A stretch of DNA of 40,559 nt from Geobacteraceae bacterium (GTDB lineage Bacteria > Desulfobacterota > Desulfuromonadia > Geobacterales > Geobacteraceae). Of this stretch, positions 1-40,559 are shown in pieces. The notes beneath the pieces are model-generated. The model saw nothing but the letters and a program-made list of their open reading frames with translations, ran no database searches and was not told the origin of the DNA. The stretch is taken from contig WSYB01000009.1 of the NCBI GenBank assembly GCA_009773645.1, positions 65,480-106,038 on the forward strand, given 5' to 3'. Numbering within the stretch: position 1 is the first letter of the stretch; every line of letters begins with the position of its first letter. Position numbers and translations under genes: made by a program.

Positions 1-290
1 AGGGGGAAAAGGCTTTTTGCGAATGCATCACTTGTGGCCCCGGCCGTGAAAAAGAGAATAGGATACGTGCCGGAACAGAGGACAGCATATCCATAATAGG
101 CAATTAACGTACCATTTTGTAACATGTTGAATTAATGGGGATTATTTGTTATTGGGGGGAAGATGTGTAAATATATCCGACAGGTAAGAAGCAAAAGGTG
201 TCGCATTTTTTTACAATTAAATGATTTTTATCAACCCTTTATAAATATTATAATTTTCAACTTGGTTACCCATTTTGCTCAAGTAAATAT
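1..290. other. AT-rich non-coding stretch at the left edge
   Basis: I see no coding region here on either strand. The stretch is AT-rich compared with the genes to its right and contains an FNR-like palindrome (listed separately). It is probably the upstream or downstream flank of a gene outside the window. Confidence 0.6.
221..234. promoter_or_regulatory. FNR/CRP-like palindrome
   Basis: The sequence ATGATTTTTATCAA matches the FNR consensus TTGAT-N4-ATCAA at nine of ten defined bases. It lies in an AT-rich non-coding stretch. No promoter or target gene inside the window is clearly attached to it, so the role is uncertain; AT-rich DNA produces such matches by chance. Confidence 0.3.
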
Positions 291-399
291 CCCCCCTCCC
301 TTGACGGGAGGGGGTTAGGGGGAGGGTGAAGTTGCAAACGGCATAAAATGTGGCATTTGCTCCCCCACCCTAGCCCTCCCCCGTCAAGGGGGAGGGGAT
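291..399. repeat. Interspersed inverted repeat of about 109 bp, GC-rich arms
   Basis: The left arm (291-327) and right arm (361-399) are near reverse complements. Each arm also folds on itself around a TTGACGGG/CCCGTCAA core flanked by C-runs and G-runs. The centre (about 330-360) has a smaller inverted pair, GCAAACG...CATTTGC. It follows the acyP stop on the minus strand and could act as a 3' hairpin for the ligA-acyP transcript. The form is that of an interspersed repeat rather than a unique terminator. Confidence 0.7.
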
Positions 400-473
400 G
401 CTTTAGTGTCAGAAGTGCTTTATCTGTTCAGGCTTCCATACTGGCAACCTCATCTTTACCATGTGCGCTGCCG

Positions 474-749
474 CTAACGCTTGATTTCAAATCCGTCGAA
501 CTCCCCCCGGAACTCCTCCCGTTCCACGACCACCTCGTCCACCCTGGCCCAGCTGGGGCCGGTGCGGCACCAGTCGATGAGGGCGTTCACGTCTCGCTCC
601 TCCCCCTCGAAGCACCCCTGGACGCTTCCGTCGGGGAGGTTCCGGACCCAGCCGCTGACATTGTGATGGAGTGCGGTCTGCTGCGTGTAGTGGCGGAAGT
701 TGACTCCCTGGACGAGGCCTTTAACGATAACCGTGGCGCGGATTTTCAT
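474..749 (-). CDS. acyP: Acylphosphatase
   Basis: This 91-residue protein matches the small cytoplasmic acylphosphatase family, which hydrolyses the carboxyl-phosphate bond of acyl phosphates. The N-terminal half has the phosphate-cradle signature GLVQGVNFR with the catalytic arginine, followed by VRNLPDGSV carrying the catalytic asparagine. I chose the ATG at 749 because an AAGGAAA ribosome site precedes it at good spacing and the length fits the family. A longer start at 782 would overlap the end of ligA. The gene lies 29 bp downstream of ligA on the same strand and is probably co-transcribed with it. Confidence 0.9.
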   Translation of the reverse strand: MKIRATVIVKGLVQGVNFRHYTQQTALHHNVSGWVRNLPDGSVQGCFEGEERDVNALIDWCRTGPSWARVDEVVVEREEFRGEFDGFEIKR

Positions 750-778
750 GGGATTTCCTTTCATGCAATAAAGGTTTT

Positions 779-2821
<2,043 letters not shown>

Positions 2822-2951
2822 TTATAGCACAGCAGGAGGAGGTTTGCAATCTGGCACGGATATAGCCTTCTTGATTTCCGTCGTCCCCTCTGGTATCTGT
2901 AGTCAGCCGGAATAAGCCCCGGCTCTTTTGCGTTTTGAATCAACAAGAATC

Positions 2952-3116
2952 TGCCACAGAGCCACGGAGACACGGAGAAAAGCATAAAACCAAATTAACA
3001 GGGATGGACAGGATATGTTCAAAAGCAGAAATATCCTGAACACCCTGTATCTCCATGTTAGGTTTTCTCTGTGTCTCTGTGTCTCTGTGTCTCTGTGTCT
3101 CTGTGTCTCTGTGGCA
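2952..3116. repeat. Nested inverted repeat with a 6x octanucleotide array
   Basis: Outer arms begin GCCACAGAG (2953) and end CTCTGTGGC (3107-3115). The right arm contains six perfect copies of TCTCTGTG (3066-3113). Inside them lies a second inverted pair: ACAGGGATGGACAGGATAT (from about 2998) against ATATCCTGAACACCCTGT (3031-3048), including a perfect 7-bp stem AGGATAT/ATATCCT. This looks like one composite interspersed element that has gained octamer copies by slippage. It fills the ligA-rep divergent promoter region. Confidence 0.8.
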
Positions 3117-3138
3117 AAACCGATGAAAAGGTTTTAAA

Positions 3139-5178
3139 ATGCTCGATTTACATACATTGAACCCCCAGCAGCTTCAGGCGGTGAAGCATACCGAAGGGCC
3201 GCTCCTGGTCCTGGCCGGGGCCGGATCGGGGAAGACCCGGGTCATCACCTGCCGGATCGGTTATCTCCTCCTGAACAGGCAGGTGCCGCCGGAAAACATC
3301 CTGGCGGTCACCTTTACCAACAAGGCGGCCCGGGAGATGAAGGAGCGGATGGAGGAACTGGTCGGCCGGGAGCGCTGCAAGGGGGTGATCCTCTCCACCT
3401 TCCATTCCCTGGGGGTGCGCATCCTGCGCCGGGAGATCCCCCTTCTCGGGTACCGGAAAAACTTTTCCATCTATTCCACCTCCGACCAGGCGGGACTCGT
3501 CAGGCAGGTCATGCGGGAGGTGAACATCGACGGGAAAAAGTTCAACGCCGAAACCATCCTCTGGCGGATCTCCGCGGCGAAAAACGCCCTGATCCCGCCG
3601 GACCGGTTTCAGCCGCGTTTCGCCGACGATTACGAGACCCTTGCCGCGACCGTCTATCCCCGCTACCAGGAGGCGCTTAAGGCCTGCAATGCCGTGGACT
3701 TCGACGACATCATCATGCTGACCGTGGAGCTTTTCCGCAAACACCCGGAGGCTCTGGCACGCTGGCAGGAGCGGTTCCGTTACATCATGGTCGATGAATA
3801 CCAGGACACCAATCCCTCCCAGTATCTCCTGATCCACATGCTGGCGGAAGGACACAAAAACCTCTGCGTGGTGGGGGATGACGACCAGTCCATTTACGGC
3901 TGGCGGGGGGCGGACGTGGAGAAGATTCTCGCCTTTGAGAAGGACTACAAGGGGTGCCGGGTCATCAAGCTGGAGCAGAACTACCGTTCCACCGGCAACA
4001 TCCTCGACGCGGCCAACAGCGTCATAAAGAACAACCCGAAGCGGAAGGAGAAGACCCTCTGGACCGCTGCCGGTCCCGGCCGCCCCATCGACCTGACCGT
4101 CACCCGGGACGATGAGGAGGAGGCCGCCACGGTGGTGGAGAGGATTCAGGTGGAGTGTTTCAAGCACAATCTTTCCTACGGCGACTTCGCCATCCTCTAC
4201 CGCACCAATGCCCAGAGCAGGGCCTTCGAGGAGCAGCTCCGGTTCGAGGGGATTCCCTATGTCCTGATCGGCGGGATGCAGTTCTTCGAGCGGAAGGAGG
4301 TTAAGGACGCCATCTCCTATCTGAAGGTGATGGATAACCCTGCGGATGATCAGGCCCTGCTGCGCATCGTCAACTTCCCGCGGCGCGGGATCGGTGACGG
4401 CACGGTGATCAAGATCGGCCAGTGGTCCATGGAGCAGAACTGCTCACTCTTCGAGGCGTTCGGAAGAGTGAGGGAGATCGATGGCCTTGCCGAGGGGCCG
4501 GGGGAAAAGGCGCGAACCTTCCATGCCCTGCTCAAGGGAGAGATGGAGAGCTTTCAGAGGGGGGGCAATCTGGCGGAGAAGGCGCGGGGGATGTTCAAGA
4601 GGCTCTCCATCGAGGAGGAGCTCTTCCGGACCATCGATGATCCGGCTACGGCCCGGCGCAAGGTGGAGAACGTGGAACAGATCGTCAACTCCCTGGCCGG
4701 ATATGAGGAAAAGAGCCGGAGTCCCTCCCTGTCGGGATTCCTCGAAAAGGTCTCCCTCATGGACGAGGACCGATACGGGGGAAAGGAGAAGAAGGAGCTC
4801 GGCCGGGATGCAGTGACCCTCATGTCGCTCCACTCCAGCAAGGGGCTGGAGTTCCCCTGTGTTTTTCTGGTGGGGGTGGAGGAGGAGATCCTCCCCCACA
4901 AAAAATCGATCTATGAGGATTTCTCCATCGACGAGGAACGGAGGCTCTGTTATGTGGGGATAACCCGCGCCCGCAAGCATCTCACCATCACCCGCTGCCT
5001 CTACCGCAAGAAATACGGCAAGTTGGAAGAGCGGCACCCTTCACGCTTTCTCGAAGAGATACCGCCGCATCTCTTAAATCATCAGAAAGGGGAGATGGCG
5101 GGGGCGGAGACCGCAGAGGAGGCGGAGCGGATGGCCGACGATTTCTTCGCCCGGATGCGGGCGATGATGGGGAGCTGA
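3139..5178 (+). CDS. rep: ATP-dependent 3'-5' DNA helicase, Rep/UvrD family
   Basis: A 679-residue superfamily 1A helicase that unwinds DNA 3' to 5' and probably helps forks past blocks. Motifs in order: Walker A AGAGSGKT (26-33), VTFTNKAAREM, Walker B DEYQDTN, GDDDQSIYGWRGAD, LEQNYRS, the motif V region SLHSSKGLEFP, and motif VI RRLCYVGITRAR. Length, the PSRFLEEIP stretch and a short C-terminal tail fit Rep better than the longer UvrD or PcrA proteins, though the family names overlap and uvrD or pcrA would also be accepted. It faces the DEAD-box gene with 24 bp between stops. A 7-bp hairpin (5211-5217 with 5226-5232) inside the end of that gene could help termination. Confidence 0.93.
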   Translation: MLDLHTLNPQQLQAVKHTEGPLLVLAGAGSGKTRVITCRIGYLLLNRQVPPENILAVTFTNKAAREMKERMEELVGRERCKGVILSTFHSLGVRILRREIPLLGYRKNFSIYSTSDQAGLVRQVMREVNIDGKKFNAETILWRISAAKNALIPPDRFQPRFADDYETLAATVYPRYQEALKACNAVDFDDIIMLTVELFRKHPEALARWQERFRYIMVDEYQDTNPSQYLLIHMLAEGHKNLCVVGDDDQSIYGWRGADVEKILAFEKDYKGCRVIKLEQNYRSTGNILDAANSVIKNNPKRKEKTLWTAAGPGRPIDLTVTRDDEEEAATVVERIQVECFKHNLSYGDFAILYRTNAQSRAFEEQLRFEGIPYVLIGGMQFFERKEVKDAISYLKVMDNPADDQALLRIVNFPRRGIGDGTVIKIGQWSMEQNCSLFEAFGRVREIDGLAEGPGEKARTFHALLKGEMESFQRGGNLAEKARGMFKRLSIEEELFRTIDDPATARRKVENVEQIVNSLAGYEEKSRSPSLSGFLEKVSLMDEDRYGGKEKKELGRDAVTLMSLHSSKGLEFPCVFLVGVEEEILPHKKSIYEDFSIDEERRLCYVGITRARKHLTITRCLYRKKYGKLEERHPSRFLEEIPPHLLNHQKGEMAGAETAEEAERMADDFFARMRAMMGS

Positions 5179-5202
5179 TTCATCAAACTGCCTCTTTCCA
5201 GC

Positions 5203-6576
5203 CTACCCCTCCTGCGGCTTTTCCCCCGCAGGTTTCCTCCGCCGCGGCCCCCGGCGGCGCTTCTTCTGTTCCCCTTCTCCCTCTTTGCTTGCCACTACCG
5301 CGGCCTCTTTTGCAGCTGGTACAGGCGCGGCCCCGCGTCTTTCCTGCTTTCGGCCGCTATCGCTCCCGCTCCGCCTGGCGGGCTTTCCTGCCGGGGCCGC
5401 CGTCCTCGGCCTCGGCTTGGTCCGTTTGTAGTCGTGGACGAACAAGTCGTCCTCGGCCCATTCCACCGGAATCCTCTCCTTGATGAACTCGTGAATGTCC
5501 TCCAGGTATAACGCGCCGTCCTCGTCGGCCAGGGAGATCGCCTTCCCTTCGGCCCCGGCCCGGGCGGTGCGGCCGATGCGGTGAACATAGTCCTCGGCGT
5601 CCTGGGGGAGGTCGTAGTTGATGACGTGGGAGACCCCTTCGATATGGAGGCCGCGGGATGCGACGTCGGTGCCGATCATGATGGGGAGCTTGCCGCTCTT
5701 GAAGTCTTCCAGGATGCGCAGCCGCTTTCTCTGCTCGACGTCGCCGGAAATGACCCGTGCGGGGAAGTCGTTGGCGTTGAGCCGGTCATAGAGGAATTCC
5801 GCTTCCCGCTTGGTGTTGACGAAGATCATGGTCCGTTCCATCCCCTCCCTTCTGAGGAGGCCTAAGAGGAGCGGGAATTTTTCCTTCTTTGATACATGGT
5901 AGATCACCTGCTCGACCCGCTCGGCGGTCATCTGCTCCGGGGTGACGGCGACCTTTTCCGGCACGTTCATGAATTCGTAAGCCAACTCCATGACCCGGGT
6001 GTTGAGGGTGGCGGAGAACATCATGTTCTGGCGCGCATCGAAGGGGGGAAGGCGGCGCAGGATAAAGCGTAGATCGGCGATGAACCCCATGTCGAACATC
6101 CGGTCCGCTTCGTCGATCACCAGCGCCTCGATGTTCTTCAGTGAGTAGACCTTCTGCTTCAGGTAGTCGATGAGCCGCCCGGGGGTGCCGATGACCACGT
6201 CCACCCCCTCCTTGAGGGCGTTCTTCTGCAGCATGTAGTCTACGCCGCCGTAAATGGCCTGAATGTTGAACCCGGCGTATTTGCCCAGCTGTTGGGCATC
6301 CTTCTCGATCTGCACCACCAGTTCCCTGGTAGGCGCCAGGATCAGCGCCCGGGGGTGACGCTCCTTGGAGGCGGTTTCGCGCTTCAGGAGCCGGGTGAAA
6401 AGGGCGATAAGAAAGGCAGCGGTTTTGCCGGTGCCTGTCTGGGCCTGGCCGGCAACATCTTTGCCACCCAGTGCAAGGGGGAGGGTCTTTTCCTGGATCG
6501 GGGTGCAATCGGTAAAGCCGGTGTCGGCGATGGCCTGGAGCACTTGTTCCGGCAGGTTCAAGTCGGTAAATTTCAT
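5203..6576 (-). CDS. DEAD-box RNA helicase, RhlB-like
   Basis: A 457-residue ATP-dependent RNA helicase of the DEAD-box family. Visible motifs: Q motif (FTDCTPIQEKTLP), motif I AQTGTGKT, Ia PTRELVVQ, Ib TPGRLIDY, II DEAD in VIDEADRMFD, III SAT, and motif VI HRIGRTARAG. The segment after motif VI (IPVEWAEDDLFVHDYKR) resembles RhlB. The last 75 residues are a low-complexity basic tail rich in Arg, Lys, Pro and Ala, likely an RNA-binding extension. I chose the ATG at 6576: an AAGGA site sits 9 bp upstream of it, while the TTG nine bases earlier has no spacing at all. It may act in RNA decay or ribosome assembly; the sequence does not decide which. Confidence 0.93.
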   Translation of the reverse strand: MKFTDLNLPEQVLQAIADTGFTDCTPIQEKTLPLALGGKDVAGQAQTGTGKTAAFLIALFTRLLKRETASKERHPRALILAPTRELVVQIEKDAQQLGKYAGFNIQAIYGGVDYMLQKNALKEGVDVVIGTPGRLIDYLKQKVYSLKNIEALVIDEADRMFDMGFIADLRFILRRLPPFDARQNMMFSATLNTRVMELAYEFMNVPEKVAVTPEQMTAERVEQVIYHVSKKEKFPLLLGLLRREGMERTMIFVNTKREAEFLYDRLNANDFPARVISGDVEQRKRLRILEDFKSGKLPIMIGTDVASRGLHIEGVSHVINYDLPQDAEDYVHRIGRTARAGAEGKAISLADEDGALYLEDIHEFIKERIPVEWAEDDLFVHDYKRTKPRPRTAAPAGKPARRSGSDSGRKQERRGAAPVPAAKEAAVVASKEGEGEQKKRRRGPRRRKPAGEKPQEG

Positions 6577-6770
6577 TGATGGCAATCCTTTTTTCGCGTT
6601 ATTTCAATTAGATAGCTATAGCATACCCGGCAGAAAATGGCAACGGAAACGTAGCGGCGCATGGCGTGCGCCCTTTTGGGCGAGCACCGTTCCCCACTGC
6701 AATAAAATTGCCCTTCTCCCGCAGCTTTTCCTGTGCTATCCTAACCATTAATACGTTCAGAGGAATTCCG

Positions 6771-7397
6771 ATGCAATCATTCATTCACATAGATTCACCA
6801 AATTATCTGAAGGGGGAGAACCTGCCTGTACCTGCCGACTGGCGCGGCATATTCGGGAACGACAACCCGCTCGCCCTGGAGATCGGCTGCGGAATCGGCG
6901 ATTTTATTGTCAAGACCGCCGTCGAGCGGCCCGATATGAACTTTATCGCCATAGACTTTTATAACAAGGGGTGTTACAAGACCTGCCGCCGCATCGACAC
7001 ACACGGCATCAGGAACGTAAGGGTGCTGCGGGAAGAGGCACGCAAGTTCATCGCCGAGCGGCTTCCGAAGGGGGCACTTGCGGCGGTCTACATAAACTGT
7101 CCCGACCCCTGGCCCAAAAAACGGCACAGGAAAAGACGGCTGGTGAACCGCCAGTTCATGGCGTTCCTTCGGGACTACCTGGCGCCGGGTGCGGATTTCC
7201 ACTTTGCCACCGACTTCGATGATTACGGCTTAGACGTGGCCGGGATGCTGCCGGGTGTGGAGGGGTTCGAAAATTGCCTGGCTTCCGCTCTCTATCGCCA
7301 TGAGCTGCCGGGCTATCACCTCTCCAAATACATGTTGAAGTTCATGGCGGAGGGGAAGAAAATTTATTTCATTCATTACCGCAAGAGTGAGGAGTGA
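6771..7397 (+). CDS. trmB: tRNA (guanine-N7-)-methyltransferase
   Basis: A 208-residue SAM-dependent enzyme that makes m7G46 in the tRNA variable loop. It has the SAM site EIGCGIGDF, the family signature [13 protein letters not shown] and the downstream ATDFDDY. The ATG at 6771 is chosen because AGAGGA lies 7 bp upstream; an upstream extension to 6666 has no family similarity. The gene ends inside a 7-bp tandem repeat, so its last residues (KSEE) and its stop codon are repeat-encoded. The next gene, truD, starts 17 bp later within the same repeat, giving a tRNA-modification pair. Confidence 0.95.
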
Positions 7398-7429
7398 GGA
7401 GTGAGGAGTGAGGAGTGAGGAGTGAGGAG
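7385..7429. repeat. 7-bp tandem repeat GAGTGAG x6 at the trmB/truD junction
   Basis: Six perfect GAGTGAG units run from 7385 to 7426, then GAG. The second unit supplies the trmB TGA stop (7395-7397) and the fifth supplies the truD GTG start (7415-7417). Each unit also carries GGAG, a ribosome-binding core, at a fixed distance from the following GTG. Confidence 0.95.
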
Positions 7430-8629
7430 CAACTTCATCTGTATCTGACCGCCGATATCCCCGGCACCGGCGGGGTGATCAAGGAGACGCCTGAAGATTT
7501 CCTGGTTGCCGAGATCCCTCTCTATCAACCATGTGGCGAGGGAGAGCACACTTATGCCACGATCGAGAAGCGAGGGGTCACCACCCTGGAAGCGGTGAGG
7601 AGAATTGCCCGGGCGGTGAACGTTTCAGACCGTGATATCGGCTACGCCGGGATGAAGGACGCCAAGGGGGTTACCAGGCAGACCGTTTCCATTCCCCGTG
7701 TTGCGCCGGAGCGTTTACTCCCCCTCGAATTGCCGGGGGTCGTGGTGCTGTCGGCGATACCCCACAGGAACAAGCTGAAGCTGGGACACCTGGCGGGAAA
7801 CCGTTTCCGGATCAGGGTACGCGGTGCTGCAGAGGATGCCCTGGAGCGGGCGGAGGCAGTGCTGGCAGTCTTAAGGGTTCGCGGGGTCCCCAACTGTTTC
7901 GGCGCGCAGCGCTACGGAGCGCAGGGAAATTCCCATCTGATCGGTCGGGCGCTCCTCATCATGGATTACAAGTCTGCGGTCGATGCTATTATCGGGGACC
8001 CTGCGAAGGTCAACGACGAACGGTGGCGGTCCGCCATCGAGGCTTATCTGCACGGAGACCTGGAGGAAAGCCTTCGTCTCTTCCCTGCTCACTGCCGCCC
8101 CGAGCGGGATATGCTGCAGCGCCTCGTGAAGCAGCCGGGTTCCTTTGAAAAGGCTCTCCATGCCATCCATCCCCGGTTGAAGAAGCTTTACCTGTCCGCC
8201 TTTCAGTCGTTCCTCTTCGACCAGGTGCTGGAGAAAAGGTTTGACGCCTTTGATCGGGTCATGGCCGGTGACCTGGCCTGGAAACACGACAACGGCGCCT
8301 GTTTCCTGGTGGAGGATGAAGGGGCCGAGGCGTTGCGAGCCGAACAGATTCAGATTTCCCCCACCGGCCCCATGTTCGGCTACCGGATGAAACTCCCGCA
8401 GGGCAAGCAGCTGGAGCTGGAAGAGGAGCTGTTGCGGGGAGAGGGGCTTACCCCGGAGAGCTTTAACCTTTCCGGGGGCATGAAGCTGGAGGGGGAACGC
8501 CGCCCGCTCCGGGTGCCGCTTGAAGAACCTCGTGTCACGCAGGATGGAGCGGGGCTGGTGCTGGAGTTCTCCCTTCCAAAAGGTTCCTATGCGACGTCGG
8601 TGCTGCGGGAGATCATGAAGGTGAATTAG
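7415..8629 (+). CDS. truD: tRNA pseudouridine(13) synthase TruD
   Basis: A 404-residue enzyme that converts U13 of tRNA (tRNA-Glu in E. coli) to pseudouridine. It carries the TruD signature GYAGMKDAKGVTRQ with the catalytic aspartate in MKDA, the KETPEDFLVAEIP N-terminal strand, FGAQRYG, and YLSAFQSFLFDQ. It is somewhat longer than E. coli TruD (about 350). The start is a GTG in the last part of the GAGTGAG array. Because the array repeats GGAGTGAG, several GTG codons could serve, but only every third unit is in this frame. Confidence 0.93.
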   Translation: MRSEEQLHLYLTADIPGTGGVIKETPEDFLVAEIPLYQPCGEGEHTYATIEKRGVTTLEAVRRIARAVNVSDRDIGYAGMKDAKGVTRQTVSIPRVAPERLLPLELPGVVVLSAIPHRNKLKLGHLAGNRFRIRVRGAAEDALERAEAVLAVLRVRGVPNCFGAQRYGAQGNSHLIGRALLIMDYKSAVDAIIGDPAKVNDERWRSAIEAYLHGDLEESLRLFPAHCRPERDMLQRLVKQPGSFEKALHAIHPRLKKLYLSAFQSFLFDQVLEKRFDAFDRVMAGDLAWKHDNGACFLVEDEGAEALRAEQIQISPTGPMFGYRMKLPQGKQLELEEELLRGEGLTPESFNLSGGMKLEGERRPLRVPLEEPRVTQDGAGLVLEFSLPKGSYATSVLREIMKVN

Positions 8630-8739
8630 CGTGGACACCATGAGTTTTAATGGTAGAATTTGTAGCGATTCGGATGGATTGTTCCGTTTGCGCCAGCGCT
8701 CATGCGGGGTTCACGAGCAGGTGACCGGGGAGGTTATCC

Positions 8740-9066
8740 ATGAAAGAGAAGCCTGATTTTCACGACGTCAACCTTTTCAGGCCCAAAAAGGGGTATATGA
8801 AGGGAGAAGTCGGCATCATCCTTGTCATCCTGCAGGCATGGGGACTATTGACCTTCGGGTCCCAGTTCCTCGTCTGGTATCTTGCCGAATCTTCCCATGG
8901 AGAAGGCTTCCTGACACGGTTCACGTTTTTCAATCTCCCTTTCCACTTCTGGTTCACCGGGCAATTTCTTCCCTTCTGGTTCATCATCCTCTGCGTTATT
9001 TTCAATATTTACATCGACAAGCTCACCGAATGCCACAGCCGCCGCCGGGACAAATCCTATGAGTGA
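8740..9066 (+). CDS. DUF4212 sodium/solute symporter small subunit
   Basis: A 108-residue membrane protein with two hydrophobic segments (about 27-47 and 66-90) and a basic tail, matching the DUF4212 family. Members are usually encoded directly before an ActP-like sodium:solute symporter large subunit and are thought to form a two-part carboxylate transporter. The ATG at 8740 has a strong GGGGAGG site. Here the partner is missing: just after this gene the large-subunit start survives as four codons, and a response regulator follows instead. A full large subunit lies 8.3 kb downstream, preceded by the tail of a second DUF4212 copy. Confidence 0.85.
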   Translation: MKEKPDFHDVNLFRPKKGYMKGEVGIILVILQAWGLLTFGSQFLVWYLAESSHGEGFLTRFTFFNLPFHFWFTGQFLPFWFIILCVIFNIYIDKLTECHSRRRDKSYE

Positions 9067-9070
9067 TTGA
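9059..9070 (+). pseudogene. Residual start of a lost symporter large subunit
   Basis: ATG AGT GAT TGA overlaps the DUF4212 stop in the same way that the intact symporter start ATG AGT AAC GAC overlaps the second DUF4212 stop at 17382. It appears to be the start of a lost large-subunit gene, closed after three residues. The identification depends wholly on that comparison. Confidence 0.4.
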
Positions 9071-9127
9071 GTATCGGAAATTACGGCGGTCTGATTATCG
9101 CTTTCAATAGGCTTGGGGAGACGGAAA

Positions 9128-9499
9128 ATGGGGAAGAAGAAGATCCTTGCTGTGGATGACGAGCCCAACATTTTGATGTCCATCGAGTTCATCCTGGAGA
9201 TGGAGGGGTATGAGGTCCACACTGCGCGGGATGGGGAGGATGCCCTGGAAGTGGCCGAGCGCGTGCGGCCGGATTTGATCCTCCTGGACGTCAACATGCC
9301 CCGGAAAGATGGCTACGAGGTGTGCCGGCTGCTCCGGGAGCGGGCGGATATGGCCGGAACGAAGGTGATCATGCTCACGGCCAAGGGGCAGACCCTGGAA
9401 AAAAAGAAGGGGCTTGAGGTGGGGGCGGACGAATACGTGACAAAGCCGTTCAGTGCCGAGGATCTGCTGGAGAAGATCCGAGCGATGATCGAGCCATGA
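9128..9499 (+). CDS. Single-domain response regulator
   Basis: A 123-residue CheY-like receiver with no output domain. The acidic pair is D10/D11, the phospho-acceptor D54 (LLDVNMPRKDG), the switch threonine T84 and the conserved lysine K106 (VTKPFS), so it should be phosphorylatable. It overlaps the next gene by 4 bp (ATGA), which indicates translational coupling to the membrane sensor-exonuclease. The likely phosphodonor is the histidine kinase encoded at 12433, because the directly coupled sensor lacks kinase motifs. With no DNA-binding domain it probably acts by protein contact. Start chosen at 9128 behind GGGGA. Confidence 0.92.
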   Translation: MGKKKILAVDDEPNILMSIEFILEMEGYEVHTARDGEDALEVAERVRPDLILLDVNMPRKDGYEVCRLLRERADMAGTKVIMLTAKGQTLEKKKGLEVGADEYVTKPFSAEDLLEKIRAMIEP

Positions 9500-12225
9500 C
9501 CGCTGACCAGGAGGCACGGCCTCCCCGCCGGAAAAAAAGCCTGCGCCACCGTTTGATCGTTTCTCTCACCGGCCTGGCGGTGCTCCCCCTGATAGTTGCA
9601 ATGGCGGCCCTGTTCTTCGTGGTACGCGACGACGTGGGTGGTATCCATGGGAGTCAGCTCGCCCAGGAAGCGGGGCAGTTTGCAGACCGTCTGCGGGGGG
9701 AACTGCAGCGCTACCACCAGACCGCGGCCGCTCTGGCTGCGTTGCCGGAGGTAAGAGGTTACCTGTCCGGCTCGGCTCCCTTTCCGAAAGAGCTCCTTTC
9801 CTCGGCGCGACAATCCATCCCCATGATAACGGGGATCGATCTGGTTCCGGCGGGCCGTCCGGCGGGCCAGGGATCTTCCACCCCGCTGGTTTCCGGAAAA
9901 AACCTGGAGTACCGGCTGGCGGTCACGGACCCCAACGGTAAACCTCTGGGCGTGCTGGTGATCTCCTATGCACTGGAAGGCCTGCAACAGCTCTTCGCGC
10001 CGTCTCAGAAGGGGAAACCGGGAGGCGCAGTGCTGTTCACCGACGGGGGGCAACGCCTGGCGGGAGATCCAGGGATTCCCCTCCCCCCGCTTGCGGAAAG
10101 CGAAACCGGCTGGGTGACTTTCGGCTCCGGCGGTGAGAGCTATCTTGCCGGTGTGACGGCAGTTCGGGCGCCTGGGGGGACCGTCCCTCGCGACTGGTTC
10201 CTCGCCGTGGTCCAGCCGGCGTCCCAGGCATTCGGCCATTTATATTCGGTAAGCCGCCAGGTAGCCTTCTTCGTGATCCTGTTCGTCATTCTGGTCGCCG
10301 CCCTGGCGTGGTGGATGGCCGACCAATACATGCGCCCCATCCTGGAGATCAGGCGTGGCGCCGAGATCATCTCCCGCATCAACCTGGATCACCGGATCAA
10401 GGTCGACGCGGGGGACGAGATCGAGGAATTGGCCATCGAGTTCAACCTGATGGCCGAGAACCTGGCCAGGGCCTACGGCGAACTCGAAGGGCGCGTGCGG
10501 GAAGCGACCCGGACGTTGCAGGAAGAGCGTAATCGTCTGGCTACCGTGCTGCGCACCATGGTCGATGGTGTGGTAGTGGCCAACGAGGCCGAAGAGACCA
10601 TCCTGATGAACCCCCGTGCACGGATCATCCTGGGGCGCGGATACACGTCGGGCATAGGATCGGCCCTGTCACGCATCTTCCCCGGCGAGCGGCTCGGTTT
10701 TCACCTGAAGCGGCTTCGCCGGGGGTGGGACCCGGGCCGGGAAGCCGCGGAAGAGGTGGTTTTCCCCCTCCGGGACGGAAAGCTTTTGAAAGGCTCCCTG
10801 TCGGTTGTTCCCGGAACCGCGGGTGAGCAGGCCGGTTTTCTCCTGGTGTTTCGGGACCTGAGCACCCCCACCGAAGAGGGTGCCCGGTTCGAGGAGACCT
10901 TGCGGGAGATGCCCCAGCTCCTGAGGGGACCGGTGGCCACCTCCCGTTCTCTGGTCGAAACGCTCCAACGACACAGAGAGATGTCCGCGGAAAAACAGCA
11001 GGCTTTTCTGACGGCGCTGGCGGAGGAGATGGATCGTTTGAGCGGACGGGTGACGGCAATGGAAGAGGCTGCCAGAACTGCCCGGGAGTCGCGCTGGCCG
11101 GCCATTCCTTCCAATCCGCGGGAACTTCTGGATGAGGCGGTGGTTTCGGTTGCCGGGCTCGCAGTTGAGATCGAGGAGAGCGGCGATCCGATCCCTCCTG
11201 TCCTGGTGGAGCCTTTCTCCTGGGTGGCCTCTATGGAGTGCGTCCTGGAGTGGCTCGGGCAAAGGGGGGCCGGCGGGCTGCCGATCGGTGCAAACCTCCG
11301 GGTGGAGGACGGGACCGTGGTTACCACTTTTCGGGTCAAGTGCCCCTTCGCCGGCGACCCTGCGGAACTGGAAACCCTGGAGCTCTCTCCTGAAGGCGAG
11401 GAGCCGCTACCCCTGGGAGAAACGGTGCGGAAAAACCGGGGTGAGCTTTGGACCCGCTCTTGCGGCGATTCATTTGAGGTGCGACTGGCTCTGATGCAGG
11501 CAGGCGCCGTGAGCGAAGGGCGCCGGGCAGACGGGCTGATCGAGGGGGAACCGGAGTTCTACAACTTCGATCTGTTCCTGCCGCGGCCGGTATTCGAGCG
11601 GGAAGAGCTGCTCAATGCCAATCTGGCCGATCTCGACTACGTGGTGGTCGATACCGAGACTACGGGGCTACAGCTTTCCCAGGGGGACAAGGTCATCAGC
11701 ATCAGCGGCATCCGCATCCGCCGGGGGCGCGTCCAGAACGCCGGCATCTTTAACACACTGGTCAACCCGGGCCGGCTGATCCCTCCCGAGTCCGTGGAGA
11801 TCCACCACATCGAGGATTACATGGTGACGGGCGCTCCCTCCATGAGCGAGGTGTATCCGCAGTTCGTCGAGTACGTGGGAGACGCAGTGCTGGTGGCCCA
11901 CAACGCGGCATTCGACAAGAAGTGCCTCGACATGGCTGCGGCCGAAGCCGGCCTCCCCCAGATCGACAACCCGATCCTCGATACCCTGTTCCTCTCCTAC
12001 GCCCTGCACCAGGAGATCGAAGGGCACAGCCTCGAAGCCATCGCTGCGCGCATGGGGGTCACCATCGAGGGGCGGCACACCTCCCTGGGAGATGCCCGTG
12101 CCACCGCCCATATCTTCCTGGATCTCCTCACGCTGCTGCCGGCGCGGGGCGTGAGAACCCTTGCAGAAGCCAAGGCCTTCTGCGACAGGCACCTGCTACT
12201 GCGTTGGCAGACGTCCAGATTCTGA
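9496..12225 (+). CDS. Membrane HAMP-PAS sensor (degenerate kinase) fused to a DEDDh 3'-5' exonuclease
   Basis: A 909-residue fusion. Seen in order: transmembrane helix about 22-43, extracytoplasmic sensor about 45-250, second helix about 255-275, HAMP about 277-330, coiled coil, PAS-like region about 345-455, and a helical region where a histidine-kinase core would stand (about 465-665). That region lacks the SHELRTP histidine (it reads MPQLLRGPVATSRSL) and has no recognisable N, G1 or G2 ATP-binding boxes. From about 713 to 895 there is a DnaQ-type exonuclease with ExoI DTETTG (D719, E721), ExoII HNAAFDKK (D807) and ExoIII H861...D866, all acidic ligands present. The nuclease domain should be active and cytoplasmic, under control of a membrane sensor. 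Its substrate is unknown. Confidence 0.85.
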   Translation: MTADQEARPPRRKKSLRHRLIVSLTGLAVLPLIVAMAALFFVVRDDVGGIHGSQLAQEAGQFADRLRGELQRYHQTAAALAALPEVRGYLSGSAPFPKELLSSARQSIPMITGIDLVPAGRPAGQGSSTPLVSGKNLEYRLAVTDPNGKPLGVLVISYALEGLQQLFAPSQKGKPGGAVLFTDGGQRLAGDPGIPLPPLAESETGWVTFGSGGESYLAGVTAVRAPGGTVPRDWFLAVVQPASQAFGHLYSVSRQVAFFVILFVILVAALAWWMADQYMRPILEIRRGAEIISRINLDHRIKVDAGDEIEELAIEFNLMAENLARAYGELEGRVREATRTLQEERNRLATVLRTMVDGVVVANEAEETILMNPRARIILGRGYTSGIGSALSRIFPGERLGFHLKRLRRGWDPGREAAEEVVFPLRDGKLLKGSLSVVPGTAGEQAGFLLVFRDLSTPTEEGARFEETLREMPQLLRGPVATSRSLVETLQRHREMSAEKQQAFLTALAEEMDRLSGRVTAMEEAARTARESRWPAIPSNPRELLDEAVVSVAGLAVEIEESGDPIPPVLVEPFSWVASMECVLEWLGQRGAGGLPIGANLRVEDGTVVTTFRVKCPFAGDPAELETLELSPEGEEPLPLGETVRKNRGELWTRSCGDSFEVRLALMQAGAVSEGRRADGLIEGEPEFYNFDLFLPRPVFEREELLNANLADLDYVVVDTETTGLQLSQGDKVISISGIRIRRGRVQNAGIFNTLVNPGRLIPPESVEIHHIEDYMVTGAPSMSEVYPQFVEYVGDAVLVAHNAAFDKKCLDMAAAEAGLPQIDNPILDTLFLSYALHQEIEGHSLEAIAARMGVTIEGRHTSLGDARATAHIFLDLLTLLPARGVRTLAEAKAFCDRHLLLRWQTSRF

Positions 12226-12244
12226 CATAAGGGGGGGTCTCTAT

Positions 12245-12436
12245 ATGGATGTAATCTCATGCCGGCTTGCCGCACTGTTTGCCGTGGGAATCGTGGCCCT
12301 CTACCCCCCCCTGCTGGGGGCATTTAACCACCCCGGCAGCGTTTTTGGCATCCCGTTGCTCCCCCTCTACCTGTTCACGGTCTGGGGCGCACTGGTGCTG
12401 ATCAGCTGGCTGCTGACCCGAGGAGATGAACCGTGA
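12245..12436 (+). CDS. Small two-helix membrane protein, CbrX-like
   Basis: A 63-residue protein with two hydrophobic segments (about 8-27 and 40-58) and little else. A GGGGGGG ribosome site lies upstream of the ATG at 12245. Its TGA stop overlaps the GTG start of the symporter-kinase (GTGA, 12433-12436), so translation is coupled. In Pseudomonas a small membrane protein, CbrX, is encoded in the same overlapping position before the symporter-kinase CbrA. Calling this protein CbrX-like rests on position and size, not sequence identity. It may also be a DUF4212-like companion of the transporter domain. Confidence 0.75.
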   Translation: MDVISCRLAALFAVGIVALYPPLLGAFNHPGSVFGIPLLPLYLFTVWGALVLISWLLTRGDEP

Positions 12437-15400
12437 ACCATACCTTCTGGGTCGCCTCCCTGGGGGTCGGCTATCTCCTCGGCCTGTTTGCCATCGCTTA
12501 CGCCACGGACAAGGCGAGGGAGAGGGGGCGCAGCCCGGTCGACAACCCATGGGTCTACAGCTTTTCCCTGGCCGTCTACTGCACTTCCTGGACATATTAC
12601 GGCAGTGTGGGGCAGGCCGCGACCACGGGGCTGGGGTTTCTGCCGATTTACCTGGGGCCCACCCTCGTCTTTCTTCTGGCTCCCTCCCTTTTGCGACGTC
12701 TCGTCTCCTTCTGCCGGGCGGAAGGGGTCACGAGCCTGCCGGACCTGCTCGAGGTCCGGTACGGAAGGGGATGGACCCTGGGTGCTCTTGCCACTACGCT
12801 GATGGTGATCGGCATTACCCCCTATATCGGACTCCAGCTCAAAGCGGTGGGGTATACCTTCGATCTCCTTACCGGCAGGGGGGTGGCCACCGGGATTCTG
12901 GACGATGCCTCCTTCTGGGCGGCCCTGGGTCTCTCGATCTTCGCCGGCCTCTTCGGGGCGAGGAGCCTGGTCGCCACCGAGCGGCACGAAGGGATGGTCG
13001 CTGCGGTGGCCTTTGAGAGCGCGGTGAAGCTCGGGGCCTTCCTGGTGATCGGATTCTACATCACCTTCGCCATCGGCGGCGGGTTCACGGAAGTCTTTCA
13101 GAGGGCGCTTGCCGACGCCGACCTTTCGCGTCTGTTCCTGCTCGGAGAGGGGTCAGGGACCTCATTGCCCTCCTGGGTCGCACTGAGCGTACTCTCTGCG
13201 TCGGCCGTCATTCTGCTTCCTCGCCAGTTTCACATGCTGGCCGTCGAGAACGTGCGGGAGCGCCACCTGCGGACGACTTCCTGGGCATTTCCTGCCTACC
13301 TGCTGCTCATCAACGTGCTCGTGCTTCCCGTGGCACTGGTCGGGCGTCTGGACGGGGAGGGGCTGAGTCCCGATTTCTTCATGATTTCCCTGCCGCTGTC
13401 GCGCGGCCATACCGGCCTGGCATTTCTCGCCTATCTGGGGGGGTTTTCGGCTGCGACGGGGATGGTCATCGTCGAGGCGGTCGCTCTGGCCACGATGATT
13501 CTCCACCATTCAGGGGTTGCGGTCCTCAGCGGCGTTTACTCCACCTTTCGCGGCAAAGGGGTGGACCTCTCCCGCCCCCTGTTGTACACCAAGCGGGCCG
13601 TCATCTTCGGCGTGGTGCTGCTGGGTTACGGATTCAAAAGGTGGATCGGCGAGTCACACACCCTGGTCGCCACGGGGCTGTTGTCTTTTTCCGCGGTGAT
13701 CCAGTTTGCTCCCGCCGTACTGTTCGGTCTGTACTGGAAAAGGGGCACCCGGACCGGGGCACTCGCCGGTCTTGCCGCCGGTTTTGGCGTATGGATCTAT
13801 ACCCTGCTCATTCCCAGCTTCGTTGATTCGGGCTGGATGAGCGAATCGCTCCTTACGCAAGGACCGTGGGGAATGGAGCTTTTGCGGCCTCGCGCGCTGT
13901 TCGGGTTGCATGGATTCGACACCTGGACCCATGCCCTGATCTGGAGCCTGGTATTCAACATGGGGGCCTATTTCACGTTCAGTCTCCTGACCCCGCAGCC
14001 TGCTGAGGAGGCGCCACGCGTCGAGCTGCCGGCCGCATGGGCTACGCGGGCCGACCTGGAAGGGCTTCTGGCGCGGTTTGTGGGCGCCAAGACGGCCCGC
14101 GATGTGCTGGGCTCCCTGCCGGAACGCTCTTCCCCCCAGGCGCTCCTCGAAGCAACGGAGCGTTGTCTGGCCAGTGCGCTGGGAGCACCGTCGGCACGCA
14201 TGATCATCAACAGTACCCTTGCGTGGCCCCGGGACCGGGCCGTGGAGATCCTGGACGTCTTCGGCGGCGTTTCCCAGACCCTGGCAGAGAGCAGGGAAGC
14301 ACTGGAGAGGCGCCTGCGGGAGTTGGTGGTCCTTCATGAGGCCTCCCATGCCCTTTCGAGGAGCCTGGACATCGAAACGCTTTTGCAGGAGGTGCTCCTT
14401 CTGATCAAGCGGGAGTTCGGGTTCGAGCACCTGGCGGTCCGGCTCCTGGACGAGGACGGTATCCTGCGGATTCGCAGCTACGTGGGACTCATGGCGGATT
14501 ACGTGACGGCGTCCGCCATGGTTCCATCCCGGGATACCTACTTCGGCCTCTGTTTCCTGGACGCCCGGCCGGTCGTGGTGGGGGACACCAGGGAGATCGA
14601 CAAGCCGCTCCTCTTCTCCAAGCTGGTCAAGGACGTGCCGGTGAGCGCGTTCATCCATGCACCGATGACCTACGAAGGGAGGGTGATCGGAGTCCTCACC
14701 GCCTATGCCACCCGCGGCCCGATGCACTTCACCGACGAGTTCGTCGAGCTGTTCGCGGCCTTGGCCAACCAGCTCGCCATGGCAGCGGTCAACGCCCAGC
14801 TCTACGCGGAGGTTCAGGCTTACAGCCATGCCATGGAGGAGAAGGTGGCCCGGCGTACGGCCGAACTGGAGAAGGCCAATGCCCGGCTTCTGGAACTGGA
14901 CCGTCTCAAGAGCGATTTTCTCTCAACGGTGAGCCACGAATTGCGGACGCCACTGACTTCTATCCAGTCCTTCTCCGAGATTTTGCTCCGTTACGACGTA
15001 GACGATGCGGAAAAAAGGAAGAAGTTCGTGGGGGTCATCCATACCGAGGCGGAGCGGCTTACCCGCATGATCAACGATCTGCTCGATCTCTCCAAGATCG
15101 AGGCGGGGCGACTGGAACTGTATCCCAGGCCGCTGGAACTGGAGCCGGTCTTTGCCAAGGCGCTCAACTCCACCCACCCGCTGTTCGCCGAAAAGGAGAT
15201 CAAAGTGGTAAGTGAAGTCGAGGCAGGCATTCCCCCGGTCTATGCCGACGCGGATTGTCTCCACCAGGTGCTTACCAACCTTCTTTCCAATGCAGTGAAG
15301 TTTTCCCCGACCGGCGGGGAGGTCCGGCTCAGCGGCCGGCAGAAAGACGGCTTCGCCCTGATAGTCGTGGCGGACGAAGGTCCGGGTATCCCGTCGGACC

Positions 15401-15603
15401 GGCTGGAGCAGGTTTTCGATCGCTTTCACCAGCTGCGTGATCCCCAGAAATCCCATCCCCTCGGCACCGGCCTCGGGCTGACGATCTCACGGGAGATCGT
15501 GGAGAGGATGGGCGGGAAGATCTGGGTTGAAAGCGAGCTGGGAGCCGGCGCGGTGTTCTCCTTCACCGTTCCCCTCTCCGAGGCCCCTCATGGCCTCGAG
15601 TAA
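12433..15603 (+). CDS. Sodium:solute symporter-STAC-GAF-histidine kinase (CbrA/CrbS-like)
   Basis: A 1056-residue hybrid. Residues 1-520 form a sodium:solute symporter (SLC5-type) domain of about 12-13 helices. Residues about 540-610 fit a STAC linker domain, as in CbrA and CrbS. Residues about 635-790 form a GAF domain. A coiled coil leads to HisKA with H835 in STVSHELRTPL and a complete HATPase domain (NLLSNAVKFS, DEGPGIP, GTGLGL), so kinase activity is expected. CrbS-type proteins regulate acetate use in gamma-proteobacteria and CbrA senses histidine in Pseudomonas; the ligand here is unknown. The GTG start is coupled to the small upstream gene, with AGGAG at 12421. The likely partner is the receiver at 9128. 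Confidence 0.92.
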   Translation: MNHTFWVASLGVGYLLGLFAIAYATDKARERGRSPVDNPWVYSFSLAVYCTSWTYYGSVGQAATTGLGFLPIYLGPTLVFLLAPSLLRRLVSFCRAEGVTSLPDLLEVRYGRGWTLGALATTLMVIGITPYIGLQLKAVGYTFDLLTGRGVATGILDDASFWAALGLSIFAGLFGARSLVATERHEGMVAAVAFESAVKLGAFLVIGFYITFAIGGGFTEVFQRALADADLSRLFLLGEGSGTSLPSWVALSVLSASAVILLPRQFHMLAVENVRERHLRTTSWAFPAYLLLINVLVLPVALVGRLDGEGLSPDFFMISLPLSRGHTGLAFLAYLGGFSAATGMVIVEAVALATMILHHSGVAVLSGVYSTFRGKGVDLSRPLLYTKRAVIFGVVLLGYGFKRWIGESHTLVATGLLSFSAVIQFAPAVLFGLYWKRGTRTGALAGLAAGFGVWIYTLLIPSFVDSGWMSESLLTQGPWGMELLRPRALFGLHGFDTWTHALIWSLVFNMGAYFTFSLLTPQPAEEAPRVELPAAWATRADLEGLLARFVGAKTARDVLGSLPERSSPQALLEATERCLASALGAPSARMIINSTLAWPRDRAVEILDVFGGVSQTLAESREALERRLRELVVLHEASHALSRSLDIETLLQEVLLLIKREFGFEHLAVRLLDEDGILRIRSYVGLMADYVTASAMVPSRDTYFGLCFLDARPVVVGDTREIDKPLLFSKLVKDVPVSAFIHAPMTYEGRVIGVLTAYATRGPMHFTDEFVELFAALANQLAMAAVNAQLYAEVQAYSHAMEEKVARRTAELEKANARLLELDRLKSDFLSTVSHELRTPLTSIQSFSEILLRYDVDDAEKRKKFVGVIHTEAERLTRMINDLLDLSKIEAGRLELYPRPLELEPVFAKALNSTHPLFAEKEIKVVSEVEAGIPPVYADADCLHQVLTNLLSNAVKFSPTGGEVRLSGRQKDGFALIVVADEGPGIPSDRLEQVFDRFHQLRDPQKSHPLGTGLGLTISREIVERMGGKIWVESELGAGAVFSFTVPLSEAPHGLE

Positions 15604-15748
15604 AGCCGTTCCTAGGATAAATCTAAATTTACCAGGACACTGCACAAGCGGTTAATCGTGAGCAGTGAATCCGGTTCGAACTGGACACCGAATGGTTTCT
15701 ACTGGAGTTGCACAGGTTGCTGTGCTATATTCAAGCCGCGAGGGGGCC

Positions 15749-17206
15749 ATGCAGAACAGCGCGATCTGCGAAGAGAGTTTCTTTTTCGTCCGCATCGAAG
15801 CAGTGTGCACGGGTCCGGCTCTCACCTGTGCGCCGGACGCTGATGTAGTCGAAGTCGCCCGGCTCATGCAAGGCAACGACAGTACAGCTATCGTGGTCGT
15901 CGAAGACGGGACCCCGGTGGGCATCTTCTCAATCCGTGACTTGCGAAAGCTCATTGCCGATTCCGGCGGTGCGATCGCCGGCTGTAAAGTTCGGGAAAAC
16001 ATGGGGCACGGGCTCATCACCATCCGACGGCAGGACTATGTGTTCGATGCCGTCTTCAAAATGGCCCGGCACAACATCCACAACCTCGGCGTTGTTGATG
16101 ACGAGGGAAAGCTGGTCGGCGTCATCTCCGACACCGACCTGCTGAAAATCCAGACTTGCACCCCCCTATGCCTCCATCAGGAGATTGAGGCAGCCCATTC
16201 CATCGACCAACTGCAGGCGCTCGGCGTAAGATTGCTCGACATGGTGAGATTCACCATAAGTACGGGCATCGACACAAAAAGCGTTGTGCAACTCATCTCC
16301 CGGTTCAACGACGCCATCACCCTGCGCCTGATTGCCCTGTTGGAAAGCACCGAGGGTATTCGCCTCCCCGAAGGGGCCACCTACCTCGTCCTTGGCAGCG
16401 GAGGTCGGAGCGAACAGACCCTGTGCACCGATCAGGACAATGCCATCGTCTGCATCGACGACCTTTCGCCGGAGAAACTTCGCGACGTCGAACGCTTCGC
16501 CGCCAGGCTCGTCGACGCCCTCGAAGAAATCGGCATCCCCCGTTGCCCCGGCAACATCATGGCCAGCACCCCCCAGTGGCGCCATAGCCTCACCGAATGG
16601 AAGCAGCTTCTCGACCAGTGGATCACCGTTCCCACCCCCGAGCACATGCTCAACTTCGGCATGTTTCAGGACCTTCGGTCCCTGCATGGCGACGAGACCC
16701 TGGGCATACAATTGCGCGACCATATCCGCGACGCCGTCCAGCGCCACGCCTTCTTCTTTCCCAACATGGCGGGCCATGTTGTGCGCTTCCCGCCGCCGTT
16801 CACCATGTTCGGACGCATCCGGGTCGAGCCCGGCGGAGAGCATAAGGGCAAGGTTGACCTCAAAAAAACCGGCATCTTCGCCATTACCGGAGGCGCGAGC
16901 CTCCTGGCCCTCGAAGCCGGCATCATCGGCGGGAGCACATGGGAAAAACTCGAACTCCTCGGAAAACGGGGAGTTCTTGAAAGCGGCGACCTTGAAACCA
17001 TCGTAGAAGCCTTCACCTTCCTGACCCGGCTTCGTCTACAGTGGCAACTGCGGGAACTGTCCGCAAACGGCAAACCCACAAACCATGTCGACCCGCTGGT
17101 TATGACCGACAAAGAACGGGACCAATTCCGGCAAGCTCTCAACGGGGTCAATACCTTTCTGTGGATATTCCGCGACCACTACCTGCTCGACTTCTTCTCC
17201 ACCTGA
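15749..17206 (+). CDS. Paired CBS domains with DUF294 nucleotidyltransferase
   Basis: A 485-residue cytoplasmic protein. Two CBS motifs (about 16-70 and 78-135) are expected to bind an adenosine nucleotide. A DUF294 region follows, with the nucleotidyltransferase signature GSGGRSEQTLCTDQDN at 216-231 and both catalytic aspartates present, and then the family's C-terminal helical domain. DUF294 resembles the GlnD/GlnE type of nucleotidyltransferase; no substrate is established. Genes of this kind often lie beside ActP-type symporters and DnaQ-like exonucleases, as here. ATG at 15749 is preferred because GAGGGGG precedes it and CBS similarity starts soon after; an upstream extension to 15665 looks random. 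Confidence 0.88.
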   Translation: MQNSAICEESFFFVRIEAVCTGPALTCAPDADVVEVARLMQGNDSTAIVVVEDGTPVGIFSIRDLRKLIADSGGAIAGCKVRENMGHGLITIRRQDYVFDAVFKMARHNIHNLGVVDDEGKLVGVISDTDLLKIQTCTPLCLHQEIEAAHSIDQLQALGVRLLDMVRFTISTGIDTKSVVQLISRFNDAITLRLIALLESTEGIRLPEGATYLVLGSGGRSEQTLCTDQDNAIVCIDDLSPEKLRDVERFAARLVDALEEIGIPRCPGNIMASTPQWRHSLTEWKQLLDQWITVPTPEHMLNFGMFQDLRSLHGDETLGIQLRDHIRDAVQRHAFFFPNMAGHVVRFPPPFTMFGRIRVEPGGEHKGKVDLKKTGIFAITGGASLLALEAGIIGGSTWEKLELLGKRGVLESGDLETIVEAFTFLTRLRLQWQLRELSANGKPTNHVDPLVMTDKERDQFRQALNGVNTFLWIFRDHYLLDFFST

Positions 17207-17311
17207 TTTGTCGGATTAGCGAAAATTCTGCGCCATGCTGCAAACAGCAACCGAGGTCTAGCAACTTGAACGTGCGGATTAACGTAATGTCCACTAAACC
17301 GGGGCAACTTC

Positions 17312-17389
17312 ATGTGTATCATTTTCAATGTTTACATCGACAGGCTGGCCGAACGCCACAGCCGCAGGAGAGACAGAACCTATGAGTAA
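17312..17389 (+). pseudogene. 3' relic of a second DUF4212 small-subunit gene
   Basis: The 25 residues read here end IFNVYIDRLAERHSRRRDRTYE in two parts: IFNVYIDRLAE and RHSRRRDRTYE. They match the last residues of the intact protein ending at 9066 at 16 of 22 positions. Over 69 aligned bases the two copies are 57/69 identical. The rest of the gene is absent. The relic still opens with an ATG and its TAA overlaps the symporter ATG (ATGAGTAA), so it may now work as a translated leader coupling the symporter start. Confidence 0.85.
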
Positions 17390-18911
17390 CGACATGGTCA
17401 ATCCCTGGCCCCTCATCATCGTCGCAGGGGTGCTTGCCCTGTTTATTCTGGCAGGTCTCCGCTCCAAATCCCGTGACATGTTCGATTACGGAGTCGCGGG
17501 GCGATATACGGGCCGTATTGGCGGCGGAGCGGCCATTGCCAGCAACTGGATGAGCGCCGCCAGTTTTCTGGGAATGGCCGGCCTTCTCTACCTGCAGGGC
17601 TATTTTGCCCTGGCCTACGTCATAGGGTGGACCGGCGGATATGTTCTCCTTCTGGTGCTCATGGCGGGGCAGATCCGGCGATTCGGCAAATACACCGCCC
17701 CCGATTTCGTCGGCGCCAGATACGCATCTCCCACTGCCGGCCTGATTTCTGCCGTTATATCCATAACCATCTCGATCATTTACTGCGTGGCCCAGTTCAA
17801 GGGAATCGGGATGGTCTTCGGCTGGCTTTTCGGCATTGAGTATTCGAGGGGAGTAGTGCTGGGCGGTGCGGTGGTGATTTCCTACGTGGCGATCTGTGGT
17901 GTGCTGGGGGTGGCAAGGAACCAGCAGATGCAGTATTTTGTCATTATTGTTTCGTACATCCTTCCCCTCATGTTTCTGGCTCACAACCTCGGTTGTTTCT
18001 GGCTGATCCCCCAGTTCGGCTACGGAACGGCCATGAAGGAGCTGGCACAGGAATTCAACTTCAACTTTGCCGCCCCTTTTGCCGGGACTACGCTATTCCA
18101 GTGGGCTGCTCTCTGTTTTACGCTGATGGTCGGCACTGCCGGCCTTCCCCATGTGATGTCCCGCTTCTACACTCAGCCGAACATTCGCGATGCCCGCTGG
18201 AGCGTGGTCTGGGGGCTGTTTTTCATTGCCCTCATATACTGGTCTGCGCCGGCCTACGCGGTCTTCGCGCGGCTTCTTGAGGCCCGTGGGGGGGTCATCC
18301 CGGAACCCGCGGCGGCACGGAAGATGGCCGATATTATGGTGTTAAAAGCGGCGGTCATGGGCGGTCTCCCGAGCTGGCTTACGGGCATTCTGGCAGCCGG
18401 CGCGGTAACCGCCGCTTTCTCAACGGTAACCGGTCTTCTCATGACCGGGGCATCGTCCATGTCCCACGATATTTACTACCGGCTCATCAATCCGCAGGCA
18501 TCGGAGGAGCGCAAGATGTTCATTGCCAAAAGTTCCACCCTGGTGCTGGCCGCCCTGGTGCTCTTAATCGCCCTCAAACCGCCCGGACTCATTGCCGAGA
18601 TAACGGCAGTGGCCTTTGCCCTGGCCGGAAACACCATTTTTCCCGTCTTCCTTTTGGGTATCTGGTGGGGGCGGACTAACCGTTACGGGGCCATTGCCGG
18701 GATGCTGTCGGGGATAGTGATAACCTTTGCCACGCCTCTCTTCGGCGGCTACATCCCCATTGTCGCAGTAATTTTTCCGGTGACTTCGTCGGCTTTATGC
18801 GGAGCGCCGCTGGTAATTGCGGTGATGGTTCTGGTTTCCCTTTTCACTCCGCCACCTCCCGAGGAGATGAGGCGTTTTCTGGCCGAAGAGGTGCACGGAC
18901 ATCTGGATTAG
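17382..18911 (+). CDS. Cation/acetate-type sodium:solute symporter
   Basis: A 509-residue symporter of the sodium:solute family with about 13 helices, close to ActP and the large subunits that pair with DUF4212. The first-helix motif SAASFLGMAG and the later AAFSTVTGLLMTGASSMSHDIY region (first half AAFSTVTGLLM) are where sodium and substrate bind in this family. It is likely the working monocarboxylate, probably acetate, importer of the block; acetate is the main electron donor in Geobacter. The ATG at 17382 overlaps the DUF4212 relic stop. It has no full small-subunit partner next to it; the intact one is at 8740. Confidence 0.92.
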   Translation: MSNDMVNPWPLIIVAGVLALFILAGLRSKSRDMFDYGVAGRYTGRIGGGAAIASNWMSAASFLGMAGLLYLQGYFALAYVIGWTGGYVLLLVLMAGQIRRFGKYTAPDFVGARYASPTAGLISAVISITISIIYCVAQFKGIGMVFGWLFGIEYSRGVVLGGAVVISYVAICGVLGVARNQQMQYFVIIVSYILPLMFLAHNLGCFWLIPQFGYGTAMKELAQEFNFNFAAPFAGTTLFQWAALCFTLMVGTAGLPHVMSRFYTQPNIRDARWSVVWGLFFIALIYWSAPAYAVFARLLEARGGVIPEPAAARKMADIMVLKAAVMGGLPSWLTGILAAGAVTAAFSTVTGLLMTGASSMSHDIYYRLINPQASEERKMFIAKSSTLVLAALVLLIALKPPGLIAEITAVAFALAGNTIFPVFLLGIWWGRTNRYGAIAGMLSGIVITFATPLFGGYIPIVAVIFPVTSSALCGAPLVIAVMVLVSLFTPPPPEEMRRFLAEEVHGHLD

Positions 18912-18917
18912 GCAAAT

Positions 18918-18975
18918 GGCTAAAGGCTAAGGGCTAAGGGTTTTCCCTTTTGCCGTTTGCCCTTAGCCTATAGCC
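18918..18975. repeat. Inverted repeat with 16-bp arms made of a 7-bp word
   Basis: Left arm 18918-18933 and right arm 18960-18975 are complementary at 15 of 16 positions. The left side reads as tandem GGCTAAA, GGCTAAG, GGCTAAG. It separates the symporter from the next gene and can form a strong hairpin; no T-tract follows, so I do not call it a terminator. Confidence 0.75.
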
Positions 18976-18992
18976 GGTGTTGGAGGATTATC

Positions 18993-20222
18993 ATGGCCAT
19001 TTTTCTTGGGGCGAGGGGGGGGGACATCCTCACCTGGCGCAATGTTTCCGAGCTTGCCAGCAGTCTGAAGGGGCGAATGGCGGAGAGAATGTCGTATCTC
19101 CTTGCGGGCGAAGATATGGAGCTGATGGAGGGGTGGAAGGAACGGCTGGATGAGGAAATCGCCTTTGAGAAGGAGTTCGCAGCCGATTTCGCAAAGGCCC
19201 TCGACGACCTCGAACGCGCCTCTGACGGACTCATGCAACTCCGCGAGCGGCTCAACCGGATGGCGGCAGGCTATTTTGAGCGTCGCAGGTCTGTGGTGGC
19301 ACTTCATGCCCTTTGTACAGCCTTCCAGGACCGCCTGATCTGCCGCGTCCTCCGGACCACGGAGGAGTGGATGGAGCAGAACGGGTTCGGCAATCCTCCG
19401 GCACCGTACTGCTGGTTGGTTTCAGGGAGCCTGGGGCGGCTGGAGGGGAGTCTCTCCGGTAATTTTGACAGCCTTATGGTCTTTGGCGAGACCGAATCGG
19501 GTGGGGCCTCTTATTTCGAGGATTTTTCCCGCAGGGCCGCGGCCGCTCTGGAGAGCCTGGGGATGAAAAGCCGCACCGACATAATCCCGGCGCATCCTTC
19601 CTGGCGGGGAAGCATGGCCGACTGGCGACTACGGTTGAACGAAGGATTAAGCGGCGAGAGGAGGAATGAGGCGATAGCCTGCCTGGTAACTCTTGCCGAT
19701 CTTCGCCATCTTTACGGGGATGAGGGAACGGCCGCAGAGATGACAAACCTTGTGCGGGGCCTGCTGGATTATCATCGTCATGGCGCGCTCCGGGATATTT
19801 CCAAGAGCGCCTCGGAGATGCCGATAGGCCTGGATTTCTTCGGCAGGCTTCGGGTGGATAAATCCGGGAATCACCGGGGCGAGTTCAACCTGGAGCAGTT
19901 TGCCCTGACCCCTCTGATCATGAATATCTGTGTCATGGCCATCAGACACGAAGTAGCCGCAACCGGCACTGTTGACAGGATAAAGGGGGTGCTGGAGAGG
20001 GGCCGTCTCGGTGTCGAATTGGCGGAAAGGCTTCTTATGGCCTACCATGACTTTGCCAGCCTGAAGGTTTTTCAGGAAATCAGAGGGGGAGCCGCGGAGG
20101 CGGAAGGGGTGTTCCTCAACCCGGATGACATGTCGGAAGCAGAGGAGCGCAATTTGAAAAACGGAATGGAGGCGGTAGTTAACCTGCAAAGGATTGTGTA
20201 TCAGACTTTCGCGGAGCAGTGA
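18993..20222 (+). CDS. Degenerate DUF294-type nucleotidyltransferase-like protein
   Basis: A 409-residue protein. The N-terminal 120 residues are helical and charged, with no CBS domain. At 145-160 it has GSLGRLEGSLSGNFDS, which aligns with the active-site signature GSGGRSEQTLCTDQDN of the protein at 15749 but has lost the first aspartate (GNFD in place of TDQD). The C-terminal half keeps DUF294-like stretches (LADLRHLYGD; FFGRLRVDKSGNHRGEFNLEQFALTPL). It therefore looks like a paralogue with weakened or no catalysis, perhaps a regulatory partner. ATG 18993 has GGAGG at ideal spacing. It follows the symporter in the same direction. Confidence 0.75.
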   Translation: MAIFLGARGGDILTWRNVSELASSLKGRMAERMSYLLAGEDMELMEGWKERLDEEIAFEKEFAADFAKALDDLERASDGLMQLRERLNRMAAGYFERRRSVVALHALCTAFQDRLICRVLRTTEEWMEQNGFGNPPAPYCWLVSGSLGRLEGSLSGNFDSLMVFGETESGGASYFEDFSRRAAAALESLGMKSRTDIIPAHPSWRGSMADWRLRLNEGLSGERRNEAIACLVTLADLRHLYGDEGTAAEMTNLVRGLLDYHRHGALRDISKSASEMPIGLDFFGRLRVDKSGNHRGEFNLEQFALTPLIMNICVMAIRHEVAATGTVDRIKGVLERGRLGVELAERLLMAYHDFASLKVFQEIRGGAAEAEGVFLNPDDMSEAEERNLKNGMEAVVNLQRIVYQTFAEQ

Positions 20223-20263
20223 TGAAGAAGGGAGCTTGTAGCCTTGTTATCTGAAGGAATTGT

Positions 20264-21058
20264 ATGCTGATCTCCATTTCTACAGGAACGCTGTTCATAT
20301 TTCCGCTCCGGAAGGCTTTCCAGACCGCCTTCGATGTGGGTTTTGACGGCGTTGAACTGATCATCAATCAGGACTTTCAGGAAGTAAATACACGTAGAGT
20401 CCTGATGGAGATGTCCGAGATACTGCCGATTCTCTCCATCCATGCGCCGTTCATGCCCTTGGACGGCTGGGGAAGTCCGATCGATTCCCTCAAGCGATGC
20501 GTGGAGCTTGCCGCCAACTGCAATATCCCGCTGGTGAATTTTCATCCGCCATCCTGGATGGGGGTGGAACTGAGGTTCTGGCGCTGGATGCACCGGATTA
20601 TAGATTTTCAGAAAGAGATCGGGCAGGGAGAGGTCACACTGACCCTGGAAAACATGCCGTGGGTCGGCCGGTTCAAGATAAATCCCCATATCCTGGCAAG
20701 TACCGACAAGATGATCCACTTTCTCCAGGAACGGAACCTGTACCTCACCTTTGACTGTACCCATATGGGGTCGGGGAAGACCAACTTTATCAACGATTTT
20801 TATCTGTTTTACAACACCGGGCGGATTAAGAACATCCATTTCTCCGACTACGGCCATGGCCGCGAACATCTTCTTCCCGGTCACGGCATCCTGCCGCTCA
20901 CCCGTTTTTTGAATCACCTGCGTACTACCGATTACAGCCAGAACCTGACGTTGGAGCTCTCACCCCATGAGTTTCCCAACGATATAGAGATCATCGCCAG
21001 AAGTCTGAAGGAAATCCTCGAGTACCTGCGGCGGGAGACGAAAAAACTTACCCCTTGA
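20264..21058 (+). CDS. TIM-barrel sugar isomerase/endonuclease IV-like protein
   Basis: A 264-residue protein of the xylose isomerase-like TIM barrel superfamily, which includes sugar epimerases and endonuclease IV. Likely metal ligands appear in order: HAPF, NFHPP, the glutamate of TLENMP, FDCTHMG, the HFSDYG...HLLPGHG pair, and the final glutamate in LELSP. This argues for a real metal enzyme. The substrate cannot be read from the sequence. GAAGGA precedes the ATG. Its end overlaps the convergent UspA gene by 11 bp. Confidence 0.75.
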   Translation: MLISISTGTLFIFPLRKAFQTAFDVGFDGVELIINQDFQEVNTRRVLMEMSEILPILSIHAPFMPLDGWGSPIDSLKRCVELAANCNIPLVNFHPPSWMGVELRFWRWMHRIIDFQKEIGQGEVTLTLENMPWVGRFKINPHILASTDKMIHFLQERNLYLTFDCTHMGSGKTNFINDFYLFYNTGRIKNIHFSDYGHGREHLLPGHGILPLTRFLNHLRTTDYSQNLTLELSPHEFPNDIEIIARSLKEILEYLRRETKKLTP

Positions 21059-21503
21059 CGATGTAGACCGAACATTTGGCCTGTTTCGCCACCTTCTGAG
21101 AAACACTCCCCAGCAGCTTCCTTTTTATGAAACCTTTGCCCGAACTCCCAATGACGATGACATCGATATTTTCTTTATCCGCAAAACTGATGAGCTCCTC
21201 AGCCGGGTCTCCGTAGACGATCTTTATTTCCAGCGGTATGTCGGCTTCCCTGGCGTCTTTTTCGATGACATAGAAGATGCGTTTGCGGAGTTCTTCCCAC
21301 TCTTCCGACTCTGTTATGGGTGGGGCGGGAACAAAATCGGTGAACGTGTTCCTGGGCGCATTGGGGAGGACCAGCATCGCGTAAATCCTGCTTTTGAATT
21401 GACTGGGGTTGCCCGCCGCCATGCGGACGGCTTCTTCCGCAGCCTTGTCGGACAGGGGGGAACCGTCAATCGCAACCAGGATTTGTTTGCGTAGATTCAG
21501 CAT
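21048..21503 (-). CDS. Universal stress protein, UspA family
   Basis: A 151-residue UspA-fold protein. It opens with ILVAIDGS and ends with the nucleotide-binding pattern G-2x-G-9x-G-S (GSSGKGFIKRKLLGS), so it belongs to the ATP-binding class of Usp proteins. ATG at 21503 is chosen because AAAGGGA lies upstream. It diverges from iclR with 291 bp between them and converges on the TIM-barrel gene. The family is induced by starvation and stress; the role here is not shown. Confidence 0.92.
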   Translation of the reverse strand: MLNLRKQILVAIDGSPLSDKAAEEAVRMAAGNPSQFKSRIYAMLVLPNAPRNTFTDFVPAPPITESEEWEELRKRIFYVIEKDAREADIPLEIKIVYGDPAEELISFADKENIDVIVIGSSGKGFIKRKLLGSVSQKVAKQAKCSVYIVKG

Positions 21504-21730
21504 AATGAATCCCTTTCGTTTTCTTTCTTGACTATTATAAAACATTATTCTATAGTTTAAAACATATATCTTTTCAACTTATTGAAGTTCGATCCGGGTG
21601 GGGCGTCTTGAAATTAATTTTCAGCTAACCCATCCGTCGCGGCATAATAAAACAAAAATTATGACGTTTGCCATGCAAGTTCGGGAAAAGTTTACGCGGA
21701 GTTAAATTATTACGCAATAGACAAAATTCC

Positions 21731-21759
21731 TTGACATATTTTTCTAAAAGACTTATCAA
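21731..21759 (+). promoter_or_regulatory. Sigma-70-type promoter of iclR
   Basis: A perfect -35 TTGACA (21731-21736), a 17-bp spacer and -10 TATCAA (21754-21759) lie 35 bp before the iclR ATG, which has AGGTG at 21784. A near-palindrome around TTGAAATTAATTTTCAG (21609-21625) farther upstream might be an operator, but this is weak. Confidence 0.7.
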
Positions 21760-21794
21760 AATCGATTGGAATCTAATTAATACAGGTGTAAACC

Positions 21795-22577
21795 ATGGCA
21801 AAAAAAGAAAAGTCAGAGTATATAATTCAGGCCGTTGACCACGCCCTCGACCTTCTGGAGCAGTTCCATGACGATGTTGACGAGCTCGGCGTAACCGAAC
21901 TCTCCAAACGTCTGAAGCTTCACAAGAACAACGTGTTCAGGCTGCTGGCAACCCTTGAATCGCGGGCGTATATCGAACAAAATAGAGTCACGGAAAATTA
22001 CCGGCTGGGTCTCAAGACCCTGGAACTGGGACAGACCTTTATCAGGCAGATGGGCCTGCTTCGCCAGTCAAGACCGGTGCTGGAGTCGCTGGTCAGGGAG
22101 TGTAACGAAACCACCTATGTGGCCATTCTGAAAGAGTTCCATATCGTTTACCTGGACGTGGTTGAGACCGACCTGACCGTGCGCGTCGTTCCCCGTGTCG
22201 GTGCGAGGCTTCCCGCCTATTGCACTGCGGCCGGCAAGGTGCAGCTGGCCTACATGACCGATGAGGAACTGGAACACTATCTCCCGTCCAAGGAGTTGAA
22301 ACGTTACACCCCCAACACGGTCACCGACAAGGAAGAGTTGAAGAGGCATCTGAAGGTGATTGCCGAACAGGGGTATGCTCTCGACAATGAAGAACTGGAT
22401 ATCGGGGTCAAATGCGTTGGCGCGCCCATCCGCGACTATACAAGACGGATCGTCGGTGCGGTAAGCATATCCGGACCTTCCATGCGGTTTCCCGACGAGC
22501 GGATGGACAATGAGCTTATTCCGATGGTAAAGAGGGCGGCGGAGGAGATATCCACCAAGCTCGGCTACCATAAGTAG
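21795..22577 (+). CDS. IclR-family transcriptional regulator
   Basis: A 260-residue regulator with an N-terminal winged helix-turn-helix (about residues 12-70; LGVTELSKRLKLHKNNVFRLL around the recognition helix) and a C-terminal IclR effector domain (YLDVVE, PAYCTAAGK, VGAPI). Effectors in this family are often small carboxylates. An IclR regulator close to sfrAB in G. sulfurreducens (GSU0514, as I recall) has been linked to succinyl-CoA synthetase control during adaptation to lactate; this gene may be its counterpart, on gene order only. Own promoter present at 21731. The downstream hairpin mainly suits the opposite strand. Confidence 0.92.
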   Translation: MAKKEKSEYIIQAVDHALDLLEQFHDDVDELGVTELSKRLKLHKNNVFRLLATLESRAYIEQNRVTENYRLGLKTLELGQTFIRQMGLLRQSRPVLESLVRECNETTYVAILKEFHIVYLDVVETDLTVRVVPRVGARLPAYCTAAGKVQLAYMTDEELEHYLPSKELKRYTPNTVTDKEELKRHLKVIAEQGYALDNEELDIGVKCVGAPIRDYTRRIVGAVSISGPSMRFPDERMDNELIPMVKRAAEEISTKLGYHK

Positions 22578-22580
22578 AAA

Positions 22581-22601
22581 CCGGGAACCGGGAACCGGGA
22601 A
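22581..22601. repeat. 7-bp tandem repeat CCGGGAA x3
   Basis: Three perfect CCGGGAA units begin 4 bp after the iclR stop. One of several 7-bp-period arrays in the window. Confidence 0.9.
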
Positions 22602-22605
22602 CGGT

Positions 22606-22640
22606 AAAAACTGACAAAGCTCCGGATGGCGGAGCTTTGT
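22606..22640 (-). terminator. Rho-independent terminator of the coaE transcript
   Basis: A perfect 11-bp stem, ACAAAGCTCCG with CGGAGCTTTGT, has a 5-base loop (22614-22640). On the minus strand it is followed by CAG and five T residues (22610-22606). It lies 72 bp beyond the coaE stop. On the plus strand there is no T-tract, so it probably serves coaE, though it may also fold in the iclR message. Confidence 0.8.
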
Positions 22641-22678
22641 GGTGGAGGTATTTGGGGTTGAGGAGCTTTTAAGGTTGT

Positions 22679-22713
22679 CCCGATCCCCGATCCCCGATCC
22701 CTGTTCCCCGTTC
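22679..22713. repeat. 7-bp tandem repeat CCCGATC x3 plus two variants
   Basis: Three CCCGATC units are followed in register by CCTGTTC and CCCGTTC. The array ends at the coaE stop codon. Confidence 0.85.
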
Positions 22714-23389
22714 ACGATGTTTCCGCTTCCCGCTTCCCGCTTCCCGCTTCCCGCTTCCCGCTTCCCGCTTCCCGCTTCCCGCTTCCCGCTTCCCGCTTCC
22801 CGATTTCCCTCTCCCACACTTCCTGCACCTGTTTCTCCGTATCCGCTTCCGTTTTCCGGTTATCGATGACCACTCTGCCTTGTTTTCTCTTTTCATCCAT
22901 CGGCATCTGCGCGGCGATTTTCCGCAACGCCTCTTCACGACTGATCCCGTCGCGCAGCATAAGCCTTTCCACCTGGGTTTCCCTGTCCACGTAGACCACC
23001 CATACCTCATCCACGCGCGACGTGATACCCGCTTCGATCAGCAGGGGGGCCATGTAGAAAACCACGGCGGCTCCGCCACACCTGAGCTCGGCCAGTTTTT
23101 CGGAAGCTCTTTGGCCGATGGCGGGGTGGGTGATCTTCTCCAACCGCCGTCGGGCTTCGGGGTCGGCGAAGACGATCCTTCCCAGGGCTCCCCGGTTGAT
23201 GGTCCGGTCCGGGTTCAGTATGCCTTCGCCAAACTCGGCAACAACGGCGCTGTAGGCCGGCTCTCCGGGCGCAACCACTTCCCTGGCGATCAGGTCGGCG
23301 TCGATCACCACCGCACCTCGTCGTTTCAGCATTCCGGCGACCGTGCTTTTCCCCGACGCAATCCCGCCGGTCAAACCGATAATACGCAC
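22712..23389 (-). CDS. coaE: Dephospho-CoA kinase with a repeat-encoded C-terminal tail
   Basis: A 225-residue enzyme that phosphorylates dephospho-CoA in the last step of CoA synthesis. It has P-loop GLTGGIASGKST at the N-terminus, the DADLIAREV stretch, and lid-region features (LMLRDGISREEALRKIAAQMP). The GTG at 23389 is chosen because GGAGG sits 7 bp upstream and the P-loop follows at once; a longer reading to 23509 has no family character. Normal CoaE ends near residue 197 here. The remaining residues are three KREAGSG heptapeptides and KREAETS, encoded by an eleven-copy 7-bp repeat. Slippage would change the frame and length of this tail, probably without harming the kinase domain. Confidence 0.93.
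   Translation of the reverse strand: MRIIGLTGGIASGKSTVAGMLKRRGAVVIDADLIAREVVAPGEPAYSAVVAEFGEGILNPDRTINRGALGRIVFADPEARRRLEKITHPAIGQRASEKLAELRCGGAAVVFYMAPLLIEAGITSRVDEVWVVYVDRETQVERLMLRDGISREEALRKIAAQMPMDEKRKQGRVVIDNRKTEADTEKQVQEVWEREIGKREAGSGKREAGSGKREAGSGKREAETS
22725..22801. repeat. 7-bp tandem repeat GCTTCCC x11 inside coaE
   Basis: Eleven perfect GCTTCCC units (77 bp) lie inside the 3' end of coaE. Since 7 is not a multiple of 3, three units encode one seven-residue period. The perfect copies point to recent expansion. Confidence 0.97.
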
Positions 23390-23566
23390 AGTAATACCTC
23401 CCCGGGACAACATTCCATAAACGCAACGTTCTGTCAACAGTGCGACGTCAATTTTCGGGATGAATTTGCCGGTCCGGCGATACGGTCTGTGGGATGGGCA
23501 TGGCCTCATTGACAGGTCAGCGGATGTTGTGCTAAAGGAGGCTCTCGTAAAAGTCAGGTAAAGGCG

Positions 23567-24994
23567 TTAATAGACAATAGCGCCTTCTTCCAATCTGAAG
23601 GTGACGTTTTCCAGGTCATCGTCAACAAGCAGGGTCTTGTCGCCGATGGCGATTTGGACGCCGTAATAAATATTTTTTTCGACCTTGATCCTGGCGGTAT
23701 CGACATTTTCCAGCTTCTTTTGCAGCCTCTTTTTCTGCCCCGTCAACTCCGTGACTTCGGTTTGCAGCCAGTTGGATGACCGCTCTTTCTGTTTTATTGT
23801 CTCGGGAGCAAATCTCGTGGGGTTTTCCTGGATATAGGCAAGCGTCTTACCGACCTCTTCCAGTTCTTTCTGCTTCTCATCCAGTTGTTTCTTGACCAAA
23901 GCGAGTTTTTCCTGGGCGTAAGGATCAACCCCCACCTCAATCCTGGTTGGCACACTGGCATGGGAGCCGATGACGATGGCATGGACCAGGTTGGTTGCCC
24001 GGCATAATCCGCCAATGATGTGCCCCTTGCGCATACCCTCTTCGCCGACCACTACCCGCCCGCCGGCGGTAAGCTCGCTTTGCATGGCCAGTTCCTTGAC
24101 GGCGATATCGGCTCCCGCAATCACGAGGGCTTTTTCCATGAAGAGCGCAGTTACAGACCCCTTGGCCTGGACATGGGCAATTGCAGGATTCAGATCGCCA
24201 TTGCCGTTTCTGACCTGGCTATGGCCGATGATTCCTCCCTTGACTTCCACATCGCCGCCCGCCTCCAGCTTTGCGGCCTCCACCGTGCCGCCGATGCTGA
24301 TATCCCCGGCTGCCGTTACCTCCATTCCCGCGTTTACATCGCCGGAAATGATGATGCTCCCCTCGAAATGAAGATTGCCGGTTGATAAATCCACATTCTG
24401 CAACTTGATGGTCGGTTCCACGACAACGCCGAAACTCACCAGGACGGGCTGCCCTGCAATCGCCGCAACCAGCAGATCGCTGTCGTCGGGAGAAATGGCT
24501 GATCCGCTCAACTCAGGGGCAAACTGCATATCATTGCCGGGGGTGGCGGGGACGGTACCCCCCAGAATATTTTCACCGGGCTCACCCGCCGTGGGAGGGA
24601 TCCGCCGCATCAGCGGGTCGCCAGGTCTGACGCTGATGATATCGCCGAGGTCGCGGAAATTTACGATGTCACTTTCATCTTCCATCTGGGGGCGCCGTTC
24701 TTTCATTTCCGGAATAAGGCTCACGAGCTGAGCATTTTCTCCCGGCACAGGTTTGCGCCCGCTGGCTATCAGCTTGTTATCGGCCCGTCCCGTGGCTGCC
24801 GCAGCTTCAAGTGATTCTTTCATGATGCCGCGTACGACCTTTTTTTCTTCCAGTGCCCGATAGATCTGTTCGCCGTTGACGGCTTGGCCTCCACCAACCG
24901 GAGGGGTAATCGTCAGATGCGCCTCCATCTGATCGGCGGCAATATTTATCGCGAACGTTCCGTCAATGCGTTTCTCGCTTTCAAGATTGTCCAT
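23567..24994 (-). CDS. fapA: FapA/DUF342-family polymer-forming protein
   Basis: A 475-residue protein of the DUF342/FapA family. An N-terminal domain (about 1-170) leads to a repetitive glycine-rich beta region (about 190-340) with phrases such as GDVNAGMEVTAAGDISIGG, as expected for a right-handed beta-helix. A coiled coil (about 365-430) and a short C-terminal domain follow. DUF342 proteins are associated with flagellar assembly and with cytoskeletal polymers, but the role of this gene outside a flagellar cluster is unclear. GAGGAAGGA precedes the ATG. It lies upstream of coaE on the same strand with a 177-bp gap. Confidence 0.82.
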   Translation of the reverse strand: MDNLESEKRIDGTFAINIAADQMEAHLTITPPVGGGQAVNGEQIYRALEEKKVVRGIMKESLEAAAATGRADNKLIASGRKPVPGENAQLVSLIPEMKERRPQMEDESDIVNFRDLGDIISVRPGDPLMRRIPPTAGEPGENILGGTVPATPGNDMQFAPELSGSAISPDDSDLLVAAIAGQPVLVSFGVVVEPTIKLQNVDLSTGNLHFEGSIIISGDVNAGMEVTAAGDISIGGTVEAAKLEAGGDVEVKGGIIGHSQVRNGNGDLNPAIAHVQAKGSVTALFMEKALVIAGADIAVKELAMQSELTAGGRVVVGEEGMRKGHIIGGLCRATNLVHAIVIGSHASVPTRIEVGVDPYAQEKLALVKKQLDEKQKELEEVGKTLAYIQENPTRFAPETIKQKERSSNWLQTEVTELTGQKKRLQKKLENVDTARIKVEKNIYYGVQIAIGDKTLLVDDDLENVTFRLEEGAIVY

Positions 24995-25125
24995 AGTGAT
25001 CCTTCCTCTGGGGTGGCTTGCGCAACAGCGTCCTTATCCAAGGGGTCGAAGATGCCGAAATGGATTACTTTCTTTATCGGAAGATGCAGAAGAAGACTTT
25101 AATATCAGTGCACGGTTGTCGGATG

Positions 25126-25158
25126 AAAAATAAAAGGGAACGGCCGGATGACCGTCCC
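25126..25158 (-). terminator. Rho-independent terminator after the aminopeptidase relic
   Basis: On the minus strand GGGACGG and CCGTTCCC pair with one bulge and are followed by TTTTATTTTT. It comes directly after the decayed aminopeptidase gene, showing that the relic kept its original 3' signal. Confidence 0.65.
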
Positions 25159-25165
25159 GGTCGGC

Positions 25166-25340
25166 TCAGATGGAGAGCTTTCCTTTGTACAGGGGAGTCT
25201 TATGCGTGCCGGTCGGCATCGGAGACGGAAGGGATTTCGTCCGGCCGGACGGTATCGCTGAATACCACGACCCGCTCTCCCGCTTTTATTCCCATGTTCA
25301 CTTCAAAGAGCGAGGCAAAGGCTTTATCGAGAGTCGACAT
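25166..25340 (-). pseudogene. Relic of an M29-type aminopeptidase: start and end joined by an internal deletion
   Basis: From ATG 25340, behind GGAAAGGA, the frame encodes 46 residues to TAA at 25200. It begins MSTLDKAFASLFEVNMG and continues IKAGERVVVFSDTVRPDE, which resembles the N-terminus of M29 (aminopeptidase T-like) enzymes. In the next frame the DNA then reads KTPLYKGKLSI and stops at 25166, which looks like the C-terminus of the same kind of protein. A terminator follows. The simplest reading is an out-of-frame deletion of the central ~350 codons. Family assignment is from memory of the motif. Confidence 0.55.
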
Positions 25341-25646
25341 ATGGGTTCCTTTCCTTTTGCGCGCAACGTACTGCGTTCAACGTGCTGCGCAAATCCGGAC
25401 TGTTTTACGTTTCCGCCGCATGCAGTACCTGAAAGAGAGAGCAACAAAAACATTTATAGCAGAGCCGCGGGCCAGTGGCAATCTTAAATAAATTCCAATT
25501 ATTAATTTTTTCACTTGATTTATAAAGGAATGATGTGGTAAGTACTTGCATACTGTATACAATTGCATTGGAATGATTTAACCAATAATTGCAGTCGCTT
25601 AATTGCGTTATACGGGACAATATAAAGGTTGAACGCGGAGGCTTAA
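25341..25646. promoter_or_regulatory. AT-rich regulatory region before sfrB
   Basis: No coding sequence is seen in this 306-bp gap. It holds three AATTGC words (25561, 25587, 25601) and an imperfect inverted pair, CAATTGCATTGG with CCAATAATTGC. Such a cluster suggests an operator, possibly for the nearby IclR regulator, but no promoter with good -35 and -10 elements is obvious. Confidence 0.4.
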
Positions 25647-27743
25647 GTGGCACAGGTGGTTTTTTCCAGCTGGGGTGGGAGCATAATCGACAACCGCAAG
25701 GGTGGTGAGCCGAAAGAGGCGCAGTTCCGGCTGCCGACCACTTACGACGGAGAGCGTCCGCTGGCCGCCTTCATGGGGTGGGACGGCATCATTCTTTTCA
25801 ACAAGGATGTGGACGTTCCTGCCATGGCGGCCGAATATATGAAGAGGGTACAAACCCTTTACTGCTGCGGGAAATGTACCCCCGGCAAGAAGGGGACCCG
25901 CGTCCTGATGGATGCACTGGCCGAAATTGTCGGCGGGAGAGGGTCGGAGGCCCATCTGGCTACCATCGAGGACCTTTACGAGCTTTTGAAGGGGTGCAAA
26001 TGCACCTTATGCCAGAGTTCGACGGTGCCGATCCTGGATGCCGTGAACTATTTCCGTGACGATTTCCTGGCTTACATCAACGGCAGTGCCAAGCCGGCAG
26101 CCGGCAATTTCCGGTTGATCGAGAAGCTGACCGCCCCCTGCACCGACAAGTGCCCCGCCCATATCGATATCCCGGCCTACATAGAGGCGGTCAAGGAGTA
26201 CGAGTTCGGCCTGTCTCTGGCCGCCGTCCGTGCCTCCATGCCGCTCCCTTCGGTGTGCGGCCGCGTCTGTCCCCATCCCTGCGAAACCGCCTGCCGCCGC
26301 AAGAACGTGGATGAGCCGATCAGCATCATGGTGCTGAAGCGCTCGGCTTCCGACTATGAATGGCAGCATAAAGTCACTCCTCCCATGATACCGGGCGCAC
26401 ATGCCGAGGCGGTCCCGGCCGATTTTGACTTTGCCTATTATCGCAAGCACCTCCCGACCAAGCCGAAAGCACGCAAGGGGAAGACGGTTGCAGTGGTCGG
26501 CGCCGGCCCGGCGGGCCTGGCAGCCGCCTACTACCTGGCCCTGGAAGGTTATCCGGTAACCATTTACGAAGCGCTTCCCGAAGGATACGGCGGCGGCATG
26601 ATCGCGGTGGGCATTCCTCCCTACCGGCAGCCGCGCCACATCCTGCAGCGGGACATCGATATCATCGCCGCCCTCGGGGTGGAAATGATCTACAGCACCA
26701 GGATCGGCAAGGATATTTCTCTGGCCGATCTGAAGGCGAAGTACGATGCGGTCTTCCTTGCTCCCGGCGCCCATCGTTCCAAGCCCATGGGGGTCGAGAA
26801 CGAAGACAAGGGTTATAAGGGCTTTCTCAAGGGGGGGATCGATTTTCTCCGTGAAGCTTACATGGGTATGGACACCGGCATGGGTAAGAAGGTCGTGGTG
26901 GTCGGCGGCGGCAACACCGCCATCGACTGCGTCCGGGTTGCCCTGCGCGAGGGTGCCGAAGATTCATACCTGGTCTACCGCCGTTCCCGCAAGGAGATGC
27001 CCGCTGACGTCTGGGAAGTGGACGGCGCCGATGAAGAAGGGGTGAAGTTCGAATTCCAGGTCCTGCCGACCAGGGTCATCGCCGATGAAAACAACCAGGT
27101 GACCGGCGTCGAATGCGTCAGGATGGCGCTGGGCGAGCCTGATGCCTCGGGCCGCCGCCGCCCGGAACCCATGGCCGGCAGCGAATTCGTCATCGAGTGC
27201 GATACGGTCATCCCGGCCATCGGCCAGGATCCCGACCTCTCCTTTATTCCGCCCGATTTCGGCATCGATATCACAAAGTGGAATACGGTCGTCACCAAGT
27301 ATATCCCCTATAAGGATGCGGCCGGCAAGGATCTGAAAGACGGCATGGGCAATTTCCAGTCGCGGACGCTGATCACCGATGCGGAAGGGGTTTTTGCCGG
27401 CGGCGATGCCGAAATCGGTCCCCTGACGGTTGTGGCCTGCGTCGGCAGCGGCCACCGGGCCGCCAAGGTCATTCAGCGCTGGCTGGAAGAAGGAAAGGCC
27501 TGTCTCACCGACGACGAATACATGGAAGACATCCTCAATTACATGGGGGTCTATAACAAGGAAGAGAAGGTCCAATGGCTCGACTCGGCCGCCCGGGCGC
27601 ATCAGGCCGAAGTCCATGGCAAGGAGCGGGCCAGCTACAAGAATTACTGCGAAGTGGAACTGGGTTTTAACAACAGCCAGGCGGTGCAGGAAGCGGAACG
27701 GTGTCTGCGCTGTTACCGGGTCGCCATGGTGGCAGTCGGTTAG
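25647..27743 (+). CDS. sfrB: SfrB-like beta subunit of NADPH:Fe(III) oxidoreductase
   Basis: A 698-residue iron-sulfur flavoprotein. The N-terminal ~140 residues match the end of NuoF/HydB-type subunits (CCGKCTPGKKG at 73-83 and CKCTLCQSS at 117-125 for a 4Fe-4S cluster). The rest resembles the glutamate synthase small subunit: cysteines in TDKCPAHIDIP and VCPHPCETAC, an FAD motif VAVVGAGPAGLAAAYY, an NADPH motif VVVVGGGNTAIDC with VYRRSRKEMPA, and GVFAGGDAEIGP. The make-up and size fit SfrB of G. sulfurreducens, purified as part of a cytoplasmic NADPH-dependent Fe(III) reductase; its real role may be NADPH reoxidation linked to acetate metabolism. GTG start, with GGAGG 5 bp before it. Confidence 0.88.
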   Translation: MAQVVFSSWGGSIIDNRKGGEPKEAQFRLPTTYDGERPLAAFMGWDGIILFNKDVDVPAMAAEYMKRVQTLYCCGKCTPGKKGTRVLMDALAEIVGGRGSEAHLATIEDLYELLKGCKCTLCQSSTVPILDAVNYFRDDFLAYINGSAKPAAGNFRLIEKLTAPCTDKCPAHIDIPAYIEAVKEYEFGLSLAAVRASMPLPSVCGRVCPHPCETACRRKNVDEPISIMVLKRSASDYEWQHKVTPPMIPGAHAEAVPADFDFAYYRKHLPTKPKARKGKTVAVVGAGPAGLAAAYYLALEGYPVTIYEALPEGYGGGMIAVGIPPYRQPRHILQRDIDIIAALGVEMIYSTRIGKDISLADLKAKYDAVFLAPGAHRSKPMGVENEDKGYKGFLKGGIDFLREAYMGMDTGMGKKVVVVGGGNTAIDCVRVALREGAEDSYLVYRRSRKEMPADVWEVDGADEEGVKFEFQVLPTRVIADENNQVTGVECVRMALGEPDASGRRRPEPMAGSEFVIECDTVIPAIGQDPDLSFIPPDFGIDITKWNTVVTKYIPYKDAAGKDLKDGMGNFQSRTLITDAEGVFAGGDAEIGPLTVVACVGSGHRAAKVIQRWLEEGKACLTDDEYMEDILNYMGVYNKEEKVQWLDSAARAHQAEVHGKERASYKNYCEVELGFNNSQAVQEAERCLRCYRVAMVAVG

Positions 27744-27899
27744 TTCACGCTGTATAATTCTTTGAATTATCGGTGACGAGTCACTAAAAAATGCCCATCT
27801 GCGGTGTTGCCTTCGTCGCTCCGCTGCTCACATACTGAAGTATGCTCCGCTGCTCGCTCCTTGACGCCTTGCATCTGGGCGTTTTTGAGCGTGAACTAA
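27740..27899. repeat. Multi-layer palindromic repeat between sfrB and sfrA
   Basis: Outer arms TTAGTTCACGCT (27740-27751) and AGCGTGAACTAA (27888-27899) are perfect reverse complements; the first contains the sfrB stop. Inside lie a perfect hairpin ATAATTC-ttt-GAATTAT, an imperfect pair (27787-27802 with 27871-27886, both ending in A5/T5), two direct copies of GCTCCGCTGCTC, and a central palindrome CATACT-GA-AGTATG. It has the build of a REP/BIME-type element and is transcribed in the sfrBA message. Confidence 0.85.
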
Positions 27900-27948
27900 G
27901 TGCAGCATATGAATACTTGAAGTTCTGAAAATCTAGAGGTGAAAAGAT

Positions 27949-30528
27949 ATGGTCAGTCTCACAATCGACGGCAAAAATACAACGGTAGCCAGGGGGACCA
28001 CCATCCTCGATGCGGCCTCCACGGTCGGCATCAAGATCCCGACCCTCTGCTGGCTGCAGAAGGTTTCTCCCACCGGCGCCTGCCGGGTTTGCGCGGTGGA
28101 GATCGAAGGTGTCGAACGTCCCATGACCGCTTGTAACACGCCGGTCAAAGAGGGGATCAAGGTCACCACCCAGTCGGAAAGGCTCTCCGCCATCCGCCGC
28201 AAAGTGACCGAGCTCCTCCTGGTGAACCATCCCCTCGACTGCCCGGTCTGTGACGCCGGTGGTGAATGCGATCTGCAGGACGCCTGCTACGGCCTGGATG
28301 TGGCGAAGCAGGAATATTCCGCCCTCCTGGAGCGGAGAAAGATCCGCTACGACTGGCCCCTGATCGAGAGCGACCCGAACCGCTGCATCCTCTGCGAGAA
28401 GTGCGTCAAGGTCGATCATGAAATCGTCGGGGCGGACGCCATTGCGGTGACCAATTGCGGCGAGGCGACCGTCATCGAGACCGCGGACGGCAAACCCCTC
28501 AACTGCGAGTTCTGCGGCAACTGCGTCGCCGCCTGCCCGACCGGCACCCTGATCAGCAAACCGTTCAAGTTCAAGGGGCGCCCCTGGACCTATACGGTGA
28601 CGAAGAGTGTCTGTGCCTTCTGCTCGGCCGGCTGCCAGATCGAATACCACACCAAAGAGGGGCGTGTGGACAGGGTGACCAGTGACGACGGCACCTTCAA
28701 CAGCGGCAACCTCTGCATCAACGGCCGCTTCGGCTACAGCTACCTCAATTCTCCGGAGAGGCTGACCGTTCCCCTGGTGAGAGAGGAGGGTGGACAGGTG
28801 AAGGCCGACTGGGAAAGGGCCATGTCTGTCGCTTCCCGGAAACTTCAGGAGATCGTCAAAAACTCCGGCCCTGACGCCGTTGCCGGTATCAGCTCCCCAC
28901 GGGTCACCAATGAGGATAACTTCCTTTTCCAGAAGCTTTTACGGGTCGCCGTCGGCACCAACAATATAGATTCCGAGGCGAGACTCGGCTATGCCGTCGC
29001 CCAGAAGGCCCTGATGGAAAGTCTCGGGCTCACTGGCGCCAGCGCCACCATCGACAGGATCGACTCCGCGGCAGCCGTTCTCGTGTTCGGCGCCGATCTG
29101 AACGCCGAGTCAGCCGGCGTGGAATACCGGGTCATCAAGGCCGCCACGAAAAACGACGCAAAGCTGGTGCTGGCCAACATGCGCGGCGTGAAGCTGAAGA
29201 AATTCGCCAACAGTCACCTTCAGTACCGTCCCGGTGGTGAGCTTGCCCTGATCAACGGGCTCATGAAAGTGATCCTGGAAGAAGGGCTGGAGGACAAGGA
29301 GTCAGTTCAGAAGGTGAACGGCCTGGATGGGCTGAAGAAGGGGGTTGGTGCCCTTTCCCTGAGTGATCTGGCTGCCGCATCCGGTGTTGCTGAGGCTGAT
29401 CTGCGCGAAGCGGCGCGCCTCATCGGCGGGAAAAAGAGCATTGCCGTCCTGTTCGGCGCAGACCTCATGAGGAGCGCCGGGGCCTTTGAAAAGGTCACGG
29501 CCCTCGCCAATCTGGCCCTTCTGACCGGCGCGGTCGGCAAAGAGGCCGGCGGGCTTTTCCCGGTGGATGAAAAGAACAATACCCAGGGGCTCCTGGATAT
29601 GGGGGCCGCCCCCGATCACCTCCCCGGCTATCAGAGCTTCGATGCCGCTGCGCCAGCATTTGCCAAGGCCTGGGGCAAGGAGCTCCCGACCGGTAAAGGG
29701 AAGGACCTCTGGCAGATCATCGAGGGGATCGAACAGGGGAGCATCAAGGCGCTCTACCTTCTGGGAAGCGATCCGCTCGTTTCGTTCCCCGACAACGGGC
29801 GGATAGGGAAGGCCCTGGCTAAGCTTGAGCTCCTCATCGTGCAGGATATCTTCCCCAGCGAGAGCGTAAAACATGCCCATGTAGTCTTTCCCGCCGCTGC
29901 GGCGGCGGAAAAAACCGGCACGTTCACCACTTCCGACGGCCGGGTCCAGTGTCTGGGAAAAGCCGTCAATCCCCCGGGGGCTGCCAGGGAAGACCTGGAT
30001 ATCATCGCCGAGCTTTTCAACCGTCTTGCTTCCCAAAAGCTGAGCGGTTCCCCGGTCGATGTGCTGGATGAAATCAAGCGCCTTGTCCCGCTCTACGCCG
30101 GAGAGTGCCGGATGGTGGACGGCCGCTGTACGGGAACGATCATACAGCAGCCTGCGCTCAAAGGCGCTGCCCTTTCGTTCGCTCCGGTCGCATCGGCTGC
30201 GGCAGGCGCTTCTGCCGGTCCTGCTCTCCTGGCCGGTCCGATTCTCTTCCACAGCGGCACCGTGTCGACCCGGTCGGAAAACAACCTGACTGTGGCGCGG
30301 GAAGGTTATATCGAAATCTCCGTTGAGGATGCCGCCAAACTCGGTGTCAGCGACGGTGGCTCGATCAAAGTTACTTCTCCCGTCGGGAGCGTTACCGGCA
30401 AAGCCAGAGTGAGCGCAAAGGTCCAGCCTGGGCTCCTTTTCGCCCCGTATCATTTCCGGGGGCTAAATGTGAACGCCCTGTTGGAAAAGGGATCGAACTT
30501 GGCCGGCGTGAAGGTGGAGAAGGCGTAA
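27949..30528 (+). CDS. sfrA: SfrA-like alpha subunit of NADPH:Fe(III) oxidoreductase, NuoG-like
   Basis: An 859-residue iron-sulfur protein like NuoG and the formate dehydrogenase family. In order: a 2Fe-2S domain (TLCWLQ...GACRVCAVE), the NuoG-type DCPVCDAGGECDLQDAC segment, two ferredoxin-type 4Fe-4S motifs (CILCEKCVKV; CEFCGNCVAACPTG), a further CAFCSAGCQ cluster, and a molybdopterin oxidoreductase-like domain with a C-terminal dinucleotide-binding-like fold. With SfrB it should pass electrons between NADPH and acceptors in the cytoplasm. Whether it carries molybdenum is not clear; many NuoG-like members do not. GAGGTGA precedes the ATG. The 205-bp gap from sfrB is filled by a palindromic repeat. 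Confidence 0.88.
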   Translation: MVSLTIDGKNTTVARGTTILDAASTVGIKIPTLCWLQKVSPTGACRVCAVEIEGVERPMTACNTPVKEGIKVTTQSERLSAIRRKVTELLLVNHPLDCPVCDAGGECDLQDACYGLDVAKQEYSALLERRKIRYDWPLIESDPNRCILCEKCVKVDHEIVGADAIAVTNCGEATVIETADGKPLNCEFCGNCVAACPTGTLISKPFKFKGRPWTYTVTKSVCAFCSAGCQIEYHTKEGRVDRVTSDDGTFNSGNLCINGRFGYSYLNSPERLTVPLVREEGGQVKADWERAMSVASRKLQEIVKNSGPDAVAGISSPRVTNEDNFLFQKLLRVAVGTNNIDSEARLGYAVAQKALMESLGLTGASATIDRIDSAAAVLVFGADLNAESAGVEYRVIKAATKNDAKLVLANMRGVKLKKFANSHLQYRPGGELALINGLMKVILEEGLEDKESVQKVNGLDGLKKGVGALSLSDLAAASGVAEADLREAARLIGGKKSIAVLFGADLMRSAGAFEKVTALANLALLTGAVGKEAGGLFPVDEKNNTQGLLDMGAAPDHLPGYQSFDAAAPAFAKAWGKELPTGKGKDLWQIIEGIEQGSIKALYLLGSDPLVSFPDNGRIGKALAKLELLIVQDIFPSESVKHAHVVFPAAAAAEKTGTFTTSDGRVQCLGKAVNPPGAAREDLDIIAELFNRLASQKLSGSPVDVLDEIKRLVPLYAGECRMVDGRCTGTIIQQPALKGAALSFAPVASAAAGASAGPALLAGPILFHSGTVSTRSENNLTVAREGYIEISVEDAAKLGVSDGGSIKVTSPVGSVTGKARVSAKVQPGLLFAPYHFRGLNVNALLEKGSNLAGVKVEKA

Positions 30529-30558
30529 TCAGTTTCCTTTGCAATGAAGTAAATGACG

Positions 30559-30589
30559 CCCCGGGGTGCAGATCCCGGGGTATTTTTTT
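30559..30589 (+). terminator. Rho-independent terminator of sfrBA
   Basis: Stem CCCCGGG/CCCGGGG (7 bp, 8-base loop) is followed by TATTTTTTT, 30 bp after the sfrA stop. It is a canonical terminator. Confidence 0.93.
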
Positions 30590-30647
30590 GTTCTGCTGCC
30601 ATGCCGCATGCTTCCGACAGAGATACCCCCCAAACCAGGATACCTCC

Positions 30648-30679
30648 TTGACACGACTAAGCACAACATTTATTATGTT
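30648..30679 (+). promoter_or_regulatory. Promoter and operator of the VapBC-like pair
   Basis: Perfect -35 TTGACA (30648-30653), 17-bp spacer, -10 TATTAT (30671-30676). An inverted repeat AACAT-TTATT-ATGTT (30665-30679) covers the -10 box and is a likely site for autorepression by the ribbon-helix-helix antitoxin. Confidence 0.85.
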
Positions 30680-30708
30680 ATTGTAGTGTGTAATCAGGGG
30701 GTGTAGAT

Positions 30709-30969
30709 ATGGTGAGGATCAATGCGGTCTTGAGCGAAGAAATCGTCGAAGAGCTCGACACCCTGGCGAGGGAAGAACACAAAAGCCGGAGCGAGCTCTT
30801 GCGCGAGGCAGCGGAAAATCTGATCACGGAACACCGCCGCAGGCAGGAAGAGGAACGCCGGCGGGCACGCCTGGAACGGGCCGTGGCGGCCCAGGACAGG
30901 CTCAGAAATAAATCCGGTGCATGGGATGGGGTGGCCGAGGTGAGAAAATGGCGGGAAAGCTCGAAGTGA
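30709..30969 (+). CDS. Ribbon-helix-helix antitoxin, VapB/CopG type
   Basis: An 86-residue protein. The first ~45 residues form a ribbon-helix-helix DNA-binding fold (VRINAVLSEEIVEELDTLA, then EHKSRSELLREA). The rest is a highly charged helix (RRRQEEERRRARLER) that would wrap the toxin. It overlaps the PIN-domain gene by 22 bp. Together they form a type II toxin-antitoxin pair with an autoregulatory operator upstream. Confidence 0.9.
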   Translation: MVRINAVLSEEIVEELDTLAREEHKSRSELLREAAENLITEHRRRQEEERRRARLERAVAAQDRLRNKSGAWDGVAEVRKWRESSK

Positions 30970-31394
30970 CCGGCTACGTGCTCGATACGTCGGTGATCAT
31001 CAAGTGGTTCAGCGCGCACGGCGAGGACGACCTCGACAGCGCTCTTCTCCTTCGCGACGGGCTTGTGTCGGGGAACTGCACCGCTACCGTCCCGGACCTC
31101 ATCCTGTACGAACTCGCCAACGCCCTGCGCCACAATCCGAATTTCACCAGCGATGACGTGAAGGACGCGGTTGCAGCCGTGGACGACATGGGTTTTGCCG
31201 TGCGCTGCGCCGATGCCGCGGTCATGGCCCGTGCCGTGGAGACGGCGTTCGCGTACAACGTCACCGTCTACGACGCATATTTTCTGGCGCTGGCGGAGTC
31301 CGAGGGCACGGCCTTCGTCACGGCGGATTACCGTTTTTTCGAAAGGGTGAAGAAGGCGGGGAATATCGTCAGGCTCGACAGGTTGTACCGGTAG
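30948..31394 (+). CDS. PIN-domain toxin, VapC-like
   Basis: A 148-residue PIN-fold ribonuclease. Acidic active-site residues are D13 (VLDTSVIIKW), E55 (YELANAL), D109 (VYDAYFLALAE) and D127 (TADYRFF), so it should be active. VapC toxins cut tRNA or rRNA when free of antitoxin; the target here is unknown. ATG 30948 has GAGGTGA upstream, inside the antitoxin gene. Confidence 0.9.
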   Translation: MAGKLEVTGYVLDTSVIIKWFSAHGEDDLDSALLLRDGLVSGNCTATVPDLILYELANALRHNPNFTSDDVKDAVAAVDDMGFAVRCADAAVMARAVETAFAYNVTVYDAYFLALAESEGTAFVTADYRFFERVKKAGNIVRLDRLYR

Positions 31395-31455
31395 GGAATG
31401 TGCAGAATTTCAGCCCCTGCCTCTTTTTGCTCTGCTCTGTCTCTTTCTCTCAATG

Positions 31456-31483
31456 CCCGTTCCCCGTTCCCTGATCCCTGATC
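31456..31483. repeat. 7-bp tandem repeat CCCGTTC x2, CCTGATC x2
   Basis: Four units in one 7-bp register lie between the PIN toxin and the insertion sequence. Confidence 0.8.
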
Positions 31484-31516
31484 TTACGTTGCGATGCCTT
31501 CCGTTTTATGGTACTA

Positions 31517-32661
31517 GTGTTTAATTGCATAAGTTAGCTATTGTATTTCTAAGTTGAGTACCTCTTACTTCTCGTTTGCGCCAAACAAAGGGAGAAGCAG
31601 ATTCGTTATAGCTGGCAATAAAGGCTTCAATTGCTTTTGTCAGCTGCTCAGTGCTTGAGAAACTGGCTCCTGATAGGGTTTTACGGCTAAGGATTCCAAA
31701 CCATATTTCTACCTGATTAAGCCAACTGGCCGAGGTCGGTGTAAAGTGAAAGTGGACATTGGGATGTAAGGCCAGCCACTCCTCGTTTTTCTTATGAGTG
31801 CAGTAATTGTCGAGAATCACATGAATATCTTTATCGCCTGGAACGGTTGACACTATATCGTCCAGAAACGCCTGAAAGTCTGGCCGCTTTTTAGTCACAG
31901 TCGTTTTCGACTGGATAGTTCCGGCGGCCACATCGAGTGCTGCAAATAGGTTGATGACGCCATGTCGCTTATAGGTACTCTTGAGGCCGCGAACAATTTT
32001 ACCGCTGCTTGTTTGCACATAGCCGGTTGATCGCTCCAACGCTTGTATAGATGGTTTCTCGTCAACACAAAGGACCAATGCTTTCTGAGGTGGCGCCAAG
32101 TACAAGCCGATTATGTCGGCTGATTTTGCTGAAAATTCAGGATCAGTGCTGACGCACCACGAACGGTGCCGCCGCAGCTGAATGCCTTCTTTGCGCAGTA
32201 TGCGCCAAACAGCATCATCTGAGACCGCCAATGCTTTAGCCAGTGTACCGCCATCCCATACCGCCAGGCCTGCTGGCGGCGACTCTTCCAGTTTGGCAAG
32301 TATACGCTGTCTCAACTCTGTTGCTGGATATTTAGCCGGCTTGCCTGAACGGGGCTTGTCATATAAACCCGAAATACCTTGAGCAGCAAAGCGTCTACGC
32401 CAAATGCCCACGGTCATGGATTGAGTGTCAAGCTCAGCGGCGACCTCATCGTTGCGCTTGCCGGACAGGCAGCTGAGTATGATTTTGGCACGTTCTACAA
32501 GACGTATTTCTTCGGTCCGGCTTCTGCTTATGCGCTCTAGTTCTTGCAAGACCATGGGTTCACAGGTTAGCGATATGGCAACTCTGGGCATATGACACCT
32601 CCATCTTTTTTAGCGGGATGGAGATATTATAATACTTATATTAACTATTGCAACTAAACAC
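31517..32661 (-). mobile_element. Intact IS630-family insertion sequence, 1145 bp
   Basis: Terminal inverted repeats start GTGTTTAATTGCATAAGTTA on the left and GTGTTTAGTTGCAATAGTTA on the right, identical at 17 of the first 20 bases. A TA duplication flanks the element (31515-31516 and 32662-32663) inside CTAG on each side. IS630 elements insert at TA, often in CTAG. The pre-insertion site is therefore GGTACTAGATACC. One intact transposase gene fills the element, and its stop codon lies in the left repeat. Intact ends and gene suggest it is recent and mobile. Confidence 0.93.
31521..32591 (-). CDS. IS630-family DDE transposase
   Basis: A 356-residue transposase. The N-terminal ~140 residues contain two helix-turn-helix regions, and the catalytic domain has D177 (LCVDEKPSI), D261 (ILDNYCTHK) and E295 (SWLNQVEIWF), a D-D-33-E spacing typical of the family. 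Full length, no frameshift. ATG at 32591 is preceded by GGAGG at good spacing. Confidence 0.95.
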   Translation of the reverse strand: MPRVAISLTCEPMVLQELERISRSRTEEIRLVERAKIILSCLSGKRNDEVAAELDTQSMTVGIWRRRFAAQGISGLYDKPRSGKPAKYPATELRQRILAKLEESPPAGLAVWDGGTLAKALAVSDDAVWRILRKEGIQLRRHRSWCVSTDPEFSAKSADIIGLYLAPPQKALVLCVDEKPSIQALERSTGYVQTSSGKIVRGLKSTYKRHGVINLFAALDVAAGTIQSKTTVTKKRPDFQAFLDDIVSTVPGDKDIHVILDNYCTHKKNEEWLALHPNVHFHFTPTSASWLNQVEIWFGILSRKTLSGASFSSTEQLTKAIEAFIASYNESASPFVWRKREVRGTQLRNTIANLCN

Positions 32662-32787
32662 TAGATACCCATGGGCAAACAGGCCGTGGAGTCGTCAATT
32701 TCCGGTCTATGGGGATATCATGAGAGACGGGGCACTGGTGGCGTGAGCGGGGATCTGATCATCCAGGGGAAAGCATTTAACCGCGGG

Positions 32788-32813
32788 TGCACACAGATGA
32801 ATACAGATGTTAC
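32788..32813. repeat. Left direct repeat flanking the GxxExxY gene
   Basis: This 26-bp copy matches 33223-33248 at 24 of 26 positions; both contain CACAGATGAA and end CAGATGTTAC. It lies 25 bp before the gene start. Confidence 0.85.
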
Positions 32814-32838
32814 TACTGAAAGAAACACGTGAAACGTC

Positions 32839-33204
32839 ATGAATGAGGATATCACCGAAAGGATTATCGGTTGCGCCTACAAGGTCGCCAATACACTCGG
32901 TGCGGGGTTCCTGGAGAAGGTATATGAAAACGCCATGGCCCATGAGTTGCGCAAGGAACGACTGGAGGTCGGGCAGCAGTCTCCGGTAACTGTTTATTAC
33001 GACGGGATCGTGGCCGGCGAGTATGTTGCGGACCTGATTGTGGAGAGTGTCATCTTGGTCGAGTTGAAGGCAGTCAAGACGCTGGACAGCATTCACTTGG
33101 CACAATGCATGAACTACCTCAAGGCAACAGGGTTGAGCGTTTGCCTCCTGATCAATTTCGGCTCTCCACGTATCGAAGTGAAGAGAATCATCAACGGATT
33201 TTGA
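32839..33204 (+). CDS. GxxExxY family protein, PD-(D/E)XK nuclease-like
   Basis: A 121-residue protein with the family signature GAGFLEKVY (21-29) and a D65...E75-x-K77 pattern (DLIVESVILVELKAVK) of a PD-(D/E)XK nuclease-like core. Function is not established. The family is often dispersed in genomes within short repeats. Here near-identical 26-bp direct repeats flank the gene, and an inverted copy of the same motif family follows at about 33265-33300. ATG 32839 has no clear Shine-Dalgarno sequence; GTGAAACGTC precedes it. Confidence 0.88.
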   Translation: MNEDITERIIGCAYKVANTLGAGFLEKVYENAMAHELRKERLEVGQQSPVTVYYDGIVAGEYVADLIVESVILVELKAVKTLDSIHLAQCMNYLKATGLSVCLLINFGSPRIEVKRIINGF

Positions 33205-33222
33205 AGGCATTTGTAACTCGGA

Positions 33223-33300
33223 TGCACACAGATGAACGCAGATGTTACACCCTGTTATGATTGGTTTCATCCGTGTTCATCCCATTCATCTGTGGTTACA
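33223..33300. repeat. Right direct repeat and inverted partner after the GxxExxY gene
   Basis: The direct copy is 33223-33248. The following DNA (about 33265-33296) contains TTCATCTGTGG and TCATCCGTGTTCATCC, the reverse complement of the same CCACAGATGAA/GGATGAACACGG word family. The block can form a hairpin. Confidence 0.75.
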
Positions 33301-33310
33301 AGAAGTCTTG

Positions 33311-33421
33311 ATGACGTTCGAGAATGATGATGTCCGGGAAATTCTGGAGCAGAGCCGGGCTTTTCTCCAGGAGATGGAGCGTCTGGTTTATGGAGCTGAT
33401 GAGGCCAGTGGAGAAGAGTGA
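33311..33421 (+). CDS. Possible small acidic protein, unrecognised
   Basis: A 36-codon frame encodes a mostly helical acidic peptide (DDVREILEQSRAFLQEMERL). There is no good ribosome site and I recognise no family. It may be the surviving tail of a decayed gene. Weakly supported. Confidence 0.25.
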   Translation: MTFENDDVREILEQSRAFLQEMERLVYGADEASGEE

Positions 33422-33774
33422 AGAGGGTTGTGTCAAGTTCTGTAATTGAAAAATGTAGACCCACATCCTTGAAACCGAAAAGGCCTTGAACGGGTTGATT
33501 CGAGCATTGCGGGATGCTTAGAAAACTTCAGTCTTCAGCCTTCAGCCTCAACTCCCGAGTAATTTCGCGTCTAACGTCTCACTCTACCGCCTTGCGTCTC
33601 ACTTCTCACTTCTCTCAATCCCCCTTCACCATTCATCCTTCATAATTCATAATTTTCTGTTCCAAGTCCCTGTATACAATGTTCTTGACACCAAAATGTA
33701 TGGGTGTATTAAGAAAGCGTTCATTTGGCTGCATTAAAACCTTGGAGGGAGAGAATGGTTTCCCGCTGGTGGGG
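33422..33774. other. Non-coding stretch with 7-bp repeats and a candidate promoter
   Basis: No gene is seen. It contains CTTCAGT, CTTCAGC, CTTCAGC (33526-33546) and TCTCACT x2 (33597-33610), both of 7-bp period. A -35 TTGACA at 33684 with TATTAA 16 bp on (33706-33711) could start the structured RNA that ends at 33835. Confidence 0.55.
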
Positions 33775-33845
33775 CCATTTTGGGGTTTGGCAAAGGCCGC
33801 TCGGGTCAGTTTTGGGTTGATGGGGCGGCTTTTTTCGTTTTGAGA
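33775..33845 (+). ncRNA. Structured repeat element, copy A, ending in a terminator
   Basis: It begins CCATTTTGGGG and contains GCCGC (33796-33800), an inner stem TCAGT/GTTGA with loop TTTGG (33806-33820), GCGGC (33825-33829) and six T residues. It therefore ends as a rho-independent terminator. A second copy lies at 35123-35189. The two differ in the inner stem at two positions, yet pairing is kept (G-U and U-G here, G-C and C-G there). It stands about 190 bp before the RelE/ParE-type module. Whether it is a separate small RNA, a leader or a repeat is not known. Confidence 0.45.
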
Positions 33846-34032
33846 AAAAAATGAACCGAAGGACCTTAACCGCTGGATTTCCACGACTGGATAAGCTATT
33901 CTGAATTCTTGAACAGAACAACGCGCGGAGCGGGCGCGGTTTGCAGATGTGTTGAATGCCGATATCGGAGATTGCCTTGTATAGGGGTGCGGCACCAATG
34001 GTGTGTGCTGAGAAGGAAGGAGTGAGGTCAAC

Positions 34033-34251
34033 ATGGGGATAGCGCTTCCTCTTGAAAAGATGAGCCGGAAAGAAAAGATTCAGGCAATGGAATCCCTCTG
34101 GGACGATCTTTGCCGCCATGCCGAGAAGGTCCAATCACCGGCATGGCATGGCGCCATGCTTGAGCAACGCGAAGAGAACCTTCGGGTGGGCGAAGCGGAA
34201 TTCAGCGATTGGGATGCGGCCAAGAAACGCATCAGGAAAGAATGCGAGTGA
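34033..34251 (+). CDS. Addiction module antitoxin, TIGR02574-like
   Basis: A 72-residue acidic protein. The KMSRKEKIQAMESLWDDL start and WHGAMLEQREENL middle match the small antitoxins paired with RelE/ParE toxins (addiction module component family). Its stop overlaps the toxin start. GAAGGAAGGAG stands upstream (about 34013-34023), a little far from the ATG. Confidence 0.82.
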   Translation: MGIALPLEKMSRKEKIQAMESLWDDLCRHAEKVQSPAWHGAMLEQREENLRVGEAEFSDWDAAKKRIRKECE

Positions 34252-34553
34252 AGATCAGGATTCTTGACGCCGCCGCGCAAGACCTGATTGACGGCTTCCG
34301 CTTCTACGAGATGCAGGAAACCGGACTGGGGCAATACTTCTTGGACTCGCTTTTTGCCGATGTGGATTCGCTGCTGCTCTACGCCGGCATACACCCGGTT
34401 TGCTTCGGAGCATATCATCGCCTGCTGGCGAAACGTTTTCCGTTTGCCATTTACTACAAGATCGATGGGGATCTGGTTTTGGTTTATGCCGTGCTCGACT
34501 GCCGGAGAAATCCGGCATGGGCGCGCAAGCGGTTCGGGAAGAGTGGCGGTTGA
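34242..34553 (+). CDS. RelE/ParE-family toxin
   Basis: A 103-residue protein with the RelE/ParE fold pattern: ILDAAAQDLIDGFRFYE near the start, FPFAIYYKIDGDLVLVYAVLD in the middle and a short basic end (RNPAWARKRFG). Members either cut mRNA on the ribosome or poison gyrase; the sequence does not tell which. ATG 34242 has AGGAAAG upstream and overlaps the antitoxin by 10 bp; GTG 34248 is an alternative. The pair looks intact. Confidence 0.82.
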   Translation: MRVKIRILDAAAQDLIDGFRFYEMQETGLGQYFLDSLFADVDSLLLYAGIHPVCFGAYHRLLAKRFPFAIYYKIDGDLVLVYAVLDCRRNPAWARKRFGKSGG

Positions 34554-34977
34554 GGAAAGGCGCAAGGACAGTAATGTCGGGAGGGAAGTTGCAATCTTGC
34601 AAGCCTGACGCCACTTTCTTACACCCGAATTAAAAGATTAGAATAATTGACCGAAGCTCCCGTTTCATATACATTGAAGCAGTTTTGAGGTATGCGGGAG
34701 AATTGAGATGGATGGATCTTCCAAATAATGCCGGAAAGCCGTTATGAGCCGAATCAAAGGCTTGGGCGGCTTTTTTTGTTTGGTGGGGTAGGGGAGAATA
34801 AGCTAGAGTTGGCGGGGAAGATCGTTTCTGTTATTGGAACCGAAGGGGTTTGTCAACATCAAAGATTTGACCCCCAAGCCTGTGTTCATCTCACGTCTCA
34901 CCTCTAACGTTTTTTCTCGTTCCCCGATCCCTGATCCCCATTCCCCGATCCCTATAGTCCCTCTGCTTTCATAAATC
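34554..34977. other. Non-coding stretch with short repeats
   Basis: No convincing gene is seen. It holds an 18-bp word AAGTTGCAATCTTGCAAG (34586-34603) repeated exactly at 35200-35217, a terminator-like hairpin at 34737-34777, and a 7-bp array CCCGATC, CCTGATC, CCCATTC, CCCGATC (34923-34950). Confidence 0.6.
34735..34777 (+). terminator. Terminator-like hairpin, possible degenerate copy C of the structured element
   Basis: GCCG (34738-34741) pairs with CGGC (34767-34770), an inner stem AGCC/GGCT lies between them, and seven T residues follow. The outer stem, GGG before CGGC and the T-tract resemble elements A and B, but the inner stem is different. It could terminate transcription from the toxin-antitoxin genes. 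Confidence 0.6.
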
Positions 34978-35006
34978 TTGACTTGCCGCACGTTTAGGCG
35001 TATTTT
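34978..35006 (+). promoter_or_regulatory. Candidate promoter upstream of structured element B
   Basis: TTGACT (34978-34983), a 17-bp spacer and TATTTT (35001-35006). A transcript from here would run through element B and its terminator before reaching vsr, giving a leader of about 175 bases. Confidence 0.5.
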
Positions 35007-35075
35007 AGGGCGAATTAATTGCGGTTTTTTACTTTTCAATGATTTTAGGGGGGCATTAACAATGGTTGTCCTCTA

Positions 35076-35101
35076 TTCACTGTTCACTGTTCACTGTTCA
35101 C
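35076..35101. repeat. 7-bp tandem repeat TTCACTG x3.7
   Basis: Three perfect units plus TTCAC, inside the leader region of the vsr cassette. Confidence 0.9.
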
Positions 35102-35122
35102 AAATCACCGTATTTGAAGAGA

Positions 35123-35189
35123 CCATTTTGGGTTGGGCAACGGCCGCTCGGGTCAGCTTTGGGCTGATGGGGCGGCTTTTTCATTTTGA
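35123..35189 (+). ncRNA. Structured repeat element, copy B, ending in a terminator
   Basis: It has the same order as copy A: CCATTTTGGG, GCCGC (35143-35147), inner stem TCAGC/GCTGA with loop TTTGG (35153-35167), GCGGC (35172-35176) and five T residues. A candidate promoter lies upstream at 34978 and the vsr start is about 90 bp downstream, so it may act as a transcription-terminating leader for the cassette, or be an independent small RNA. Confidence 0.5.
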
Positions 35190-35279
35190 CATTGAGGCAA
35201 AGTTGCAATCTTGCAAGACCCCACTGCCTCCTCCAAATAGAAAGGAACGCCCTCAAGCAGTTCCCTATAAGAAAGCTCT

Positions 35280-35690
35280 ATGGCCGACGTATTGACGCCT
35301 TCTCAACGAAGTTACTGCATGTCGCGCATTCGCAGTAAGAACACTGGTCCGGAAATCATGCTGAGACGGGCACTTTTCCAGAAAGGCCTGAGGTATAAGG
35401 TAAAATCACTGTTAGCGGGCAAGCCAGATATTGTTTTTAGCACGGCTCGTGTGGCGATTTTTGTTGATGGCTGTTTTTGGCACGGTTGCCCGGACCACTC
35501 ACGAAGCCCAAAGACCAATGCGGAATATTGGGGTCCTAAAATAGAAAAGAATATTTTGAAGGATGCGACGGCCACATTGTCGCTTGTGAGAGATGGATGG
35601 CTAGTTATACGATTATGGGAACATCAAATAAAAGATGACGTCGAGGGATGCGCCATTAAAATTGCCCGAGTAGTACATGGCTTGACTTGA
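35280..35690 (+). CDS. vsr: Very short patch repair endonuclease Vsr
   Basis: A 136-residue Vsr-type endonuclease that nicks at T:G mismatches formed by deamination of 5-methylcytosine. The family motifs are clear: SRIRSKNTGPE near the start, D50 in GKPDIVF, FVDGCFWHGCP with H68, and N80..YW..K. It precedes a C5-cytosine methyltransferase by 30 bp, the usual partner. The ribosome site is weak (AAGAAAG). Base composition is AT-richer than the housekeeping genes, suggesting transfer. Confidence 0.94.
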   Translation: MADVLTPSQRSYCMSRIRSKNTGPEIMLRRALFQKGLRYKVKSLLAGKPDIVFSTARVAIFVDGCFWHGCPDHSRSPKTNAEYWGPKIEKNILKDATATLSLVRDGWLVIRLWEHQIKDDVEGCAIKIARVVHGLT

Positions 35691-35720
35691 GTAAATAACC
35701 TTGCATATAGGTATAAATCA

Positions 35721-36731
35721 ATGATTTATCAGGATAAATTACCTGTTGTCAGTTTATTTTCCGGTGCTGGAGGCCTCGATCTTGGCTTCGGGCAAGCGGG
35801 TTTTCAAACCATTTTCGCTGCTGATTACAATTCCGCAGCTGTGAATACGTTTAATGCTAACTCTGGATATCGGAACATTGCCCGCCAGTTAGACCTTTCC
35901 ACTGTAAGCATTCACAACATCCTCAACATGATCGAAGATGTTGGAATAAAACCGGTTGGCGCTATTGGCGGACCTCCCTGCCAGGGTTTTTCGAGAGGAA
36001 ACAACAGATCCTCCGCTGATGATCCACGCAATGTCCTCCCTTTGAAATATGCCGAACTGATAGCTGGACTTCGTGACAAATTCGACATTGATTTTTTTGT
36101 TTTTGAAAATGTGCCAGGTTTGCGAGATACAAAACATGCGGAAACTTACACACTATTGAAGCAGAGCTTGGACCATGCCGGTTTTGCTCTGTTTGAGGAT
36201 GAATTAGATTCTTCCCGTTTCAGTATACCTCAAATACGCCGCAGAGTAATTTTTGTTGGAATCAATCGTGTCAAGTACCCAGACATCGACTTTTCTTTTC
36301 CTACAGGGCGTGCTCATCAGCGCACAATTCGCGATGCCATTGGACATCTCCCTGAACCAGTGTTTTTCTCCAGACACCTCACTCCAGACCAGATTCCTTT
36401 CCATAAAAACCATTGGACAATGGTCCCAAAGTCCAGGAAATTCATTGAAGGTATTGAGCCAGGAGGCAGGTCTTTCAAACGGCTATGCTGGAATGAAAAA
36501 AGCCCTACGGTTGCATATGGCCATAGGGAGATCCATGTGCATCCTGACGGCAAGAGGCGATTGAGTATTTATGAGGCGATGCTGCTGCAAGGATTTCCGA
36601 AAAAATATTTGCTTACCGGCAATTTAAGCGCGCAAGTGGAGCAAATATCTAACGCAGTCCCTCCGCCTGTTGCCAAAGCAATAGCCCTGGCAATCAAAAA
36701 GACAATTTTTACCACCACTGGTGCGTGTTAG
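35721..36731 (+). CDS. DNA cytosine-5 methyltransferase
   Basis: A 336-residue C5 methyltransferase. Motif I FSGAGGLDLGF (13-23), motif IV GGPPCQGFSRGN with catalytic C87, motif VI ENVPGL, motif VIII QIRRRVIFVGI and motif X-like QISNAVPPPVAKAIA are present, so it should be active. The target-recognition region is short and its DNA target cannot be read. No classical restriction endonuclease gene lies beside it; it is followed 10 bp later by a GHKL ATPase. A candidate modification gene of a defence cassette. Confidence 0.95.
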   Translation: MIYQDKLPVVSLFSGAGGLDLGFGQAGFQTIFAADYNSAAVNTFNANSGYRNIARQLDLSTVSIHNILNMIEDVGIKPVGAIGGPPCQGFSRGNNRSSADDPRNVLPLKYAELIAGLRDKFDIDFFVFENVPGLRDTKHAETYTLLKQSLDHAGFALFEDELDSSRFSIPQIRRRVIFVGINRVKYPDIDFSFPTGRAHQRTIRDAIGHLPEPVFFSRHLTPDQIPFHKNHWTMVPKSRKFIEGIEPGGRSFKRLCWNEKSPTVAYGHREIHVHPDGKRRLSIYEAMLLQGFPKKYLLTGNLSAQVEQISNAVPPPVAKAIALAIKKTIFTTTGAC

Positions 36732-36740
36732 CAGGGGCAA

Positions 36741-38705
36741 ATGATGGAAGAAGCTAAGCACTCCGAAAAGGACATAGCCGCTCAGATTATCGCGGGACGA
36801 ACCTCTGGCGTGGCTGTAGAAGAAAAGCTCTCCACCAGTCAAAGGGTGCTTGCGAGGGTCACAGACGGAATCTACAGGCAGCCATCATCAGCTTTGAGGG
36901 AGCTCATTGCAAATGCTTATGACGCAGACGCGACACAAGTGCATATACACACTGATGCTCCGCGATTTGATAAAATAATTGTCCGCGATAACGGGCTTGG
37001 CTTGAAAGCGGAAGTCTTAGCCCATGTAATCAAGAATATTGGCGGGAGCGCGAAGCGTACTCGCGATGGAATAGAGCTGGGCGTCACTGATTCTCATGAT
37101 CCATTGCGGTCTCCCGGCGGAAGAGAACTCATCGGCAAAATTGGAATCGGCCTCTTTTCTGTCGCCCAGCTTACCAATCATTTTCAAATCATTACCAAGG
37201 TGAAGGGTGAGAAGTTCAGGACAGTTGCCGATATTATTTTACACACCTATTCTGAAGACCATTTAGCGGAATCTGAAGAAAAGCATGAGTTTCAGACTGG
37301 CTCTGTCGTTATCTGGAGCGCGTCGGCTGAAGATATTGAGGCCCAAGGCACTGAAATAGTTTTAATTGATATCAAGAGAAGCGCCAAGGAAATCTTGCAA
37401 AGCCGTGAGCTGTGGCTGGCCGTTAGCGCCAACATGCAGCGAGCCGCTGAGGGTGAGCCTCCTGAGCTGGACATAGAGCCACCAAGTTATCATATTGGCG
37501 GTTATGCATATACCAACGGCGACCATGTTGAAATTCCCCGGAAACTCCCATGGGATGACAGTGACAAACCTTCCGAGAAATTTCATAAGCTTGTTGATGC
37601 CATGATGAACGAGCTGGGCGGCAGAACAAAACCACAGCTTAAAATGGTTTTTGACAATTACTTGCAAACAGTCTGGTCATTGAGCCTGGCTGCGCCATTG
37701 GATTATATTGACGGCCATCCATTTTCCATCACAGGCAAAGATGCTATGGAAGTGTTTTTGCTCTCTAACGAAACCAACGGGAAAGCAGTTCCTTTATTGC
37801 TGAAGGATTCGCAGACAGTTAGCAGCGCCGCTGGACTAACAACTGAAAACATGAAAAACAGCACCCCGTTTGCGATAAACATTGATGGTGTGCAGCTTTG
37901 CCGGCCGGTCAAATACAAAGGCCTGCCTGAATCTGGCCATGCGCTTAAGAATCCTTTGTTAATGATTGGCAAATGCTACCCTGATCTTTCGTCTGTGCGG
38001 GAGGAGTTTCGGGGAGGGGATCTTGAGTTCGAAGCATATCTCTTTTGGACACCCAGAGTGGTTCCTCTTGATCATGCTGGGGTTCTTATACGGATTCATG
38101 AAGCAAGCGGAACACTTTTTGAAGAGACTTTCATGAAATATCAAGTCTCTGAACTTACGCGCTTAAAGCAGATTACTGCCGAGATATTTGTGAGCAAGGG
38201 GCTTGATGGGGCACTCAACATAGACCGTGAATCTTTCAATTATGCCCACCCGCACTACCAAATTATTCAAAAATGGCTTCATGGCGCACTTCGCCAGCTT
38301 GCGACAACGCAGAAACGCTTGGCAAAGCAAGTGCGAGATCATGAGCGAGAGACACTGGTCGAAGTCCACAAGACAGTGCTTCAAAATGCCGTGGAAGAGG
38401 AGTGGGTTCGCATCAGAGGGGATGAGGAACGACCGCCAGATGTCCAATTTGTGGTAAAAGGAGACTTTGGCAGGGTCAAAGGTAATACGGGGCTTGTATT
38501 TGAGCGGGAGCGTATTTTCCCGGCAAAAACTGGAGCAGTTCGCAAAACCAGCACGAGCGCAGCCGATGAGAAGAAATTTGAAGAGCAAGTGAGAGCCGTT
38601 GCGGCAGTTCTTTCCGCTTATGGTGTTTTCGATGAAATGACACAAGAAAAACAGCAAGAGCTTCTTCGGGCAATTGCACGAATTTTCGCCGTGGAGGCTG
38701 CCTGA
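36741..38705 (+). CDS. GHKL (Hsp90/MutL/MORC-like) ATPase of the vsr-methyltransferase cassette
   Basis: A 654-residue protein. A GHKL ATP-binding domain at the N-terminus has the N box ELIANAYDAD (E54, N58), G1 VRDNGLGL (83-87) and G2 GKIGIGLFSVAQL (132-144). The middle and C-terminal parts (about 330-600) resemble no domain I can name and end in a helical segment. MutL/MORC-type ATPases next to cytosine methyltransferases and Vsr-like nucleases have been described in restriction-modification-like loci. This one probably supplies ATP-driven DNA clamping or signalling in defence. ATG 36741, or 36744. It overlaps the next gene in TGATG. Confidence 0.85.
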   Translation: MMEEAKHSEKDIAAQIIAGRTSGVAVEEKLSTSQRVLARVTDGIYRQPSSALRELIANAYDADATQVHIHTDAPRFDKIIVRDNGLGLKAEVLAHVIKNIGGSAKRTRDGIELGVTDSHDPLRSPGGRELIGKIGIGLFSVAQLTNHFQIITKVKGEKFRTVADIILHTYSEDHLAESEEKHEFQTGSVVIWSASAEDIEAQGTEIVLIDIKRSAKEILQSRELWLAVSANMQRAAEGEPPELDIEPPSYHIGGYAYTNGDHVEIPRKLPWDDSDKPSEKFHKLVDAMMNELGGRTKPQLKMVFDNYLQTVWSLSLAAPLDYIDGHPFSITGKDAMEVFLLSNETNGKAVPLLLKDSQTVSSAAGLTTENMKNSTPFAINIDGVQLCRPVKYKGLPESGHALKNPLLMIGKCYPDLSSVREEFRGGDLEFEAYLFWTPRVVPLDHAGVLIRIHEASGTLFEETFMKYQVSELTRLKQITAEIFVSKGLDGALNIDRESFNYAHPHYQIIQKWLHGALRQLATTQKRLAKQVRDHERETLVEVHKTVLQNAVEEEWVRIRGDEERPPDVQFVVKGDFGRVKGNTGLVFERERIFPAKTGAVRKTSTSAADEKKFEEQVRAVAAVLSAYGVFDEMTQEKQQELLRAIARIFAVEAA

Positions 38706-39865
38706 TGACAGAGAATCAGGATCCATTCCTTGATGAGTTCTTTCCGGCACCACCAACGCATAACAGGCCTACAACCCTTAAATCTGATTTCAAGCCCTGG
38801 CACAAACCGAGAAAACAATGGGTGCGGAAGTTTCAATGGATTCAGGAAGTTGAAAAACTCTCGCAGCAGCTGCGTTTTGAAAACGGCCGGCCTTTGAAGT
38901 ATCTTAGTTTGCCGGGCAAGGACTTGCTTGACGTTAGATGCATTCATGGATGGTGCCAGGCAAACAAAGTAAACCTCCGGTTTCTTGGATTTAACGACCC
39001 CAGCGACCCTGCCGATCCGAACGATTCGGAACTCAACCTGTCTGTGGCTGAATTGGCGCAACGCGAATTCATTGATTGCGAATCACTGGTTGTCCCGGAT
39101 AAGTTTGAAAGAATTGGCGATACGAGTTCAATTGCTTATACCAGAATGATTGAGGCAGGACCTTTTGACATCATCAATCTCGATCTCTGCAATTCAATTG
39201 CCGGGCATGTGCCATTAGAAAAGCAGGATGACTATTACAATGCCATTTTCAGGATTATTGAATTTCAAAAATCAAAAAAGGCCCAACCTTGGCTGCTTTT
39301 CATAACTACCAGGGCGAATGAGAAGGCAGTGAATCCAAGCGCTGGCCGCAAGCTGTTTCAGTGCATAGAGGATAATGCAAAATTATCTGACGAGTTTCGA
39401 GGAAGGCTCGCAACTGAGCTGGGTATTGATTTTAGCTTAAGCAACCCAGGTGTGACCTCTCGAAATCTAGTGGGCCTTGGATTAGGGAAATGGCTCCTAA
39501 AGCTGTTAATCGACGGCCAGCCAAAATGGAGCTTGAAAATGCTGGATAGCGCCGAGTATAAAGTTTACCCTCCTTCAGCAGCTCCGGATATGCTGTCTCT
39601 TGCTTTTGAATGTTCACTCATTGTTCAGCCACCAAACGACAGCGTAGGTCTCGCCAGACATCCTAATACATTAATTGCTGAAGTTGCGGAGGAGAAAGAT
39701 TTTGCTCTGGGATTGATTGACTCAGTGAAAAACATAATGGATCTCGATGTGATGATGCATGGAGATGAGCAACTTAGAAAGACAATGATAGATGAAGCCG
39801 CACATCTGATGACAGATGCGCGTTATGATGGTGCAAAATATAAAGCATGGGCAATGAACTGGTAA
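38705..39865 (+). CDS. Unrecognised cassette protein, Rossmann-like features
   Basis: A 386-residue protein with no family I can name with certainty; it resembles the PP_RS20740 group that I recall beside GHKL ATPases. An alternating pattern YLSLPGKDLLDVRCIHGWC (about 58-76) with LRFLGFND, and later FDIINLDLCNSIAG, is reminiscent of methyltransferase motif I and motif IV positions, but the glycine-rich loop is not standard. It may be a degenerate methyltransferase fold or a nuclease partner. Its start overlaps the ATPase stop, so the two are made together. AT-rich like its neighbours. Good evidence as a gene, weak for function. Confidence 0.8.
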   Translation: MTENQDPFLDEFFPAPPTHNRPTTLKSDFKPWHKPRKQWVRKFQWIQEVEKLSQQLRFENGRPLKYLSLPGKDLLDVRCIHGWCQANKVNLRFLGFNDPSDPADPNDSELNLSVAELAQREFIDCESLVVPDKFERIGDTSSIAYTRMIEAGPFDIINLDLCNSIAGHVPLEKQDDYYNAIFRIIEFQKSKKAQPWLLFITTRANEKAVNPSAGRKLFQCIEDNAKLSDEFRGRLATELGIDFSLSNPGVTSRNLVGLGLGKWLLKLLIDGQPKWSLKMLDSAEYKVYPPSAAPDMLSLAFECSLIVQPPNDSVGLARHPNTLIAEVAEEKDFALGLIDSVKNIMDLDVMMHGDEQLRKTMIDEAAHLMTDARYDGAKYKAWAMNW

Positions 39866-40030
39866 GATTACTGCTGAGGGTCAAAACTACCTCGTCAAAT
39901 AGAAATTAAAATGCAACACCATAGATGTTAAATTCAGTTGCGGATGACTGACGTATAGTGCTAACAGGGAAAACAAACTGCATTACTGGTATGCAAGGCA
40001 ATTTATTGTTTAAATAATAAAAGGAAGTGA
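39866..40030. other. AT-rich gap after the defence cassette
   Basis: I see no gene or clear terminator in this 165-bp gap. Confidence 0.5.
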
Positions 40031-40399
40031 ATGTATCTTATGAGTAACATTGATAATAATAGGTTAACATTTGAAGAGCTAAGGAAAGTATGGACCGACA
40101 CTACGTCCAAGTTAAGTGGCAATCTGACAAGCAACGCACACATGCCAGCCGACATCTGCAAAAGATTTATTAGTAATAAATATTTCGATATGAAGGATTA
40201 CGAATCCTTTGTAGTCGAAAATAGTATGGGGAGGCGGCGGGACGTTCTTATCTATTTTTCTATTTCCGGAACTCACCTTGATTTAAAACAACTTCCTTTG
40301 CTTTTCCGTAAGATCCTCAGCCTTCCTCTCCCGAACGCTTTCCGGTGTCCACAACCCCTTCTTGATCCTACGGGGGAATTCCGGGGACACCGCACTTAA
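40031..40399 (+). pseudogene. Unrecognised gene, probably truncated by a REP-type repeat
   Basis: A 122-codon frame starts with AGGAAG just upstream of the ATG at 40031 (40040 is an alternative start). The first ~85 residues (NRLTFEELRKVWTDTT and following) are AT-rich and look like a real domain, unknown to me. From about 40310 the base composition becomes GC-rich and the frame runs into the repeat, ending GEFRGHRT, which is translated repeat. I infer that the original 3' end was lost when the repeat block arrived. Confidence 0.55.
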
Positions 40400-40490
40400 T
40401 TTTCGGGAGTAATAGGGACGTCGCGTATCTCCACATGACCGAATTCCGGGGACATCTTACTTAATTGCGCGGAGAAATTCGGGGGATACA
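40340..40490. repeat. REP-type repeat block
   Basis: Two direct copies begin GAATTCCGGGGACA and continue to ACTTAATT (40376-40403 and 40441-40467). A partial third copy, AAATTCGGGGGATACACA, starts at about 40475, and an inverted fragment TTTCCGGTGTCC lies at about 40340. This GGGGACA...CTTAATT word resembles repeats that accompany REP-associated tyrosine transposases (RAYT). No such gene is in the window, though one could lie beyond the right edge. Confidence 0.75.
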
Positions 40491-40522
40491 CAACCTCAGT
40501 TCTGCCGGAATAAATCAAGGGT

Positions 40523-40551
40523 TGACGATGGTTAACTTGCATGTTAACATT
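40523..40551 (+). promoter_or_regulatory. Promoter with an overlapping palindromic operator at the right edge
   Basis: TTGACG (40523-40528), a 17-bp spacer and TAACAT (40546-40551). An 18-bp near-palindrome GTTAACTTGCATGTTAAC (40532-40549) covers the spacer and -10 box, as expected for an autoregulated helix-turn-helix gene beginning past the window. Confidence 0.6.
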
Positions 40552-40559
40552 AGACCATG

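What the first reader, a model, noticed from the sequence alone, without database searches (positions are those of the whole stretch)
35280..39865. Four-gene vsr, C5-methyltransferase, GHKL ATPase and Rossmann-like cassette, probably defence
The genes are tightly packed (gaps of 30 and 9 bp, then an overlap), AT-richer than the core, and sit among mobile elements and toxin-antitoxin pairs. A methylase with Vsr but no recognisable restriction enzyme suggests that the ATPase and the 386-residue protein replace the nuclease. MutL/MORC-type ATPases in restriction-like loci have been reported, but I know of no worked-out mechanism for this set.
Basis: partly seen in the sequence, partly recalled or inferred. 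Interest (0 to 1): 0.72.

Follow-up and report, generated by a model that had tools for sequence, protein, structure and literature searches.

The report
Methylase-ATPase cassette without recognised nuclease
A mobile gene set, often found in prophage-like sequences, pairs a DNA-marking methylase with a clamp-like ATPase and a methyltransferase-shaped partner protein where related systems have a DNA-cutting part, so it may be an unusual way to exclude foreign DNA.

Summary
The four genes are real, at the stated coordinates. The conserved unit is three genes: a C5-cytosine methylase (DCM), a MutL/MORC/Hsp90-type GHKL-S5 ATPase, and a PP_RS20740-family protein, together in 27 of 27 relatives with enough flank (many closely related). 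Vsr is optional: 5 of those 27, plus the window. The 386-residue protein models confidently as a class I methyltransferase fold, without the usual motif I or DPPY-type motif IV. No nuclease domain was recognised in it or in the ATPase. Full HgiDII/BbrUII-type enzymes share the ATPase's N-terminal module, lie beside Vsr, and have a nuclease-like C-terminus that is missing here. Some relatives sit in prophage sites described as anti-phage hotspots (P2-like gpA-portal; integrase-cI). ATPase and partner co-diverge (r=0.96); the DCM differs in kind in 4 of 25 rows. Best reading: a restriction-modification-like exclusion system in which the ATPase plus the methyltransferase-fold protein stand in for the endonuclease. 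Whether it cuts, entraps or modifies DNA is unknown; no phage activity was tested. GHKL-DCM-Vsr neighbourhoods are known since 2008; I found no account of this three-gene set in the searches made.

The parts
35280..35690 (+). Vsr, very-short-patch-repair endonuclease; optional companion of the methylase
   Evidence: TIGR00632 138.3 bits vs cut-off 97.85; PF03852 3.6e-28; Vsr in 5 of 27 other loci: L002, L003, L029, L036, L070
35721..36731 (+). C5-cytosine DNA methyltransferase (DCM), motifs FSGAGG, PPC, ENV, QIRRR present; core gene 1
   Evidence: PF00145 1.4e-49; motifs; best solved relative M.HaeIII, 106 bits; presumed target-recognition region conserved within the main DCM group
36741..38705 (+). 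GHKL-S5 ATPase: E54/N58, DNGLG (83), GKIGIG (132), Hsp90-like NIDRE loop with R496, HPH at 503-505, helical C-terminus; core gene 2
   Evidence: PF13589 5.3e-13; AF2 model pLDDT 80, pTM 0.76; VIA Z 16.7 Hsp90, 16.2 MORC3, 15.2 MutL; motifs
38705..39865 (+). PP_RS20740-family protein: class I methyltransferase fold with N-terminal WHKPRKQW segment and C-terminal helices; core gene 3
   Evidence: NF047698 376 bits vs cut-off 200; AF2 pLDDT 87, pTM 0.86; VIA Z 13.0 to Trm1, rmsd 4.5, 231 aligned; no significant Pfam match in 25 members (best E 0.026), none in PADLOC for the window protein, none in PHROGs for three phage-contig members

Best explanation
It is a restriction-modification-like exclusion system built on three proteins. 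Step 1 (inferred from family): the DCM methylates a fixed site in self DNA; where present, Vsr repairs the T:G mismatches that m5C deamination leaves. Step 2 (inferred from fold and conserved motifs): the GHKL-S5 ATPase dimerises on ATP and closes as a clamp, as MutL, MORC and Hsp90 do. Step 3 (inferred from strict linkage, overlapping genes and co-divergence): the PP_RS20740 protein is the obligate partner of the ATPase and stands where HgiDII/BbrUII-type enzymes carry their nuclease-like part. It uses a conserved pocket of methyltransferase shape to read DNA, cofactor or the bound methylase, and so licenses or carries out the attack on unmethylated incoming DNA. The final act (cutting by an unrecognised site, or ATP-dependent entrapment) is not shown.
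For: DCM+GHKL+RS20740 in 27 of 27 flanked relatives; in 22 of 27 the DCM is directly upstream on the same strand within 15 bp. GHKL and RS20740 ORFs overlap in 22 of 24 loci measured. Distance matrices over 25 rows: GHKL-RS r=0.958, DCM-GHKL 0.713, DCM-RS 0.762. The DCM is of another kind in 4 of 25 rows while the pair persists. 3 of 3 new contigs found by the ATPase alone carry RS20740 and a DCM. Placement in some prophage-like loci: gpA-triad-portal (L017) and integrase-triad-cI-type repressor (L015 group), kinds of site described as anti-phage hotspots. Full HgiDII/BbrUII-family enzymes (L056, L057) share the GHKL module, lie beside Vsr and have an extra C-terminal region. In other paraMORC proteins the C-terminal module varies: RE-fold nuclease, TIR (PMC2292703), HEPN/Ymh (PMC3710099 passages; Ymh also seen in L061), so a separate RS20740 would be one more module. 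RS20740 invariants lie on the loops after strands 1, 4 and 5 and in the N-terminal segment. Foreign composition.
Against: No activity data. No nuclease found, so 'restriction' is by analogy. In L003 a type II enzyme of NgoMIV type sits between DCM and GHKL, so there the pair is no simple replacement. A role in protecting or regulating the phage itself would give the same neighbourhoods. Foldseek TM-scores of the RS20740 model to PDB chains are low (TMq 0.25-0.36 in the 50 rows shown), so it is a distant member of the fold. DCM distances also correlate with the other two (no permutation of 2000 reached the values). A mutant form of P. putida PP_RS20740, overexpressed, was reported to raise furfural tolerance (PMC9630843, passages). 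Many viral loci are close relatives, so 27 is not 27 independent cases.
Confidence: 0.55

Rival explanations
1. Split nuclease-type R-M: one of the two proteins is a true endonuclease with an unrecognised active site (the HPH of the ATPase, or the pocket of RS20740), so the system is an ATP-dependent type II-like restriction enzyme in two chains.
For: An HxH (HPH, or HTH in L004) is present in 22 of 22 ATPases; Iyer et al. 2008 suggested an HxH nuclease site for paraMORC5 (PMC2292703); HgiDII/BbrUII-type relatives carry a nuclease-like C-terminus in a similar setting.
Against: HPH directly follows the Hsp90-like NIDRE loop and may be structural; no nuclease among the 50 listed matches of either model that bears on this, which excludes nothing; few conserved residues and no conserved ExK set after residue 528; RS20740 folds as a methyltransferase.
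Confidence: 0.25
2. RS20740 is an active SAM enzyme that adds a second modification (to DNA, RNA or protein) with the ATPase as its loader; the set is a modification or regulatory module, possibly protecting the prophage from host restriction, not attacking others.
For: Class I methyltransferase fold; N158, D160, C162 and T201 are invariant in 25 of 25 rows, on the active face; carriage on viral contigs.
Against: GxGxG motif I and (D/N/S)PP(Y/F/W) motif IV absent, and the residue at the end of strand 2 is Asn in 21 of 25; six of the 50 VIA rows are plant SCL3, RGA and SCARECROW-type proteins, which use this fold as regulators (names; their lack of catalysis is recalled); a dedicated ATPase partner is unusual for a simple modification enzyme.
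Confidence: 0.15
3. Solitary methylase with Vsr as an addiction or repair unit, the last two genes being unrelated cargo.
For: Vsr and DCM look intact in the window; a Dcm-Vsr pair recurs in many defence contexts (PMC5704561, passages).
Against: The last two genes were not seen without a DCM in 27 loci from four named phyla and viral contigs; overlapping reading frames; Vsr mostly absent.
Confidence: 0.05

Closest known systems
HgiDII/BbrUII-type GHKL restriction enzymes (NF050001)
   Same: GHKL module related over residues 28-215 (hhalign prob 98.5%). Full members L056 and L057 lie beside Vsr; relatives under the cut-off lie beside DCM (L059, L061) or both (L060); L058 beside neither in its short flank
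   Different: Single protein with an extra C-terminal nuclease-like part; no PP_RS20740 hit in these short flanks; the window protein scores 64.7 bits against a cut-off of 550
MORC/paraMORC R-M neighbourhoods (Iyer, Abhiman, Aravind 2008, PMC2292703)
   Same: GHKL-S5 ATPases with DCM, Vsr and endonuclease genes; paraMORC5 is described with an HxH motif, present here in 22 of 22
   Different: MORC signature absent in 22 of 22; the main text, read whole, names no methyltransferase-fold partner other than the DNA methylases; figures and supplement were not available
VcSduA / GHKL-Shedu (paraMORC3) of Vibrio cholerae
   Same: N-terminal GHKL ATPase in a tested anti-phage protein (PMC12137116, passages)
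   Different: VcSduA is one protein with a C-terminal PD-(D/E)xK DUF4263 domain; no such match here, and here a methylase and a partner accompany the ATPase
paraMORC-Ymh (HEPN) proteins in R-M loci
   Same: paraMORC ATPase with a non-RE effector module in R-M neighbourhoods (PMC3710099, passages)
   Different: Effector fused as a HEPN domain; here the partner is a separate methyltransferase-fold protein
NgoMIV-type type II R-M
   Same: In L003 an NgoMIV enzyme gene lies between DCM and GHKL
   Different: Not found in the window; seen in one of 27 loci, of which only some flanking ORFs were scanned

Membership tests
Vsr | Full-length match above curated cut-off | tested here: met
   TIGR00632 138.3 vs 97.85 bits
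C5-cytosine methyltransferase | PF00145 over cut-off and motifs PC, ENV, QxRxR | tested here: met
   169.8 vs 22 bits; motifs at 85, 129, 171
PP_RS20740 family | NF047698 over cut-off | tested here: met
   376.3 vs 200 bits
GHKL ATPase | HATPase_c_3 over cut-off; N, G1 and G2 boxes | tested here: met
   49.6 vs 25 bits; E54..N58, DNGLG 83, GKIGIG 132, key residues invariant in 22 rows
Prokaryotic MORC (Iyer 2008) | GhXhhpXXRhl motif in the S5 domain | tested here: not met
   0 of 22 members by pattern search
paraMORC5 (Iyer 2008) | C-terminal HxH motif; sequence membership | tested here: inconclusive
   HxH in 22 of 22, but no paraMORC5 sequence was at hand
HgiDII/BbrUII restriction enzyme | NF050001 over cut-off, with the C-terminal part | tested here: not met
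   64.7 vs 550 bits, residues 36-218 only; hhalign covers 28-215
Shedu / paraMORC3 | C-terminal DUF4263 PD-(D/E)xK nuclease | tested here: not met
   No such Pfam match in any of the four proteins at E up to 1
Class I SAM methyltransferase (RS20740 protein) | Class I fold | tested here: met
   VIA Z 13.0, most of the 50 rows are methyltransferases; Foldseek best E 5.9e-05, TM-scores low
Class I SAM methyltransferase (RS20740 protein) | GxGxG motif I and, for amino-MTases, (D/N/S)PP(Y/F/W) | tested here: not met
   LPGxDLLD and NxDxC instead, 25 rows
Class I SAM methyltransferase (RS20740 protein) | SAM binding and methyl transfer | not testable with these tools
   Needs protein
Type II restriction-modification | Methylase with cognate endonuclease in the locus | tested here: inconclusive
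   Methylase met; no endonuclease other than Vsr recognised in the four genes, apart from weak REase_II matches to the ATPase's GHKL part
Anti-phage defence system | Lowers phage or plasmid success | not testable with these tools
   Only position in some loci is available

The most novel reading that the evidence does not exclude
Restriction without a nuclease: DCM methylation marks self, RS20740 reads its absence, and the MORC/MutL-like ATPase topologically entraps or compacts unmarked DNA so that it cannot be expressed or replicated. This would be a bacterial, methylation-guided counterpart of eukaryotic MORC silencing.
Probability: 0.2. Interest if true: 0.88.

Novelty: new variant of a known kind. 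Interest (0 to 1): 0.62.

Why it matters
This family is compact (three genes, about 4.2 kb), partly prophage-borne, and no nuclease domain was recognised in it. Its name gene, PP_RS20740, lies in the laboratory strain Pseudomonas putida KT2440; the operon there was not examined. So 'what does a MORC/MutL-like ATPase do to DNA that lacks the methyl mark?' becomes directly testable. If it excludes DNA without cutting it, it would link bacterial immunity to eukaryotic MORC silencing, which also works with DNA methylation.

Tried and rejected
Four-gene cassette: rejected, Vsr in 5 of 27 other loci; several viral contigs begin just upstream of the triad, so a Vsr gene beyond the edge could be missed. 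TcmP (TIGR04474) kinship of RS20740: hhalign prob 0.1, but only 3 of 7 loci gave a protein for that alignment, so weak. Trm1 (PF02005): in 198 genomes only partial matches, 4 over the cut-off, not pursued; the likeness of NxDxC to a Trm1-type DxDPxG motif is recalled, no call shows it. Sequence search of solved structures with RS20740: one match at E 0.27. The Foldseek/VIA rows shown for both models held no restriction-type nuclease; absence there excludes nothing. ATPase residues after about 528 are barely covered by matches. Distribution: NF047698 in 1 of 58 relatives and 1 of 395 of the own phylum (the own genome both times), 1 of 25 in the genus of L008 (itself); A3 in 2 of 398 of the phylum of L004 (one itself). 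No match in plasmids or phages with two queries each; none in E. coli by megablast of L026. Recognition site of the DCM: not deducible. REase genes near other loci: only chosen flanking ORFs were scanned. Papers: searches listed no paper that I could recognise as describing the three-gene set. Opened: PMC2292703 (whole main text), and passages only of PMC8011034, PMC9630843, PMC12137116, PMC5867850, PMC12839542, PMC9122126, PMC3710099 and PMC5704561; term searches without a hit or without a relevant hit in PMC12707154, PMC8989522 and PMC13343189. The other listed papers were seen as listings only.

Rows dropped before counts: L010 and L012 (contig edge, RS20740 only) from linkage; L001, L014, L028, L030-L032, L034, L035, L037-L045, L068, L069 are refetches of places already counted; A3 leaves out L018; A4 leaves out L018 and L023 (ATPase split in two frames, not mended); one search leaves out L018, L023 and L070. 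L017/L018/L022, L026/L027 and the L015 group are near relatives, so counts overstate independence. Starts of RS20740 in L017, L022 and L023 were set by hand.
Full report
Observation. Four + strand genes lie at 35280-35690, 35721-36731, 36741-38705 and 38705-39865, spaced 30 and 9 bp and then overlapping by 1 bp. They are Vsr, a C5-cytosine methylase, a GHKL ATPase and a member of NCBIfam PP_RS20740, each over a curated cut-off. GC3 is 0.42-0.47 against 0.75-0.79 in four long genes elsewhere in the window. A toxin-antitoxin-like pair and a transposase lie upstream. The contig ends with the window, about 700 bp downstream of the cassette.

The conserved unit. Relatives of the 386-aa protein came from genome contigs (8 loci) and viral contigs (4 loci; 17 with the alignment, the same 4 included). 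A search with the ATPase alignment gave 18 viral loci, three on new contigs, and a sample of 398 genomes gave one new place. Of all these, 27 loci have enough flank, and all 27 carry the GHKL gene (split in L023), the PP_RS20740 gene and a DCM. In 22 of 27 the DCM is directly upstream on the same strand within 15 bp. The exceptions are L003 (NgoMIV-type enzyme gene between), L009 (269 bp gap), and L033, L036 and L070 (DCM on the other strand beside RS20740). Vsr occurs in L002, L003, L029, L036 and L070 only, in varying places. Two loci cut by a contig edge were left out, and several loci are near relatives.

Who travels with whom. Over 25 rows, pairwise distances of GHKL and RS20740 correlate at 0.958, DCM-GHKL at 0.713 and DCM-RS at 0.762; no permutation of 2000 reached any of the three. 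In 21 of 25 rows (window included) the DCM belongs to one group, 46-50% identical to the window's. In four (L002, L003, L009, L029) it is a different DCM at 26-28%, though its ATPase and partner stay in the family. In the ATPase tree these four do not form one group, but their branches are long and weakly supported, so the number of exchanges is unsure. Within the main DCM group the presumed recognition region (about residues 225-285) is strongly conserved, which suggests, but does not prove, one shared target.

What the proteins are. The ATPase model (pLDDT 80, pTM 0.76) matches Hsp90 (Z 16.7), MORC3 (16.2), MutL (15.2) and topoisomerase VI-B (14.3) over residues about 31-528. Key GHKL residues, most of an Hsp90-like NIDRES loop and the two His of the HxH are invariant in 22 rows. 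After residue 528 there are helices and few conserved residues. The PP_RS20740 model is confident (pLDDT 87, pTM 0.86) and is a class I methyltransferase fold: best VIA Z 13.0 (Trm1, rmsd 4.5, 231 aligned), many others within 1-2, six of the 50 rows being plant SCL3/RGA/SCARECROW-type proteins. Foldseek agrees (best E 5.9e-05) but with low TM-scores. Among the residues invariant in 25 of 25 rows are W32-H33, P35-R36-K37, R41, Q44-W45, P70-G71, D76, N158, D160, C162, T201, W263, Y285, S298, D312 and D348. The usual glycine motif and the DPPY-type motif are absent. None of 25 members has a significant Pfam match (best E 0.026); the window protein has none in PADLOC and three phage-contig members none in PHROGs.

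Comparison with GHKL restriction enzymes. In a phylum sample, 2 of 198 genomes carry a match over the HgiDII/BbrUII cut-off (L056, L057). Both lie beside a Vsr. Of four further relatives under the cut-off, L059 and L061 lie beside a DCM, L060 beside both, and L058 beside neither in its short flank. Profile alignment of L056, L057 and L060 to the window family covers only residues 28-215. L056 and L057 end in a stretch that reads by eye as D...ELK, of PD-(D/E)xK type; Pfam does not name it, while L061 ends in a Ymh domain, a HEPN type reported on paraMORC C-termini in R-M loci (PMC3710099, passages). So the C-terminal module of such ATPases varies. The window family has no such part and has RS20740 as a separate protein. 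This is the best support for 'the two genes replace the nuclease', but L003, with an NgoMIV-type enzyme as well, shows the pair can also accompany a nuclease.

Setting. L017 has gpA, the triad, then the portal gene; L022 has repressor and CII genes, the triad, then portal. L015, L016, L019, L020 and L023 have the triad between the contig's first ORF (integrase in the three tested: L015, L019, L023) and a cI-type S24 repressor several kb downstream (all five). Rousset et al. 2022 describe the gpA-portal locus of P2-like phages, and a cI-integrase locus of a P2-related phage in Vibrionaceae, as anti-phage hotspots (PMC9122126, passages); that the L015 group is of that phage type was not tested. 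L021 and L024 carry antitermination Q upstream. L005 has a VgrG-like gene downstream, L002 an HsdR gene, and L006 and L070 integrases. This is the setting of mobile exclusion systems; it is not proof of function.

Mechanism. Shown: linkage, predicted folds, motifs, position in some loci. Inferred: DCM marks self, the ATPase closes as an ATP-gated clamp, and RS20740 is its obligate reader or effector. Because the DCM can differ in kind while RS20740 persists, I think RS20740 reads the methylase or a general feature rather than one sequence; this is inference. Precedent for a GHKL protein in defence is VcSduA, where both ATPase and nuclease residues were needed (PMC12137116, passages). Precedent for GHKL clamps acting on DNA without cutting is C. 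elegans MORC-1 entrapment, as stated in the abstract of PMC8277788 (search listing). The role of Vsr in repairing deaminated m5C is stated in PMC8011034 (passages).

Known or new. Iyer et al. 2008 (PMC2292703; main text read whole; figures and supplement not held) described MORC and paraMORC ATPases with DCM, Vsr and nucleases, and proposed DNA looping; P. putida is among the species in its alignment. The window ATPase lacks the MORC motif (0 of 22) but has the HxH given for paraMORC5 (22 of 22). So the kind is known, and its ATPase may already have been in that paper's lists. In the paper searches made I found no description of the three-gene set or of RS20740 as a methyltransferase-fold partner. 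The only paper those searches gave for PP_RS20740 is a furfural-tolerance study. PADLOC (2023) gives only weak REase_II matches to these ATPases, in the window protein to its N-terminus. I call it a new variant of a known kind.

Noticed in passing
L003:3605-4774: NgoMIV-type restriction enzyme gene (PF09015, 3.1e-51) between DCM and the GHKL gene, with Vsr behind RS20740: an R-M system with the GHKL-RS20740 pair added.
   Followed up: partly
L056, L057, L060: GHKL restriction-enzyme-like proteins (L056 and L057 over the BbrUII cut-off, L060 under it) also sit beside Vsr, so Vsr is a recurrent companion of GHKL-type R-M.
   Followed up: partly
window:34033-34553: Unstab_antitox antitoxin and a ParE-like toxin (just under its Pfam cut-off) directly upstream of the cassette.
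   Followed up: no
window:40310-40460: Repeated ttccggggac-type motifs near the contig end, perhaps the repeat that broke the assembly.
   Followed up: no
L036:1327-2559 and 9225-10373: Two DCM genes flank the GHKL-RS20740 pair, one near a Vsr gene.
   Followed up: no
L023:2246-4230: ATPase gene split in two frames (417 and 243 aa) in a viral contig, a decayed or frameshifted copy.
   Followed up: no
G000:C61:22367-22924 (L062, L071): A second GHKL protein in the same genome with a partial match to the BbrUII family (111 bits), not part of this family.
   Followed up: no
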